A stretch of 64,000 nucleotides of DNA from Pseudomonas putida (GTDB taxonomy: Bacteria; Pseudomonadota; Gammaproteobacteria; Pseudomonadales; Pseudomonadaceae). The notes under the pieces are model-generated. The model did not search any database and was not told where the DNA came from. It saw nothing but the letters and a program-made list of their open reading frames with translations. Both the position numbers and the translations under genes were made by a program. Positions 1-64,000 of the stretch are shown here, piece after piece. The stretch's first letter is position 1, and every line of letters begins with the position of its first letter. The stretch spans positions 6,076,001 through 6,140,000 of the forward strand of contig NZ_CP039371.1 of assembly GCF_005080685.1 (NCBI RefSeq), in the 5' to 3' direction.

Positions 1-543
1 CAAACTTTGCAGGGGCTTACCGGCCCGGAGCGCGGTGCAGCGCTCCTGCGCCTGATGCGCCAGTCCTTCCGTATGGAGTCACTGGACAACATCGCCTATG
101 CGGGAATCACCCAGAGCGGTCAGCAAGTATTGGCGCTGGGAGGGCGGGACCTGGCCGAAGTGCGTCTGGCCTATCGCGTGCTCCTGGCAGAGGCGCTCAA
201 CCTGCCGCTCGCACCTTCGAGCATGCTCTACGAGGCTACGGCAGGGGTGAATGCCAACGAGCGGAATCTGGTGATGGCAGAAGTCCAGCGGCGCGAAGGC
301 GGAACCGAGTTTCTGGACTACATCTCGAACAATCCAATGTGGGTCGATTATTTGCGCAGCGCCTATGAGGACCGTTTTACCGTGATCGAAGACCAGTACA
401 GGCAGCAGGTGCTTGCCCTTCCCGATGCTTTTCCCGATCGGGCCGTCGATGACCTGGCCGAGGAGTATGCTGCGCTCGAGCGCCGAAAGGCCGCAGAGTA
501 TCAGGCTCTGATTCGTGAGCTGAGCACCACATTGTCCCTTTGA
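1..543 (+). CDS. NEL-type E3 ubiquitin ligase effector, C-terminal part only (cut by window edge)
   Basis: The reading frame is open from the first base, so the gene begins upstream of the window. The visible ~180 residues align with the end of the complete effector that follows: both have a run of the form AEVRLAYRV or AEVRLAFRL, then EDQYRQQVLALPDAF or EQDYQARVLALPDAF, and both finish near ALIRELS or ELIRELT. In the complete paralogue this segment follows the catalytic cysteine of a NEL domain, so the catalytic part of this copy is off-window. The call is by homology to that neighbour. NEL enzymes are bacterial E3 ubiquitin ligases delivered into eukaryotic host cells. A TTG at position 7 could be read as a start, but nothing suggests a ribosome site there and an independent 178-residue gene is less likely. 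Confidence 0.75.
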   Translation, partial: QTLQGLTGPERGAALLRLMRQSFRMESLDNIAYAGITQSGQQVLALGGRDLAEVRLAYRVLLAEALNLPLAPSSMLYEATAGVNANERNLVMAEVQRREGGTEFLDYISNNPMWVDYLRSAYEDRFTVIEDQYRQQVLALPDAFPDRAVDDLAEEYAALERRKAAEYQALIRELSTTLSL

Positions 544-551
544 CCGATCAT

Positions 552-585
552 GACCCAGGCCTCCTCAAGGACGGCGGCCTGGGTC
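552..585 (+). terminator. stem-loop after the truncated effector gene
   Basis: Perfect 10-bp arms (GACCCAGGCC at 552-561 and GGCCTGGGTC at 576-585) enclose a 14-nt loop just past the stop codon. There is no T-run after the stem, so it may be a weak or Rho-assisted terminator, or a 3' stabilising hairpin. Confidence 0.45.
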
Positions 586-656
586 GTACTACCATGCTAA
601 CGCACCCACCCTGCGCGCCTGACTAGCATGTCTTGCCTCACTGACGAGGCTTGACC

Positions 657-3600
657 ATGACCCCTGAAAAAACCACTCCTTCCAGTCACGAGAACGTCGC
701 CACGCTGATCGAGGGCAAGATCGCCCCCTGGATGCGACAGGCGTCCGCCGCCACTCACCGCGAACTCCGCGCCGCCAGCAAAGTCCCCATTCCCTGGTTC
801 GAAAAGGCATGCCAGACAGCGCCACTGGGTGCACGCACGCTGGTCGAGGACTACGCGCTCTACCGGACCCACGAGTCGCAGGTAAAGGCGCGGCTGAACA
901 CGCTCCCTACGCTGGAGTCATTCGCCAGGGAACAGCTGTCGGCGGGTATCAAGGCGCGTTTCGGCCTGGACCTGGATGTCGACAAGACGTATCTGTTCAA
1001 CACGGGCAAAGCGGTGGCCTACCAGCAATACCTGCAGGGAGACTCGATCCTCCGTGCCATGCGCGCATTCAAGCTGGCAACCCAATCCCTGCTGCATTGC
1101 GCCATGCAGAACTTTGAGGCTTATGAGGCCCAACCAAAAGGACTGGACGGCGCGAACATGCCGGCCACCGTTCTGGACAGCGACCAGTTTCTAGGCCCCT
1201 GGCCGCTTGGCAAGGAGGTGGCGATCAGCGCCCACGCGTTCGCTGCACTGTGTCGAGATCTGGACATCGGCGGCCAATACCAGCGCCTGATCGATAAGCT
1301 CTACACAGCCAATGAGGGCGAATCGGCCGATCAGGTATGGGCCACGTTCAGCGAAACCGAGCGCTGCGCCTTTCTACTCGATGTCGACAGAGCATTCCTG
1401 GCAAAGAAAATCGATCAACCGCTTCGCGAGGCACTCTCGGGGCTCGCCCGCGATGGACAGTGCGAATACCTGGGTAGCACGATGCGCTGTGCCTTCATCG
1501 AGGCCTTCGGCTACCGAATCGAGGGGGCCCTGATGATTGGCCTCGTGCCGTTTGTCGAAAGGCTGCTGTCCTACGATCCCCTTCATTTGCCATTCAAGAA
1601 CCTGCTGCTGACCTACCTGCCGGGAGCCCCGGATCCACTGACTGTCCATGCTACTGGCCAGGCGGTGCAGGCCTACGTGCGTGAACAGCTCTGGGCCTGG
1701 GATGTGCCGACCCTGCTGACCCGAATTCGCGCCTCCGAGCGCAGCGATTTTCTGCAGGCGCTGCTCGATTGCTTGAATCCCCTGGATTGGGAGACGGTGA
1801 AGATGCTTCCCGGTCACCTCGGGGCGGAAGTTCAGCGAGCGCGAGACCCGAACGCGTGGGTGCCACTCACACTGCAAGCGTTCAACCGGCCGCTGATTGA
1901 TGAACTGGTCGAAGCCAAACGACAGCGACTGAAGGACGATGCCCAGTTCCATGCCGTGCCCACCGCCAGCGAAGACCAGAAAAGCGCGGCAAGGCGTTGG
2001 GCCTATTTCTCGCAGTTGGCGATGAATGCCATCAACCTCGGCGCCTTCTTCATCCCCGGCCTTGGCCAACTGATGATGGGCTTGAGCGTGGCGCAACTGA
2101 GCTACGAACTGTTCGAGGGCCTGGAAAGCTGGGCCGACGGCGAACGCGATCAGGCGGTAGGCTACCTGCTGGATGTGATCGAGAATGTGGCATTCACCGC
2201 CGCCCTGGGCGCGGCAGGCAGCCGCCCCGGCACCCCAGCCGTGGAAAGAATCCCAGTGGAAACGCCTTCCTTCATCGAAGAGCTCAAGACCGTCACCTTG
2301 CCCGATGGCAGTACCCGATTGTGGAAACCAGACCTGCTGCCCTTCGCCCACGACATCCTGCTGCCCGCAGGGCTGGAGCCCGATGAGTTCGGTTTGTACT
2401 ACCACGAGGGCAAGACCTGGCTGGCTCTGGAAGACCAGATCTTCGAACTGGGATCCGATGCGCAGAAAGGCGTGCACTACCTGGCCCATCCGCACAAACC
2501 GTCGAGCTACCAACCGCCCCTGCAGCACAACGGTGCCGGCGCCTGGTTGCACGAACTGGACCAGCCCCACCGCTGGACACGTATGACCCTGTTGCGCCGC
2601 GCCGGCCCGCTGAGCGCGCAACTCGACGAGGCGACAGCCCAACAGATCCTGCAGGTCAGCGACATCCACGAAGACGCTCTGAGGCGCATCGTGACCGAAA
2701 ATCAGCGATTGCCGGCGCTGATGGAGGACACCCTGATCCGGTTCGATTTGGATCGTCAAATCCGTGAGGCCCAGCCAGACGCGCCCCCCCAGCAACTGCA
2801 CGAAGCCTTCGCCAACCAGTACGCCCAATCGTCCCAGCTGTTCATGCCTGGAGCCAGTACCCTGCAGACTCGCTACCCGCATCTGCCGCCAAGCGTGGTA
2901 GAAGCACTGCTGCGCGATGCGTCCAGCGCTGAGCGGCAGGCCCTGGCCGATGGCCAGATTCCCCTGCAGATCGCCCATGAGGTTCGAGACCATCAACAAC
3001 AGGTGCGACTCGCCCGCGCCTACGAAGGGCTCTACCTCGATTGCCCGCGCAACGACGACAGTGATCGCCTGATCCTGCATAGCTTGCCCCACCTGTCCGG
3101 ATGGCCTGCGGACCTGACCCTGCGCCTTGAGCTACGTCAACACTGGCCATCGCAGCTCGACACTATCGGCCCCACCGATGCCCCCGTGCACAGGCATATC
3201 ATCAGTACCCGCACCGGCTATCTGATGATGCCCGGGCAAGGCACGAAACCTGCGTCTATGCATCCCTATTTGCACCAGGCACTGTTCGAAACGCTGACCC
3301 TGGACCAGCGCCAATCGCTGGACATCGACACGCCACGGGCGCTGCGCCAACGTCTACGCCAAGCGCCGCCCTTGCCGCGCTCTGCCCTCAGGCAAGTGCT
3401 GGGCCTGCGCGAGATCCGCCCTGGGTACCGCTCGCCCCTGCGGCTTGCCGATGGCCGCTTCGGTTATCCGTTAGGGGGTATGGGAGGCATGGGAGGAAAC
3501 ATCACCCGACGCGCCCTGCTCGCGCAAATCCAGCAAGTCGGCCTGGACCAGGCCTTGTCCCGATCACCCGAACAATTGCTCACCGCGCTGGAAAACGCGG

Positions 3601-6212
3601 GTCTGAACCGCTCCAATATACGCAGCCGCTTGAGTGAACTGCTGGTGCAGCGCGATACCTTGCAAAGCTCACTGCAAGACTGGCGAACACGCCTGTCCGC
3701 CATGCCCGAACCACCGCAAATCGACGCCGACCGTTTACACGACGCACTTCAGCAGCACTGGTACCAAATGGCGCTGCCGGAGCTTAATCGTCGGGAGCCT
3801 GTGTTGGGACTGCACAACGTTTCGCTGTCACATTTCCCGCTCGACCTGCCCGCGTTTTTCAGGGAAAGCACTAGCCATCTACTGCTGCAACACCCTCTCT
3901 TGGAGGTCTTCCCCGGTTGGACGCAACAAAGCCGGCATATCACCCGTTTTCTGCGCCAGTTTCCCAACCTGCGCTCCTTGGAAATGTATGGCCCGGTGCA
4001 ACCCATCGCGTTTGTGTTCGCGATACCGGTCATCGCCGAGCATTTGCCACGGCTCGAGAGCTTGACCCTGATGGACCTTAACATCGGAGTTTCCGCCCCC
4101 GATATCACCAGCCTAAGTGGGCTGCAGCATCTGCGGTATCTGAACCTGGCAGGCAATCGCCTGCGTCTGAGCTCACCACCGGACTTCAGCGAGCTTTCGC
4201 TGGACACCCTCATACTGGATCGCATGGGCCTGGGTCAATGGCCTGAAGAGGGGCTGGGCATCAACGCCTTGCGGCGTATCGGTCTGCTGGGCATGCGTGA
4301 GAACGGGCTGAGGTTGTTGCCGGCTTTTCTACTGGAGAACCAGCTAGACCTGGCCCATCACCCGGCGATTTCGTTGCAGGGCAACGACATCATCGGCGAA
4401 CACCTGCAACGCGTACTGCTCAATGAGGATGGTCGGGCTCCGCTGTTCGATGTGGACGTGTCCGACATCCTCAACGCACGACTGGCACGCTACCGACAGC
4501 AACGGCAAGTCATTCATGACATCCTGGACAACTGGGCCAACGCCTCGGGCTCGAGCAGTTCGCCAGACGCCACCATGACCGCGCAGCGCAACAGGATCGG
4601 CGATGCTATCAATACGTTCTGGCGCCACCAGGAACAAGGCATACTGCATGCACCGTTGCGGCTGGAAGAGGTCGACCTCGCCCACTTCCCGATGCGCCTG
4701 CCCTCGTTCTTCGAAGAGCGGGTGCTCAGTCTGACCCTGTCCCAGGTCACCGGAACCACGGAGCAACTCGCCGCCCTGCTCCGGCGTTTTGCCAACGTCA
4801 CCGAACTCAACATCGATGGCCAGGTGAATGCCGACTCGAATCTACCCACCGCACTGCTGCAGCGCCCTGGCTTGCTGGATCTGGGGTTGCGCAACATGGG
4901 CCTGGAAGTCGACGACGCACTGCTCGCCCACCTGTCAGGCTTGGAAAATCTGCGCTCTCTGGATCTATCCGGCAACCGGATGGGCAACGTCGATACTGCG
5001 CCCGCCGGGTTACAGCCGTTACGCCGCCTCGACCTCAACGATATGGCGCTGACCGAATGGCCGAGCTGGGTGAATCAGTTGTTGCCGCTGGAGGTACTGG
5101 ACCTCAGCGGTAATGAGCTGACAGATCTGCCCCCTTTCGTACTGAGCAACCTGGACAACAGCTTCCCCATTTCTTCCATCGCGCTATACGGCAACCCGCT
5201 GAGCAACGAAACCATCACCCGCGCGCGTGCATCCTCGGAAAGCCAGCGCAGCTTCACGTTCGCCATGGACTTGCCGCAAGACATACAAGAGCTGCATTGG
5301 TCGGACGAGGAGATCGAACAGGGCCATTTGCACATACCCGACCCCGTCTCTGCCGAGGGCGAGTCCAGTGCCGCGGACTGGTTGCATGCTTCCGTGGACG
5401 AAAACACCGCGTTGCAGAGCGCTTGGGAGGAGCTGGAAGAAAACGGGCAGGCACCCTATCTGCTGGAGCTGATCGGTCGGCTCAGAGAGACGGAAGTCTA
5501 TAAGAATCCCCTACTGCGCAAGGAGTTGTGCCGACGTGTACGCAGGGTATTGGCCATCGCACTGAGCAATGCGCAGCAATGCTACCTGTTCAACCTGATC
5601 GCCGAGGATCAGTTGACGCAGCCCCATCCCACGTGCCAGGACGGTATCCTGCTGTTGTTCCAGAGCATCGAAATGCTGATCGCCAACCAGCGAATTCTCG
5701 ACACTGCCTCCGACACCCCAGAGGGCATGTACCGCGAACTGCGCCGTCTGTTCCGCGTACAGGCACTGGATGAGCACGCGATCAGCAAGGCCGCTGGGCG
5801 GGACGAAGCCGAGGTACGCCTGGCCTTCAGGCTCAATTTGAATGAAGACCTCGCGCTGGGTCTGCCTCCAGACGAAATGAGTTTCGCATCCTGCGCCGAC
5901 CTGAAGCAGCCAGAAGTGCTGGCTGCCAGGTCGGAAATCCAGCGAGCAGAGCGTGGCGAGCGCTTTTTGCTGTTCGCAGTCCAGCAGGAAGGATGGAGAC
6001 GCTACCTGCGCCACCAGCACGCCGATCGCTTCGAGGCCATCGAGCAGGACTACCAGGCCCGGGTGCTGGCATTGCCGGATGCTTTTCCTGGCACTCCTAT
6101 CGAGCACCTGGGCGCCGAGTACAAAGCGCTGGAAAATGACAAAGCGTCCAGGGAGAACGAGCTGATTCGCGAACTGACCATTCTCGCCAACCCAGACCGC
6201 GAGGCGCTGTGA
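657..6212 (+). CDS. LRR-containing NEL-type E3 ubiquitin ligase effector (1851 aa)
   Basis: Large multidomain protein of the Pseudomonas toxin type: a long N-terminal region like the DUF6543/dermonecrotic-toxin-like family, two blocks of leucine-rich repeats (roughly residues 1040-1240 and 1360-1520, with units such as LRYLNLAGNRL and LRSLDLSGNRM), and a C-terminal NEL domain. The CxD catalytic motif is visible as TCQDG, giving Cys1660 and Asp1662. A hydrophobic stretch near residues 454-480 (AINLGAFFIPGLGQLMMGL) could insert into membranes. ATG 657 is chosen over the in-frame TTG at 651. No signal peptide is seen, which suits export by a specialised system. It follows a truncated paralogue 113 bp upstream and ends one base short of the convergent hutG stop. 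By family, it would transfer ubiquitin to host proteins. Its targets and secretion route are unknown. Confidence 0.85.
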   Translation: MTPEKTTPSSHENVATLIEGKIAPWMRQASAATHRELRAASKVPIPWFEKACQTAPLGARTLVEDYALYRTHESQVKARLNTLPTLESFAREQLSAGIKARFGLDLDVDKTYLFNTGKAVAYQQYLQGDSILRAMRAFKLATQSLLHCAMQNFEAYEAQPKGLDGANMPATVLDSDQFLGPWPLGKEVAISAHAFAALCRDLDIGGQYQRLIDKLYTANEGESADQVWATFSETERCAFLLDVDRAFLAKKIDQPLREALSGLARDGQCEYLGSTMRCAFIEAFGYRIEGALMIGLVPFVERLLSYDPLHLPFKNLLLTYLPGAPDPLTVHATGQAVQAYVREQLWAWDVPTLLTRIRASERSDFLQALLDCLNPLDWETVKMLPGHLGAEVQRARDPNAWVPLTLQAFNRPLIDELVEAKRQRLKDDAQFHAVPTASEDQKSAARRWAYFSQLAMNAINLGAFFIPGLGQLMMGLSVAQLSYELFEGLESWADGERDQAVGYLLDVIENVAFTAALGAAGSRPGTPAVERIPVETPSFIEELKTVTLPDGSTRLWKPDLLPFAHDILLPAGLEPDEFGLYYHEGKTWLALEDQIFELGSDAQKGVHYLAHPHKPSSYQPPLQHNGAGAWLHELDQPHRWTRMTLLRRAGPLSAQLDEATAQQILQVSDIHEDALRRIVTENQRLPALMEDTLIRFDLDRQIREAQPDAPPQQLHEAFANQYAQSSQLFMPGASTLQTRYPHLPPSVVEALLRDASSAERQALADGQIPLQIAHEVRDHQQQVRLARAYEGLYLDCPRNDDSDRLILHSLPHLSGWPADLTLRLELRQHWPSQLDTIGPTDAPVHRHIISTRTGYLMMPGQGTKPASMHPYLHQALFETLTLDQRQSLDIDTPRALRQRLRQAPPLPRSALRQVLGLREIRPGYRSPLRLADGRFGYPLGGMGGMGGNITRRALLAQIQQVGLDQALSRSPEQLLTALENAGLNRSNIRSRLSELLVQRDTLQSSLQDWRTRLSAMPEPPQIDADRLHDALQQHWYQMALPELNRREPVLGLHNVSLSHFPLDLPAFFRESTSHLLLQHPLLEVFPGWTQQSRHITRFLRQFPNLRSLEMYGPVQPIAFVFAIPVIAEHLPRLESLTLMDLNIGVSAPDITSLSGLQHLRYLNLAGNRLRLSSPPDFSELSLDTLILDRMGLGQWPEEGLGINALRRIGLLGMRENGLRLLPAFLLENQLDLAHHPAISLQGNDIIGEHLQRVLLNEDGRAPLFDVDVSDILNARLARYRQQRQVIHDILDNWANASGSSSSPDATMTAQRNRIGDAINTFWRHQEQGILHAPLRLEEVDLAHFPMRLPSFFEERVLSLTLSQVTGTTEQLAALLRRFANVTELNIDGQVNADSNLPTALLQRPGLLDLGLRNMGLEVDDALLAHLSGLENLRSLDLSGNRMGNVDTAPAGLQPLRRLDLNDMALTEWPSWVNQLLPLEVLDLSGNELTDLPPFVLSNLDNSFPISSIALYGNPLSNETITRARASSESQRSFTFAMDLPQDIQELHWSDEEIEQGHLHIPDPVSAEGESSAADWLHASVDENTALQSAWEELEENGQAPYLLELIGRLRETEVYKNPLLRKELCRRVRRVLAIALSNAQQCYLFNLIAEDQLTQPHPTCQDGILLLFQSIEMLIANQRILDTASDTPEGMYRELRRLFRVQALDEHAISKAAGRDEAEVRLAFRLNLNEDLALGLPPDEMSFASCADLKQPEVLAARSEIQRAERGERFLLFAVQQEGWRRYLRHQHADRFEAIEQDYQARVLALPDAFPGTPIEHLGAEYKALENDKASRENELIRELTILANPDREAL

Positions 6213-6213
6213 A

Positions 6214-7017
6214 TCAACCGCCGTAACGTGCGCTGCCCCAGTGCAGCGCAGTCTCCAGCAACCGCTGCAAGACGGCCTGGGTAGGTCGTGCCAGGTCGTC
6301 GCGGTAGGTGAACGGCTCCACTTCATCCATGTAGGTGCTTTGCGCCAGCTCCAACTGCACCGCATGGATGTCCTTGGCCGGGTCGCCGTAGTGCCGGGTG
6401 ATGTAGCCACCCTTGAAACGACCATTGAGCACGTGGCTGTAGCCTTGGGCCTGGCCGCAGGCATCCTCGAGCCGCGCGGCCAGTTCGGCGTCGCAGCTGG
6501 CACCGTCGAATGTGCCGAGATTGAAGTCCGGCAGCTTACCGTCGAACAGGCGCGGTACCTGCGAGCGAATCGAATGCGCGTCCCAAAGCAGTGCATAGCC
6601 AAAGGTGTCGCGCAGGCGTGCCAGTTCCTGGGCAATGGCTGCGTGGTAAGGCCGCCAGATTCGCTCAAGGTAGGTGTCGCGCTCGCCAGCGCTGGGGGCT
6701 TGGCCCGCCTTGAACAGAGGCTCGCCATCGAACAGCGTGGCCGGATACAAGCCTGTGGTGGCACCGGTGTAAAGCGGCTTGTCGTCATCCGGACGATTGA
6801 GGTCGATGACGAACCGCGAGTACTCGGCCGCAACCACACTGGCGCCCATCTCGCGGGCGAAATCGTACAGCTGCGGGATGTGCCAATCGGTGTCGGGCAG
6901 GCTACGCGCCTGATCGACCAGACCGTCGCGCACGGCGGGCGTGAGGTTCAGGCCTGCGTGGGGCATGCTGATCAGCAGCGGCAACCGGCCTTTGTGGTAA
7001 TGCAGTACGTTATCCAT
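6214..7017 (-). CDS. hutG: N-formylglutamate deformylase HutG
   Basis: Hydrolyses N-formylglutamate to glutamate and formate, the last step of the five-step histidine pathway that uses HutF. The 267-residue protein starts MDNVLHYHKGRLPLLISMPHAG and carries conserved stretches LLWDAHSIRS and KGGYITRHYG typical of the N-formylglutamate amidohydrolase family. The ATG at 7017 is preferred to longer frames because GAGGCAGG lies directly upstream and the length fits the family. It is the last gene of the hutH-hutI-hutG run: hutI stops 10 bp upstream. Its own stop is one base from the stop of the convergent effector gene, with no terminator hairpin between them. Confidence 0.95.
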   Translation of the reverse strand: MDNVLHYHKGRLPLLISMPHAGLNLTPAVRDGLVDQARSLPDTDWHIPQLYDFAREMGASVVAAEYSRFVIDLNRPDDDKPLYTGATTGLYPATLFDGEPLFKAGQAPSAGERDTYLERIWRPYHAAIAQELARLRDTFGYALLWDAHSIRSQVPRLFDGKLPDFNLGTFDGASCDAELAARLEDACGQAQGYSHVLNGRFKGGYITRHYGDPAKDIHAVQLELAQSTYMDEVEPFTYRDDLARPTQAVLQRLLETALHWGSARYGG

Positions 7018-7027
7018 CCTGCCTCGC

Positions 7028-8233
7028 TCAATTGGAGATTTCATGGCCCTTGCGCACCACGCGCTTGGGCAGGTCGCCGCCGAGCCAGTAGGCCAGGTCG
7101 GCAGGGCGTTGGATGTGCCAGGCAACGAAGTCGGCTACCTTGCCGACCTCCAGCGATCCGTGGCTGTCGCCAAGGCCCAGCGCCGTGGCGGCATGCAGGG
7201 TGACGCCGGCCAGGGCCTCTTCCGGGGTTAGGCGAAACAGCGTGCAGCCCATGTTCAGCATCAGGCGCAACGACAGCCCTGGCGAGGTGCCTGGGTTGAG
7301 GTCGCTGGCCAGGGCGATCTTCACGCCGTGGCGGCGCAAGGCATCGAGCGGCGGCAGTTGGGTTTCACGCAGGAAGTAGAAGGCGCCTGGCAGCAGCACC
7401 GCCACCGTGCCGGCCTGGGCCATGGCGCGGGCATCGTCTTCGGTCATGAACTCCAGGTGATCTGCCGACAATGCCTGATAGCGTGCAGCCAGGCTCGAAC
7501 CGTGCAGTGACGACAACTGCTCAGCATGCAACTTGACCGGTACGCCCAGTTCGCGCGCTTTGATGAAGACCTTCTCGACTTGCGCCGGCGAGAACGCCAG
7601 GTGCTCGCAGAAAGCGTCCACCGCATCCACTAACCCTTCGCCTACCAGCGCTGGAAGCATCTCATCGCAGATGTGGGCGATGTAGTCGTCGGCCCTGCCG
7701 GCGTACTCCGGCGGCAGGGCGTGGGCGGCCAGGCAGGTGGCGCGCACCGCGAGCGGCAGTTCGTCGGCCAGGCGCCGGATCACACGCAGCATCTTGCGCT
7801 CGTTGGCCAGGTCCAGGCCGTAGCCGGACTTGATCTCGAGGGTGGTCACGCCATCGCGCATCAAGGCCTGGACCCGCTGGTGGGCACTGGCGAACAGTTC
7901 GTCCTCGCTGGCCGCCCGGGTGGCCCGCACAGTGCTGGCGATGCCGCCACCCTGGGCGGCGATCTCGGCGTAGCTCACACCTTGCAGACGCTGCTCGAAC
8001 TCACCGCTGCGGTTGCCACCGAACACGGCGTGGGTGTGGCAGTCGATCAGACCCGGGGTGACCCAGGCGCCGTTCAGCTCCACCGTGCGGCCAATCTCCA
8101 GCGGCGGCAGTTCGCCACGCGGGCCGATCCACTCGATCAGGCCGGCGTTGCTGACAATGGCCGCGTCCTCGATGATCGAGTAGCTGCCTTGGGCCATGGT
8201 TGCCGCGTGGCAATGCTGCCAAAGGGTTCTCAT
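7028..8233 (-). CDS. hutI: imidazolonepropionase HutI
   Basis: Opens the ring of 4-imidazolone-5-propionate to give N-formimino-L-glutamate, the third step of histidine breakdown. The 401-residue protein is a metal-dependent amidohydrolase, with the metal-binding [10 protein letters not shown] motif near residue 70, the downstream [10 protein letters not shown] segment, and SDLNPGTSP near the C-terminus. [10 protein letters not shown] at 8233 is chosen as start because the length then matches the family, and the extra residues of a longer frame would run into the end of hutH. hutH ends 13 bp upstream and hutG begins 10 bp downstream, so the three are almost certainly co-transcribed. Confidence 0.95.
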
Positions 8234-8246
8234 GCGGGTACTCCTG

Positions 8247-9779
8247 TCAGAGGCTGGGCAGCACACCGGCTGGCAACAGCGCGGTCAACCTGCCTTCAGC
8301 CAACAAGGCGCTGGCCACTTCGATGTCCGGCGAGAAGAAGCGGTCGCGGTCATAATGCGGCACCTCGCGGCGCAGCACCTGGCGCGCCTGCTCCAGCTTC
8401 GCCGAGGTTTTCAACCCCTCGCGCAGGTCCAAGCCCTGGCAGGCGCCCAACCATTCGATGGCCAGCACGCCACGGGTGTTCTCGGCCATTTCCCACAGGC
8501 GCTTGCCAGCGGCTGGCGCCATGGACACATGGTCTTCCTGGTTGGCCGAGGTCGGCAGGCTGTCGACGCTGTGTGGATGGGACAGGGCCTTGTTCTCGCT
8601 GGCCAGCGCGGCGGCGGTGACCTGGGCGATCATGAAGCCAGAGTTGACGCCGCCGTTTTCCACCAGGAACGGCGGCAGCTGGGACATATGCTTGTCCATC
8701 ATCAACGAGATGCGGCGCTCGCTCAGCGCGCCGATCTCGGCGATGGCCAGGGCGATGTTGTCGGCCGCCATCGCCACCGGCTCGGCGTGGAAGTTGCCGC
8801 CGGATATCACATCGCCCTGCTCGGCGAACACCAGCGGGTTGTCGGACACGGCGTTGGACTCCACCGCCAGCACCTGCGCCGCCTGGCGCAACTGGGTCAG
8901 GCAGGCGCCCATGACCTGAGGCTGGCAACGCAGGGAGTATGGATCCTGGACCTTGCCGCAGTTCTGGTGCGAGCGCGACACTTCGGTCGATTCGCTCAGC
9001 AGGTCACGGAAGCAGGCCGCGGTATCGATCTGCCCAGGTTGACCGCGCGCGGCATGAATGCGGGCATCGAACGGCGCCCGCGAGCCAAGCGCGGCTTCCA
9101 CGGTCAGCCCGCCACAGGCGATGGCCGCCGCGAACAGGTCTTCAGCCTGGAACAGCCCGCGCAACGCATAGGCAGTGGAGGCCTGGGTACCGTTGAGCAG
9201 TGCCAGGCCTTCCTTGGCAGCCAACGTCAGCGGCTCGAGACCGGCAATGGCCAGGGCTTCGCTGGCCGGCAGCCATTCACCTTGGTAGCGCGCCTTGCCT
9301 TCGCCCAGCAGCACCAGCGACATGTGCGCCAGCGGCGCGAGGTCGCCGGAAGCGCCGACCGAGCCCTTGAGCGGGATGTGCGGGTAGACCTCGGCATTGA
9401 CCAAGGCGATCAACGCATCGATGACCTTGCGCCGGATACCTGAAAAACCACGGCTCAGGCTGTTGATCTTCAGCACCATGATCAGCCGCACCATGGCATC
9501 GTCCAGCGGCGCGCCGATACCAGCGGCGTGGGACAACACCAACGAGCGCTGGAGGTTCTCCAGGTCATGGCTGGCGATACGGGTCGAGGCCAACAGGCCG
9601 AAACCGGTGTTGATGCCGTAGGCCGTGCGGTCTTCGGCGATGATGCGCTCGACGCAGGCGACGCTGGCGTCGATGCCTGCGTCAGCGCTCGGGTCCAGGG
9701 CCAGGCGAACCGGTGCGTGATGGATTTGGCGCAATTGCGCCAAGGTGAGGCTGCCGGGAACCAGGTTGAAAGCTTGCAT
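8247..9779 (-). CDS. hutH: histidine ammonia-lyase HutH (catalytic copy)
   Basis: Converts L-histidine to trans-urocanate and ammonia, the entry step of the pathway. The 510-residue protein has every key element of the family: the Ala143-Ser144-Gly145 triad that cyclises to the MIO electrophile ([14 protein letters not shown]; codons at 9345-9353), Tyr54 in the [10 protein letters not shown] loop, NGTQAS, the QDPYSLRC segment, SGGNFHAEP and QEDHVS. The start is the ATG at 9779. It lies 21 bp downstream of a paralogue that lacks the triad (9801-11336) and 13 bp before hutI. It is inferred to be the functional histidase of the cluster. Confidence 0.96.
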
Positions 9780-9800
9780 GTGCAGGCTCCTTGTTGTTGT

Positions 9801-11336
9801 TCAGTTCAGTGCCGACAGCAAAGGCTGCGGCCACCGGGAATCTTTGAGCAGGGCTGCGGCACAGGCGATGTCCGGTGCCAGCCAACGGTCCTGCAGGTAG
9901 GCTGGGACCTGCTCGCGCAACAGACGCCAGGCAGCGTCGGTACCGATGCCCAGACGTTGCTCCTTGAGGAACTCGAAGGCCTGGGCTGCCAGCAGGTACT
10001 CGATGGCGAGGATCTGGGTACAGTTTTCCAGCACTTGATGCAGTTTCAATGCAGCATTGGTGCCCAGGCTCAGGTGGTCTTCCTGCAAGCCCGAGGTGAC
10101 GAAATTGTCGAGCACGGCCGGTTGCGCCAGCTGACGGTTTTGCGCGCACAGCGAGGCCGCGACGTACTGGGCGATCATCATCCCCGAATTGACGCCAGGC
10201 TCGCTGACCAGGAACGCCGGCAAGCCGCTGACGTGCGGGTTCACCAGGCGGTCCAGACGGCGCTCGGCGATCGAACCGATCTCGGCCATGGCGATGGCCA
10301 GCAGGTCTGCGGCCATGGCCACCGACTGACCATGGGGATTGGCCTGGGAGACCACACGGAAGTCTTCCGGGGTGCCCAGCAGCAAGGGGTTGTCGTTGGC
10401 GCCATTGAGTTCCGCCTCGATCTGCCGTGCCGCATGGGCCAACTGGTCGCGGGCAGCGCCATGCACCTGCGGAATCGAACGAATGCTCAGGGCATCCTGG
10501 GTGCGCATGCCTTTGCTGGTGGCAATCACTTCGCTGCCCTGGAGCAAGGCACGCAGATTCGCACCCACCACCTGCATGCCCGGATGCGGCTTGAGTGCAA
10601 TGATCTCCGGATCGAAGGCGGCGATCTGTCCACGCAACGCCTCGAAGCTCATGGCCCCGATCACATCAGCCCATTGCAGCAGGCGGCTGGCATCGTCCAA
10701 CGCCAGGCTGGCCAAACCGGTCATGCACGGCGTGCCGTTGACCAGGCACAGGCCATCCTTGGCACCCAGCTGGACAGGCGCCAGCCCCTCGGCGCCCAGG
10801 GCCTGGGCAGCTTCCACGACCTGCCCGCGATAGCTGACCTTGCCGATACCCAACAGGCACACGCCGACATGGGCCATGTGGGTCAGGTAGCCCACCGACC
10901 CCTGGGACGGTACCTGGGGCGTGATGCCATGGTTGAGCAACGCCAGCAGCGCCTCGACCACGCCCCGCTGCAGGCCGGACTTGCCATGGCTGTAGTTGAC
11001 GATGGCGGCGCAGATGATCGCCCTGGTCTGCTCATCCGGCAGCACCGGCCCCACGCCACAGGCGTGACTGAGCAAGGTGTTGCGCGACAGCGCGCTCAGC
11101 TGATCGCCTTGCAGCGAGACGTTGCACAGCGCGCCGAGGCCGGTGTTGACCCCATAGGCCCGCTCGCCGCTCTCGACGATATGCCGCACGATGGCCTGGG
11201 CATTGTCGATGCGCGCCCACACCGCAGGTGCCAGCTCAAGCCGGGCGCCATGGCGGGCGACGGCGGCGATGTCCTGCCAGCGCACCGGGGCGCCCGTGAT
11301 GACCACGGTTTGGGCTTGCGACATGGCGCTTCTCAT
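9801..11336 (-). CDS. HutH-like aromatic-amino-acid-lyase family protein lacking the MIO triad
   Basis: Full-length paralogue (511 aa) of histidine ammonia-lyase, with [26 protein letters not shown] and LQEDHLSLG all recognisable. Where HutH reads [14 protein letters not shown], this protein reads [11 protein letters not shown]: exactly three residues, the Ala-Ser-Gly that forms MIO, are absent (junction at about 10887-10892, before Tyr150). The segment equivalent to QDPYSLRC is QDALSIRS, so the Tyr is Leu, and the FHAEP Phe is also gone. The Arg of that segment and the QEDH Glu remain. Its ATG at 11336 overlaps the hutV stop in ATGA, implying coupled translation; an ATG at 11324 is possible. 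Pseudomonas hut loci are known to hold two hutH genes. Without MIO it probably is not an ordinary lyase; a regulatory, binding or different catalytic role is open. Confidence 0.85.
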
Positions 11337-12163
11337 ACCGCAACCGCGCGGCGCTGGACGAAACGGTCAACGTATTCGTCAGCCGGGTTGTGCAGAATCT
11401 GGTGCGGCGTACCGACCTGGATCAGGCGACCATCCTTGAGAATGGCGATGCGGTTGCCGATGCGCACGGCTTCATCCAGGTCATGGGTGATGAACACGAT
11501 GGTCTTGTGCAGGGTCTTCTGCAGATCGAGCAACTGATCCTGCATTTCGGCGCGAATCAGCGGGTCCAGGGCGCTGAACGCCTCGTCCATGAGGATGATG
11601 TCAGTGTCCGCCGCCAGGGCACGGGCCAGGCCGACACGCTGGCGCATGCCTCCCGACAGCTGGTGTGGAAACTTCTTCTCGTAGCCCTTCAGGCCCACGG
11701 TCTCGATCCACTGCTGGGCACGCTCGGCGCACACTTGCGTGCTCTCGCCACGCACCTTCAGGCCATAGGCGACGTTGTCCAGAACATGACGGTGCGGCAA
11801 CAGGCCGAAGCTTTGGAACACCATGCTGATCTTGCGCCGACGAAATTCGCGCAAGGCTTCCATGTCGTACTGAAGAATGTCCTCGCCATCGACCAGGATC
11901 TGCCCGCTGGTGGGGTCGATCAGGCGATTGAAGTGGCGCACCAGCGTGGATTTGCCGGAACCGGACAGGCCCATGATCACGAAGATCTCGCCACTGCCGA
12001 TGGACAGCGACAGGTCGTTGACCCCGACCACGCAACCGGTCTGCGCCAGCACCTGGTCCTTGCTCTGCTTGTTGCGGATCAGCCGCAACGCTTCCTCGGC
12101 GCGGTCACCGAAGATCTTGAAGACATTCTTCACCTCGATCTTGTTGGTCGCCTGCGTGTTCAT
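11333..12163 (-). CDS. hutV: histidine ABC transporter ATP-binding protein HutV
   Basis: ATPase of the HutXWV importer, related to the ProV/OpuAA glycine-betaine transporters. The 276-residue protein has Walker A GLSGSGKS (residues 65-72), a Q-loop in [10 protein letters not shown], the signature LSGGMRQR (169-176), Walker B IILMDEA, and the switch histidine in FITHDLDEA. There is no C-terminal CBS pair, unlike ProV. It overlaps hutW upstream and the HutH-like gene downstream, each by four bases in an ATGA. Position inside the hut cluster assigns the substrate as histidine; betaine-type substrates cannot be ruled out from sequence alone. Confidence 0.88.
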
Positions 12164-13011
12164 TTGCTCACCTCATGGCGTGGCCGGCCATAGGCCTGGG
12201 TAATGCGGTCGATCACCACCGCGAGAATGACGATAGCCAGGCCCGCTTCCAGGCCACGGCCGACGTTGAGGGTCTGGATCCCGACCAGCACGTCCTCGCC
12301 CAGCCCACGGGCACCGATCATCGAGGCGATCACCACCATCGACAGCGCCATCATGGTGGTCTGGTTGATGCCGGCCATGATGCTTGGCAGCGCCAACGGC
12401 AACTGCACGCCGAACAACTGCTGCCAGCGGTTGGCGCCGAAGGCGTTGATGGCCTCCATCACTTCGCCGTCGACCTGACGAATGCCCAGGTCGGTCAGGC
12501 GAATCAGAGGCGGCGCGGCGTAGATCACGGTGGCGAAGATAGCCGGCACCTTGCCCAGGCCGAACAGCATCAGCACCGGAATCAGGTACACGAAGCTTGG
12601 CATGGTCTGCATGATATCCAGCAGCGGCATCAGCACTGCGCGCAGGCGATTGCTGCGGGCAGACAGGATCCCCAGCGGGATGCCCACCAGCACCGAGATC
12701 AAGGTCGCCACCAGCATCAGCGCCAAGGTCTGCATCAGCTTGTCCCAGAGGCCGACAGCGCCGACCAGGAACAGCAGACCGGCGATCACCAGGGTCGGCA
12801 GGATTCGCCGCGTGGCGTGCCAGGCGATGGCGGCCACCACCGCCAGCATCAGCCACCAGGGTGTAGCGCGCAGCAGGCCTTCTAGGCTGACGATGGCCCA
12901 GAGCAGAGTGTCGGAAATGTGCCGGAACACATCGCCGTAGTTGGTCACCAGGGCGTCGACCCAGCCATTGACCCAATCGGCGATGGAGAATGTCAGGTTG
13001 TCAGGAAACAT
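12160..13011 (-). CDS. hutW: histidine ABC transporter permease HutW
   Basis: Inner-membrane permease of the HutXWV importer (283 aa), homologous to ProW/OpuAB. It has several hydrophobic spans, including [48 protein letters not shown] and a C-terminal [13 protein letters not shown]. The loop [28 protein letters not shown] matches the EAA-type coupling loop that contacts the ATPase. ATG 13011 (MFPDNLTFS) is preferred; a GTG at 13020 would add three residues. The end overlaps the hutV start by four bases, and hutX ends 26 bp upstream, so the three genes form one unit. Confidence 0.88.
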
Positions 13012-13037
13012 AGGTTCCACTCATCAGCTGAGGACGC

Positions 13038-14006
13038 TCAGAGCGCCGCGTTGATCTTCTTGGCGGCATCCGCGCCGACCCAGGACTGCCAGACTTCAGG
13101 ATGTTCCTTGAGAAATGCCTTGGCCAGTTCCGGTGACTCGATCCGATCCTTGGTCATGCGCGCCAGGTTCTGGTTGAGCAGATCGATCGGCAGATTGACC
13201 TTCTCCAGCACCGCCACCAGTTCAGGGGCTTGGTCATGGAACACCTTGGACAGGCCGACCTTGATCGTCACTGATTTGTTCACGCCCGCTTTCTCCTGCA
13301 GCTTGACCAGGTCGACCTGGCCCATCAACGGAGTCGGCGTCCAGTAGTAGAAGAGGATCGGCTCGCCGCGCTTGTAGCTCGACAGCACTGCGGCATCCAG
13401 TGCCGGGCCAGTGCCGGGACGGAAGTTGGTGTAGCTGCTTTCCAGGCCGTATTCCTTGAGCATCTTGGAGTTGTCCAGCTCACAGGTCCAACCGGCCGGA
13501 CAGTTGTAGAAGCGACCTTTGCTCGGCTCCTCCTGGTCCTTGAACACGCTGGCATACTTGGCCAGGTCGGCGACGTTGTGCAGGTCTGGCGCCTTGGCTT
13601 CGAGCTTGCGTTTGGCATCGCCCTCGATCACGTAGCGCGGCACGTACCAGCCCTCCTCTGCGCCCACGACCGGGGCACCGACCCCCACCACCTTGCCGGC
13701 GGCTTCGGCCTTGTTCCAGACCTCGCTGCGGCCCACCCACTCCTCGGCGAACACCTGAATGTCATTGGTGCCCAGGGCGTTCTCCATGGTGATGGAGTTA
13801 CCGGGCAGGCTGTCGGTCTCGCAGCCGTAGCCGTGCTTGAGTACGAATTGCATCACGTCGGTCAGCAGCATGCCGCTTTCCCAGTTCAGCCCGGCGAACT
13901 TGACCGGCTTGCCGGATTCACACCAGCCTGCGGCCTGACTGCTACCGGCAGCACCGAGCAAGCCCAGGGCGAACAGCGAGGCGAGCAGGGTCTTGTTGGT
14001 TTTCAT
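13038..14006 (-). CDS. hutX: histidine ABC transporter periplasmic binding protein HutX
   Basis: Substrate-binding protein (322 aa) of the OpuAC family. It has a Sec signal peptide with a hydrophobic core LLASLFALGLLGAAG and likely cleavage after SSQA. The mature part contains VKFAGLNWESGMLLTDVMQFVLKHGYG and FYYWTPTPLMGQ, typical of this family, in which tryptophans form the ligand box. The two cysteine-bearing segments NCPAGWTCEL also recur in relatives. It is the first gene of hutX-hutW-hutV and follows hutU after a 75-bp gap that holds a terminator-like hairpin. Histidine specificity is inferred from the location. Confidence 0.88.
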   Translation of the reverse strand: MKTNKTLLASLFALGLLGAAGSSQAAGWCESGKPVKFAGLNWESGMLLTDVMQFVLKHGYGCETDSLPGNSITMENALGTNDIQVFAEEWVGRSEVWNKAEAAGKVVGVGAPVVGAEEGWYVPRYVIEGDAKRKLEAKAPDLHNVADLAKYASVFKDQEEPSKGRFYNCPAGWTCELDNSKMLKEYGLESSYTNFRPGTGPALDAAVLSSYKRGEPILFYYWTPTPLMGQVDLVKLQEKAGVNKSVTIKVGLSKVFHDQAPELVAVLEKVNLPIDLLNQNLARMTKDRIESPELAKAFLKEHPEVWQSWVGADAAKKINAAL

Positions 14007-14050
14007 TGCGTGACGCTCCCAAACTTGTAAGTGGACATCGGCAGGGATTG

Positions 14051-14070
14051 AAAAGAGGGGCCGAGGCCCC
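14051..14070 (-). terminator. terminator-like hairpin between hutU and hutX
   Basis: Read on the minus strand, a GC-rich stem (GGGGCC then GGCCCC) is followed by TCTTTT, 12 bp after the hutU stop. It fits a partial intrinsic terminator that would lower transporter expression relative to hutU. Whether hutX also has its own promoter in the short gap is not clear. Confidence 0.55.
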
Positions 14071-14081
14071 TTGCCGGCTCG

Positions 14082-15761
14082 TCAGCCAGTGATCATCGGC
14101 AGGTTCAGGCCCTGCTCTTTGGCGCAGTCGATCGCAATCTGGTACCCCGCATCGGCATGGCGCATCACGCCGGTGGCCGGATCGTTGGTCAGCACGCGGG
14201 CGATACGTTCAGCAGCTTCGTCGGTGCCGTCACAGACGATGACCATACCCGAATGCTGCGAGAAGCCCATGCCCACCCCACCGCCATGGTGCAGCGACAC
14301 CCAGGTGGCGCCGCTGGCGGTGTTGAGCAGGGCGTTGAGCAGCGGCCAGTCCGATACGGCATCGGAACCGTCGCGCATGGCTTCGGTTTCGCGGTTGGGG
14401 CTCGCTACCGAGCCGGAATCCAGATGGTCACGGCCGATCACGATCGGTGCCGACAGCTCGCCGCTGCGCACCATTTCGTTGAACGCCAGGCCCAACTTCG
14501 CCCGCAGGCCCAGGCCAGCCCAGCAGATACGCGCCGGCAGGCCCTGGAAGCTGATGCGTTCACGGGCCATGTCCAGCCAGCGGTGCAGGTGGGCGTCGTC
14601 CGGGATCAGTTCCTTGACCTTGGCGTCGGTCTTGTAGATGTCCTCGGCATCACCGGACAGCGCCGCCCAGCGGAACGGGCCAATGCCACGGCAGAACAGC
14701 GGACGGATGTAGGCCGGCACGAAGCCTGGGAAGTCGAAGGCGTTGTTCACGCCCTCCTCCTTGGCCATCTGGCGGATGTTGTTGCCATAGTCGAAGGTCG
14801 GGATGCCCTGCTTCTGGAAGTCGAGCATGGCCTGGACGTGCACGGCCATGGACTGCTTGGCGGCCTTGACCACCGCAGCCGGTTCGGTCTGGGCACGGTC
14901 GCGGTACTGCTCCCAGGTCCAACCGGCCGGCAGGTAGCCATTGAGCGGGTCGTGGGCGCTGGTCTGGTCGGTGACCATGTCCGGGCGCACCCCTCGCTTG
15001 ACCAGCTCAGGCAGAATCTCGGCGGCGTTACCGTGCAAGGCGATGGAGATGGCCTTGCCTTCGGCGGTGTACTTGGCGATGCGCGCCAGGGCGTCGTCCA
15101 GGTCGGTGGCCTGCTCATCCACGTACCGGGTCTGCAGGCGGAAGTCGATGCGGCTCTGCTGGCATTCGATGTTCAACGAGCAGGCACCGGCCAGGGTCGC
15201 GGCCAGCGGCTGGGCGCCGCCCATGCCGCCCAGGCCGGCGGTCAGTACCCATTTGCCCTTGAGGTTGCCGTTGTAATGCTGGCGACCGGCCTCGACGAAG
15301 GTTTCATAGGTGCCCTGCACGATGCCCTGGCTGCCGATGTAGATCCAGCTGCCGGCGGTCATCTGGCCGTACATGGCCAGGCCCTTGGCATCGAGCTCGT
15401 TGAAGTGCTCCCAGCTGGCCCAGTGCGGCACCAGGTTGGAGTTGGCGATCAACACACGCGGGGCATTGGCGTGGGTCTTGAACACCCCGACTGGCTTGCC
15501 CGACTGCACCAGCAGGGTTTCGTCATCGTTCAGGTTGGTCAGGCTCTCGACGATCTTGTCGTAACAGGCCCAGTTGCGCGCGGCGCGGCCGATGCCACCG
15601 TAGACCACCAGCTCCTTGGGATTCTCCGCCACTTGCGGGTCGAGGTTGTTCATCAGCATGCGCAGCGGTGCTTCGGTCAGCCAGCTCTTGGCGGTCAGCT
15701 TGTTGCCACGCGGGGCGCGAATCTCGACGTCACGGAATTTGTTCAGGTTGTTGTCAGTCAC
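14082..15761 (-). CDS. hutU: urocanate hydratase HutU
   Basis: Adds water to urocanate to form 4-imidazolone-5-propionate, the second step of histidine catabolism, using tightly bound NAD+ as electrophile. The 559-residue protein starts [19 protein letters not shown] and shows the family landmarks [26 protein letters not shown], the [14 protein letters not shown] segment and a C-terminal [16 protein letters not shown]. The length is standard. Upstream it has a sigma-54 promoter and a HutC palindrome (15873-15906), so it is the likely first gene of the induced hutU-hutXWV-hutH-hutI-hutG transcript. Urocanate, its substrate, is the known inducer that releases HutC in Pseudomonas. Confidence 0.96.
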
Positions 15762-15872
15762 GAAAAGTGCTCCTTGAGCGATCTATCCAAACCCGACGTG
15801 ATCGGCGGGCCAGTGGTGCGTTGTGTCAAACGCGAGAGGGACGGCCTATCCACTTTCGCGCACTTGGCTTTA

Positions 15873-15886
15873 CTTGTACATACAAG
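15873..15886. promoter_or_regulatory. HutC operator upstream of hutU
   Basis: Perfect palindrome CTTGTACATACAAG with the core TGTA-N2-TACA. It begins 5 bp downstream of the -12 element of the hutU sigma-54 promoter, so it covers the predicted transcription start (about 15880). The same core occurs between hutC and hutF, which supports HutC as the binder. The hutU-hutD gap (15762-16078) otherwise contains a short GC hairpin (about 16022-16042) after hutD and no ORF of note. Confidence 0.8.
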
Positions 15887-15891
15887 CATAT

Positions 15892-15906
15892 GCAATTGAA
15901 TTGCCA
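15892..15906 (-). promoter_or_regulatory. sigma-54 promoter of hutU
   Basis: On the minus strand the sequence TGGCAATTCAATTGC carries GG and GC dinucleotides at the exact N10 spacing of a -24/-12 promoter and matches TGGCA-N6-TTGC. The start would fall about 120 bp before the hutU ATG, inside the HutC palindrome. An enhancer-binding activator such as CbrB or NtrC is expected; its site was not identified. Confidence 0.75.
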
Positions 15907-16078
15907 AGTCGCTGACCTGGGCAGGCGACCGCCACCTGTGAAGAGGAGGAAAACCCCGTCATTCGGGGGCTAGGGGACGTGAGAAAAATCTGAAAGGACG
16001 TTGCGAGGCAGGATTCAGGTCAAGGCGGCATTGCGCCACCTTGGGACATTCGGTAACAGAATGCGCGATTGCAGTGCG

Positions 16079-16657
16079 TTACCGGGAAACGTCGTTCAGT
16101 TCGATGACACAGCACACCCCAGTGATCGCCAGCTCCACCAGCTGTTCGTTATCGCTCAGGCGCAGGCAGTCATAACGGTCGAGGTCATCCACAGGCTGGC
16201 CGCCGACACTCAGTTGCAGCTGAGCCTGCCCGCTGAACACCAGCAAGGTGCTCGCGGCACTGAACAATCGGGTGCTGCCATTGAACCACTGCAGGCGTGC
16301 CCGGTAACGCTCCGGTGCATAGATGAGGTTGAAATCGCGAATCGGCCCACCCAGCAGGTGACAGCTCACCTGGCTGTGGCCATCGAAGGCGAACGCATCG
16401 AACGGTAACAATGGCCGCGACGCGACACCCTCGACACTCAGGCGCATGCCGTCACCCTGCAACACCGTGATGATCCGCTGGTAGCCGGCGAAGCTGGAAA
16501 ATCCGCCTGATGCTTCGATATCGGCAATGGAAAGCCGCCAGCCGAAACCGTCCAGACCACCCCCCGAGTCGCGGGTGATCTCTTCGGTGAAACCGCCACC
16601 GTTCTTCCAGGGCATCCGCGGGTAATCCCGCGCACGTAAGCACTGCAACTGGCTCAT
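16079..16657 (-). CDS. hutD: HutD family protein (histidine-utilisation accessory protein)
   Basis: Predicted cytoplasmic cupin-fold protein of 192 residues. HutD homologues accompany hut genes in Pseudomonas and have been proposed to limit hut expression by sensing a pathway compound. Recognisable features are the N-terminal RMPWKNGGGFTEEI motif, WRLSIADIEASGGFSSFAGYQR and PFDAFAFDGHSQV. The ATG at 16657 overlaps the hutC TGA in ATGA, so it is translationally coupled to the repressor gene. A longer upstream frame would only read through hutC. No catalytic residues are known for the family. Confidence 0.92.
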   Translation of the reverse strand: MSQLQCLRARDYPRMPWKNGGGFTEEITRDSGGGLDGFGWRLSIADIEASGGFSSFAGYQRIITVLQGDGMRLSVEGVASRPLLPFDAFAFDGHSQVSCHLLGGPIRDFNLIYAPERYRARLQWFNGSTRLFSAASTLLVFSGQAQLQLSVGGQPVDDLDRYDCLRLSDNEQLVELAITGVCCVIELNDVSR

Positions 16658-17400
16658 TTGCTGAAACGTCCTTCCAGGCGATGACGGGAACCGGGATGGA
16701 TCAACCGCGCAGCGGTCACCGGTAGACGACCCGACCAGGTACGGCGGCGGATCAGCAGGCAAGGCTCGCCACGCTCGATCTGCAGCAACTGGCACTCATC
16801 GGGGTCGGCGAGGATGGCCTCGACCACGTGCTCGCCTTCGGTCAGCGGTGCGACCTGGGACAGGTAGGCATAGGGGGTCTGGCGGGTGAAATCCTGCTTG
16901 AGGTAATCCGGGGCGATCGCCGCATTGACGTAGCGGTCCTCGATCTGCACCGGTACCCCATTCTCGTAATGCACGATCAACGAGTGGTACACCCGCTGGC
17001 CTTCACGCATGTCCAAGGCCAGCGCGCGCTCGGAGCCGGCCGCCTCTTCGGCGAGGGTGATGACCTGACAGCTATGCTGGTGGCCACGGGCGGCAATTTC
17101 GTCGGCGATGTTATGAACTTCGAACAGCGCCGAGCGGGTCTTGGGTTCGGCCACGAAGGTACCCACGCCCTGCATGCGGACCAAGAGGCCCTCCGCGGTC
17201 AACTCGCGCAGCGCGCGGTTGATGGTCATGCGGCTGAAACCGAGCTCGCTGACCAACTCGCTTTCCGAGGGAACCCGATGGTGTGGCGGCCAGCTGCCGT
17301 TTTCGATCTGCTGGATGATCATCTGCTTGACCCGCGCATACAGCGGCGCCGGCCCTTCGCCCATCTGGGCGACCAACGTGGAGACAGGAGGTGTCGGCAC
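16654..17400 (-). CDS. hutC: histidine utilization repressor HutC (GntR family)
   Basis: DNA-binding repressor of the hut genes, released by urocanate. The 248-residue protein has an N-terminal winged helix-turn-helix of the GntR/HutC subfamily (RVPSESELVSELGFSRMTINRALREL, about residues 43-68) and a UTRA ligand-binding domain (about 90-235, including YHSLIVHYENGVPVQIEDRYV). The start is a GTG at 17400 with AGGA eight bases upstream; an internal ATG at 17363 is less likely because conserved N-terminal residues would be lost. hutD overlaps its end. It is divergent from hutF, and a TGTATATACA palindrome in the gap suggests it represses hutF and itself. Confidence 0.95.
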   Translation of the reverse strand: MPTPPVSTLVAQMGEGPAPLYARVKQMIIQQIENGSWPPHHRVPSESELVSELGFSRMTINRALRELTAEGLLVRMQGVGTFVAEPKTRSALFEVHNIADEIAARGHQHSCQVITLAEEAAGSERALALDMREGQRVYHSLIVHYENGVPVQIEDRYVNAAIAPDYLKQDFTRQTPYAYLSQVAPLTEGEHVVEAILADPDECQLLQIERGEPCLLIRRRTWSGRLPVTAARLIHPGSRHRLEGRFSK

Positions 17401-17472
17401 GGCGTTTGTCCTTGTGCGAATTGATTGAGCGGTAGCTTGCCGGAGTTTACCCGGCAGGCAAACGGCTGTATA

Positions 17473-17482
17473 TGTATATACA
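17473..17482. promoter_or_regulatory. HutC operator between hutC and hutF
   Basis: Perfect palindrome TGTATATACA (TGTA-N2-TACA), 25 bp before the hutF ATG. The core agrees with the site in front of hutU. Lying in the 107-bp divergent gap, it could control hutF and autoregulate hutC. Confidence 0.8.
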
Positions 17483-17507
17483 AGTTGAACACCAACAGGA
17501 TAGCCCG

Positions 17508-18872
17508 ATGCCCGCCTACTTTGCCGAACGCGCCCTCCTGCCCAGCGGTTGGGCTCACGATGTCCGCCTGGAGGTAGCCGACGATGGCTATCTGACAGAC
17601 GTGCTAGCCAATGCCAGTGCTGATGGCGCCGAACGGTTGAGCGGACCGCTGCTGCCGGGCATGCCTAACCTGCATTCCCACGCCTTCCAACGTGCCATGG
17701 CAGGTCTGGCCGAGGTGGCCGGCAACCCCAACGACAGTTTCTGGACCTGGCGTGAGCTGATGTACCGGATGGTCGGCAAAGTCTCGCCGGAGCAACTGCA
17801 GATCATCGCCCACCAGCTCTATATCGAGATGCTCAAGGCCGGCTATACCTCGGTGGCCGAATTCCACTACGTCCATCATGATCCGACTGGCAAGGCCTAT
17901 GCCGACCCAGCCGAGCTGTCCCGACGCATCAGTGCCGCCGCCGCTAGCAGCGGCATCGGCCTGACCTTGCTGCCGGTTCTGTACAGCCATGCAGGCTTTG
18001 GCGGCCAGGCCCCCAATGACGGCCAGCGCCGCTTCATCAACACCACCGAACAGTATTTGAGCCTGCAGGCGCAGCTCGCCCCTCTCCTGGCAGCAGAACC
18101 CGCGCAACAGCTGGGCCTGTGCTTCCATTCCCTGCGTGCGGTCACCCCAGGGCAGATCGACCAGGTGCTGGCAGCAGCCAGCCCGCATGGCCCTGTTCAT
18201 ATCCACATTGCCGAGCAACAAAAAGAGGTCGATGACTGCCTGGCCTGGAGCGGTCTGCGCCCGCTGCAATGGTTATACGCGCACGTCAGCGTCGATCCGC
18301 GCTGGTGTCTGGTGCATGCCACCCACGCCAACCCCGCTGAAGTGACGGCCATGGCCCGCAGTGGCGCCGTCGCCGGCCTGTGCCTGACCACCGAGGCCAA
18401 TCTGGGTGACGGTATCTTCCCGGCGGTGGACTTCCTGGCTCAGGGCGGGCGATTTGGCATCGGTTCGGACAGCCATGTCTCGCTGAGCGTGGTGGAAGAG
18501 TTGCGCTGGCTGGAATACGGGCAGCGCCTGCGAGACCAGCGCCGCAACCGGCTGTATGGCGAGCATCAGCCCATGGTAGGACGTACGTTGTATGACGCAG
18601 CGCTGGGCGGTGGCGCCCAGGCGTTGGGCCAACCCGTCGGCAGCCTGGCAGCGGGCAAGCGAGCTGACTGGCTCGTGCTGGACGGGCAGGACCCTTACAT
18701 CGCAACCGCCGATGGCGACGGCATTCTGAACCGTTGGCTGTTCGCCGGGGGTGATCGCCAGGTGCGGGACGTGATGGTCAATGGACAGTGGGTCGTGCGC
18801 CAGGGGCACCATGCCCAGGAAGCGGAGAGCGCGCGGGCGTTCGCTGATGTATTGCGGCAGCTGTTGGGATGA
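17508..18872 (+). CDS. hutF: formimidoylglutamate deiminase HutF
   Basis: Deiminates N-formimino-L-glutamate to N-formyl-L-glutamate plus ammonia, feeding HutG; its presence marks the five-step pathway. The 454-residue amidohydrolase has the metal ligands in MPNLHSHAFQRA, the downstream HIHIAEQQKEVDDC, LVHATH and GIGSDSHVSLS. ATG 17508 (MPAYFAERALL) follows CAGGA at a proper distance; a longer frame would start inside the HutC operator. It is the only plus-strand hut gene and runs divergently from hutC. Confidence 0.95.
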   Translation: MPAYFAERALLPSGWAHDVRLEVADDGYLTDVLANASADGAERLSGPLLPGMPNLHSHAFQRAMAGLAEVAGNPNDSFWTWRELMYRMVGKVSPEQLQIIAHQLYIEMLKAGYTSVAEFHYVHHDPTGKAYADPAELSRRISAAAASSGIGLTLLPVLYSHAGFGGQAPNDGQRRFINTTEQYLSLQAQLAPLLAAEPAQQLGLCFHSLRAVTPGQIDQVLAAASPHGPVHIHIAEQQKEVDDCLAWSGLRPLQWLYAHVSVDPRWCLVHATHANPAEVTAMARSGAVAGLCLTTEANLGDGIFPAVDFLAQGGRFGIGSDSHVSLSVVEELRWLEYGQRLRDQRRNRLYGEHQPMVGRTLYDAALGGGAQALGQPVGSLAAGKRADWLVLDGQDPYIATADGDGILNRWLFAGGDRQVRDVMVNGQWVVRQGHHAQEAESARAFADVLRQLLG

Positions 18873-18944
18873 GGCGTTGAGATCGGCGGCCCTCTCGACA
18901 GCCAGCCTCCTGCGTCACGCCGGAAGCTGGCGATAAGGCTGATA

Positions 18945-19517
18945 TCAATGCATCTGCACGATCTGCTTGTCGGGGGTGCGCCAGATCAACCGGCTGGTGT
19001 CATAGCCTTGCTGGCGCGCCTTGGACATCAGGCTTTCGCGTTCCCAGGCCGGCATCGTCGGTGTACGCGACAACAGCCACAGGTACTTGCGATCCGGGCT
19101 GCCGACCACTGCCGTGCGATAGTGCTCGTCAACGTAGAGGATCCAGTACTCGCCCTTGGCTACGCCAGGGACCAGGCGGGTGAACCAGTTGTCGAACTCG
19201 ACCCACAACCGGTCGGTATGCCCCGGCTCCTGGATGTTGGCGTGCCCTTCGGCGCGCAACCATTCATCACCCATCGTTCGGCAGCGGTTGAGCACGCCGT
19301 ACGAGCCATCGGGCTTGAGGTTGTAGTGCGCCTCGGACTGCGCGCACTCGGCCTGGTACTTCATCGGCAGGCGCGCCAGTTCGAACCATTTGCCCTGGTA
19401 GCGCTTGAGGTCGACGTTACCGGCGGTCTTCGGTACCAGCGGGTCGGTGGCGGAGGTCGCGCAGCCGCCCAGAAGCATCGCCAGGCACAACCCCAGCAGC
19501 AGGTGCAGACGGGTCAT
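18945..19517 (-). CDS. blc: lipocalin Blc, outer-membrane lipoprotein
   Basis: Bacterial lipocalin (190 aa) expected to sit in the outer membrane and bind fatty acids or lysophospholipids. It has a lipoprotein signal ending in LLGGC (lipidated Cys19), the lipocalin signature YQGKWFELARLPMKYQ with the conserved G-x-W, and a C-terminal YLWLLSRTPTM motif shared with Blc. The ATG at 19517 overlaps the stop of the preceding small lipoprotein gene in ATGA, so the two are translated together. The 72-bp gap to hutF downstream holds nothing obvious. Confidence 0.93.
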   Translation of the reverse strand: MTRLHLLLGLCLAMLLGGCATSATDPLVPKTAGNVDLKRYQGKWFELARLPMKYQAECAQSEAHYNLKPDGSYGVLNRCRTMGDEWLRAEGHANIQEPGHTDRLWVEFDNWFTRLVPGVAKGEYWILYVDEHYRTAVVGSPDRKYLWLLSRTPTMPAWERESLMSKARQQGYDTSRLIWRTPDKQIVQMH

Positions 19518-19768
19518 TTGAGACCCTGCCCGGAGTACATCAACACCTTCTCGGCCGCGTATTGCACACTGATGAAGCTCTTTTCGTCCCCCCAGGTACA
19601 GCTGCTCATGCCCAGTGCACCCGAGCACTCGGTGGGCGTGCCGAGCAACTGCTCGACCTCGGCCTTGTTCATGCCGGCCTTGAGCTTGGAATAGTTTTCC
19701 TGGTTGATCTTGCTGCACGCAGTCAGGACGACGCACAAGGACAACAGGGCGAGGGAACGCAACGACAT
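19514..19768 (-). CDS. small DUF3862/SmpA-like lipoprotein
   Basis: 84-residue lipoprotein with signal SLALLSLCVVLTAC (lipidated Cys18). The mature part, YSKLKAGMNKAEVEQLLGTPTECS, is the BamE/SmpA-type helix-hairpin found in many small outer-membrane lipoproteins, and CTWGDEKSFISVQYAAEKV matches DUF3862 proteins. It is the first gene of a two-gene unit with blc (four-base overlap) and is divergent from the chemoreceptor gene. The exact role is unknown; structural relatives bind peptidoglycan or outer-membrane proteins. Confidence 0.85.
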   Translation of the reverse strand: MSLRSLALLSLCVVLTACSKINQENYSKLKAGMNKAEVEQLLGTPTECSGALGMSSCTWGDEKSFISVQYAAEKVLMYSGQGLK

Positions 19769-19993
19769 GAAGGGACACTCCTGGACAGTAACTACAGGCA
19801 AGTGGCCTGCAGTGACCTTCGACGGGAAAATCGGTCCCTGGTTCCCTACTCTCCCCCCTTTCGTTTTTAGCCGTTGGTCGGCTGGTGCTGCGCAAACGTT
19901 CAAGCTTCTCCCGGACGGTGACGACACAGCGTATACGCTGTGGCACATCGCCATGGCAGCACTCTCCGAATTGCCTTGCGCAGACCGAAAAAA

Positions 19994-21886
19994 ATGACCA
20001 AGAACCTGAAGTTCAGCCACAAGATCCTGTTGGCCGCCGCCCTCGTGGTGGCCGTCGCCTTTAGCTGTTTCGTGCTGTTCAACGACTACCGCCAACGCCA
20101 GTCGTTGCGCAACGATGTACAGACCAACCTGCAAGACCTCGGTAGGCTGTCCGCAGGCACCATCCGCACCTGGCTCGACAGCCGCATCCAGTTGCTCGAC
20201 TCCCTGGCCCAGCAAGTGGCCGTGGATGGCCCAGCCACTACCAGCCTCGCGCGCAGCCTGGCACTGCCGGTATACGCTCGCAATTTCCAGCTCACCTACT
20301 TCGGCGGCCAGGACGGCAGCATGCAGTCGGTGCCGGCGGGTAACCGTGCCGCCGATTACGACCCACGCGCGCGCGGCTGGTACAAGGCCGCCAGCGGCGC
20401 CAGCCAGACCATCGTCACCGAGCCATACATCGCGGCGTCCAGCGGCAAGCTGGTGATCACGCTGGCTACCCCGGTGCAGCAGGATGGCCGACTGATCGGT
20501 GTCAGCGGCGCCGACACCGACCTGCAAACCATCAGCAACCTGGTCAACGCCCTCGATTTCGATGGCCAGGGCCACGCCTTCATCGTCAACGGCGAAGGCA
20601 AGGTGCTCATCCATCCCAAGGCCGAGATGGCGCTCAAGTCCCTGGCCGACCTCTATCCGCAAGGTACGCCGCGCATCGCCGCTGGCCTGCAGGCGGTAAG
20701 CGAGGGTGGCCGCGAGCAGTTCATCAGCTTCACCCGCGTCGAGGGCGTGCCGTCGGCCGACTGGTACGTCGCGCTGGTGCTGGATCAGGACGCCGCCTTC
20801 GCCATGCTCGGCGAGCTACGCACCTCGGCCATGGTCGCGACGCTGATCGCGGTAGTGGCGATCATCGCCCTGCTCGGCTTGCTGATTCGCGTACTGATGG
20901 CCCCGCTGCATGTGATGGGCCGGGCCATGCGCGACATCGCCGAGGGCGAAGGCGACCTCACTCGGCGCCTGACCATCCATGCCCAGGACGAATTCGGCAG
21001 CCTCGGCCAATCGTTCAACCGCTTCGTCGAGCGTATCCACGAGTCGATCCGCGAGGTGGCCTCGGCCACCGGCCAGGTCAATGCCGTTGCCGCACAGGTG
21101 GTGAATGCCTCCAATGCCTCGATCGACAAGGCCGACCAGCAATCCAGCCGGACCAGCAGCGTGGCTGCGGCGATCAACCAACTGGGCGCCGCCGCCCAGG
21201 AAATCGCCCAGAACGCGGCACTGGCCTCGCAGCACTCCAGCGAGGCGCGGGGCTTGGCCGAGGACGGCCAGCAAGTGGTGGGCAATACCATCGAGGTGAT
21301 GAACCAACTGTCGGCGCGCATCAGCGACGCCTGCGGCAACATCGAGACGCTCAATGCCCACACCGCCAATATCGGCCAGATCCTCGACGTGATCAGTGGC
21401 ATCTCCCAGCAGACCAACCTGCTGGCGCTCAATGCCGCGATCGAGGCGGCGCGTGCCGGTGAGGCCGGGCGCGGCTTCGCGGTGGTGGCGGACGAGGTGC
21501 GCAACCTGGCCCATCGCACCCAGGAATCGGCGCAGCAGGTACAGAGCCTGATCGAGGAACTGCAGGCCGGCGCGCAGACGGCGGTCAGCACCATGAACCA
21601 GAGCCGCCAGCACAGCGACCACAGCGTCGGCATCGCCAACCAGGCGGGTCAGCGCCTGGGCAGCGTTACCCAGCGCATTGGCGAGATCGATGGCATGAAC
21701 CAGTCGGTGGCCACCGCGACCGAGGAGCAGACGGCCGTGGTCGAGTCGATCAATGTCGACATCAACGAGATCAATACCTTGAATCAGGAAGGGGTACTGA
21801 ACCTGCAGAGCACGTTGCGTGCCTGCACCGACCTGGAGCGCCAGGCCGAGCGGTTGCAGCATCTGGTGGGGAGTTTCCGGATCTGA
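19994..21886 (+). CDS. methyl-accepting chemotaxis protein, PctA-like amino-acid receptor type
   Basis: Transmembrane chemoreceptor (630 aa) of class 40H-type layout: TM1 near residues 9-27, a periplasmic double-Cache domain (about 35-270), TM2 near 278-300, HAMP, and a signalling domain whose tip reads [22 protein letters not shown]. The ligand pocket has the amino-acid motif Y122-DPRARGWY and [11 protein letters not shown], with SGAD supplying the carboxylate that binds the amino group. Overall it closely resembles P. aeruginosa PctA in length and sequence as I recall it, which binds many L-amino acids. ATG 19994 ([10 protein letters not shown]) is chosen; a longer frame adds an implausible basic leader. 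The ligand range is inferred. Confidence 0.9.
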
Positions 21887-21907
21887 AACCACTGGGGTCG
21901 ATTTGCG

Positions 21908-21997
21908 ACCCTTTCGCGGCACAAGGCCGCTCCTACAGGAAACTGCGATCCCTTGTAGGAGCGGCCTTGCGCCGCGAAAGGGCTGCAAAGCAGCCCC
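21908..21997. repeat. REP/BIME-type inverted repeat after the chemoreceptor gene
   Basis: Two inverted units of about 32 bp (CCCTTTCGCGGC at the left end, GCCGCGAAAGGG at the right), each containing the TAGGAGCGGCC core, flank a short spacer and are followed by a GGGCTGC-AAA-GCAGCCC hairpin. The layout is that of Pseudomonas putida REP pairs. It may also end transcription of the chemoreceptor and the convergent DUF924 gene. Confidence 0.85.
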
Positions 21998-22004
21998 ACT
22001 GGCA

Positions 22005-22601
22005 CTAGAACCTGGATCCAGGCTCCAGCAAGAAGTCCATCTCTTCACTGGTGCTCGGACGATTCAGCATCAGGTTGCGATGCGGGAAGCGCCCGAACCG
22101 GGCAATCACCCGCTGGTGCTGCTCGGCATAGTCGAGGAAGCCTTCGAACAAGCGCTGGTTGGCCTCAGGCTGCTCTTCCAGCAGCATCTGGTAGCGCTCG
22201 ACGCTCAGGTTCTGCCAATCGAGCACCTCGGCATGCTCCAGCACCAGCAGCACGAACACCCGCTGGATCGGCAGCAACTGGTAATCCCAGGCCTTCTGTA
22301 GCCCCTGCATCGCCACCACCTGCGCTCGCCGGTCGCCCTCGAAGGCGCGAGGCGTGTCGCGGTAGATCATGCGCGGCAGTTGGTCCAGCAAGATCAGCAG
22401 GCCCAGCCAGCCCTGCGGCGACTGCTGCCACTCGTCGAGCCCGCCCGCCAGGGCTTGCTCGACCAGATCGCCAAACAGCGCCTGGGCTTCGGCATCGTGA
22501 TGCTTGCCGAACCACAGCGTACTCTTCTCGTCAGCCACGGCCTGGGCACTGGTGCCCCAACCGAACCACCATTCCAGCAACGGCTGCCAAGGTGCGAGCA
22601 T
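22005..22601 (-). CDS. DUF924 family protein
   Basis: 198-residue soluble helical protein with the DUF924 hallmarks: LLILLDQLPRMIYRDTPRAFEGDRRA, LPIQRVFVLLVLEHAE and the C-terminal IARFGRFPHRN. The fold is tetratricopeptide-like. No biochemical function is established for the family. It starts three bases after the stop of fbp, so the two are likely co-transcribed, although the product gives no hint of a role in gluconeogenesis. Confidence 0.9.
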   Translation of the reverse strand: MLAPWQPLLEWWFGWGTSAQAVADEKSTLWFGKHHDAEAQALFGDLVEQALAGGLDEWQQSPQGWLGLLILLDQLPRMIYRDTPRAFEGDRRAQVVAMQGLQKAWDYQLLPIQRVFVLLVLEHAEVLDWQNLSVERYQMLLEEQPEANQRLFEGFLDYAEQHQRVIARFGRFPHRNLMLNRPSTSEEMDFLLEPGSRF

Positions 22602-22604
22602 GAC

Positions 22605-23615
22605 TTACTCCTTGTGGTAGGCGGTCACGCGCTCGACCTCTTCCTTCGAGCCGAGGATCACCGACACACGCTGGTGCAGGCTTTCTGGCTGGATGTCGAG
22701 GATACGCTCGTAACCGTTGGTGGATGCGCCGCCGGCCTGTTCGATGATGAACGACATCGGGTTGGCTTCGTACATCAGGCGCAGCTTGCCCGGCTTGCTC
22801 GGCTCGCGGGCGTCACGTGGGTACATGAACAGGCCGCCACGGGTCAGGATGCGGTGCACGTCGGCCACCATCGAGGCGATCCAGCGCATGTTGTAATTCT
22901 TCTTCAGCGGCCCGGTCTCACCGGCCAGCAGCTCGCCCACGTAGCGCTGTACCGGGGCTTCCCAGTGGCGCTGGTTGGACATGTTGATGGCGAACTCGGC
23001 GGTGGTTGCCGGCACCTGGATGTTCTCGTGGGTCAGGACGAAGCTGCCCAGTTCGCGGTCCAGGGTGAAGCCCTTGACGCCGTTGCCCAGGGTCAGGATC
23101 AGCATGGTCTGCGGGCCGTAGATGGCGTAACCGGCGGCGACCTGCTGGGTGCCTGGCTGCAGGAAGGCGTTTTCGTTGAGGGTTTCGTTCTGGCTCAGGT
23201 ACTCGTTAGGGCAACGCAGTACCGAGAAGATGGTGCCGACCGAGACGTTGACGTCGATGTTCGACGAACCGTCCAGCGGGTCGAAGACCAGCAGGTAGGC
23301 ACCCTTGGGGTACTTGCCCGGGATCTGGTAGGCGTTGTCCATTTCCTCGGACGCCATGCCGGCCAGGTGGCCGCCCCATTCGTTGGCTTCGAGCAGGATG
23401 TCGTTGGAGATCACGTCCAGCTTCTTCTGGACTTCGCCCTGCACGTTCTCGGTGCCCATGCTGCCCAGTACGCCGCCGAGGGCGCCTTTGGACACATGGT
23501 GGCTGATTTCCTTGCACGCACGCGCCACCACTTCGATCAGGAAGCGCAGATCGGCAGGGGTATTGTTGCTGCGGGTCTGCTCAATCAGATAGCGACTCAG
23601 GGTAACGCGGGACAT
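22605..23615 (-). CDS. fbp: fructose-1,6-bisphosphatase, class I
   Basis: Hydrolyses fructose-1,6-bisphosphate to fructose-6-phosphate, the committed gluconeogenic step. The 336-residue protein starts [17 protein letters not shown] and contains the metal-binding [24 protein letters not shown] signature and the GGLFMYPRD substrate segment. The [22 protein letters not shown] stretch near the C-terminus completes the catalytic site. Length is normal. The downstream DUF924 gene is three bases away; glgP lies upstream on the same strand, separated by 307 bp that hold a REP-type repeat. Confidence 0.97.
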
Positions 23616-23796
23616 GTATGGCTCCGAAGGATAGGGGGAGAAAACCCCCGCAGTTTACAGGGAGAGTTGCAGGCTAGCGAGCAAAGAGACTCGAGTTCCG
23701 GCCTTGAGTTCAGCAGGCACCCGGTCAGCGGTCGGTTGCCCCGTACACCAGGCCGCTCTCATAGAACAAAACATAACTCATTGTTCAGCTTGGCTC

Positions 23797-23884
23797 TGTG
23801 GGAGCGGGCTTGCCCCGCGAACACCGGCGAAGCCGGTGCCATTCACCGCGTCGCCCCATTCGCGGGACAAGCCCGCTCCCACAA
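23797..23884. repeat. REP/BIME-type inverted repeat between glgP and fbp
   Basis: TGTGGGAGCGGGCTTG at the left is matched by CAAGCCCGCTCCCACA at the right, with a perfect small hairpin CACCGGCGAAGCCGGTG (23822-23838) inside. It sits in the 307-bp gap 23616-23922 just after the glgP stop. The rest of that gap holds the fbp upstream region, where I see no clear operator. Confidence 0.85.
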
Positions 23885-23922
23885 GGGCTGGGTGATCTCC
23901 CACAGGGTTCCAGCGCGCTACT

Positions 23923-26373
<2,451 letters not shown>

Positions 26374-26571
26374 GCGGCATCCTCGGGCAAGTTGACGAAT
26401 ACGGAGGGAGACTGTTGAGCCTAGTCGGTTCGACCGGGAGCGACAGCCTGGGTTCGCGGTTTTCATGCGGCTTTTCGCAAAGCGCCGTGCAATCGGTCAA
26501 AAGGTTGTTCACAAATTGAACAACTCCGGTATGATCGCGCGCCCAAAGACCGTGATCCGCCCTATATAACG

Positions 26572-26976
26572 ATGAAAACCACCCTGATCGCCGCCGCCGA
26601 AGTCGACAGCCTGGAGACCTGGCAGCGCTACGCCAGCCACATGTGCCACGGCTGCCATTCGACCTGTTGCACCCTGCCGGTGGAGGTGAAGATCAAGGAT
26701 CTGATCCGCATTGGCGTGGTGGATGAGTTCGAAAAGGACGAGCCACCGAAGAACATCGCCAAACGCCTGCAGAAGGACGGCATCATCGAGCGCTTCAACC
26801 AGAAGTCGGGGATCTTCACCCTGACCCGGATGAGCAACGACGATTGCCTGTACCTGGATCGCAAGAGCCGCTTGTGCACGATCTACGACAAGCGCCCGGA
26901 TACCTGCCGCAACCACCCCAAGGTCGGGCCGCGGCCGGGGTATTGTGCCTATAAGCCCAAGGTGGCAGGGCGGTGA
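26572..26976 (+). CDS. YkgJ-type cysteine-cluster protein
   Basis: 134-residue soluble protein of the UPF0153/YkgJ family, which is thought to bind zinc or an iron-sulfur cluster through conserved cysteines. Here they are Cys25, Cys28, Cys32 and Cys33 (MCHGCHSTCC), with further cysteines in DDCLYLD, RLCTIYDKRPDTCRNHP and GYCAY. The ATG directly follows a short AT-rich leader, and the gene stands alone, divergent from glgP. The family has no demonstrated reaction; some members act in protein demethylation or cluster handling, so nothing specific is claimed. Confidence 0.9.
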   Translation: MKTTLIAAAEVDSLETWQRYASHMCHGCHSTCCTLPVEVKIKDLIRIGVVDEFEKDEPPKNIAKRLQKDGIIERFNQKSGIFTLTRMSNDDCLYLDRKSRLCTIYDKRPDTCRNHPKVGPRPGYCAYKPKVAGR

Positions 26977-27038
26977 TTTGCATTGTGAACGGGTGATGGC
27001 CACCGGGCGCATGTCTTGGTTCTGATGCCGTGGCGAAC

Positions 27039-27066
27039 ATCGAGCGCCGCCCGCGCGGCGCTCGAT
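27039..27066. repeat. perfect 12-bp palindrome with 4-nt loop
   Basis: ATCGAGCGCCGC and GCGGCGCTCGAT flank CCGC. The same ATCGAGCGCCGC core, in a less perfect form, lies at 31608-31641. There is no T-run, so it is not an obvious terminator for the YkgJ-type gene. It lies at the start of a gene-free stretch (26977-27420). Confidence 0.75.
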
Positions 27067-27231
27067 CTCATCGCCGCTGAAAATGTCACGGCGAACTCCT
27101 GAAACTCACAGCACATTCGGAACTCTCCTACACATGTGCCCTAGCGGCATCAGCCCCCGCGAAATACCCTACAAGCTCTGTCGGCTAGCGTCTGATTGTG
27201 GCTGGAAACCTATCTCTCTAGGCTGCCCAGG

Positions 27232-27417
27232 TCGCTGAACGGTTCAGCGATCGGGTGTGGAAACCCGGCAATTCAACATGATGACTGTCGTCATGACAGC
27301 TGTACGCGGGAGGCCTCGGGCCTACCGGGTTTATCATGTGCCTGGTTTTCCACCCCGTGTACAGCTGTCACCCCAATGTGTGGAAACCGAGGGGTGGCAC
27401 ATGAACTACATGGTGCC
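27232..27417 (+). other. dense array of stem-loops with a three-way-junction core (candidate structured RNA or leader)
   Basis: Consecutive perfect or near-perfect hairpins fill this stretch: 27232-27250 (TCGCTGAA arms), 27252-27267 (CGGGT/ACCCG), 27281-27294 (ATGAC/GTCAT), then a long 16-bp stem (GACAGCTGTACGCGGG at 27295-27310 with 27354-27369, one mismatch) that encloses two inner hairpins (27311-27323 and 27324-27346), followed by CACCCC/GGGGTG (27369-27374 with 27391-27396) and GGCAC/GTGCC (27396-27400 with 27413-27417). The motif GTGTGGAAACC appears twice (27255, 27378) and GGTTTTCCAC once inverted (27344). The last hairpin ends four bases before an ATG with no Shine-Dalgarno sequence. 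Function unknown. Confidence 0.6.
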
Positions 27418-27420
27418 AAT

Positions 27421-27702
27421 ATGACAAAGATCGTCCTCGCTCCACCCCACCACTTCGACCTACCAGACGGCACGACCCTCACCCATGCCATCTGCAAAAA
27501 CCTTGTCCCCCTCGACTACGTCGTGGTCAACATCACCCACTAGCTGATGATCGCCTACAACCATAGCCACCGCGCCCTTGACGGCATTGCCGATGAGCAG
27601 ACGCGAGAGACACTGGTAAATGGCCTGCGTGCCGTGCAGCTGGCCTGGGGCCAGGCAGATGCCTTGTCGATCGCCGTGGAGCGTAGCGGAAGCCTGCATT
27701 GA
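27421..27702 (+). pseudogene. small ORF interrupted by an in-frame amber codon
   Basis: From ATG 27421 the frame reads MTKIVLAPPHHFDLPDG and on to a TAG at 27541-27543 after 40 residues. The same frame continues without further stops as LMIAYNHSHRALDGIADEQTRETLVNGLRAV and ends at a TGA at 27700-27702. The second part reads like real protein (amphipathic helix, ordinary composition), so the simplest explanation is a nonsense mutation in a small Pseudomonas protein of about 93 residues. Its opening is like that of small proteins encoded beside DUF3077 genes, and such a gene follows 40 bp later. Alternatively the second half is a separate gene starting at ATG 27547. No ribosome site is evident for either start. 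Confidence 0.5.
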
Positions 27703-27742
27703 TCTGCGTCGCTTCCACAACAAGAATCAGGGAGAGGAACCC

Positions 27743-28003
27743 ATGACCGACGACAACAAGACTACCCCAGGCAAAACCTGCTTCTACCAGGGTGAAAAAC
27801 ACAAACAGGCCCTGTTCCAGATCGCCCCCGGCATTCCCTGCCAGCATGCCCGCGAACAAGCGTCCGAACTGATAGGCTGTGTCCGCGACCTCACGCTCAA
27901 CGCGGTAATGGACAACGACCCACAACAGATCTGGGCCGCGTACTACCTCAGCGCCCTGGCCAAGGCCTTAATGGACGACGCCGAGCTGGGCATGACAGGC
28001 TGA
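27743..28003 (+). CDS. DUF3077 family small protein
   Basis: 86-residue protein with the DUF3077 core: LFQIAPGIPCQHAREQASELIGCVRDLTLNAVMD, then IWAAYYLSALAKALMDDAELG. Members are small helical proteins found in many copies in Pseudomonas and have no known function. The start is well supported by GGGAGAGG seven bases before the ATG. It follows an amber-interrupted ORF and a heavily structured leader, and it ends at a strong shared terminator with typA. Confidence 0.85.
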   Translation: MTDDNKTTPGKTCFYQGEKHKQALFQIAPGIPCQHAREQASELIGCVRDLTLNAVMDNDPQQIWAAYYLSALAKALMDDAELGMTG

Positions 28004-28021
28004 CCATTACCGCAGACAAAC

Positions 28022-28054
28022 AAAAACGCCCCGGCCTTTCGACCGGGGCGTTTT
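28022..28054. terminator. bidirectional intrinsic terminator between the DUF3077 gene and typA
   Basis: A nine-base stem ACGCCCCGG/CCGGGGCGT (28026-28034 with 28043-28051) has an A-run before it and a T-run after it. It can end transcription from both convergent genes. Confidence 0.92.
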
Positions 28055-28072
28055 CATTCAGCCTGAGCTAAC

Positions 28073-29893
28073 TCAGTTCTTGGCTTTCTTGGCAGCGCGG
28101 GTACGCTCGCCTTCGTCCAGGATCTTCTTGCGCAGACGGATCGACTTCGGCGTGACTTCGCACAGCTCGTCGTCCTGGATGAATTCCAGGGCCTGTTCCA
28201 GGGTGTGGCGAACTGGCGGTACCAGGGCGATGACTTCGTCCTTGCCCGAAGCACGCATGTTGTCGAGCTTCTTGCCTTTGGTCGGGTTCACGCCCAGGTC
28301 GTTGTCACGGCTGTTCAGGCCGATGATCTGACCGTTGTAGATCTCCTGGCCGTGTTCAACGAACAGCTTGCCACGCGCCTGCAGGGTCTCCAGCGAGTAG
28401 GTCAGTGCCTTGCCGGTCTCGACCGAAACCAGTACGCCGTTGAGGCGGCCAGACATCTGGCCCGACTTCATGGTGTCGTAGCGATCGAAGATCGAGGTCA
28501 GGATGCCTGCACCGTTGGTCAGGGTCAGGAACTGGTTACGGAAACCGATCAGACCACGGGCTGGAATGTTGTATTCCAGGCGAACACGGCCCTTGCCATC
28601 CGGCACCATGTTGGTCAGGTCGCCTTTACGCAGACCCATCTCTTCCATGACCTTGCCCTGGGATTCTTCAGGGATGTCGATGGTGACGTTCTCGAACGGC
28701 TCCTGCTTGACGCCGTCGACTTCGCGGATGATCACTTCAGGACGGCCCACGGCCATCTCGAAGCCTTCACGACGCATGGTTTCGATCAGCACCGACAGGT
28801 GCAGCTCACCACGGCCCGAGACCTTGAACTTGTCAGGGGAGTCGGTTTCCTGAACACGCAGAGCAACGTTGTACAGCAGCTCCTTGTCCAGGCGGTCCTT
28901 GATGTTACGGCTGGTGACGAACTTGCCTTCTTTACCGCAGAACGGCGAATCGTTGACCTGGAAGGTCATGGAAACGGTCGGCTCGTCAACGGTCAGCGGC
29001 TTCATCGCTTCTACCGCATCCGGGGCGCACAGGGTGTCGGAAATGAACAGCTCGTCGAAACCGCTGATGCAGACGATGTCGCCAGCCTGGGCTTCTTCGA
29101 CGTCGATGCGGTGCAGGCCGTGGTGACCCATCAGCTTGAGGATACGACCGTTACGCTTCTTGCCGTTGGTGTCGATGGCGACGACCGGGGTGTTCGGCTT
29201 GACGCGACCACGGGCGATACGGCCAACGCCGATAACACCGAGGAAGCTGTTGTAGTCCAGTGCGGAGATCTGCATCTGGAACGGACCGTCACGGTCAACG
29301 CTCGGTGCCGGTACGTTGTCGACGATCGACTGGTACAGCGCGGTCATGTCTTCGCCCATGTCAGTGTGGTCCAGACCGGCGATGCCGTTCAGGGCCGAGG
29401 CGTAGACGACTTTGAAGTCCAGCTGTTCATCGGTGGCGCCGAGGTTGTCGAACAGGTCGAAGATCTGGTCCAGAACCCAGTCAGGACGCGCGCCCGGACG
29501 GTCGACCTTGTTGATCACGACGATCGGCTTGAGGCCGGCTTCGAAGGCCTTCTTGGTCACGAAGCGGGTTTGCGGCATCGGGCCGTCTTGGGCGTCGACC
29601 AGCAGCAGCACGGAGTCGACCATCGACATTACACGCTCAACCTCGCCACCGAAGTCGGCGTGACCGGGGGTGTCGACGATGTTGATGTGGTAGCCGTTCC
29701 AGTTGATGGCGGTGTTTTTCGCCAGAATGGTAATGCCGCGCTCTTTTTCCTGGTCGTTGGAGTCCATCACGCGCTCGTCGTTGAGCTCGTTACGCTCCAG
29801 GGTGCCGGATTGGCGCAGGAGTTTGTCGACCAGGGTGGTTTTACCATGGTCAACGTGGGCGATGATGGCGATGTTACGCAGATTTTCGATCAC
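28073..29893 (-). CDS. typA: ribosome-associated GTPase TypA/BipA
   Basis: Translational GTPase (606 aa) of the EF-G class that helps assemble the 50S subunit and supports growth in cold or stress. The G1 motif AHVDHGKTT, the switch II motif DTPGHADF, and NKVDRPGA are all visible. Domain II follows, then the BipA-specific C-terminal region ([24 protein letters not shown]). Length is normal. It ends at the shared terminator and lies 128 bp downstream of thiI on the same strand. Confidence 0.97.
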
Positions 29894-30021
29894 AACTGTA
29901 TCTCGATCAGAGGATTCGGTTGCCGCCTAGTCTAGGCGGCCAATATGTACTGTTTAAGGCTCAGCGGGCCCGGCGGTCGGGAGGGCGATGGCGAATACTG
30001 CCGCCATACAACCCCGGCGTC

Positions 30022-31476
30022 TTATGTCGGACGATAAACACGCACATTGGCATGTCCCTCACTGAGCAGGTGGTGTGCGTGCAAACGGCTCATCACACCC
30101 TTGTCGCAATACAGCAGGTACTGGCGATTGCCATCGAGCTGCTTGAACTTGCTGTTGATCGCGTAGAACGGCATGGCCTGGACTTCGATGCCTTCGAGCA
30201 CCAGAGGTTCGTCCTCCTGGGCATCGGGGTGGCGGATGTCGATGACGATCTGACCGGGCAGGGCCTCGGCCACTTCCTCGATCTCGATGTCCTTGCCCAA
30301 CTCGTCGATCACGTGGTCGATGGAGATCAGCTTGGCGCGCTCCAGCGCACGCTCAAGTACCTCCATGTCGAACTGCTTCTCTTCGTGCTCCATGCGGTGG
30401 CGCTTGGCATGGGTGGTCGGGTTCACCGAGATCACCCCGCAGTACTCCGGCATGTGCTTGGCGAAGTCGGCGGTGCCGATCGCGTAGGCCTGGTCGATGA
30501 TGTCCTGCTTGTGGCTGGCCAGCAGCGGGCGCAGGACCAGCTTGTCGGTGGCCGAATCGATGATCGACAGGTTCGGCAGGGTCTGGCTGGACACCTGGGA
30601 AATCGCCTCGCCGGTGACCAGCGCATCGATCTCGAGGCGGTCGGCCATGCGCGCGGCGGCGCGCAGCATCATGCGCTTGAGGGTCACGCCCATGTAGCTG
30701 TTGTCGACCTTGTTGAGAATCTCGCCGACCACTTCCTCGAACGGCACGCTGATGAACAGCACGCGCTGGCTGCTGCCGAACTTCTTCCACAGGTAGTGGG
30801 CCACCTCCATCACCCCCAACTCGTGGGCACGGCCACCGAGGTTGAAGAAGCAGAAGTGGGTCATCAGGCCACGGCGCATCATCTGGTAGGCCGCCACGGT
30901 GGAGTCGAAGCCGCCGGACATCAGTACCAGGGTCTGCTCCAGGGCGCCCAGCGGGTAGCCGCCGATGCCCTGGTGCTGATTGTGGATCACGTACAGGCGC
31001 TGGTCGCGAATCTCGATACGCACCAGGACTTCTGGTGCTTTGAGGTCGATGCCGGCAGCGCCGCACTGCTGGCGCAACTGACTGCCGACATAGCGGTCGA
31101 CGTCCATCGAGGTGAAATCGTGGTGACCACCGCGCTTGCAGCGCACGGCGAAGCGCTTGCCGGCCAGCAGGTGGCCGAAGTGCTGCTTGCACTTCTCGAC
31201 GATGTCGTCGAAGTCGCCCAGCGGGTATTCCTCGACCTGCAGGAAGTGGGTGATACCCGGCGTGCAGCTGAGGCGCTCGACCATCTCGCGCTGGACCTTC
31301 TCGTCCTCGACGCGGGTGACCACTTCGAGATTGTCCCAGACACCATCGACCGCGAGCTCTGGATCGAGATCCTTGAGCACGACGCGGATGTTCTTGCCGA
31401 GCTGGCGGATGAAGCGCTTGCGCACCGGCCGGCTCTTGATGGTGATTTCTGGGAAGACTTTGACGATAAGTTTCAT
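30022..31476 (-). CDS. thiI: tRNA 4-thiouridine synthase ThiI with rhodanese domain
   Basis: Transfers sulfur to uridine 8 of tRNAs and can supply sulfur for the thiazole of thiamine. The 484-residue protein has the N-terminal ferredoxin-like and THUMP domains (about residues 1-165), an ATP-binding PP-loop [12 protein letters not shown], and a C-terminal rhodanese domain whose sulfur-carrying cysteine is in [11 protein letters not shown] cysteine in MPEYCGVIS fits the disulfide partner described for E. coli ThiI. The start is ATG 31476. On the opposite strand and diverging from it is glnA, 424 bp away. Confidence 0.96.
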
Positions 31477-31521
31477 TGGGTTAACAGCGCGCGCAGGGCC
31501 TGCCGAAAATGAGGGGCGCGA

Positions 31522-31550
31522 ATTATAGCGGAAATTGCTCAGGTTTTGAC
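31522..31550 (-). promoter_or_regulatory. probable sigma-70 promoter of thiI
   Basis: Read on the minus strand there is a perfect TATAAT at 31527-31522, 46 bp before the thiI ATG. The -35 at 17-bp spacing reads GTCAAA, a weak match. A TGACCAA-CTT-TTGGTCA inverted repeat (31547-31563) overlaps the -35 side. Confidence 0.5.
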
Positions 31551-31607
31551 CAACTTTTGGTCAGGGCGTTTGAGAGGGATGCCAAAGGGCGGGTTTTACC
31601 CTGCCTG

Positions 31608-31641
31608 TGAGATCGAGCGCCGCGCGGGAGGCGCGATCTCA
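31608..31641. repeat. imperfect palindrome related to 27039-27066
   Basis: Arms TGAGATCG and CGATCTCA close a GC-rich centre that contains ATCGAGCGCCGC, the same core as the palindrome at 27039. It lies in the thiI-glnA gap (31477-31900). Confidence 0.6.
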
Positions 31642-31665
31642 GGCGCACCACAAAAACCGCGACTC

Positions 31666-31680
31666 GCACATATTTGGTGC
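31666..31680. promoter_or_regulatory. NtrC binding site upstream of glnA
   Basis: GCACATATTTGGTGC matches the GCAC-N7-GTGC NtrC consensus exactly. It lies about 120 bp upstream of the -24 element, a normal enhancer distance. A half-site (GCAC at 31710) may be a second, weaker contact. Confidence 0.8.
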
Positions 31681-31785
31681 AAAGCCTCAAAGAAACGCCT
31701 CCAAAGGGTGCACTTTTTCACGCCGGACGCCGGTCAAATGCCCGCAAACGCCCCCTTTTATCCCGCCCTCGCCATTTTCGGGCAC

Positions 31786-31800
31786 TGGCATGCAATTTGC
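31786..31800 (+). promoter_or_regulatory. sigma-54 promoter of glnA
   Basis: TGGCATGCAATTTGC has the GG-N10-GC arrangement and agrees with TGGCAC-N5-TTGC except for one base. The start would be near 31812, giving a leader of about 90 nt before the glnA ATG. Confidence 0.85.
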
Positions 31801-31900
31801 TCCCTTGTGAGGCAGGTAAGCTTGGCCGACTATCCGCGCCCGGCAACACCCTTTTTCCAGGGCAGCGGCCCACCGCGCTCTCGTTCATCCGGAGGACAAC

Positions 31901-33307
31901 ATGTCGAAGTCGGTTCAACTCATCAAAGATCATGACGTTAAGTGGATTGATCTGCGTTTCACGGACACCAAAGGCAAGCAGCACCACGTCACCATGCCGG
32001 CTCGCGACGCGCTGGAAGACGACTTCTTCGAAGCTGGCAAGATGTTCGACGGCTCGTCAATCGAAGGCTGGAAAGGCATCGAAGCTTCCGACATGATTCT
32101 GCTGCCGGATGACTCCTCCGCCGTGCTGGACCCGTTCACCGAAGAGCCGACCCTGATCCTGGTCTGCGACGTGATCGAGCCGTCCACCATGCAAGGCTAC
32201 GACCGCGACCCACGCGCCATCGCCAAGCGTGCCGAAGAGTTCCTGAAGTCCACCGGTATCGGTGACACCGTATTCGTCGGCCCGGAGCCTGAGTTCTTCA
32301 TCTTCGACCAGGTCAAGTTCAAGTCGGACATCTCCGGCTCGATGTTCAAGATCTACTCCGAGCAAGGCTCCTGGATGACCGACCAGGACGTCGAAGGCGG
32401 CAACAAGGGCCACCGCCCTGCCGTCAAAGGCGGCTACTTCCCGGTTCCGCCGTGCGACCACGACCACGAAATCCGTACTGCCATGTGCAACGCCATGGAA
32501 GAAATGGGCCTGGTCATCGAAGTTCACCACCACGAAGTGGCGACTGCCGGCCAGAACGAAATCGGTGTGAAGTTCAACACCCTGGTCACCAAGGCTGACG
32601 AAGTTCAGACCCTGAAGTACTGCGTGCACAACGTAGCCGACGCCTACGGCAAGACCGCGACCTTCATGCCGAAGCCGCTGTACGGCGACAACGGCTCGGG
32701 CATGCACGTTCACATGTCGATCTCCAAAGACGGCAAGAACACCTTCTCGGGTGAAGGCTATGCCGGCCTGTCCGACACCGCCCTGTACTTCATCGGCGGT
32801 ATCATCAAGCACGGTAAGGCCCTGAACGGCTTCACCAACCCGGCCACCAACTCCTACAAGCGTCTGGTTCCAGGTTTCGAAGCCCCGGTAATGCTGGCCT
32901 ACTCGGCGCGTAACCGTTCGGCCTCGATCCGTATTCCTTACGTTTCCAGCCCGAAAGCCCGCCGTATCGAAGCGCGCTTCCCGGACCCGGCTGCCAACCC
33001 GTACCTGTGCTTCGCTGCACTGCTGATGGCCGGCCTGGACGGTATCCAGAACAAGATCCACCCAGGCGATGCCGCCGACAAGAACCTGTACGACCTGCCG
33101 CCTGAAGAGGCCAAGGAAATCCCACAGGTTTGCGGTAGCCTGAAGGAAGCCCTGGAAGAGCTGGACAAGGGCCGTGCGTTCCTGACCAAGGGTGGCGTGT
33201 TCTCCGACGACTTCATCGATGCCTACATCGAGCTGAAGTCGGAAGAAGAGATCAAGGTCCGCACCTTCGTTCACCCGCTGGAATACGATCTGTACTACAG
33301 CGTGTAA
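31901..33307 (+). CDS. glnA: glutamine synthetase, type I
   Basis: Makes glutamine from glutamate, ammonia and ATP, the main ammonia-assimilation step at low nitrogen. The 468-residue protein has the ATP-binding and metal motifs of GS-I ([41 protein letters not shown]). Tyr397 in [10 protein letters not shown] is the residue adenylylated by GlnE, so post-translational control is expected. A GGAGGA ribosome site precedes the ATG. Upstream lie an NtrC box and a sigma-54 promoter, and ntrB-ntrC are 1.3 kb downstream, the classic glnA-ntrBC layout interrupted by one lipoprotein gene. Confidence 0.98.
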
Positions 33308-33340
33308 GCCAATCGACGGGGTCAACCCGTCGATCTAGGA

Positions 33341-33367
33341 AAAGGCCTCCCTCGGGAGGCCTTTTTT
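33341..33367 (+). terminator. intrinsic terminator of glnA
   Basis: AAAGGCCTCCC and GGGAGGCCTTT form a near-perfect stem with a two-base TC centre, followed by a run of T. It lies 33 bp past the stop and separates glnA from the downstream genes. Confidence 0.92.
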
Positions 33368-33454
33368 CGTTCAAAAAACTCAGCTCACACCGGCAGCCTC
33401 CGACAATGAAAACTCGCAGGGTAAGCGCTCATTTTTTTCATAGAGCACACCACC

Positions 33455-34375
33455 ATGCGCACCTTAGTTCCCATCACCCTTGTGCTAGCCGCACTTCTGG
33501 CTGGCTGCGGCAAAAGCACCGCCGAACCCGGCCAAGTGCGTTCCGAGGTACTCCATCGTGCCACCGCCAGCTGGGATGGCACGCCCTACACGCACTATCC
33601 CGAAGGGCAGCCCATGCTGTCGTTGGTGAAAGTCAGCATACCCGCCAACACCACCCTTGACTGGCATTGCCATCAAACCTTCACCCTCGGCTACCTGCAA
33701 GAAGGCAAACTCGAGGTGGAAACCACCGGAGGCAAACGGATACGACTGACGGCGGGCGACAGCCTCGCCGAGGTCGTCAACGACGTGCATCGAGGGCATA
33801 CAGCGGATGAGCCGGCCACGGTGTTGATGTTCCATGCCGGAGCCGATCATCTCACCTTCTCCCAGCGCGAAGCCCAATGCCAGCCACCGGTGGTCGCCAG
33901 AGACGAGCCGATGGACACGCTGCTTGCGCAGATCCAGCAGCGCCTGGCAATCGCCGAGGAAATCGCACTGCACAAATGGGATACGGCCCAGGCGGTGCAA
34001 GCGGTAGCGCGCGAGCAGCAGGTGCTGACCAACGTTCGTCACAGCGCATGGCGCTATCAACTCGCACCAGAGCGCGCCGCTGACTTCTTCGCTGACCAGA
34101 TCGAAGCCAACAAGATGGTGCAGTACGGGTTGATCCACCAATGGCAAGCACGCGGCGCAGCCCCTGAAGTGCCCCGCCGCGACCTGTATACGACGCTCAG
34201 GCCTCAGCTGGACAGCCTCCAGGACCAGCTACTGAAGAGCCTCGCCAAATTCGAGAACAACTATCGCCCCGATTGCGCCAGCCAGGTGATGGCGAGGATC
34301 GAGGGGAAGACGTTGAGCCCGATGCTAAAGCAAGCCATGGTTCGCGCCACCGGCCAGCTGTGTCATAACGACTGA
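33455..34375 (+). CDS. lipoprotein with cupin domain fused to an AroQ-gamma-type chorismate mutase
   Basis: 306-residue envelope protein with lipoprotein signal VLAALLAGC (lipidated Cys18). Residues about 45-135 form a cupin (LDWHCHQTFTLGYLQEGKLEVET, GDSLAEVVNDVHRG), with His71 and His73 as likely metal ligands. From about residue 153 the sequence reads LLAQIQQRLAIAEEIALHKW, AREQQVL and FFADQIEANKMVQ, the pattern of secreted AroQ-gamma chorismate mutases, which convert chorismate to prephenate. The aspartate usual three residues before the conserved Arg of AREQ is alanine here. It lies between glnA and ntrB but has its own terminator-bounded space, and no aromatic pathway gene is near. Activity is likely but unproved; a start at 33455 follows a weak ribosome site. 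Confidence 0.78.
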   Translation: MRTLVPITLVLAALLAGCGKSTAEPGQVRSEVLHRATASWDGTPYTHYPEGQPMLSLVKVSIPANTTLDWHCHQTFTLGYLQEGKLEVETTGGKRIRLTAGDSLAEVVNDVHRGHTADEPATVLMFHAGADHLTFSQREAQCQPPVVARDEPMDTLLAQIQQRLAIAEEIALHKWDTAQAVQAVAREQQVLTNVRHSAWRYQLAPERAADFFADQIEANKMVQYGLIHQWQARGAAPEVPRRDLYTTLRPQLDSLQDQLLKSLAKFENNYRPDCASQVMARIEGKTLSPMLKQAMVRATGQLCHND

Positions 34376-34383
34376 ATCCTCTA

Positions 34384-34400
34384 TGCTCTATATTGGTGCA
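34384..34400. promoter_or_regulatory. NtrC-like binding site upstream of ntrB
   Basis: TGCTCTATATTGGTGCA differs by one base from the strong E. coli glnA NtrC site as I recall it and fits GCAC-N7-GTGC except for one position. It lies about 145 bp before the sigma-54 element. A further TGCACC half-site is at 34424. Confidence 0.7.
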
Positions 34401-34526
34401 TTAAAAAGACCGACGCCCCTCGATGCACCCCAAAAAAGGTCATAAGAAACCCGAAACCAGAAAATTCTGGTCCGAATTTGCGCAGTTGCAGGCCTTTATC
34501 GGCAAATTCCGCTTCTTTTCGGAGCC

Positions 34527-34542
34527 TTGGTTTGTTTCTTGC
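34527..34542 (+). promoter_or_regulatory. sigma-54 promoter of ntrB-ntrC
   Basis: TTGGTTTGTTTCTTGC keeps GG-N10-GC and the TTGC of the -12 box; the -24 half is less perfect. The start would be near 34554, about 75 bp before the ntrB ATG. It implies NtrC autoactivation. The gap 34376-34628 also holds a CCAGAAAATTCTGG palindrome at 34457. Confidence 0.65.
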
Positions 34543-34628
34543 ATTTTCCGGGTATCAGCGGATCCACAGCGCGCCACGCCCTGGCCACGCATTGCCAGGC
34601 CGGCGCCAATAGAGGTCAACGACGCCTT

Positions 34629-35714
34629 ATGACCATCAGCGATGCACAGCACCGTCTGCTTCTGGACAACCTGACCACCGCCACGCTCCTGCTCAATGGC
34701 GAACTGCGCCTGGAGTACATGAATCCGGCTGCGGAAATGCTTCTCGCCGTCAGCGGCCAGCGCAGCCACGGGCAGTTCATCAGCGAGCTGTTCACCGAAT
34801 CCACCGAGGCGCTCAACTCGCTGCGCCAGGCGGTGGAACAGGCGCACCCGTTCACCAAGCGCGAGGCGCAACTGACCTCGCTGACCGGGCAGACCATCAC
34901 CGTCGACTACGCCGTCACGCCGATCCTGCACCAGGGCAATACCCTGCTCCTGCTGGAGGTGCACCCACGCGATCGCCTGCTGCGCATCACCAAGGAAGAA
35001 GCCCAGCTGAGCAAGCAGGAAACCACCAAGATGCTGGTGCGCGGCCTGGCCCACGAAATAAAGAACCCGCTCGGCGGCATCCGCGGCGCGGCGCAACTGC
35101 TCGCCCGAGAACTGCCCGACGACGGCCTGCGCGACTACACCAACGTGATCATCGAAGAAGCCGACCGCTTGCGTAACCTGGTCGACCGCATGCTCGGCTC
35201 GAACAAGCTGCCTTCACTGGCCATGACCAACATCCACGAAGTGCTGGAGCGCGTTTGCAGCCTGGTCGAGGCAGAAAGCCAGGGCTGCATCACTTTGGTG
35301 CGTGACTACGACCCAAGCCTGCCGGACGTGCTGATCGACCGCGAGCAGATGATCCAGGCGGTGCTCAACATCGTGCGCAACGCCATGCAGGCGATCAGCT
35401 CGCAGAACGAACTGCGGCTGGGTCGCATCTCCTTGCGCAGCCGAGCGGTACGCCAGTTCACCATCGGCCATGTACGCCACCGTTTGGTAGCCCGGGTCGA
35501 AATCATCGACAACGGCCCGGGCATTCCTGCGGAACTGCAGGACACCCTCTTCTATCCCATGGTCAGCGGGCGCCCGGACGGTACCGGGCTGGGCCTGGCC
35601 ATCACCCAGAACATCATTAGCCAGCACCAGGGCCTGATCGAGTGTGAAAGCCACGCAGGGCACACCGCCTTCTCGATCTTCCTGCCCTTGGAACAAGGAG
35701 CCACCGCCTCATGA
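34629..35714 (+). CDS. ntrB: nitrogen regulation sensor histidine kinase NtrB (GlnL)
   Basis: Cytoplasmic kinase/phosphatase (361 aa) that phosphorylates NtrC when nitrogen is scarce and is switched by PII (GlnK). It has an N-terminal PAS domain (LNGELRLEYMNPAAEML), the phospho-acceptor His142 in GLAHEIKNPLGG, and the ATPase boxes (IVRNAMQAI, VEIIDNGPGIP, GTGLGLAITQNIISQHQG). No membrane segments are seen. ATG 34629 is preferred; a longer frame would begin inside the sigma-54 promoter. The stop overlaps the ntrC start in ATGA. Confidence 0.97.
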   Translation: MTISDAQHRLLLDNLTTATLLLNGELRLEYMNPAAEMLLAVSGQRSHGQFISELFTESTEALNSLRQAVEQAHPFTKREAQLTSLTGQTITVDYAVTPILHQGNTLLLLEVHPRDRLLRITKEEAQLSKQETTKMLVRGLAHEIKNPLGGIRGAAQLLARELPDDGLRDYTNVIIEEADRLRNLVDRMLGSNKLPSLAMTNIHEVLERVCSLVEAESQGCITLVRDYDPSLPDVLIDREQMIQAVLNIVRNAMQAISSQNELRLGRISLRSRAVRQFTIGHVRHRLVARVEIIDNGPGIPAELQDTLFYPMVSGRPDGTGLGLAITQNIISQHQGLIECESHAGHTAFSIFLPLEQGATAS

Positions 35715-37147
35715 GCCGAAGTGAAACCGTATGGATCGTCGATGATGATCGCTCCATCCGCTGGGTACTGGAAAAAGCCCTGCAACAGGAAGGCATGACC
35801 ACCCAGAGCTTCGACAGCGCCGATGGCGTGATGGGTCGCCTGGCGCGCCAGCAACCCGACGTGATCATCTCCGATATCCGCATGCCCGGCGCCAGCGGAC
35901 TCGACCTGCTGGCACAGATCCGCGAGCAGCACCCGCGCCTGCCGGTCATCATCATGACCGCCCATTCCGACCTGGACAGCGCCGTGGCGTCCTACCAGGG
36001 CGGCGCGTTCGAGTACCTGCCCAAGCCGTTCGACGTGGACGAAGCGGTGTCGCTGGTCAAGCGTGCCAATCAGCACGCGCAGGAGCAGCAAGGCCTGGAT
36101 GTACCGCAGAACCTGACCCGCACTCCCGAGATCATCGGTGAAGCACCGGCGATGCAGGAGGTGTTTCGCGCCATCGGCCGCCTCAGCCACTCCAACATCA
36201 CCGTGCTGATCAACGGTGAGTCGGGGACCGGCAAGGAGCTGGTGGCCCATGCCCTGCACCGCCACAGTCCGCGCTCGGCCTCGCCGTTCATCGCCCTGAA
36301 CATGGCGGCCATACCCAAGGACCTGATGGAGTCGGAACTGTTCGGCCATGAGAAAGGCGCCTTCACCGGCGCCGCCAACCTGCGCCGCGGGCGTTTCGAA
36401 CAAGCCGATGGCGGTACGCTGTTCCTCGACGAAATCGGCGACATGCCGGCCGACACCCAGACCCGCCTGCTGCGGGTGCTGGCCGATGGCGAGTTCTATC
36501 GCGTCGGTGGCCATGTACCGGTCAAGGTCGACGTGCGGATCATCGCCGCCACCCACCAGAACCTCGAGTCGTTGGTACAGGCGGGCAAGTTCCGTGAGGA
36601 CTTGTTCCACCGCCTCAACGTGATCCGCATCCACATTCCGCGCCTGGCCGACCGCCGCGAAGACATCCCGGCGCTGGCACGCCACTTCCTCGGCCGCGCC
36701 GCCCAGGAGTTGGCAGTGGAGCCCAAGTTGCTGAAGCCGGAAACCGAAGAGTTCATCCGCAACCTGCCATGGCCAGGCAACGTACGCCAGCTGGAGAACA
36801 CCTGCCGCTGGATCACCGTGATGGCCTCCAGCCGCGAAGTGCTGATCGGCGACCTGCCCCCCGAACTGCTCAACCTGCCGCAGGACGCGGCACCGGTCAC
36901 AAACTGGGAGCAGGCCCTGCGCCAATGGGCCGATCAGGCCCTTGCCCGTGGCCAGTCGAACCTGCTCGACAGCGCAGTGCCCAGCTTCGAGCGGATCATG
37001 ATCGAGACCGCGCTCAAGCATACCGCCGGCCGTCGGCGCGATGCGGCGCTGCTGCTGGGCTGGGGGCGCAACACCCTCACCCGCAAGATCAAGGAACTGG
37101 GCATGAACGTGGACGGCGCAGACGATGACGAAGGTGACGATCACTGA
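35711..37147 (+). CDS. ntrC: nitrogen regulation response regulator NtrC (GlnG)
   Basis: Sigma-54 enhancer-binding activator (478 aa) that drives glnA and other nitrogen-scavenging genes. The receiver domain has the acidic pocket VDDD and Asp55 as phosphorylation site (IISDIRMPG). The AAA+ domain holds Walker A GESGTGKE and the sigma-54 contact GAFTGA, and the C-terminus is a Fis-type helix-turn-helix (RRDAALLLGWGRNTLTRKIKELGM). It overlaps ntrB by four bases. A strong hairpin follows the stop, and three NtrC-like boxes with sigma-54 promoters lie within 6 kb. Confidence 0.98.
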   Translation: MSRSETVWIVDDDRSIRWVLEKALQQEGMTTQSFDSADGVMGRLARQQPDVIISDIRMPGASGLDLLAQIREQHPRLPVIIMTAHSDLDSAVASYQGGAFEYLPKPFDVDEAVSLVKRANQHAQEQQGLDVPQNLTRTPEIIGEAPAMQEVFRAIGRLSHSNITVLINGESGTGKELVAHALHRHSPRSASPFIALNMAAIPKDLMESELFGHEKGAFTGAANLRRGRFEQADGGTLFLDEIGDMPADTQTRLLRVLADGEFYRVGGHVPVKVDVRIIAATHQNLESLVQAGKFREDLFHRLNVIRIHIPRLADRREDIPALARHFLGRAAQELAVEPKLLKPETEEFIRNLPWPGNVRQLENTCRWITVMASSREVLIGDLPPELLNLPQDAAPVTNWEQALRQWADQALARGQSNLLDSAVPSFERIMIETALKHTAGRRRDAALLLGWGRNTLTRKIKELGMNVDGADDDEGDDH

Positions 37148-37170
37148 TCATCAGTCCAACCGTTGAGATC

Positions 37171-37193
37171 CTGGGGCCGCTTTGCGGCCCCAG
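37171..37193 (+). terminator. stem-loop terminator after ntrC
   Basis: CTGGGGCCGC and GCGGCCCCAG pair perfectly across a TTT loop, 23 bp after the stop codon, with TCGTTTC after the stem. It separates ntrC from the small RNA promoter. Confidence 0.85.
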
Positions 37194-37211
37194 TCGTTTC
37201 TGCCCTTTCGT

Positions 37212-37226
37212 GCACCGATGTTGTGC
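37212..37226. promoter_or_regulatory. NtrC binding site upstream of the NrsZ-type RNA
   Basis: GCACCGATGTTGTGC fits GCAC-N7-GTGC exactly. It lies about 98 bp before the -24 element of the next sigma-54 promoter. Confidence 0.8.
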
Positions 37227-37309
37227 TGCGCGCACCCCGCGAAGGCATAAATCCCCTCAAAAGCCGGCCAAATCACCCGCAAACGCACTGTTTACGGGGT
37301 TTTCAAAGT

Positions 37310-37324
37310 TGGCACGCCACCTGC
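37310..37324 (+). promoter_or_regulatory. sigma-54 promoter of the NrsZ-type RNA
   Basis: TGGCACGCCACCTGC matches TGGCACG-N4-TTGC with one mismatch and has the GG-N10-GC spacing. The nearest plus-strand gene, trmL, is over 500 bp away, so the transcript is probably non-coding. Confidence 0.85.
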
Positions 37325-37335
37325 AATAAGTACTG

Positions 37336-37450
37336 TATCTCCAGTTTTGGGGGCCTCGGTACAGGCAGGCCGGGTGAACCCCCCTTTTATTCGCGGTAAT
37401 GCAGTTTTGGGGACCTCGGTACAGGCAGGCCGGGAATCCCCTCTTTTATT
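37336..37450 (+). ncRNA. nrsZ: NrsZ-type nitrogen-regulated small RNA, two tandem modules
   Basis: Two near-identical modules of about 52 bp (37342-37393 and 37402-37452, period 60) each begin CAGTTTTGGGG, share a 21-base identical centre (37354-37374 and 37414-37434), and close with a C-rich strand and TTTTATT. In module 1 GGGGG pairs with CCCCC; in module 2 GGGGA pairs with TCCCC, a compensatory change that supports the stem. The sigma-54 promoter ends 12 bp before the RNA, with an NtrC box upstream. In P. aeruginosa the NtrC- and sigma-54-dependent NrsZ RNA lies immediately after ntrC and is built of repeated stem-loops. Location, control and modular build all agree. The 5' end is predicted and the 3' end overlaps the stop of the minus-strand gene. 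Confidence 0.8.
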
Positions 37451-37883
37451 CGTGCAGCCTCACCTGCACACGCCAACGCCCAGCGTCCTCTGCACCGGCC
37501 CACTCGCCGTGCAGGGGACGCGCGGCAACCACCGTCAGCAACAACCCCTCTTTGCTCTTGCGCAGTTGCCAAGCGACCGGCTTGCCCTGCAGGTCGAGCT
37601 GACCGCGTTGTACCTTGCCCTCGGCCTCGAACAGCAGCGCCACGGTACCTTCCACGTTTTCGCCATGCAGCTTGGGTTGTTCGTTGAACCACAGGTCCAG
37701 GCCGTCCTGCACGACCGCTATCTGTTCCAATACGCGCTCTTCAGGCGCGGTCAGGCGGCCGATCATCAAACCCACCAGCATCCCGAAAATAGCCAGCGAG
37801 AACAGCACACGCGGCCAAGCCTTCGAACGCTCGTCCGGTTCGAGGGTAGAATGCTCGTCATCTTCACGCTTGGAGCCGTGCAT
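37446..37883 (-). CDS. hypothetical single-pass inner-membrane protein
   Basis: 145-residue protein with a charged N-terminus, one membrane span (VLFSLAIFGMLVGLMIGRL, about residues 25-43) and a periplasmic C-terminal part that includes LQGKPVAWQLRKSKEGLLLTVV. I do not recognise a domain. Its ATG (37883) shares two bases with the ATG of the divergent trmL, and its stop lies within the end of the NrsZ-type RNA, so it could be affected by antisense transcription from both sides. AAAGGATG upstream of the ATG may serve as ribosome site. Real coding is supported by normal composition and a clean start; function unknown. Confidence 0.7.
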   Translation of the reverse strand: MHGSKREDDEHSTLEPDERSKAWPRVLFSLAIFGMLVGLMIGRLTAPEERVLEQIAVVQDGLDLWFNEQPKLHGENVEGTVALLFEAEGKVQRGQLDLQGKPVAWQLRKSKEGLLLTVVAARPLHGEWAGAEDAGRWRVQVRLHE

Positions 37884-38343
37884 GTTTCACGTCATCCTTT
37901 TTCAACCAGAAATTCCGCCGAATACCGGCAACATCATCCGCCTCTGCGCCAACAGCGGTTGCGACCTGCACTTGATCGAGCCGATCAGTTTCGAGCTGGA
38001 CGACAAGCGCCTGCGCCGCGCCGGGCTGGACTATCACGAGTATGCCACGCTCAAGCGCCACGAAAGCCTGGCCGGATGCCTGGAAAGCCTGGGCAACCCG
38101 CGCCTGTTCGCCTTCACCACCAAAGGCTCGCATCCCTTCCACGAAACCGCCTACCAACCGGGGGATGCTTTCCTCTTCGGGCCAGAGAGCCGCGGCCTCC
38201 CCGCCGAGGTGCTGGACAGCCTGCCGGCGGAGCAACGCCTGCGCCTGCCGATGCGGCCCGGCTGCCGCAGCTTGAACCTGTCCAATACCGTGGCGGTGAC
38301 GGTGTACGAGGCGTGGCGGCAGAACGGGTTTGCCGGGAGTTGA
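37882..38343 (+). CDS. trmL: tRNA (cytidine(34)-2'-O)-methyltransferase TrmL
   Basis: SPOUT-class methyltransferase (153 aa) that modifies the wobble base of tRNA-Leu isoacceptors. It starts MFHVILFQPEIPPNTGNIIRLCANSG and has the knotted SAM-binding end FLFGPESRGLPAEVL and MRPGCRSLNLSNTVAVTVYEAWRQ. GGAG lies at proper distance before ATG 37882. The start codon overlaps that of the minus-strand membrane-protein gene by two bases. It ends at a shared terminator with secB. Confidence 0.95.
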   Translation: MFHVILFQPEIPPNTGNIIRLCANSGCDLHLIEPISFELDDKRLRRAGLDYHEYATLKRHESLAGCLESLGNPRLFAFTTKGSHPFHETAYQPGDAFLFGPESRGLPAEVLDSLPAEQRLRLPMRPGCRSLNLSNTVAVTVYEAWRQNGFAGS

Positions 38344-38384
38344 TCTGCTGCCTGTGCCCGCGAAGAGGCCGGCACAGGCAACAA

Positions 38385-38408
38385 AAAAGCGCCCCGAAGG
38401 GCGCTTTT
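38385..38408. terminator. bidirectional intrinsic terminator between trmL and secB
   Basis: AAAAGCGCCC and GGGCGCTTTT pair across a CGAA tetraloop, with A- and T-runs on both sides, so it works in either direction. Confidence 0.93.
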
Positions 38409-38424
38409 CTCATTGCCGTGGCAA

Positions 38425-38913
38425 TCACTGCACGGTCGGCGCTTCGCCCGCTTCCTGCATGCGCTGCATTTCTTGCGCATACAGGGCGTCGAAGTTGACC
38501 GGCGACAGCATCAGTGCCGGGAACGAACCACGGGTCACCAGGCTGTCCAGGGTTTCACGGGCATAGGGGAACAGGATGTTCGGGCAGAACGCACCGAGGG
38601 TGTGGCTCATCGAAGCCGCGTCGAGGTTCTTGATCAGGAAGATACCCGCCTGCTGCACTTCGGCGATGAAGGCCACTTCGTCAGCATTCTTGACGGTAAC
38701 CGACAGGGTCAGGACCACCTCGTGGAAGTCGCCTTCCAGGGCCTTCTGCTTGGTGTTCAGGTCCAGCGCGACGCTCGGCTCCCACTGCTGGCGGAAGATC
38801 TGAGGGCTCTTCGGCGCTTCGAACGACAGGTCGCGCACGTAGATGCGCTGCATGGAGAACTGTGGGCTGTTGTCTTCTTCGGTAGCAGCGCCGTTGGTCT
38901 GTTGGTCAGTCAT
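38425..38913 (-). CDS. secB: protein-export chaperone SecB
   Basis: Tetrameric cytoplasmic chaperone that keeps preproteins unfolded and hands them to SecA. The 162-residue protein contains [27 protein letters not shown] and the C-terminal [38 protein letters not shown], all conserved in SecB. A short acidic N-terminal extension is seen. It is the last gene of a rhodanese-grxC-secB run on the minus strand, the same order as in other gamma-proteobacteria. Confidence 0.98.
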
Positions 38914-38950
38914 GGCAGATCCTTATCCTAATGTTGTTCAATGCAGAAAT

Positions 38951-39205
38951 TCAGGCCGCCAGCAGCGCGTCGAGCTTGCCGGCGCGCTCCAGGGCATAGA
39001 GGTCATCGCATCCACCGACGTGCGTGCTGCCGATCCAGATCTGCGGCACCGATGTACGGCCGGCTTTCTGGCTCATCTCGGCACGAACCTGCGGTTTGCC
39101 GTCGACCTTGATTTCCTCGAACGCAACGCCCTTGCTCTCGAGCAGGTACTTGGCGCGCATGCAGTAGGGGCAGTAGTCGCTGGAATAGACGATGACAGGC
39201 TTCAT
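38951..39205 (-). CDS. grxC: glutaredoxin 3 GrxC
   Basis: 84-residue dithiol glutaredoxin that reduces protein disulfides or glutathione mixed disulfides. The active site is CPYC at residues 12-15, with the cis-proline segment TSVPQIWIG and the GGCDDLYALE glutathione-binding loop. It lies 37 bp before secB and starts one base after the stop of the upstream rhodanese-like gene. Confidence 0.97.
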   Translation of the reverse strand: MKPVIVYSSDYCPYCMRAKYLLESKGVAFEEIKVDGKPQVRAEMSQKAGRTSVPQIWIGSTHVGGCDDLYALERAGKLDALLAA

Positions 39206-39206
39206 A

Positions 39207-39620
39207 TCACTTCACCAAAGGCAGGTTATCGGCTTTCCAGCTGGAAACACCACCGCTGAGCTTGGCAGCGGTGTAGCCAGCCTTGAGCAGTTCGCGGCAG
39301 ATGGTGCCGGACTGCTGGCCCATCGCGTCGACGACGATCAGGGTCTTCTCTTTGTGCTTTTCCAGCTCGGTCATGCGGTTGACCAGCTTGTCCTGCGGGA
39401 TGTTCAGCGCGCCGACGATGTGACCGGCGGAGTATTCCTTGGCCGGGCGGATGTCGATGACCAGGGCCTTCTCGGCGTTGACCAGTGCGGTCAGCTGGCC
39501 ATTGCTCAGGCTCTGGCCGCCACGGCGGACTTCATTGACGAGCAGCAGGACCAGCAGAACAACGAAAATCGCGACCAGGATGTAGTGATCTGTCGCGAAT
39601 TGAATCAGGTGAGCAACCAT
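39207..39620 (-). CDS. membrane-anchored rhodanese-like protein (YibN type)
   Basis: 137-residue protein with an N-terminal membrane span (ILVAIFVVLLVLLLV) and one cytoplasmic rhodanese domain (VIDIRPAKEYSAGHIVGALNIP, LSGGVSSWKADNLPLV). The active-site loop reads VVDAMGQQSGTICREL, with no cysteine at the catalytic position, so sulfurtransferase activity is unlikely; E. coli YibN has a similar loop. ATG 39620 is preferred to a longer frame. The neighbours grxC and secB match the E. coli yibN-grxC-secB order. Confidence 0.93.
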   Translation of the reverse strand: MVAHLIQFATDHYILVAIFVVLLVLLLVNEVRRGGQSLSNGQLTALVNAEKALVIDIRPAKEYSAGHIVGALNIPQDKLVNRMTELEKHKEKTLIVVDAMGQQSGTICRELLKAGYTAAKLSGGVSSWKADNLPLVK

Positions 39621-39826
39621 CAGCGGTGTTCCAGGCGATTGAAAATGCCGGCCAGTATACACAGCCCCCCAGTGCCACCAAAGCCCGACGGGCAGGCGGC
39701 AAAGGTACCTTCATGTTGCCAGGTTGCCCGCGCTGGTCGGGCGCAGGGACGAATATTCGCCGTTGCTGGCGTAAATGCCCTAAAATGCGTGTCTTTATCA
39801 TCTTTGAACAACCGTGAGTTTGATTG

Positions 39827-41362
39827 ATGACGAGTACGCCCAAACCCCTGGTCCTGATCATCCTGGATGGATTCGGCCATAGCGAAAGCCCCGAATACAA
39901 CGCCATCTACGCCGCCAACACACCGGTCTACGACCGCCTGCGCGCCAGCCAGCCGCATGGCCTGATTTCCGGTTCAGGCATGGATGTCGGCCTGCCGGAC
40001 GGGCAAATGGGCAACTCCGAAGTCGGTCACATGAACCTCGGCGCCGGCCGGGTCGTCTACCAGGACTTCACCCGCGTGACCAAGTCCATCCGTGACGGCG
40101 AGTTCTTCCACAACCCGGTGCTCACCGACGCGGTGGACAAGGCCGCCGGTGCCGGCAAGGCCGTGCACATCCTTGGCCTGCTCTCCGACGGCGGCGTGCA
40201 CAGCCACCAGGACCACCTGGTCGCCATGGCCGAGCTGGCCGCCCAGCGTGGTGCCGAGAAGATCTACCTGCATGCCTTCCTCGACGGCCGCGATACCCCG
40301 CCGCGCAGCGCCCAGTCGTCCATCGCGCTGCTCGACGCGACCTTCGCCAAGCTCGGCAAGGGCCGCATCGCCAGCCTGATCGGCCGCTACTACGCTATGG
40401 ACCGCGACAACCGCTGGGACCGCGTCAGCGCAGCCTACAACCTGATCGTCGACAGCGCTGCCGACTATAGCGCCGATAGCGCGCTGGCCGGCCTTGAAGC
40501 CGCCTACGCCCGCGACGAGAGCGACGAGTTCGTCAAGGCCACCCGCATCGGCGAAGCCGTGAAGGTCGAGGATGGCGACGCCGTGATCTTCATGAACTTC
40601 CGCGCCGACCGCGCCCGCGAACTGTCGCGCGTGTTCGTCGAGCCCGACTTCAACGAGTTCCCACGCGCACGCCTGCCCAAGCTTGCGGCCTACATCGGCC
40701 TGACCCAGTACTCGGCAAAGATCCCGGCACCGGCGGCATTCGCCCCGGCCAGCCTGAACAACGTGCTCGGCGAGTACCTGGCGAAAAACGGCAAGACCCA
40801 GCTGCGCATCGCCGAGACCGAGAAGTACGCCCACGTCACCTTCTTCTTCTCCGGTGGGCGTGAAGAGCCGTTCGAAGGCGAAGAACGCATCCTGATCCCT
40901 TCGCCGAAAGTCGCCACCTACGATCTGCAGCCGGAGATGAGCGCGCCGGAAGTCACCGACCGCATCGTCGAGGCCATCGAACAGCAGCGCTACGACGTGA
41001 TCGTGGTCAACTACGCCAACGGCGACATGGTCGGCCACACCGGCGTGTTCGACGCTGCGGTCAAGGCCGTCGAGGCCCTGGATAGCTGCGTCGGGCGCAT
41101 CGTCACGGCGCTGGACAAGGTCGGCGGCGAAGCGCTGATCACCGCCGACCACGGCAACGTCGAACAGATGGAAGACGAATGCACAGGCCAGGCGCATACC
41201 GCGCACACCACCGAGCCGGTGCCGTTCATCTATGTCGGCAAACGCCCGGTCAAGGTCCGCGAAGGCGGCGTCCTGGCCGACGTGGCACCGACCATGCTCA
41301 AGCTGCTGGGGCTCGAGAAGCCAGCGGAAATGACCGGCACCTCCATCCTGGTCGACGCCTGA
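39827..41362 (+). CDS. gpmI: 2,3-bisphosphoglycerate-independent phosphoglycerate mutase GpmI
   Basis: Interconverts 3- and 2-phosphoglycerate in glycolysis with two manganese ions. The 511-residue protein starts [18 protein letters not shown]; the phosphoserine nucleophile is Ser64 in [12 protein letters not shown]. Metal ligands appear in [26 protein letters not shown] and [14 protein letters not shown] 39827 is taken; a TTG just before it would add one residue. The ribosome site is weak (GTGAG). It is followed by a REP pair and a terminator. Confidence 0.97.
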
Positions 41363-41373
41363 ACCCTCGGGCA

Positions 41374-41480
41374 GGGGCCGCGTTGCGGCCCTTCGCGGGC
41401 AAGCCCGCGCCCACCGGCCCGGTGACACAACCCGTACCTGTGGGAGCGGGCTTGCCCGCGAAGGGCTGCAAAGCAGCCCC
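41374..41480. repeat. REP/BIME-type inverted repeat after gpmI
   Basis: GGGCCGC-GTT-GCGGCCC is followed by CTTCGCGGGCAAGCCCGCGCCCAC and, after a spacer, its inverted counterpart GTGGGAGCGGGCTTGCCCGCGAAG, then a GGGCTGC-AAA-GCAGCCC hairpin. The core is the common Pseudomonas REP sequence. Confidence 0.85.
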
Positions 41481-41501
41481 AGTTGTAGATGAATTCCAGA
41501 C

Positions 41502-41538
41502 AAACGCCCCGCTGCACCCGCAGCGAGGCGTTTTTTTT
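41502..41538 (+). terminator. intrinsic terminator between gpmI and envC
   Basis: AAACGCC and GGCGTTT enclose a second stem CGCTGC/GCAGCG with an ACCC loop, followed by eight T. It lies about 55 bp before the envC ATG. Confidence 0.9.
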
Positions 41539-41592
41539 GCCGGCCCAGCCGGGCATACTAGGTCGATCTCCATCCTCGGTACCCCCAACCCC

Positions 41593-42882
41593 ATGCTTCG
41601 CGCCCTGATCCTCCTCGCCTTGTCATGCCTGCTCAGCCCGGCTTTCGCCGATGAGCGCGCACAGACCCAGCAACAACTGGACGCCACCCGCCAGGACATC
41701 GCCGAGCTCAAGAAAACCCTGGGCAAGCTCCAGGAAGAGAAGTCCGGCGTACAAAAGGACCTCAAGGCCACCGAGACCGACATCGGTAACCTCGAAAAGC
41801 AGGTGGAGGCGTTGCAGCAAGAACTAAAAAAGACCGAGGGCGATCTGGAGCGCCTTGATACCGAGAAAAAAAAACTCCAGAGCGCCCGCGTTGAACAACA
41901 GCGACTGATCGCCATCCAGGCCCGTTCGGCCTACCAGAACGGCCGCGAGGAATACCTCAAGCTGCTGCTCAACCAGCAGAATCCCGAGAAATTCGCCCGC
42001 ACCCTGACCTACTACGACTACCTCAGCAAGGCGCGCCTCGAACAACTGCGCGCCTTCAACGAGACCCTGCGCCAGTTGGCCAGCGTCGAGCAGGACATCG
42101 GCCGCCAGCAGGAACAACTGCTGACCCAGCGCGCCGACCTCGACAGCCGTCGCCAGGCCCTCGACGCCGAACGCGCCAAGCGCCAGCAGGTCCTGGCCAA
42201 GCTCAACAGCGACATGAAGGACCGCGACCAGAAGCTGCAAGCCCGCGAGCAGGACCAGGCCGACCTGTCCAAGGTACTCAAGACCATCGAGGAAACCCTC
42301 GCCCGCCAGGCCCGCGAAGCCGAAGAAGCCCGCAAGAAGGCCCTTCTGGCCCAGCAGGAGGCGGAAAAACGCCGTCAGCAGGAGGCCTTGGCCGCGCGTG
42401 ATGCCGCCGATACCGAGCCACCGAAAAAGGCCCGCACCACCCTTGGCCCGCTGGTTTCCAGCGACGGCGCAAGCTATGGCGGGGCATTTTCTGCAGCACG
42501 CGGAAAACTTCCATGGCCAGTCAATGGTCGATTGCTGGCGCGCTTCGGTGATTCGCGCGGCGGCGATGCCCGCGCCAAGTGGGACGGCGTGATGATCAGC
42601 GCCAGCCCCGGCACCCAGGTGCGCGCCGTGCACGGCGGGCGCGTGGTGTTCGCCGACTGGTTGCGCGGCGCCGGTCTTCTGGTCATTCTCGACCACGGCA
42701 ATGGTTACCTGAGCCTGTATGGCCACAACCAGAGCCTGCTCAAGAGCGCCGGTGACATCGTCAAGGCCGGCGAAGCCATCTCCACCGTTGGCGACAGCGG
42801 GGGCCAGGACAGCGCAGGCTTGTACTTCGCCATTCGCCAGCAGGGTCGGCCGACCGACCCTTCGCAATGGTGCCGAGGCTAA
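41593..42882 (+). CDS. envC: murein hydrolase activator EnvC (degenerate LytM/M23 domain)
   Basis: Periplasmic cell-division factor (429 aa) that activates N-acetylmuramyl-L-alanine amidases at the septum, recruited by FtsEX. It has a signal peptide (ALILLALSCLLSPAFA), long coiled coils (about residues 25-270), and a C-terminal M23 domain. The metal-binding HxGxD is replaced by WDGVMI and the final HxH region by GLYFAIR, so it should lack peptidase activity, as in E. coli EnvC. ATG 41593 starts the signal peptide. It begins the envC-ctpA-yibQ cluster. Confidence 0.95.
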   Translation: MLRALILLALSCLLSPAFADERAQTQQQLDATRQDIAELKKTLGKLQEEKSGVQKDLKATETDIGNLEKQVEALQQELKKTEGDLERLDTEKKKLQSARVEQQRLIAIQARSAYQNGREEYLKLLLNQQNPEKFARTLTYYDYLSKARLEQLRAFNETLRQLASVEQDIGRQQEQLLTQRADLDSRRQALDAERAKRQQVLAKLNSDMKDRDQKLQAREQDQADLSKVLKTIEETLARQAREAEEARKKALLAQQEAEKRRQQEALAARDAADTEPPKKARTTLGPLVSSDGASYGGAFSAARGKLPWPVNGRLLARFGDSRGGDARAKWDGVMISASPGTQVRAVHGGRVVFADWLRGAGLLVILDHGNGYLSLYGHNQSLLKSAGDIVKAGEAISTVGDSGGQDSAGLYFAIRQQGRPTDPSQWCRG

Positions 42883-42962
42883 ATCCAATTTGTCCGGTGT
42901 AGCGCCTGGCGCTGCACCGATGCTCCGCAGGGAGCGCCTACAGGATCAGGAGTTCGTTCGAC

Positions 42963-44282
42963 ATGCTGCACTCGCCTCGCCTCACCCAGCTGGCCCTGAC
43001 CATCGCCCTCGTGGTCGGTGCGCCCCTGGCCATCGCCGCCGAGTCGGCGGCGGTCAAGCCTGCCGCATCGCCGGCGACCGAGGCCGCCAAGGCACCGCTG
43101 CCGCTCGAAGAGCTGCGCACCTTCGCCGAGGTCATGGACCGCATCAAGGCCGCCTACGTCGAGCCCGTGGATGACAAGACCCTGCTGGAGAACGCCATCA
43201 AGGGCATGCTCAGCAACCTCGACCCCCACTCGGCCTACCTCGGCCCCGAAGACTTCCAGGAGCTGCAGGAAAGCACCAGCGGCGAATTCGGCGGGCTGGG
43301 CATCGAAGTGGGCCAGGAAGACGGCTTCATCAAGGTGGTGTCGCCGATCGACGACACCCCGGCTTCGCGTGCCGGCGTCCAGGCCGGTGACCTGATCGTC
43401 AAGATCAACGGCGCGCCGACCCGTGGCCAGAGCATGACCGAGGCGGTCGACAAGATGCGCGGCAAGGTCGGCGAGAAGATCACCCTGACCCTGGTCCGCG
43501 ACGGCGGCACGCCGTTCGACGTGACCCTCGCCCGCGCGGTGATCCAGGTCAAGAGCGTGAAGAGCCAGCTGCTGGAGAACGACTACGGCTACATCCGCAT
43601 CACCCAGTTCCAGGTCAAGACCGGCGAGGAAGTCGGCAAGGCCCTGGCCAAGCTGCGCAAGGACAACGGCAAGAAGCTGCGCGGGGTGATCCTCGACCTG
43701 CGCAACAACCCCGGCGGCGTGCTGCAGTCGGCGGTCGAAGTGGCCGACCACTTCCTGACCAAGGGCCTGATCGTCTACACCAAGGGCCGTATCGCCAACT
43801 CCGAGCTGCGCTTCTCGGCAGACCCGGCCGACGCCAGCGAAGGCGTGCCGCTGGTGGTGCTGATCAACGGCGGCAGCGCCTCGGCCTCGGAAATCGTCGC
43901 CGGCGCCCTGCAGGACCAGAAACGCGCCGTGCTCATGGGTACCGACAGCTTCGGCAAAGGCTCGGTGCAAACCGTGCTGCCGCTGGCCAACGACCGTGCG
44001 CTGAAGCTCACCACCGCGCTGTACTTCACCCCCAATGGCCGGTCGATCCAGGCCCAGGGCATCGTCCCCGACATCGAAGTGCGCCCGGCCAAGCTGACCG
44101 CCGAAGCCGATACCGAAAACTTCAAGGAAGCCGACCTGCAGGGCCACCTGGGCAACGGCAACGGCGGCGCCGACCGCCCGACCGGCAGCAGCAAGCGCAA
44201 GGAACGCCCACAGGACGATGACTTCCAGCTGAGCCAGGCCCTGAGCCTGCTCAAGGGCCTGAACATCACCAAGGGCGACTGA
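42963..44282 (+). CDS. ctpA: carboxy-terminal processing protease CtpA (S41)
   Basis: Periplasmic serine protease (439 aa) that in Pseudomonas works with an outer-membrane lipoprotein partner to trim peptidoglycan hydrolases. It has a signal peptide (LALTIALVVGAPLAIA), a PDZ domain (IDDTPASRAGVQAGDLIVKING) and the catalytic Ser/Lys pair in GGSASASEIVAGALQD and SFGKGSVQT. The C-terminal tail is charged and probably flexible. It follows envC by 80 bp and precedes the deacetylase-like gene by 8 bp, so a common transcript is likely. Confidence 0.95.
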   Translation: MLHSPRLTQLALTIALVVGAPLAIAAESAAVKPAASPATEAAKAPLPLEELRTFAEVMDRIKAAYVEPVDDKTLLENAIKGMLSNLDPHSAYLGPEDFQELQESTSGEFGGLGIEVGQEDGFIKVVSPIDDTPASRAGVQAGDLIVKINGAPTRGQSMTEAVDKMRGKVGEKITLTLVRDGGTPFDVTLARAVIQVKSVKSQLLENDYGYIRITQFQVKTGEEVGKALAKLRKDNGKKLRGVILDLRNNPGGVLQSAVEVADHFLTKGLIVYTKGRIANSELRFSADPADASEGVPLVVLINGGSASASEIVAGALQDQKRAVLMGTDSFGKGSVQTVLPLANDRALKLTTALYFTPNGRSIQAQGIVPDIEVRPAKLTAEADTENFKEADLQGHLGNGNGGADRPTGSSKRKERPQDDDFQLSQALSLLKGLNITKGD

Positions 44283-44290
44283 ACCTGCCC

Positions 44291-45058
44291 ATGCGTTCTC
44301 TGCTGTGTCTGCTGGTCTGCCTGTTGGCCGGCGTCGCGCAAGCGGCGCCGGCCAACAAGGCCTACCTAAGCATCGTCATCGACGACCTGGGCCAGAACAC
44401 CGAACGTGACAGCCGCACCTTGGCCCTGCCGGGCCCGGTGACCATGGCCATCATGCCCGACACCCCGCATGCCACCGACTTTGCCCGCCAGGCCCACAAG
44501 GCCGGGCGTACGGTGATCCTGCACATGCCCATGGACCCGGCCACCGGCCCCTACGCCTGGCACCCCGACCTGCCGCTCGAAGAACTGGCCCGGCGCCTGG
44601 ACGCGGCGCTGGCCAAGGTGCCGTACGTGGCCGGCATCAACAACCACATGGGCAGCCGCATGACCGCCCAGCGCGAACCCATGGCCTGGCTGATGGGCGA
44701 GTTGCAACGCCGCCACCTATTTTTCGTCGACAGCCGTACCAGCGCCGCCACGGTCGCGGCGGCCGAAGCCCAGGCACACGATCTTGCCCATGTCTCGCGG
44801 GACGTGTTCCTGGATGACGAGCGCACGCCAGAGGCAATCAGCGGCCAACTGCACAAGGCCGTCGAATTGGCGCGGCGCCAGGGCTCGGCCGTGGTCATTG
44901 GCCACCCCTACCCACAAACGCTGCAGGTACTGGAACAGGAAATCCCCCGCCTCAAGGCCCAGGGCATCGTCCTGATCGGCCTGCGGCAGATGATTGCCGA
45001 ACGCAGCAACCAGGCCATGCCAGCCCATGGCCGGCATGGCCGCTACAGCAACCGCTGA
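44291..45058 (+). CDS. divergent polysaccharide deacetylase family protein (YibQ type)
   Basis: 255-residue exported protein with signal peptide CLLVCLLAGVAQA. The conserved AYLSIVIDDLGQN start, HMPMDP, GINNHMGSRMT and VIGHPYPQTL are hallmarks of the divergent NodB-like family (DUF610/YibQ). Some canonical deacetylase ligands are kept, but substrates are not established. It ends the envC-ctpA cluster, the same order seen in other gamma-proteobacteria, which suggests a cell-envelope role. The convergent giant gene ends six bases away. Confidence 0.92.
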   Translation: MRSLLCLLVCLLAGVAQAAPANKAYLSIVIDDLGQNTERDSRTLALPGPVTMAIMPDTPHATDFARQAHKAGRTVILHMPMDPATGPYAWHPDLPLEELARRLDAALAKVPYVAGINNHMGSRMTAQREPMAWLMGELQRRHLFFVDSRTSAATVAAAEAQAHDLAHVSRDVFLDDERTPEAISGQLHKAVELARRQGSAVVIGHPYPQTLQVLEQEIPRLKAQGIVLIGLRQMIAERSNQAMPAHGRHGRYSNR

Positions 45059-45064
45059 GCTCCG

Positions 45065-48000
45065 TCAGTCGAAGGGGATGATGCCGATCGCCTGCTCCAG
45101 GGTCAGCTTGCCGCGATGCACACGGTAGCCAGGCCCGCCCTCCTCCCGACCACTGAGGCGGCGCTGGCTCCAGGTCTTCAGATGACCCTGGGTGAAGTCG
45201 CGGGCCAGCGCATCGGCAGATGCCATGTGGAAGTGCGCGACCCACAGAGCACGCCCGGACGTCGCCCCCGGCTGCGCCAGGCGCATGATCTTGTACTCAT
45301 CGAAGGTGCTGCCGTTAGCCATGAGCTTTCTTGGCGGTACGTATTCCACCCGGAGCAACCGCTGCTCGTGCAAGAACCGTAACGCTTCGGCGTTCGGGTA
45401 GCGGGTGTCGGTGTAGAGCGCGGTCAGGCGCAGGTTCTTTTCCGATCGCAGCCGGTCGGAGGCGGCTTCCACGCTACGGACCAGGGCCGGGCTTGCATCC
45501 TGCTTGCCCAAGGACACCGCAACCCGACCGAGCTTGTCGATCTGCTGGTCGAACAGACCAGCAAGTAAGCTCCCCTTGATGTCGTTCCTGACATATTCGT
45601 CCGCCTTGACCAGAAGCTGCTCATTTTCTTCCAGCAGGGTCAGCACCCGAGCCGCCGTAGCGGCGGGCAGCGTCTGTGGGGCAGACGCCGGTGCGCTATG
45701 ACGTTCCTGCCACTGCCCATCGCGCCAATCGAACGATGCCAGTACCGCGTCACGGAAGGGCTCGCGAACCTCCACCACCGCTTGCCCATCGATGATCCGC
45801 TCGTTGCCGATGAGTATCTGCCCAGCGTCATTGCGCACCGCTCTCTGCGGCTCGCTGGACACGGCATAGGGTATTCGCCGGCTGGGAACACTTGCCCCCT
45901 CTTGTACCTTGATCGCTTCGACCAGGCGCCTGCCGGCGTCCATCTTGAGTTTCTCCAGATGAACCCTATAGCGCTCGAGCATCGAAGCCTCGATCAACGC
46001 CCCCCCTTCCTTGGCGATCCGCGCACTGTTGAGCAAGGCCGCAGCGTACTCGTCCCAGGCCTCTTGCAGGATGGAAATCCGATCTTCGACCGGCAGGTTG
46101 GCAAAGTCCAGCTGCCCATGCGCTTCTGCCGCGCTGCGCAACGCCACGCCTGCCAGCTCGGCGCGATACACGGCGAGATTAGCGTTGCCCTCGACGACAT
46201 CCAGACGCAAGGCCAGCTCCGCGAGGCTCAATGCCTGGTGGAATCGGAACTGAACCGAACCTGGGGCTCGCGAAGCGATAAGCGAATCCACCGTGCGCAC
46301 GCCCGGGTCGCCCGGGAGGCTCACGTCCAGATCACCGGGCGCTTCGGCCAACGCCTCATCCAACAGCTCATAGGCTTTGAGCATCCGGTCCTGGATGGCC
46401 GCCACTCCTTCGAGCTTGTCGCGGAATGCGTGGTAGTCGTCCAGATACTGCCCCAAGGGCTGCCCGTCGAGCGTTGCCTGCATTCGCGATATCCGCGCAT
46501 AGTCCGCCAACTGCCAGAGTTCATTGAGCACGAAGTCGGCATTGCGGATTAGGCTGACCTGAACCTTGCGCTTCTGCTTGGGCAGCACGTTTTCCCACCC
46601 CTGGCGACGGGCGTTGGTGAATTTGGGCTCGAACATGATCTCGAGGGTCGCCAGCAATTCTCTGTCCGCTTCCAGCGATTCTTCGAGGGGTGCGATAGCC
46701 TGGAGACGCATGCCGAGCATCTGTGCCTGCCATTGGGCGGCACGCGCATCGTAGCGTTCGATGATCGCCTTGGTTTTGTCCCACTCATCCCCTGCGGCCA
46801 ACGCGTCCAGCTTGGCCTGCTCGCGGGTCCGTAGCGTGCCTAGTTGCACGATTTTTTCTTGCAACACGTTCACTTCGTTGCCGACTGCGACGAAACGGGC
46901 CGTCGCCTCGTTGGCCTGGACAGCGAGCCTGTCGACAGCCATGCGCAGGCCGACGAAGCGTTCGGCAAGCTTCGCCCGCGTGTCGCCACGCGGCATGCCG
47001 CCGATCAGCCGTAGTGTCGAGTCGACCCGCCAGGCGCCTTGGGCGTAGGTCAACCTCGGGCCTTGCCCTCCTTTGCCATCGAGTACCCACACACCGCCGG
47101 CCTCGACACTGACGGGGTAGATATCGCCGCCCATGGGCGCGTACCAGTGCCCATCGACCGAATACAAGCCCGCCGCATCGCCTGTGACCTGCCGGGCCGT
47201 TTGCCCGAGCGATACCTCTGAGCGCATGGCCAACAGGGCCTTGCGCTGCATCGGTGGCAGCCAGTTGAAACCCTGGTTGCCACGCCATGAAAGGTCCAGC
47301 TGGCGGTTGGGCAATGCCGCCAAGTCGCCAACCGCAGCCGGCTCGAGAAGGTGCGGCACGACCGATACTTCGCCGAAAGCGCCACGCTGCGCGACAGGCT
47401 GCTCGAACGCCAGGGGGTCCGCCTGCACCCCTGGCGAACTTGGCTGCAGACGCGGCTGCCGGGCATGCAGCAGGACCATCCCGAGGTTGAGCAGCAGATC
47501 GGCGATCGCGGCGCTACGCCCGAATCCGCTGCCTTGTTCAAGTGCCGTCAGGTCGTTTTGCAGCGACGTCAGCAATTGTGCGAGCCAGGCAATACTGGCA
47601 ACCGGCCCACGCAAGGCCAGGGTCACCACGTCGAACAACAGCCAGGCACCTTCACTGAGGGTGTCCCAGCGCCGCTGCGCATTCGAGGTGGACTGCAGGG
47701 CCGCCAACTCGACCAGTAGAGCGCGATTGGCCTCGTAGAGCTGGGCGTCGATATCGCCAGACCAGAACTGCGGGTCGATGATCGGCGGTTGCGGCTTCTC
47801 CGGCAGGTCATAGGGGTCGATGCCAAGGTGGGCGACATGCGGCTCACGAAAACCGCCGTGGTCATAGATGCCACGTACCTCGGGCTGCATCCAGTCGAGC
47901 AGGCTCGCTTGCAGCAGGTCCGATGCCTGGATGTGTTCGAGCAGTTGTTCCAGGCTGGCATACTCGCGGAGCGTGTCCTGCGCGTACAGTGGGCGATACA

Positions 48001-49738
48001 ACAGCACCAGTGCGGGCTCGACACTGCACAGCAAATACATGCCTTGTACGCTGTCCAGAAGGCTGGACTGGGGCTGACGCCGAAACGCCAGCGCTGCCAA
48101 GGCCAGGCGTGGCGCCAGCGGATCGACCTGACCGGCGCAGAACTCCGACACGCATTGCAAGCCTGCTTCACTGACCTTGCCATCGAGCCTTGCCGATAAC
48201 GCACTGAAGCGCAATGCACTGCGCCACTCCCGGCTAAACCTGGCCAGACGATACGGGCGCTGACCTGGGTCGTTCAGTGCTTGGGTTACGTAGCCTGGGT
48301 AACTGCCGCCGATATCCACCCGACTGACCAGTGTCTTGACGGCCTCGGCGTCCAGCCAGGACGGCAAGTTTCGGCCAGCGGCGTGGCGGATGCCCCGGAT
48401 CGCGGCGCCGCTGAGCGCACCCAGCTTGCCAATGGCGAAGCGTGTCAAGGTCAATTCCCCCTCGATGGCCAGCGCCTCCCCACCCCCGGCGCCCACCCCA
48501 GCCCCTCCCGGCATGCCACGGGCGACGGCGAATTCCAGCAACAGGTCATCGGGCGAGGAAACGTCGCCATGATCGAGCTGCATCTGCTCGCTCAGCCGCT
48601 GGCAGCTGAAATCGTGCAAGCTCTGAATACCGTCCAACGCCCCTCCCTCCCCGGCATCCAGCTGGTCGACCGCCAGCTGCAGCAACGCGGTGTGGCAGGC
48701 GAAGCCATGCCTGGCCTGGTTCTGGAGCATTCCCGGCGGCGCCTTCACCGCCGGGGTTTCGTCGAGATAGCCGCCCAGCCACTGGGCGGGGTCGCTCAAC
48801 TGCGCGAAGAGGCGCTCCAGCGCCGGGACATCGGCCAACTGCGTAAAGCGCACCTTGTCGACCCTGTCGAACAGGCTTTCCAGCAACAGTGCAGTCTGCT
48901 GGGCGAACGCATTTCCCTCGATGGGATAACGCTGCCAGGACATTTCATCGAAGCGGTAGCGCTGCGCCAGCTCATCGCGCAGGGCCAAGGCGAAGGCCGG
49001 CCACGAGGCGAAACTGCGCACCCTGCCTGACGGCGCGCACCACAGGATGACCTGCCGCTCATCCCACTCCCCGGTCACCAGCAGCGCGCATTGGAGCTCA
49101 TCCCAGGTCCCGGCACTGGTGACCAGTCGCACCCGCACCAGACTCACCGGCGGCTGGTCGGTGCCTGCGCGGATCAGCCCGCGCAGGCAGGCCTGCTCCT
49201 GGTCATCGAGGCCCTGCAAGGGCAGGCCACGCAACAGCGCGGTCTTGAGCAGTAATTGCAGCCACTGGTCGCGGCTGACGCCTGCACTTCCCTGCGCATT
49301 CCAGTAGTCGAGCTGCGCCTGACAGAAGCACGCCGAAAGGCGCTCGATCAATTCGTTCAAGGCGCCGCTGACGCCCTGCAGCGGCCGGGTATCGAGCTGA
49401 CTGTCGGAGCCGGCGAAGCGAAATGGCGCCCGCAAGCCCAAGTTGTGATGGCGCCCATCCAAAGGCTCAAGGTCGACCGACTGGCTGTCGAGCAGGGCCT
49501 GCAGAATCCGCTCGACCAGCGGCTGCGTGGTCCAATAAGGCGTCGATGGGTCTGGGCTATCCAGCGTGATGGCGTCGGCCGAGGTCAGTGTGGGCTGCAC
49601 GGAGGCGAGCCAGGGCAGCTCGACCAACAGTACCTGGAGCAGCGCGTCGCTCACCACCTCTCGCAAGGTGGGGCGATCGGCGAACTGCACGGCAACGGCG
49701 CGTTTGAAATCGAAAACCGGGGTGTTGGAACTGGACAT
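45065..49738 (-). CDS. very large uncharacterised protein, DUF6543/dermonecrotic-toxin-like
   Basis: 1557-residue protein without signal peptide. Helical throughout, with a hydrophobic mid region (SEGAWLLFDVVTLALRGPVASIAWLAQLL, about residues 690-720), a module GLYSVDGHWYAPMGGDIYPV followed by GGVWVLDGKG, a long coiled-coil-rich part (about 920-1250), and a second repeat-like start VRNDAGQILIGNERIIDG. It shares the general build of Pseudomonas DUF6543 proteins, and the module has a looser counterpart in the LRR effector (YYHEGKTWLALEDQIFEL). No LRRs or CxD NEL motif are seen. It is a single gene lodged between the envC cluster and betT. Toxin or adhesin-like roles are possible; none is shown. 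Confidence 0.75.
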   Translation of the reverse strand: MSSSNTPVFDFKRAVAVQFADRPTLREVVSDALLQVLLVELPWLASVQPTLTSADAITLDSPDPSTPYWTTQPLVERILQALLDSQSVDLEPLDGRHHNLGLRAPFRFAGSDSQLDTRPLQGVSGALNELIERLSACFCQAQLDYWNAQGSAGVSRDQWLQLLLKTALLRGLPLQGLDDQEQACLRGLIRAGTDQPPVSLVRVRLVTSAGTWDELQCALLVTGEWDERQVILWCAPSGRVRSFASWPAFALALRDELAQRYRFDEMSWQRYPIEGNAFAQQTALLLESLFDRVDKVRFTQLADVPALERLFAQLSDPAQWLGGYLDETPAVKAPPGMLQNQARHGFACHTALLQLAVDQLDAGEGGALDGIQSLHDFSCQRLSEQMQLDHGDVSSPDDLLLEFAVARGMPGGAGVGAGGGEALAIEGELTLTRFAIGKLGALSGAAIRGIRHAAGRNLPSWLDAEAVKTLVSRVDIGGSYPGYVTQALNDPGQRPYRLARFSREWRSALRFSALSARLDGKVSEAGLQCVSEFCAGQVDPLAPRLALAALAFRRQPQSSLLDSVQGMYLLCSVEPALVLLYRPLYAQDTLREYASLEQLLEHIQASDLLQASLLDWMQPEVRGIYDHGGFREPHVAHLGIDPYDLPEKPQPPIIDPQFWSGDIDAQLYEANRALLVELAALQSTSNAQRRWDTLSEGAWLLFDVVTLALRGPVASIAWLAQLLTSLQNDLTALEQGSGFGRSAAIADLLLNLGMVLLHARQPRLQPSSPGVQADPLAFEQPVAQRGAFGEVSVVPHLLEPAAVGDLAALPNRQLDLSWRGNQGFNWLPPMQRKALLAMRSEVSLGQTARQVTGDAAGLYSVDGHWYAPMGGDIYPVSVEAGGVWVLDGKGGQGPRLTYAQGAWRVDSTLRLIGGMPRGDTRAKLAERFVGLRMAVDRLAVQANEATARFVAVGNEVNVLQEKIVQLGTLRTREQAKLDALAAGDEWDKTKAIIERYDARAAQWQAQMLGMRLQAIAPLEESLEADRELLATLEIMFEPKFTNARRQGWENVLPKQKRKVQVSLIRNADFVLNELWQLADYARISRMQATLDGQPLGQYLDDYHAFRDKLEGVAAIQDRMLKAYELLDEALAEAPGDLDVSLPGDPGVRTVDSLIASRAPGSVQFRFHQALSLAELALRLDVVEGNANLAVYRAELAGVALRSAAEAHGQLDFANLPVEDRISILQEAWDEYAAALLNSARIAKEGGALIEASMLERYRVHLEKLKMDAGRRLVEAIKVQEGASVPSRRIPYAVSSEPQRAVRNDAGQILIGNERIIDGQAVVEVREPFRDAVLASFDWRDGQWQERHSAPASAPQTLPAATAARVLTLLEENEQLLVKADEYVRNDIKGSLLAGLFDQQIDKLGRVAVSLGKQDASPALVRSVEAASDRLRSEKNLRLTALYTDTRYPNAEALRFLHEQRLLRVEYVPPRKLMANGSTFDEYKIMRLAQPGATSGRALWVAHFHMASADALARDFTQGHLKTWSQRRLSGREEGGPGYRVHRGKLTLEQAIGIIPFD

Positions 49739-49855
49739 GCATCAGCCTTCCTGTGGAATGAACCGGAAGGCTTGCGCAATCGCGTACGACGCGGGCGCTA
49801 CATAATGCACACATGCCACGTGGCCCTGCCTGGCTGGCAGGGCCACGCGCGCCAC

Positions 49856-51859
49856 TTAGCTGTAGACGCGGCCCAGCAACTGGCGATGGCTCTCGAACTG
49901 ATCGAGCACATCACGCACGATCTGCTCGGGCGCGAAGCCCATCAGGTCGTATTCCTGGCTGCCGTCATGCAGGTACACCTCGGCGCGATAGAAGCGCTGA
50001 CGTACCTCGGGCTCGCCTTCGACCGGCGCCTCGCTCGGCGCGGCCAGGTAGCCGTCCAGGCTCACTTCATAGACGAAGGGGTTGCCCTCCTCCATCATCA
50101 CCCGCAAGCCCATCATGTTGCGCGACTGGCCAACCCGGGTCTCGACCTCGAAGCCCAAGGTACGAAGCTGCGCGGCGGCTTCCTGCAGCGCCGGGCTCAC
50201 CTGGCGGTCCATGAAGCGCTGCACCACCGCCTGGGTCGGTTGCAGTTCGAGCTGGGTCAGTCGCTCGCTGAAGCCTCGGCGACCGCGGGCGGCCAGTTCG
50301 GCGCGCTCCTGCTCCACCGCCACGTCCTGCTTCATGGCCTTGTACAGACCGAACATGAACAGCACCAGCACCACCGAGAACGGCAGGCCGGCGAGCACCA
50401 CCATGGTCTGCATCGCCTCGAAGTTACCGGCGAACAACAGGCCGATGGTCACCAGGGTGATCACCACCGACCAGAACACCACCATCCAGTGCGGTGCGTC
50501 CTCATCGACCTTGCCGCCTTTGCACGACAGGTTGGCCATCATCACCGCGCCGGAGTCGGCCGGGGTGAGGAACAGCACGAAGCCGACGAACACTGCCACA
50601 CCGATCACGATCTTCGCTGCCGGGAAATATTCCAGCAGCTGGTAGATGGACATCGACGGCTGTTCCAACGCGGTCTTGCCCAGCTCCACGGCGCCCTGGT
50701 TGATGACCAGGTCCAACGCGGTGTTGCCGAAGATCGACAACCAGGCCAGGGTGAAGCCCAGCGGGATCAGCAGCACGCCGCTGACCAACTGACGCACGGT
50801 GCGGCCCTTGGAGATACGGGCAATGAACATGCCGACGAACGGGCCCCAGGAGATCCACCAGGCCCAGTAGAACACGGTCCACAGGCCCAGCCAGCGCTCG
50901 GACTTGCCCGCCTCGCCTTCATAGACGTACAGGTCGAAGGTCTTCAGCACGATGCCATTGAGGTAGTCGCCGACGTTCTGCACGAAGCCGTTGAGCAGGT
51001 GCAGGGTCTGGCCGCCCAGCAACACGAAGATCAGCAGGCCGCTGAACAGCGCGATGTTCAGGTTGGACAAGCGGCGAATGCCGTTTTCCACGCCCGAGAC
51101 CGCCGCCACGGTGGCCACCCCGGCCATGACCAGGATCACCACCAGCAGGTTGGTCTTGCTGTGGTCCATGCCGAACAGGTATTCCAGGCCCGAGGCCACC
51201 TGCATCGAGCCGATACCCAGGTTGGTCACCAGGCCCAGCAGGGTGACGAACATGCCGAAGATGTCCACCGCATTGCCGGCAGCGCCCTTGACCCAACGCT
51301 CACCGACCAGCGGGTACAGCGCCGAGCGCAGTGCCAGCGGCTGGTTGTGGCGATAGGCGAAGTAGCCCACGGCGAGGCCGACCAGGGCATAGATCGCCCA
51401 GCCATGCAGGCCCCAGTGCAGGAAGGTCAACTGCAGGCCCTGACGTGCAGCCTCGAGGCTGGCAGGGGTGCCCTCAGGTGGGTTGAAGTAGTGGTCCAGC
51501 GGCTCGGAGGCGCCGAAATACAAAAGCGAGATACCGATACCGGACGAGAACAGCATCCCGGCCCAGGCGCCGTAGCTGAAATCGGGTTGGTCATCCTTGC
51601 CGCCAAGCTTGAGCTTGCCGTAGTCGGAAAACGCCAGGTAGACGACGAACAGCAGGTAACCACAGATCACCAGCATGTAGTACCAACCGAAAGTACGCGT
51701 GAGCCATTTCTGGGCAACGCCCAGGACCTGGCCAGCGGTTTCGGGAACAGCGATCAGCAAGGCAGTCAGAACGAGGATCATCAGCGCGGAGGTGAAGAAC
51801 ACCACGCGATTGACCCCTACCCTCTCGGCGGGGGGTTTGGTTAGGGAGGCAGAACTCAT
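49856..51859 (-). CDS. betT: high-affinity choline transporter BetT (BCCT family)
   Basis: Proton- or sodium-coupled choline importer (667 aa) with about 12 membrane spans. The BCCT aromatic signature is seen in WTVFYWAWWISWGPFVGMFIARIS, and FSSGIGISLLYFGASEP is the substrate-site helix. A cytoplasmic tail of roughly 150 residues follows the last span (from about residue 515), as in osmotically regulated BetT. ATG 51859 (MSSASLTKPPAERVG) is chosen; a longer frame would run into the promoter gap. It is divergent from betI, with a palindromic operator between. Confidence 0.95.
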   Translation of the reverse strand: MSSASLTKPPAERVGVNRVVFFTSALMILVLTALLIAVPETAGQVLGVAQKWLTRTFGWYYMLVICGYLLFVVYLAFSDYGKLKLGGKDDQPDFSYGAWAGMLFSSGIGISLLYFGASEPLDHYFNPPEGTPASLEAARQGLQLTFLHWGLHGWAIYALVGLAVGYFAYRHNQPLALRSALYPLVGERWVKGAAGNAVDIFGMFVTLLGLVTNLGIGSMQVASGLEYLFGMDHSKTNLLVVILVMAGVATVAAVSGVENGIRRLSNLNIALFSGLLIFVLLGGQTLHLLNGFVQNVGDYLNGIVLKTFDLYVYEGEAGKSERWLGLWTVFYWAWWISWGPFVGMFIARISKGRTVRQLVSGVLLIPLGFTLAWLSIFGNTALDLVINQGAVELGKTALEQPSMSIYQLLEYFPAAKIVIGVAVFVGFVLFLTPADSGAVMMANLSCKGGKVDEDAPHWMVVFWSVVITLVTIGLLFAGNFEAMQTMVVLAGLPFSVVLVLFMFGLYKAMKQDVAVEQERAELAARGRRGFSERLTQLELQPTQAVVQRFMDRQVSPALQEAAAQLRTLGFEVETRVGQSRNMMGLRVMMEEGNPFVYEVSLDGYLAAPSEAPVEGEPEVRQRFYRAEVYLHDGSQEYDLMGFAPEQIVRDVLDQFESHRQLLGRVYS

Positions 51860-52047
51860 TGCACGAAGGCTCCGGGCAGTGCGGCTGTGGAGGCTAATCA
51901 GTCTTATCCCGAGCAATTGGTGGAATACCCCCACTGCCCTGGGTGTTATAAAAGCACCCTGGAAAATTTCCCGGGGTGTCAATTGGTGCCGGCTCGACCG
52001 CCTGAACAACTGTCAATGGCACAAATTGTCGCAGAGCTTATTCTTTA

Positions 52048-52067
52048 TTGATTGAACGTTCAATCAA
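52048..52067. promoter_or_regulatory. BetI operator in the betT/betI gap
   Basis: TTGATTGAACGTTCAATCAA is a perfect 20-bp palindrome. It lies 70 bp before betI and 189 bp before betT. TetR-family BetI, encoded next to it, is the expected binder, with choline as the inducer. Confidence 0.88.
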
Positions 52068-52136
52068 AACAAAATAGACTGGCCTTCGCCGAGTCAGCCG
52101 CTTGTCGTCTGCTCGCAGGCCTGAGGAGAAAGCAAG

Positions 52137-52793
52137 ATGCCCAAGGTCGGTATGCAACCCATCCGCCGCCAGCAATTGATCGAAGCCACCCTGCAGGCGG
52201 TCGATCAGGTCGGCCTGGGGGACGCCAGCATTGCGCTCATTGCCCGTTTGGCCGGTGTGTCGAACGGCATCATCAGTCACTACTTTCGGGACAAGAACGG
52301 CCTGATCGCAGCGACCATGGGCTACATCATGACCATGCTCAACGAAGGCGTTGCAGCACGGCGCCAGGCCCTGACCGACGACAGCCCGCGAGCCCATCTG
52401 AAGGTGATCATCGAGGGCAACTTCGATGCGAGCCAGGTGAATGGCCCGGCAATGAAAACCTGGTTGGCCTTCTGGGCCTCCAGCATGCACCAGCCCGATT
52501 TGCACAGGTTGCAGCGGATCAACGACCACCGCCTGTATTCCAACCTGTGCTGTCAGTTCCGCCGCGTCCTGCCGCTCTACCATGCGCGCAAGGCAGCCCG
52601 CGGACTGGCGGCTCTGATCGACGGGTTGTGGCTGCGCGGCGCGCTGTCGGGAGATGCTTTCGACACCGACCAGGCGATACGAATCGCTTACGAATACATG
52701 GATCTACAACTGGCTAAGCAGCACACCCTGGACGCAACCGGCCAGGCCGCTGAACAAACGCGCACAGCGCTTGCCAACCCGGCAGGAGCGTGA
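52137..52793 (+). CDS. betI: choline-responsive repressor BetI (TetR family)
   Basis: Represses the bet genes in the absence of choline. The 218-residue protein has an N-terminal helix-turn-helix ([33 protein letters not shown]) and a BetI-type effector domain with [28 protein letters not shown] 52137 has AGGAG some 12 bases upstream. betB starts 37 bp after its stop and betA follows, so the three form one operon with a palindromic operator upstream. Confidence 0.97.
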
Positions 52794-52830
52794 CGCGCAG
52801 CCAACCACACACTGCACTTGCGAGGACACT

Positions 52831-54303
52831 ATGGCCCGTTTCGGAACGCAAAAACTCTACATTGATGGTGGTTACGTCGACGCTGGCAGCGATGCCACCT
52901 TCGAAGCCATCAACCCGGCCAACGGCGAAGTCCTCGCCCACGTGCAGCGTGCCACCGAGGCCGACGTCGAGAAGGCCGTGGCCAGTGCCGAGCGCGGCCA
53001 GAAGGTCTGGGCGGCGATGACCGCCATGCAGCGTTCGCGCATCCTGCGCCGCGCCGTCGACATCCTGCGCGAGCGCAACGACGAGCTGGCCATGCTGGAA
53101 ACCCTGGACACCGGCAAGTCGTATTCCGAAACCCGCTACGTCGACATCGTCACCGGCGCCGACGTGCTCGAGTACTACGCAGGCCTGGTACCGGCCATCG
53201 AAGGCGAGCAGATCCCGCTGCGCGAGTCGTCCTTCGTCTACACCCGCCGCGAGCCGTTGGGCGTGACCGTCGGTATCGGCGCCTGGAACTACCCGATCCA
53301 GATCGCCCTGTGGAAGTCCGCCCCGGCCCTGGCCGCCGGCAACGCGATGATCTTCAAGCCGTCGGAAGTCACCTCGCTGACCACCCTGAAACTGGCCGAG
53401 ATCTACACCGAGGCTGGCCTGCCGGATGGCGTGTTCAACGTCCTGACCGGCAGCGGCCGCGAAGTCGGCACCTGGCTGACCGAGCACCCGCGCATCGAGA
53501 AGGTGTCCTTCACCGGCGGCACCACCACCGGCAAGAAAGTCATGGCCAGCGCCTCGAGCTCCTCGCTCAAGGAAGTCACCATGGAACTGGGTGGCAAGTC
53601 GCCGCTGATCATCTGCGCCGACGCCGACCTGGACAAGGCCGCGGACATCGCCATGATGGCCAACTTCTACAGCTCCGGTCAGGTCTGCACCAACGGCACC
53701 CGCGTGTTCGTGCCGGCTGAAATGAAAGCCGCCTTCGAAGCCAAGATCGTCGAGCGCGTGGCCCGCATCCGTGCCGGCAACCCGGAAGACGAGAACACCA
53801 ACTTCGGCCCGCTGGTCAGCTTCGCGCACATGGAAAGCGTGCTCGGCTACATCGCCAAGGGCAAAGAAGAAGGTGCCCGTGTGCTGTGCGGCGGCGAACG
53901 CCTGACCACCGGTGATTTCGCCAAGGGCGCCTTCGTGGCCCCGACCGTGTTCACCGACTGCCGCGACGACATGACCATCGTCAAGGAAGAGATCTTCGGA
54001 CCAGTGATGAGCATCCTCACCTACGAGACCGAGGAAGAAGTCATCCGCCGCGCCAACGACACCGAATATGGCCTGGCCGCTGGTATCTGCACCAACGACA
54101 TCTCCCGCGCCCACCGCATCATCCACCAGCTCGAAGCCGGCATCTGCTGGATCAACGCCTGGGGTGAGTCGCCGGCGGAAATGCCGGTCGGTGGCTACAA
54201 GCAGTCGGGCGTTGGCCGTGAGAACGGCATCAGCTCGCTGGCTCAATACACTCGCATCAAGTCGGTCCAGGTCGAACTGGGCGGCTATACCTCGGTTTTC
54301 TAA
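52831..54303 (+). CDS. betB: betaine aldehyde dehydrogenase BetB
   Basis: Oxidises betaine aldehyde to glycine betaine with NAD(P)+. The 490-residue enzyme shows the catalytic glutamate in MELGGKSPL, the nucleophilic cysteine in [13 protein letters not shown], and the cofactor motif [15 protein letters not shown] 52831 ([14 protein letters not shown]) sits after CGAGGA. It lies between betI and betA. Glycine betaine is both an osmoprotectant and, in Pseudomonas, a carbon and nitrogen source. Confidence 0.97.
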
Positions 54304-54379
54304 ACCCGGTCCAGCCACGCCCGTGCCACCGTGCACGGGCGTTCCCGCCTCCTGATCACCGCCAAACGAGGGAACGCTC

Positions 54380-56077
54380 ATGTCCCAAGCATTCGATTAC
54401 ATCATCGTCGGCGCAGGTTCCGCCGGTAACACCCTGGCCACCCGCCTGACCGAAGACGCCAACGTCACCGTGCTGCTGCTCGAAGCCGGCGGCCCCGACT
54501 ACCGCTTCGACTTCCGCACCCAGATGCCGGCCGCCCTGGCCTTCCCGCTGCAGGGCCGCCGCTACAACTGGGCCTACGAGACCGACCCGGAGCCGCACAT
54601 GGACGGCCGCCGCATGGAGTGTGGTCGCGGCAAGGGCCTGGGTGGCTCGTCGCTGATCAACGGCATGTGCTACATCCGCGGTAACGCCATGGACTTCGAC
54701 GGCTGGGCGAAACTGCCAGGCCTGGAAGACTGGACTTACCTCGACTGCCTGCCGTATTTCCGCAAGGCCGAAACCCGCGACATCGGCCCCAACGACTACC
54801 ACGGTGGCGAAGGCCCGGTCAGCGTGACCACGCCCAAGGCCGGCAACAACCCGCTGTTCCACGCCATGGTCGAAGCCGGCGTGCAGGCCGGCTACCCTCG
54901 CACCGAAGACCTCAATGGCTACCAGCAGGAAGGCTTCGGTCCGATGGACCGCACCGTGACCAAGCAAGGCCGCCGCGCCAGCACCGCCCGTGGTTATCTG
55001 GACCAGGCCAAGAAGCGTCCGAACCTGACCATCGTCACCCACGCCCTGACCGACCGCGTGCTGTTCGAAGGCAAACGTGCCGTTGGCGTGACGTACCTGG
55101 TCGGTGACAGCGAAGAGCGCGTCGAAGCCCGTGCCCGCAAGGAAGTCATCGTCAGCTCCGGCGCCATCGCTTCGCCGCAACTGCTGCAGCGCTCCGGCGT
55201 CGGTCCGCGCGAACTGCTGGAAAGCCTCGACATCCCAGTGGTACACGACCTCCCGGGCGTCGGCGAGAACCTGCAGGACCACCTCGAGCTATACCTGCAG
55301 TACGCTTGCACCCAGCCGGTGTCGCTGTACCCATCGCTGCTGTGGTGGAACCAGCCGGCCATCGGCGCCGAGTGGATGTTCAAAGGCACCGGCATCGGCG
55401 CCAGCAACCAGTTCGAGGCCGGCGGCTTCATCCGTACCCGCCCCGAGTTCGAGTGGCCGAACATCCAGTATCACTTCCTGCCGGTGGCCATCAATTACAA
55501 CGGCTCCAACGGCGTGAAAGAACATGGCTTCCAGGCGCACATGGGTTCGATGCGCTCGCCAAGCCGTGGCCGCATCAAGCTCAAGTCCAAGGATCCGCGC
55601 CAGCACCCAAGCATCCTGTTCAACTACATGGCTACCGAACAGGACTGGCAGGAGTTCCGTGACGGCATCCGCCTGACCCGTGAGATCATGGCCCAGCCGG
55701 CGCTGGACCCGTACCGTGGCCGCGAGATCAGCCCGGGCGAGCACGTGCAGACGGACGAGGAACTGGACAAGTTCATTCGCGAGCACGCCGAGACCGCCTT
55801 CCACCCGTCGTGCTCGTGCAAGATGGGCACCGACGACATGGCCGTGGTCGACAACGAAGGTCGCGTGCATGGCATGCAGGGCCTGCGCGTGGTGGATGCG
55901 TCGATCATGCCGATCATCATCACCGGCAACCTCAACGCCACCACGATCATGATCGCCGAGAAGATCTCGGACAAGATCCGTGGCCGCAAGCCGCTGCCAC
56001 GCAGCACCGCCAAGTACTACGTGGCGGGCGATGCACCGGTGAAGGGCAAGGCGATGCGTGAGGTGAAGCAAGGCTGA
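54380..56077 (+). CDS. betA: choline dehydrogenase BetA
   Basis: Flavoprotein of the GMC family (565 aa) that oxidises choline to betaine aldehyde at the inner membrane. The FAD motif [13 protein letters not shown] is at the N-terminus, [14 protein letters not shown] follows, and the catalytic His-Asn region is present in [11 protein letters not shown] and [24 protein letters not shown] ribosome site precedes ATG 54380. It ends the bet operon and is followed by a hairpin and REP pair. Confidence 0.97.
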
Positions 56078-56084
56078 TGAACGC

Positions 56085-56214
56085 TGGGGCCGCTTAGCGG
56101 CCCTTTCGCGACACAAGGCCGCTCCTACACGGACCGTGCTGGCCCTATAAACAGGGACCTTCACGGTCCGTGTAGGAGCGGCCTTGTGTCGCGATGGGCT
56201 GCGCAGCAGCCCCC
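56085..56214. repeat. REP/BIME-type inverted repeat after betA
   Basis: A GGCCGCTTAGCGGCC hairpin is followed by an inverted pair: CGCGACACAAGGCCGCTCCTACACGGACCGTG on the left and its mirror on the right, separated by about 24 bp, and then GGGCTGC-GCA-GCAGCCC. The units share the TAGGAGCGGCC core with those near 21.9 and 61.5 kb. The hairpin may also end the bet operon. The rest of the gap to the antiporter (56215-56364) has no recognised site. Confidence 0.85.
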
Positions 56215-56364
56215 GGCAATCTTAAGTGAGCAGCGTTACCCTCCACGGTGCCTATCTACATCTGCAGAAACGCTTTACAGGCTGCTAATTCATCAGGTTA
56301 GAATCGATTGGCACGCGACTTGCCAGTCAAGCCTTCTTCCCGCGCTGTCCCGGAGTACCTGCCT

Positions 56365-58107
56365 TTGGATGCAAGCACCATCAACAGCCTGTTCTTGATC
56401 GGCGCATTGCTGGTGGGCGCAAGTATCCTGGTCAGCTCGCTGTCGTCGCGCCTGGGCATTCCTATCCTGGTCATCATCCTCGCCGTCGGCATGGTCGCCG
56501 GGGTCGATGGTGGCGGCATCATCTTCAACAACTACCCGACCGCCTACCTGGTGGGTAACCTGGCGCTGGCGGTGATCCTCCTCGACGGTGGCCTGCGCAC
56601 GCGCGTGGCCAGCTTCCGCGTGGCGCTGTGGCCGGCCTTGTCGCTGGCCACCGTCGGCGTGATGATCACCACTGCCCTGACCGGCATGGTCGCCGCCTGG
56701 CTGTTCGACCTGAGCCTGATCCAGGGCCTGCTGATCGGCGCCATCGTCGGCTCCACCGATGCCGCAGCGGTGTTCTCGCTGCTCGGCGGCAAGGGCCTGA
56801 ACGAGCGGGTTACGGCCACCCTGGAGATCGAGTCGGGCAGCAACGACCCGATGGCCGTGTTCCTCACCGTCACCCTCATCGACATGATCGCCAGCGGCCA
56901 GACCGGCCTGCACTGGAGCCTGCTCATCCACCTGCTGCGCGAGTTCGGCATCGGCGGCCTGCTGGGCCTGGGCGGCGGCTGGCTGATGCTGCAGCTGGTC
57001 AACCGCATCAACCTGGCCGGCGGCCTGTACCCGATCCTGGTAGTGGCCGGCGGCCTGGTGGTGTTCTCGCTGACCAACGCCCTGCACGGCAGCGGCTTCC
57101 TTGCCGTGTACCTGTGCGGCCTGGTACTGGGCAACAAGCCGATCCGCAGTCGCCACGGCATCCTGCACATGCTCGACGGCATGGCCTGGCTGGCGCAGAT
57201 CGGCATGTTCCTGGTGCTCGGCCTGCTGGTCACGCCGCACGACCTGCTGCCGATCGCCCTGCCCGCCCTGGGCCTGGCGCTGTGGATGATCCTGGTCGCA
57301 CGGCCACTGTCGGTGGTAGCTGCCCTGCTGCCGTTCAAGGCCTTCCATGGCCGCGAGAAGGGTTTCATCTCGTGGGTCGGCCTGCGCGGCGCGGTACCGA
57401 TCATTCTTGCGGTGTTCCCGCTCATGGCCGGCCTGCCGGACGCCCAGCTGTTCTTCAACCTGGCGTTCTTCATCGTGCTGGTATCGCTGCTGGTACAGGG
57501 CACCAGCCTGCCGTGGATGGCCAAGCTGCTCAAGGTCACGGTACCGCCCGATCCCGCGCCGATCTCGCGCTCGGCCCTGGAGGTGCACATCACCAGCGAG
57601 TGGGAGCTGTTCGTCTACCGCCTGGGTGCCGAGAAGTGGTGCATCGGCGCCGCCCTGCGCGAGCTGAAGATGCCGGCGGGCACCCGTATCGCCGCGCTGT
57701 TTCGCGGCGAGCAACTGCTGCACCCCTCTGGCAGCACGGTGCTGGAGGTGGGCGACATGCTCTGCGTGATCGGTCATGAGCACAACCTGCCGGCCCTGGG
57801 CAAACTGTTCAGCCAGGCACCGCAACGCGGGCTCGACCTGCGCTTCTTCGGCGACTTCGTGCTCGAAGGCGATGCCGAGCTGGGCGCGGTGGCGGCGCTG
57901 TACGGCCTGAAACTCGACGGCCTGGATGCGAAAATGCCACTGGCGCAGTTCATCCGACAGAAGGTCGGAGGCGCTCCAGTAGTAGGCGACCAGGTCGAAT
58001 GGCACGGCACGATCTGGACCGTGGCGACCATGGACGGGAACAAGATCCAGAAGGTGGGCGTCAGATTCCCCGAAGGAACGCGACCAGGTCCAGGATTGTT
58101 CCTCTAA
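56365..58107 (+). CDS. nhaP2: K+/H+ antiporter NhaP2/CvrA (CPA1 family)
   Basis: Inner-membrane cation/proton antiporter (580 aa). The membrane part (about residues 5-390) includes the transport-site aspartates in [14 protein letters not shown] and [14 protein letters not shown], which follow the CPA1 pattern. A C-terminal regulatory region of about 170 residues combines a TrkA-C-like fold and a CorC_HlyC domain ([22 protein letters not shown]). The TTG at 56365 ([11 protein letters not shown]) is chosen because the length then equals that of the P. putida protein as I recall it; an earlier TTG at 56308 is possible. mscK-like follows 34 bp later. Confidence 0.93.
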
Positions 58108-58141
58108 ACTCCGTTTCAGCCCGATCCCAAGTAGTCTGCCT

Positions 58142-61100
58142 ATGTCCCTGCGCGATTCCCTCCGCGCAGCCCTGTTCGGGCTGTGCCTGTCCCTTTCGTT
58201 CACGACCCTCGCGGCCGAGGCACCCACCACTGCCAGCATCCAGAGCAGCCTCGACAAGATCGCCGAGCGCAAGCTCCCGGAGGCCGAACAGAAGGCCTTG
58301 CAGCAAGTGCTGGAGCAGACCTTGAGCCTGCTCGCCAGCACCGAGGACAGCGAGAAGAAGCTCGCCGCGCTCAAGCAGCAACTGGCCAACGCCCCCAAGG
58401 AAACCACCGAGAGCCAGCGTGAGTTGTCCAAGTTGAAGGACAGCAAGAGCGTACCGGTGGCCCAGCGCTACGCCGATCTCAACGTGCCGCAACTCGAGCA
58501 AGTGCTCAGCGAGCGCAGCACCCAGCAGGGCGAGCTGCAAAAGGCCCTGTCCGAAGCCAACAGCCTGATCATCAATTCGCAGACGCGCCCCGAGCGAGCC
58601 CAGGCCGAGATCAGCAACAACCAGACCCGCACCCAGCAGATCAACAATACCCTCAAGAGCGGCAAGCTCGATGGCAAGCCCATCAGCGCCGACCAGCGCA
58701 ACCAGCTCAATGCCGAGCTTGCCGCGCTCAATGCCTTGACCCTGCTGCGCCGCCAGGAGCTGGCCGGCAACGGCCAACTGCAGGACCTGGGTAACGCCCG
58801 CCACGACCTGCTGATCGAACGCGCCGCGCGCCTGGAACAGGAAATCCAGGACCTGCAGACGCTGATCAACGACAAGCGCCTGGCGCAGTCGCAGCAAACG
58901 GTCACCCAGCAGTCGATCGAAGCGCAGAAAGCCGGCGGCAGCACGTTGCTGGCCACCGAAAGCGCGACCAACCTCAAGCTGTCCGACTACTTGCTCAAAA
59001 GCACCGACCGGCTCAACGAACTGACCCAGCAGAACCTGCGCACCAAGCAGCAACTGGACAGCCTGACCCAGGCCGACCAGGCCCTGGACGAGCAGATCAA
59101 CGTGCTCAAGGGCAGCCTGTTGCTGTCCAAGATCCTCTACAAGCAGAAGCAGGCGCTGCCGCACCTGAAGGTCGACCGCGACCTGGCCGACCAGATTGCC
59201 GACATCCGCCTGTACCAGTTCGAGGTCAACCAGCAGCGCGAACAGATGAGCAGCCCGCTGGCCTATGTCGACAAACTGCTCGCCAGCCAACCCCAGGAGC
59301 AGGCCACCCCGCAACTGCGCAAGGCCCTGCTGGAAGTGGCGATCACCCGCAGCGACCTGCTCGAGCGGCTGAACCGCGAACTGTCGGCATTGCTCAACGA
59401 GTCGATCACCCTGCAGCTCAACCAGAAGCAACTGCTCGGCACCGCCCAGGGCCTGCGCACCACCCTTGAAGAACAGATGTTCTGGATCCCCAGCAACAAG
59501 GCACTGGACTGGGATTGGGTGCAATATGTGCCCGAGCGCTTCGCCGACCAGGTCGCCAGCCTGCCGTGGGGTTCTGGGGTCAAGGAGCTGGCCGACGGCC
59601 TCAGTCAGCGCCCGCTGCTGTTCCTGCCCCTGCTGCTGGTGATCGGCGCCTTGCTGTGGCGGCGCAAGTACCTGTACCAGCGCCTGGGCAAGGTGCACCA
59701 GGACATCGGCCACTTCCGCCGCGACAGCCAGTGGCATACGCCCCAGGCCATCCTGATCAACATCCTCCTGGCGATGCCGGTCAGCCTGGGCCTTGCATTG
59801 TGCAGCTACGCCCTGCAGATCGATGCCCGGGGGCAGAACGCCAACCTCGGCGCGGCGCTCTGGCAACTGGCCCAGGCGTGGCTGGTGTTCTACACCGCCT
59901 ATCGCATCCTCGCCCCCGGCGGCGTGGCCGAGATCCACTTCCGCTGGCACAAGCCCCAGGTCGAGTTCCTGCGCGGCTGGGTGCGCCGCCTCGGTACAGT
60001 GGTGCTGGCACTGGTCGGCGTGGTGGCCGTGGCCGAGCACCAGCCCTCGGCCTTGGCCGACGACGTGCTCGGCATCGGCATCGTGCTCACCTGCTATGCG
60101 CTGATGGCCTGGCTGCTCAGCCGGCTGTTGCTCAGCAGCCCGGCGCACCGCGACACCTCGCTGTTCCGCAAGGCGGTCGGGGTCGCCTTCACCGCCTTGC
60201 CGATCGCATTGTTCGTGGCGGTGTGCTTCGGCTACTACTACACGGCCCTGAAACTGACCGACCGCTTGATCTACACCCTGTACCTGCTGCTGTTCTGGCT
60301 GGTGATCGAGGCCGCCTTCGTCCGCGGCCTGTCGGTGGCGGCGCGGCGCCTGGCCTATCAACGGGCGCTGAGCAAGCGTGCGGCGGCCAAGGAAGGGCTC
60401 GATGGCGAGGTCATCAGCGAAGAGCCGACCCTGGACATCGAACAGGTCAACCAGCAGTCGCTGCGCCTGATCCGCCTGGCCCTGCTCGGCGGCTTCATCG
60501 CTGGCCTGTACTGGGTGTGGTCTGACCTGATCTCGGTGTTCGCCTATCTCAACAACATCACCCTGTACGAATACACCAGCGGTACCGGCGCCGCAGCCAG
60601 CATGGTGCCGATCAGCCTCGGCGACCTGCTCGGCGCCCTGGTGATCGTCGGCATCACCTTCGCCCTCGCCGGCAACCTGCCCGGCCTGCTCGAAGTGCTG
60701 GTGCTGTCGCGCCTGAACCTGGCCCAGGGCAGCGCCTATGCCACCACCACGCTGCTGTCGTACACCATCGTCGGGGTCGGTATCGTCAGTACCCTGTCGA
60801 CCCTCGGGGTCAGTTGGGACAAGCTGCAATGGCTGGTGGCGGCGCTGTCGGTCGGCTTGGGCTTCGGCATGCAGGAGATCTTCGCCAACTTCATCTCCGG
60901 CATCATGATCCTGTTCGAGCGCCCGGTACGCATCGGCGACACCATCACCATCGGCAACCTGTCGGGCACGGTGAGCAAGATCCGCATCCGCGCCACCACC
61001 ATCACCGACTTCGACCGCAAGGACATCATCGTCCCCAACAAGACCTTCATCACCGGCCAGTTGATCAACTGGTCGCTGACCGACACGGTCACCCGGGTGA

Positions 61101-61450
61101 CGCTCAAGCTTGGCATCGACTACGGGTCGGACCTGGATCTGGTGCGCGAGCTGCTGCTCAAGGGCGCCCACGAGAACCCAAGGGTGCTCAAGGACCCGGA
61201 GCCGATCGTGTACTTCCTGAACTTCGGCGAGAGCTCGCTGGACCATGAGCTGCGCATGCACGTGCGCGACCTGGGCGACCGCAACCCGACCCTGGACGAG
61301 ATCAACCGCTACATCAACCGCGAGTTCAAGGCGCACGGCATCAAGATCTCGGTGCGCCAGGTCGAGGTGTTCCTGATGGATGCCAAGGGCGGCAAGCAGC
61401 AGATGATTGCGCTGGAACAACCGAAATCCGATGGCACTGCATCGGCCTGA
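58142..61450 (+). CDS. mscK: MscK/KefA-type mechanosensitive channel
   Basis: Large mechanosensitive channel (1102 aa). A signal peptide (ALFGLCLSLSFTTLAA) leads into a periplasmic coiled-coil region (about 30-480). Several membrane helices follow, and the MscS-like pore and beta domain are at GMQEIFANFISGIMILFERPVRIGDTITIGNLSG and the DIIVPNKTFI segment. The pore helix is glycine-rich (about 890-925). By family it opens on osmotic downshift to release solutes, in potassium-dependent fashion for MscK. Which E. coli paralogue it matches best (MscK or YjeP/MscM) is not settled, so the symbol is tentative. It lies 34 bp after the K+/H+ antiporter gene. Confidence 0.85.
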   Translation: MSLRDSLRAALFGLCLSLSFTTLAAEAPTTASIQSSLDKIAERKLPEAEQKALQQVLEQTLSLLASTEDSEKKLAALKQQLANAPKETTESQRELSKLKDSKSVPVAQRYADLNVPQLEQVLSERSTQQGELQKALSEANSLIINSQTRPERAQAEISNNQTRTQQINNTLKSGKLDGKPISADQRNQLNAELAALNALTLLRRQELAGNGQLQDLGNARHDLLIERAARLEQEIQDLQTLINDKRLAQSQQTVTQQSIEAQKAGGSTLLATESATNLKLSDYLLKSTDRLNELTQQNLRTKQQLDSLTQADQALDEQINVLKGSLLLSKILYKQKQALPHLKVDRDLADQIADIRLYQFEVNQQREQMSSPLAYVDKLLASQPQEQATPQLRKALLEVAITRSDLLERLNRELSALLNESITLQLNQKQLLGTAQGLRTTLEEQMFWIPSNKALDWDWVQYVPERFADQVASLPWGSGVKELADGLSQRPLLFLPLLLVIGALLWRRKYLYQRLGKVHQDIGHFRRDSQWHTPQAILINILLAMPVSLGLALCSYALQIDARGQNANLGAALWQLAQAWLVFYTAYRILAPGGVAEIHFRWHKPQVEFLRGWVRRLGTVVLALVGVVAVAEHQPSALADDVLGIGIVLTCYALMAWLLSRLLLSSPAHRDTSLFRKAVGVAFTALPIALFVAVCFGYYYTALKLTDRLIYTLYLLLFWLVIEAAFVRGLSVAARRLAYQRALSKRAAAKEGLDGEVISEEPTLDIEQVNQQSLRLIRLALLGGFIAGLYWVWSDLISVFAYLNNITLYEYTSGTGAAASMVPISLGDLLGALVIVGITFALAGNLPGLLEVLVLSRLNLAQGSAYATTTLLSYTIVGVGIVSTLSTLGVSWDKLQWLVAALSVGLGFGMQEIFANFISGIMILFERPVRIGDTITIGNLSGTVSKIRIRATTITDFDRKDIIVPNKTFITGQLINWSLTDTVTRVTLKLGIDYGSDLDLVRELLLKGAHENPRVLKDPEPIVYFLNFGESSLDHELRMHVRDLGDRNPTLDEINRYINREFKAHGIKISVRQVEVFLMDAKGGKQQMIALEQPKSDGTASA

Positions 61451-61484
61451 GTGCACTCGAATACTTTATTCTGTGCAGAATCCC

Positions 61485-63075
<1,591 letters not shown>

Positions 63076-63089
63076 TCGATGCTGCCTGT

Positions 63090-63168
63090 ACCGGCCTCAT
63101 CGCCGGCAAGCCGGCTCCTACAAAGATTGCGCACACCTGTAGGAGCCGGCTTGCCGGCGATAGGCCGA
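63090..63168. repeat. REP-type inverted repeat between selO and trxC
   Basis: CATCGCCGGCAAGCCGGCTCCTACA and its mirror TGTAGGAGCCGGCTTGCCGGCGAT flank a short spacer. The core is close to those of the other repeats, with GCCGGC in place of GCGGCC. Confidence 0.85.
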
Positions 63169-63193
63169 TACCTACAACACACAAGGAAAGAAC

Positions 63194-63628
63194 ATGTCAG
63201 AGCCATTGGTAATCCCCTGCCCCCACTGCAACGGCCTCAACCGGCTGCCTGCCGCACGCCTGGGCGATGCCCCCAAATGCGGCCGCTGCAAACAGGACGT
63301 GCTGCTGAACACCCCGTTCGAACTGACCGAAAGCAGCTACGCCAGCCAGATCAAAGGCGACCTGCCATTGCTGGTCGACGTCTGGGCCGACTGGTGCGGC
63401 CCGTGCAAGTCCTTCGCCCCGACCTTCGAGCAGGCCGCCCGTCAGCTCAGTGGCCGCTGCCGCCTGGCCAAGCTCGACAGCGAAGCCAACCGCAACCTCG
63501 CCGGGCAATTGGGCATCCGCTCGATCCCCAGCCTGATCCTGTTCAAGAACGGCCGCGAAATCAGCCGCCAGGCCGGGGCCTTCCCGCTCCAGTCGCTGCT
63601 GGAGTGGTTGCGCAGCCAGGGGGTCTAG
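63194..63628 (+). CDS. trxC: thioredoxin 2 TrxC
   Basis: Zinc-binding thioredoxin (144 aa) that reduces protein disulfides. The N-terminal zinc ribbon uses CPHC (Cys9, Cys12) and CGRC (Cys29, Cys32), and the active site is WADWCGPCK. The cis-proline segment RSIPSLILFKNG is present. The ATG follows AAGGAAAG at a good distance. It is convergent with the HigA-like gene, whose stop is three bases past its own. Confidence 0.96.
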   Translation: MSEPLVIPCPHCNGLNRLPAARLGDAPKCGRCKQDVLLNTPFELTESSYASQIKGDLPLLVDVWADWCGPCKSFAPTFEQAARQLSGRCRLAKLDSEANRNLAGQLGIRSIPSLILFKNGREISRQAGAFPLQSLLEWLRSQGV

Positions 63629-63631
63629 GTT

Positions 63632-63988
63632 CTATGCGCTTGCCAACAAGGACTCGTAGGGAATGCGAAGGCCATCGTGCAGGCGCTTGATCATGGAAAG
63701 GCTAAGTCCGCGCTTTCCATTCAAAACCTCTGATACCCGCCCGCTTGGACCAATGAAAGGTTCAAGATCACGCGGCGTCAGGCCCTGCTGATCCATGCAA
63801 AACTTGATCGCCTCGATGGGATTGGCCGGGTGGATGGGATAGTGCTTGTTCTCGTACACCTCGATCAAAGCTACAAGCACTTCCATTTCATCAGCCTCAG
63901 GCGTGCCCGCTTCAGCTTGAAAAATGGCTTCGAGTCGCTGGAAAGCTGCTCGAAGGTCGTCATCATTGCGGATCGGCTTAATATTCAC
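63632..63988 (-). CDS. HigA-family antitoxin / XRE-type regulator
   Basis: 118-residue protein with an acidic N-terminal helix region and a C-terminal helix-turn-helix (GLTPRDLEPFIGPSGRVSEVLNGKRGLSLSMIKRLHDGL, about residues 70-108). It matches the HigA/COG5499 type of antitoxin, in which HigB ribonuclease is encoded just upstream. The start is a GTG at 63988 with GGAG seven bases before it, so only about 12 bp of upstream sequence are in the window and any higB would lie beyond the edge. Partnerless regulators of this type also exist. Confidence 0.85.
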   Translation of the reverse strand: MNIKPIRNDDDLRAAFQRLEAIFQAEAGTPEADEMEVLVALIEVYENKHYPIHPANPIEAIKFCMDQQGLTPRDLEPFIGPSGRVSEVLNGKRGLSLSMIKRLHDGLRIPYESLLASA

Positions 63989-64000
63989 AGATCGTCTCCA

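Follow-up and report, generated by a model that had tools for sequence, protein, structure and literature searches.

A two-module NrsZ-family small RNA locus downstream of ntrC in Pseudomonas putida, and the range of module number across the genus

The interval between ntrC and ORF145

The window analyzed here is a stretch of 64,000 nt from Pseudomonas putida (contig NZ_CP039371.1, positions 6,076,001 to 6,140,000, forward strand). It carries ntrC, an assignment that we take from its sequence together with the glnA-ntrB-ntrC gene order, followed by a convergent open reading frame of 145 codons (hereafter ORF145) that is the positional counterpart of PA5126 and beyond which lies trmL (Table 1). 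Direct reading and scripts place in the intergenic stretch between ntrC and this convergent ORF an NtrC-type box, a sigma-54 promoter and two hairpin modules with a period of 60. Each of these elements had been noticed in a preliminary description of the locus, and each holds up at the tabulated positions: the GCAC-N7-GTGC box is indeed exact and the -24/-12 promoter near-consensus, the tandem modules fall within direct repeats (37342-37387 and 37402-37447) that are 85% identical over 46 nt at a spacing of 60, both modules are followed by TTTTATT, and the stems differ by a compensatory change, the innermost pair of the lower stem having switched between G-C (module 1) and A-U (module 2).

Two further elements of the interval deserve a more guarded description. 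The terminator-like hairpin immediately 3' of ntrC probably separates that gene from nrsZ; the chance expectation for such sites in the region is 0.9, which makes the hairpin weak evidence when taken by itself. The second half-box downstream of the exact one is no better than chance, as a best score of 6 was also reached in 131 of 257 shuffled controls. At the far end of the interval, ORF145 and trmL are divergent genes whose start codons overlap (CATG, window 37881-37884), and the one-base offset between their match starts is seen again in many other loci.

Table 1. Features of the nrsZ locus and its neighbors (window coordinates)
Feature	Position	Strand	Basis and remarks
ntrC, 478 aa	35711..37147	+	Open reading frame; two other Pseudomonas genomes have homologues along its length (92 and 97% identical)
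Terminator-like hairpin 3' of ntrC	37171..37193	+	Terminator scan: 10 pairs, 9 of them G-C
NtrC-type box GCACCGATGTTGTGC, exact GCAC-N7-GTGC	37212..37226	+	Direct reading, 8/8; its first base lies 98 bp before that of the promoter match
Weak second half-box, 6/8	37232..37246	+	20 bp further on
Sigma-54 -24/-12 promoter TGGCACGCCACCTGCA	37310..37325	+	11/12 specified positions match
Predicted NrsZ transcript, ~115 nt	37336..37452	+	Rfam RF02695 match starts at 37337
Module 1 hairpin	37349..37383	+	Fold; loop ACAGGCAG at 37361-37368; module model R1, 61.2 bits
TTTTATT after module 1	37385..37391	+	Direct reading
Module 2 (terminal) hairpin	37409..37441	+	Fold; loop ACAGGCAG at 37421-37428; module model R1, 69.7 bits
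TTTTATT after module 2	37444..37450	+	Holds the complement of the stop codon of the convergent ORF
Convergent 145-aa ORF (ORF145)	37446..37883	-	Ends inside the last T tract; stop codon 37446-37448
The R1 model was built from 40 sequences, both window modules among them.

The promoter elements recur well beyond the window. We examined 257 loci, namely 197 from a genus-wide sample and 60 from named relatives, of which 15 are present twice, so that 242 are distinct. Considering only sites with GG-N10-GC, all 257 have a sigma-54 site of score 9-11 (out of 12) in the 90 bp that precede the first loop, as opposed to a score of at least 9 in 1 of 257 base-shuffled controls, which preserve single-base content only. 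An NtrC-type box matching at least seven of eight positions is likewise found within 200 bp upstream of the sigma-54 site in 202 of 257 loci versus 15 of 257 shuffled ones, and an exact one in 82 versus none. The window's own 11/12 promoter and 8/8 box support, at the level of sequence, the NtrC/sigma-54 control put forward in the preliminary description; the prediction is that, under nitrogen limitation, RpoN polymerase transcribes the locus together with phosphorylated NtrC. According to the reviews PMC8395346 and PMC9308961 (excerpts), P. aeruginosa produces NrsZ when nitrogen is limiting, in a manner dependent on NtrB/C and RpoN.

NrsZ family membership and module number

A covariance-model search, one of the checks proposed at the outset, matched the locus to the Rfam NrsZ family RF02695 at 82.8 bits against a cut-off of 76.9 (E 7.8e-19). 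The alignment spans the length of the model and past 37452 crosses ORF145, where the pairing is poor; we take this third-module portion to be spurious and the score to rest on the two modules. Within the same genome the next best match to the family model reaches 12 bits (E 2.25), and a one-module model that we constructed returns two matches at E up to 10, both of them at the nrsZ locus. The neighborhood is equally characteristic: ntrC, ORF145 and trmL follow one another around the locus in the window, all three were detected in 140 of 200 loci, and ORF145 and trmL in 39 more. Both modules present the exact loop ACAGGCAG, which is named as the NrsZ motif (PMC9308961, excerpt). By its sequence the locus is a member of the NrsZ family, and the earlier assignment to the NrsZ type therefore stands, with the family score above the cut-off and with place, promoter type and loop motif in agreement with the P. 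aeruginosa RNA (PMC8395346, PMC9308961; excerpts). Within that family the window's nrsZ is an ordinary member, and two is an ordinary copy number.

NrsZ has been studied in P. aeruginosa, where it comprises three modules; among the titles and opening lines of abstracts surveyed, no study of the P. putida RNA is evident. Within the family, one genome with an RF02695 score of 259 bits carries three modules behind the same promoter type at spacings of 89 and 80, compared with 60 in the window. A likeness also exists to PrrF1 and PrrF2, duplicated small RNAs that are similarly tandem copies of one regulatory RNA unit; these are, however, listed in the reviews as two separate RNAs, whereas the NrsZ modules stand behind one promoter and presumably in one transcript. 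With P. aeruginosa NrsZ the window's RNA shares the intergenic place on the ntrC side, NtrB/C and RpoN control (predicted here) and the motif ACAGGCAG, but it differs in length, the former measuring 226 nt and the latter, with its two modules, a predicted ~115 nt (PMC8395346, PMC9308961; excerpts). We also count as a difference that module 1 of the window ends in TTTTATT like the last module. With the NrsZ loci of the P. putida group, on the other hand, it has in common both the kind of promoter and the TTTTATT tail after module 1; neighboring modules in this group are spaced by 57-64 in 49 of 50 pairs, and their number varies from one to four among 58 named loci (26, 16, 14 and 2, respectively).

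NrsZ has been termed highly conserved among pseudomonads (PMC8395346, excerpt). In our sample of 199 Pseudomonas genomes, the window's included, RF02695 finds a match (E at most 0.01) in 197, with 132 scoring above the cut-off; the remaining 65 loci are all 60 one-module loci plus five with two modules, and annotation by the RF02695 cut-off would miss every one of them. As for the two genomes that yield no match, the contig stretch of one (G157) breaks off 192 bp beyond ntrC and yielded no trmL; the other (G037) has ntrC and trmL in place and a fragment like the right half of a terminal module, and appears to hold a decayed NrsZ remnant.

Script and model searches together give 485 modules in the 197 loci, with one to eight per genome: 60 genomes carry one, 39 two, 67 three, 19 four, 7 five, 1 six, 3 seven and 1 eight. 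Three is thus the commonest count and two is common, which is how the proposed comparison of module number across Pseudomonas came out. The loop is exactly ACAGGCAG in 484 of the 485, the sole exception (L086) having one base inserted, under a script that allowed two loop mismatches and required at least four of the five loop-adjacent pairs. An exact motif at position 885 of L184 failed the stem test and was left uncounted, as was a motif 673 nt off in L085; L199 and L200, with weak second matches and no module, were excluded, and the count of four for L213 is uncertain owing to a run of N between its modules. Model searches alone give 479 matches, since overlapping 43-nt copies in L075, L084 and L100 were merged. 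These last three are compact arrays of four or five modules with a period of 43-44, each T tract leading directly into the stem of the following module.

What the survey adds is that a single hairpin forms the unit of NrsZ, with a loop that hardly varies among Pseudomonas genomes and a copy number of one to eight, a genus-wide range that we consider a useful addition. The natural one-, two- and many-module versions allow the effects of tandem copies on dose, stability and target choice to be tested directly.

Across the wider family, the window's genus included, 94 of 148 genomes gave a match (E at most 0.01), and 14 of 19 genera were represented among them. Twenty stretches from other genera were inspected, and 18 of them contain a hairpin with the ACAGGCAG loop or a one-base variant of it; the same script found no such hairpin in L282 and L283. 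L280 and L281, both from one other genus, have TCAGGCAG as their loop, ntrC and trmL being adjacent and a sigma-54-like site preceding the loop. Two genomes of other genera (L273 and L275) contribute a second NrsZ-like hairpin, in whose stretch none of ntrC, ORF145 and trmL was detected; the loop variant ACAAGCAG and a sigma-54-like site are present in that of L275, and that of L273 has no sigma-54-like site by the same pattern.

Stems, T tracts and the history of the second module

The folding energy of the locus is no better than that of shuffled sequence (z 0.27 for the whole and -1.52 to 0.38 for single modules) and is thus uninformative, so that the case for structure rests on comparison. 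For the upper stem, we chose 40 diverse modules from 203 distinct ones: over its six pairs 98.8% of cells are paired, compared with 88.9% after shuffling, a figure that leans upward because the script used for finding modules required at least four of five pairs beside the exact loop and hence most of the pairs being scored. Double changes occur in five of the six pairs, and the covariation score is reached by none of 500 shuffles and is lower in all six slid registers; for further pair types, one of five measures, 8 of 500 shuffles reach the observed value. The lower stem, which played no role in module finding, has all five of its pairs formed in 195 of the 203 distinct modules, as against a mean of 154.8 and a maximum of 167 for shuffled arms. 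The stems, in short, covary around a near-invariant loop, a combination to be expected of a loop with a pairing partner elsewhere.

The T tracts speak to a different aspect of the locus. Across the genus sample, four or more T residues in a row come after the terminal module in 128 of 136 multi-module loci and the only module in 60 of 60 single-module ones, and ORF145, whose homologues were detected in 179 of 197 loci, has its stop codon inside this terminal tract in 159 of the 179; the A within TTTTATT is there because the stop codon lies in the tract. Such an arrangement would suit hairpins that serve mainly as tandem terminators, shielding ORF145 and trmL from readthrough, with the conservation of the loop being incidental. 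We regard this explanation as improbable: a terminator needs neither a near-invariant 8-nt loop (484 of 485) nor a sigma-54 promoter of its own (257 of 257 loci), the T-run is mostly missing from internal modules (of 136 first modules in the genus sample, genomes of the P. putida group included, 34 have it, and of 150 middle modules 9, making 43 of 286 in total), and a scan for consensus terminators listed neither module hairpin, TTTTATT following both. Far less credible still is that the modules are a REP-type dispersed intergenic palindrome that landed behind ntrC by chance: a repeated hairpin in an intergenic stretch is what such an element would look like, but no other place in the genome matches the module model up to an E of 10, and the same neighbors and a conserved promoter are seen at loci throughout the genus.

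In the P. putida group together with the window, the T-run of at least four is found after 32 of 33 first modules and 6 of 18 middle ones, which marks the window's TTTTATT after module 1 as a trait that first modules have in this group. We infer that this copy is a relic of a duplicated terminal module. The tract after module 2 is probably the 3' end of the RNA, and the one after module 1 may possibly act as a site of early termination or processing. As to the 3' end running antisense into the neighboring gene, the overlap that the preliminary description pointed out is real and conserved but trivial in extent: it amounts to some 5-7 bases because the stop codon of ORF145 lies inside the second T tract.

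To place the second module in time, we turned to 60 named relatives, found through ORF145, which carry one to four modules (26, 17, 15 and 2 loci, respectively). The tree has 60 rows, the window and 59 relatives (L218 is absent, there being no ntrC match in its shorter record), and was built from flanking genes with the sRNA itself left out. The tree is a quick one and leaves 13 of its 57 forks open. On it the deep branches of the P. putida group consist of 23 one-module loci, and the window pairs with its nearest relative, the two-module Pseudomonas sp. S31, with a support of 100, the pair sitting within a clade of twos, threes and a four. Since the deep branches have one module, the two of the window are most simply a gain, through tandem duplication within the P. 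putida group. Deeper in the group L210, L212 and L215 have one module again, which looks like loss, so that module number would go both ways. The P. putida RNA had originally been described as reduced to two modules; in light of a genus range of one to eight, the frequency of two (39 of 197) and the one-module deep branches, that word is probably wrong. A reduced NrsZ would imply an ancestral three-module array from which one module was lost in the window's lineage, a history consistent with three being the commonest count in the genus (67 of 197) and with the two outgroup rows on the tree, one of them on a long branch, which carry two and three modules; yet all 23 deep-branch loci have a single module and would call for several parallel losses, and we think this course of events unlikely. 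Three records titled Pantoea sp. Ap-967, Pantoea sp. Cy-639 and Paucimonas sp. (L206, L210 and L252, respectively) fall within the P. putida group and look mislabeled.

Proposed mode of action and target searches

We propose, with a probability of roughly 0.85, that the locus encodes a two-module NrsZ behind a sigma-54 promoter and an NtrC-type box, which is transcribed under nitrogen limitation and acts in trans as an antisense regulator through its loops. The RNA would start near 37336, about 12 nt past the GC of the -12 element, and end near 37450, in or just after the second T tract, and a one-module RNA of ~55-60 nt might arise from transcripts that stop, or are cleaved, behind module 1; it would resemble the functional first-60-nt piece of the P. 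aeruginosa RNA. The exposed loops would then pair with messenger RNAs, with each module constituting one complete regulatory unit and module number setting the number of loops per transcript, that is, dose rather than a new function. P. aeruginosa NrsZ is, in the excerpts at hand, a ~226-nt RNA that is processed, with a functional species made up of the first 60 nt, and it activates rhlA (PMC8395346, PMC9308961). Because that short species is reported to be functional and because 60 of 197 genomes carry a single module, it is plausible that one module could work as a free regulator, as the preliminary description had suggested (PMC8395346, PMC9308961; excerpts). A further excerpt reports that NrsZ was enriched with Hfq more strongly in planktonic cells than in biofilms, a difference that is not significant (PMC6890931).

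A more speculative extension, which we offer tentatively, is that NrsZ forms an evolvable dosage array: a self-contained hairpin copied one to eight times behind one NtrC/sigma-54 promoter, with the first copy in the P. putida group having its own terminator, such that the mixture of short one-loop and long many-loop RNAs would set the strength of the nitrogen response.

As a candidate target we tested only phaG, a homologue of rhlA; the P. putida genome contains a phaG homologue with 87% identity to the query. The region upstream of it contains no complement of the loop and pairs no better than shuffled sequence does, 75 of 500 shuffles pairing equally well. Genome-wide, the 9-nt loop complements CTGCCTGTA and CCTGCCTGT occur at 49 and 79 sites, respectively, in overlapping lists that include the nrsZ locus itself, and among the 60 sites examined (30 per version, out of 128 listed) only one lies near a plausible start codon. 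Read backwards, the same letters occur only 17 and 12 times, respectively, and codon bias may lie behind the excess of the forward versions.

Elsewhere in the window, positions 27289-27375 of the plus strand match a second Rfam family, the C4 antisense RNA (RF01695), at 63.9 bits against a cut-off of 45; this family is known from phages and plasmids.
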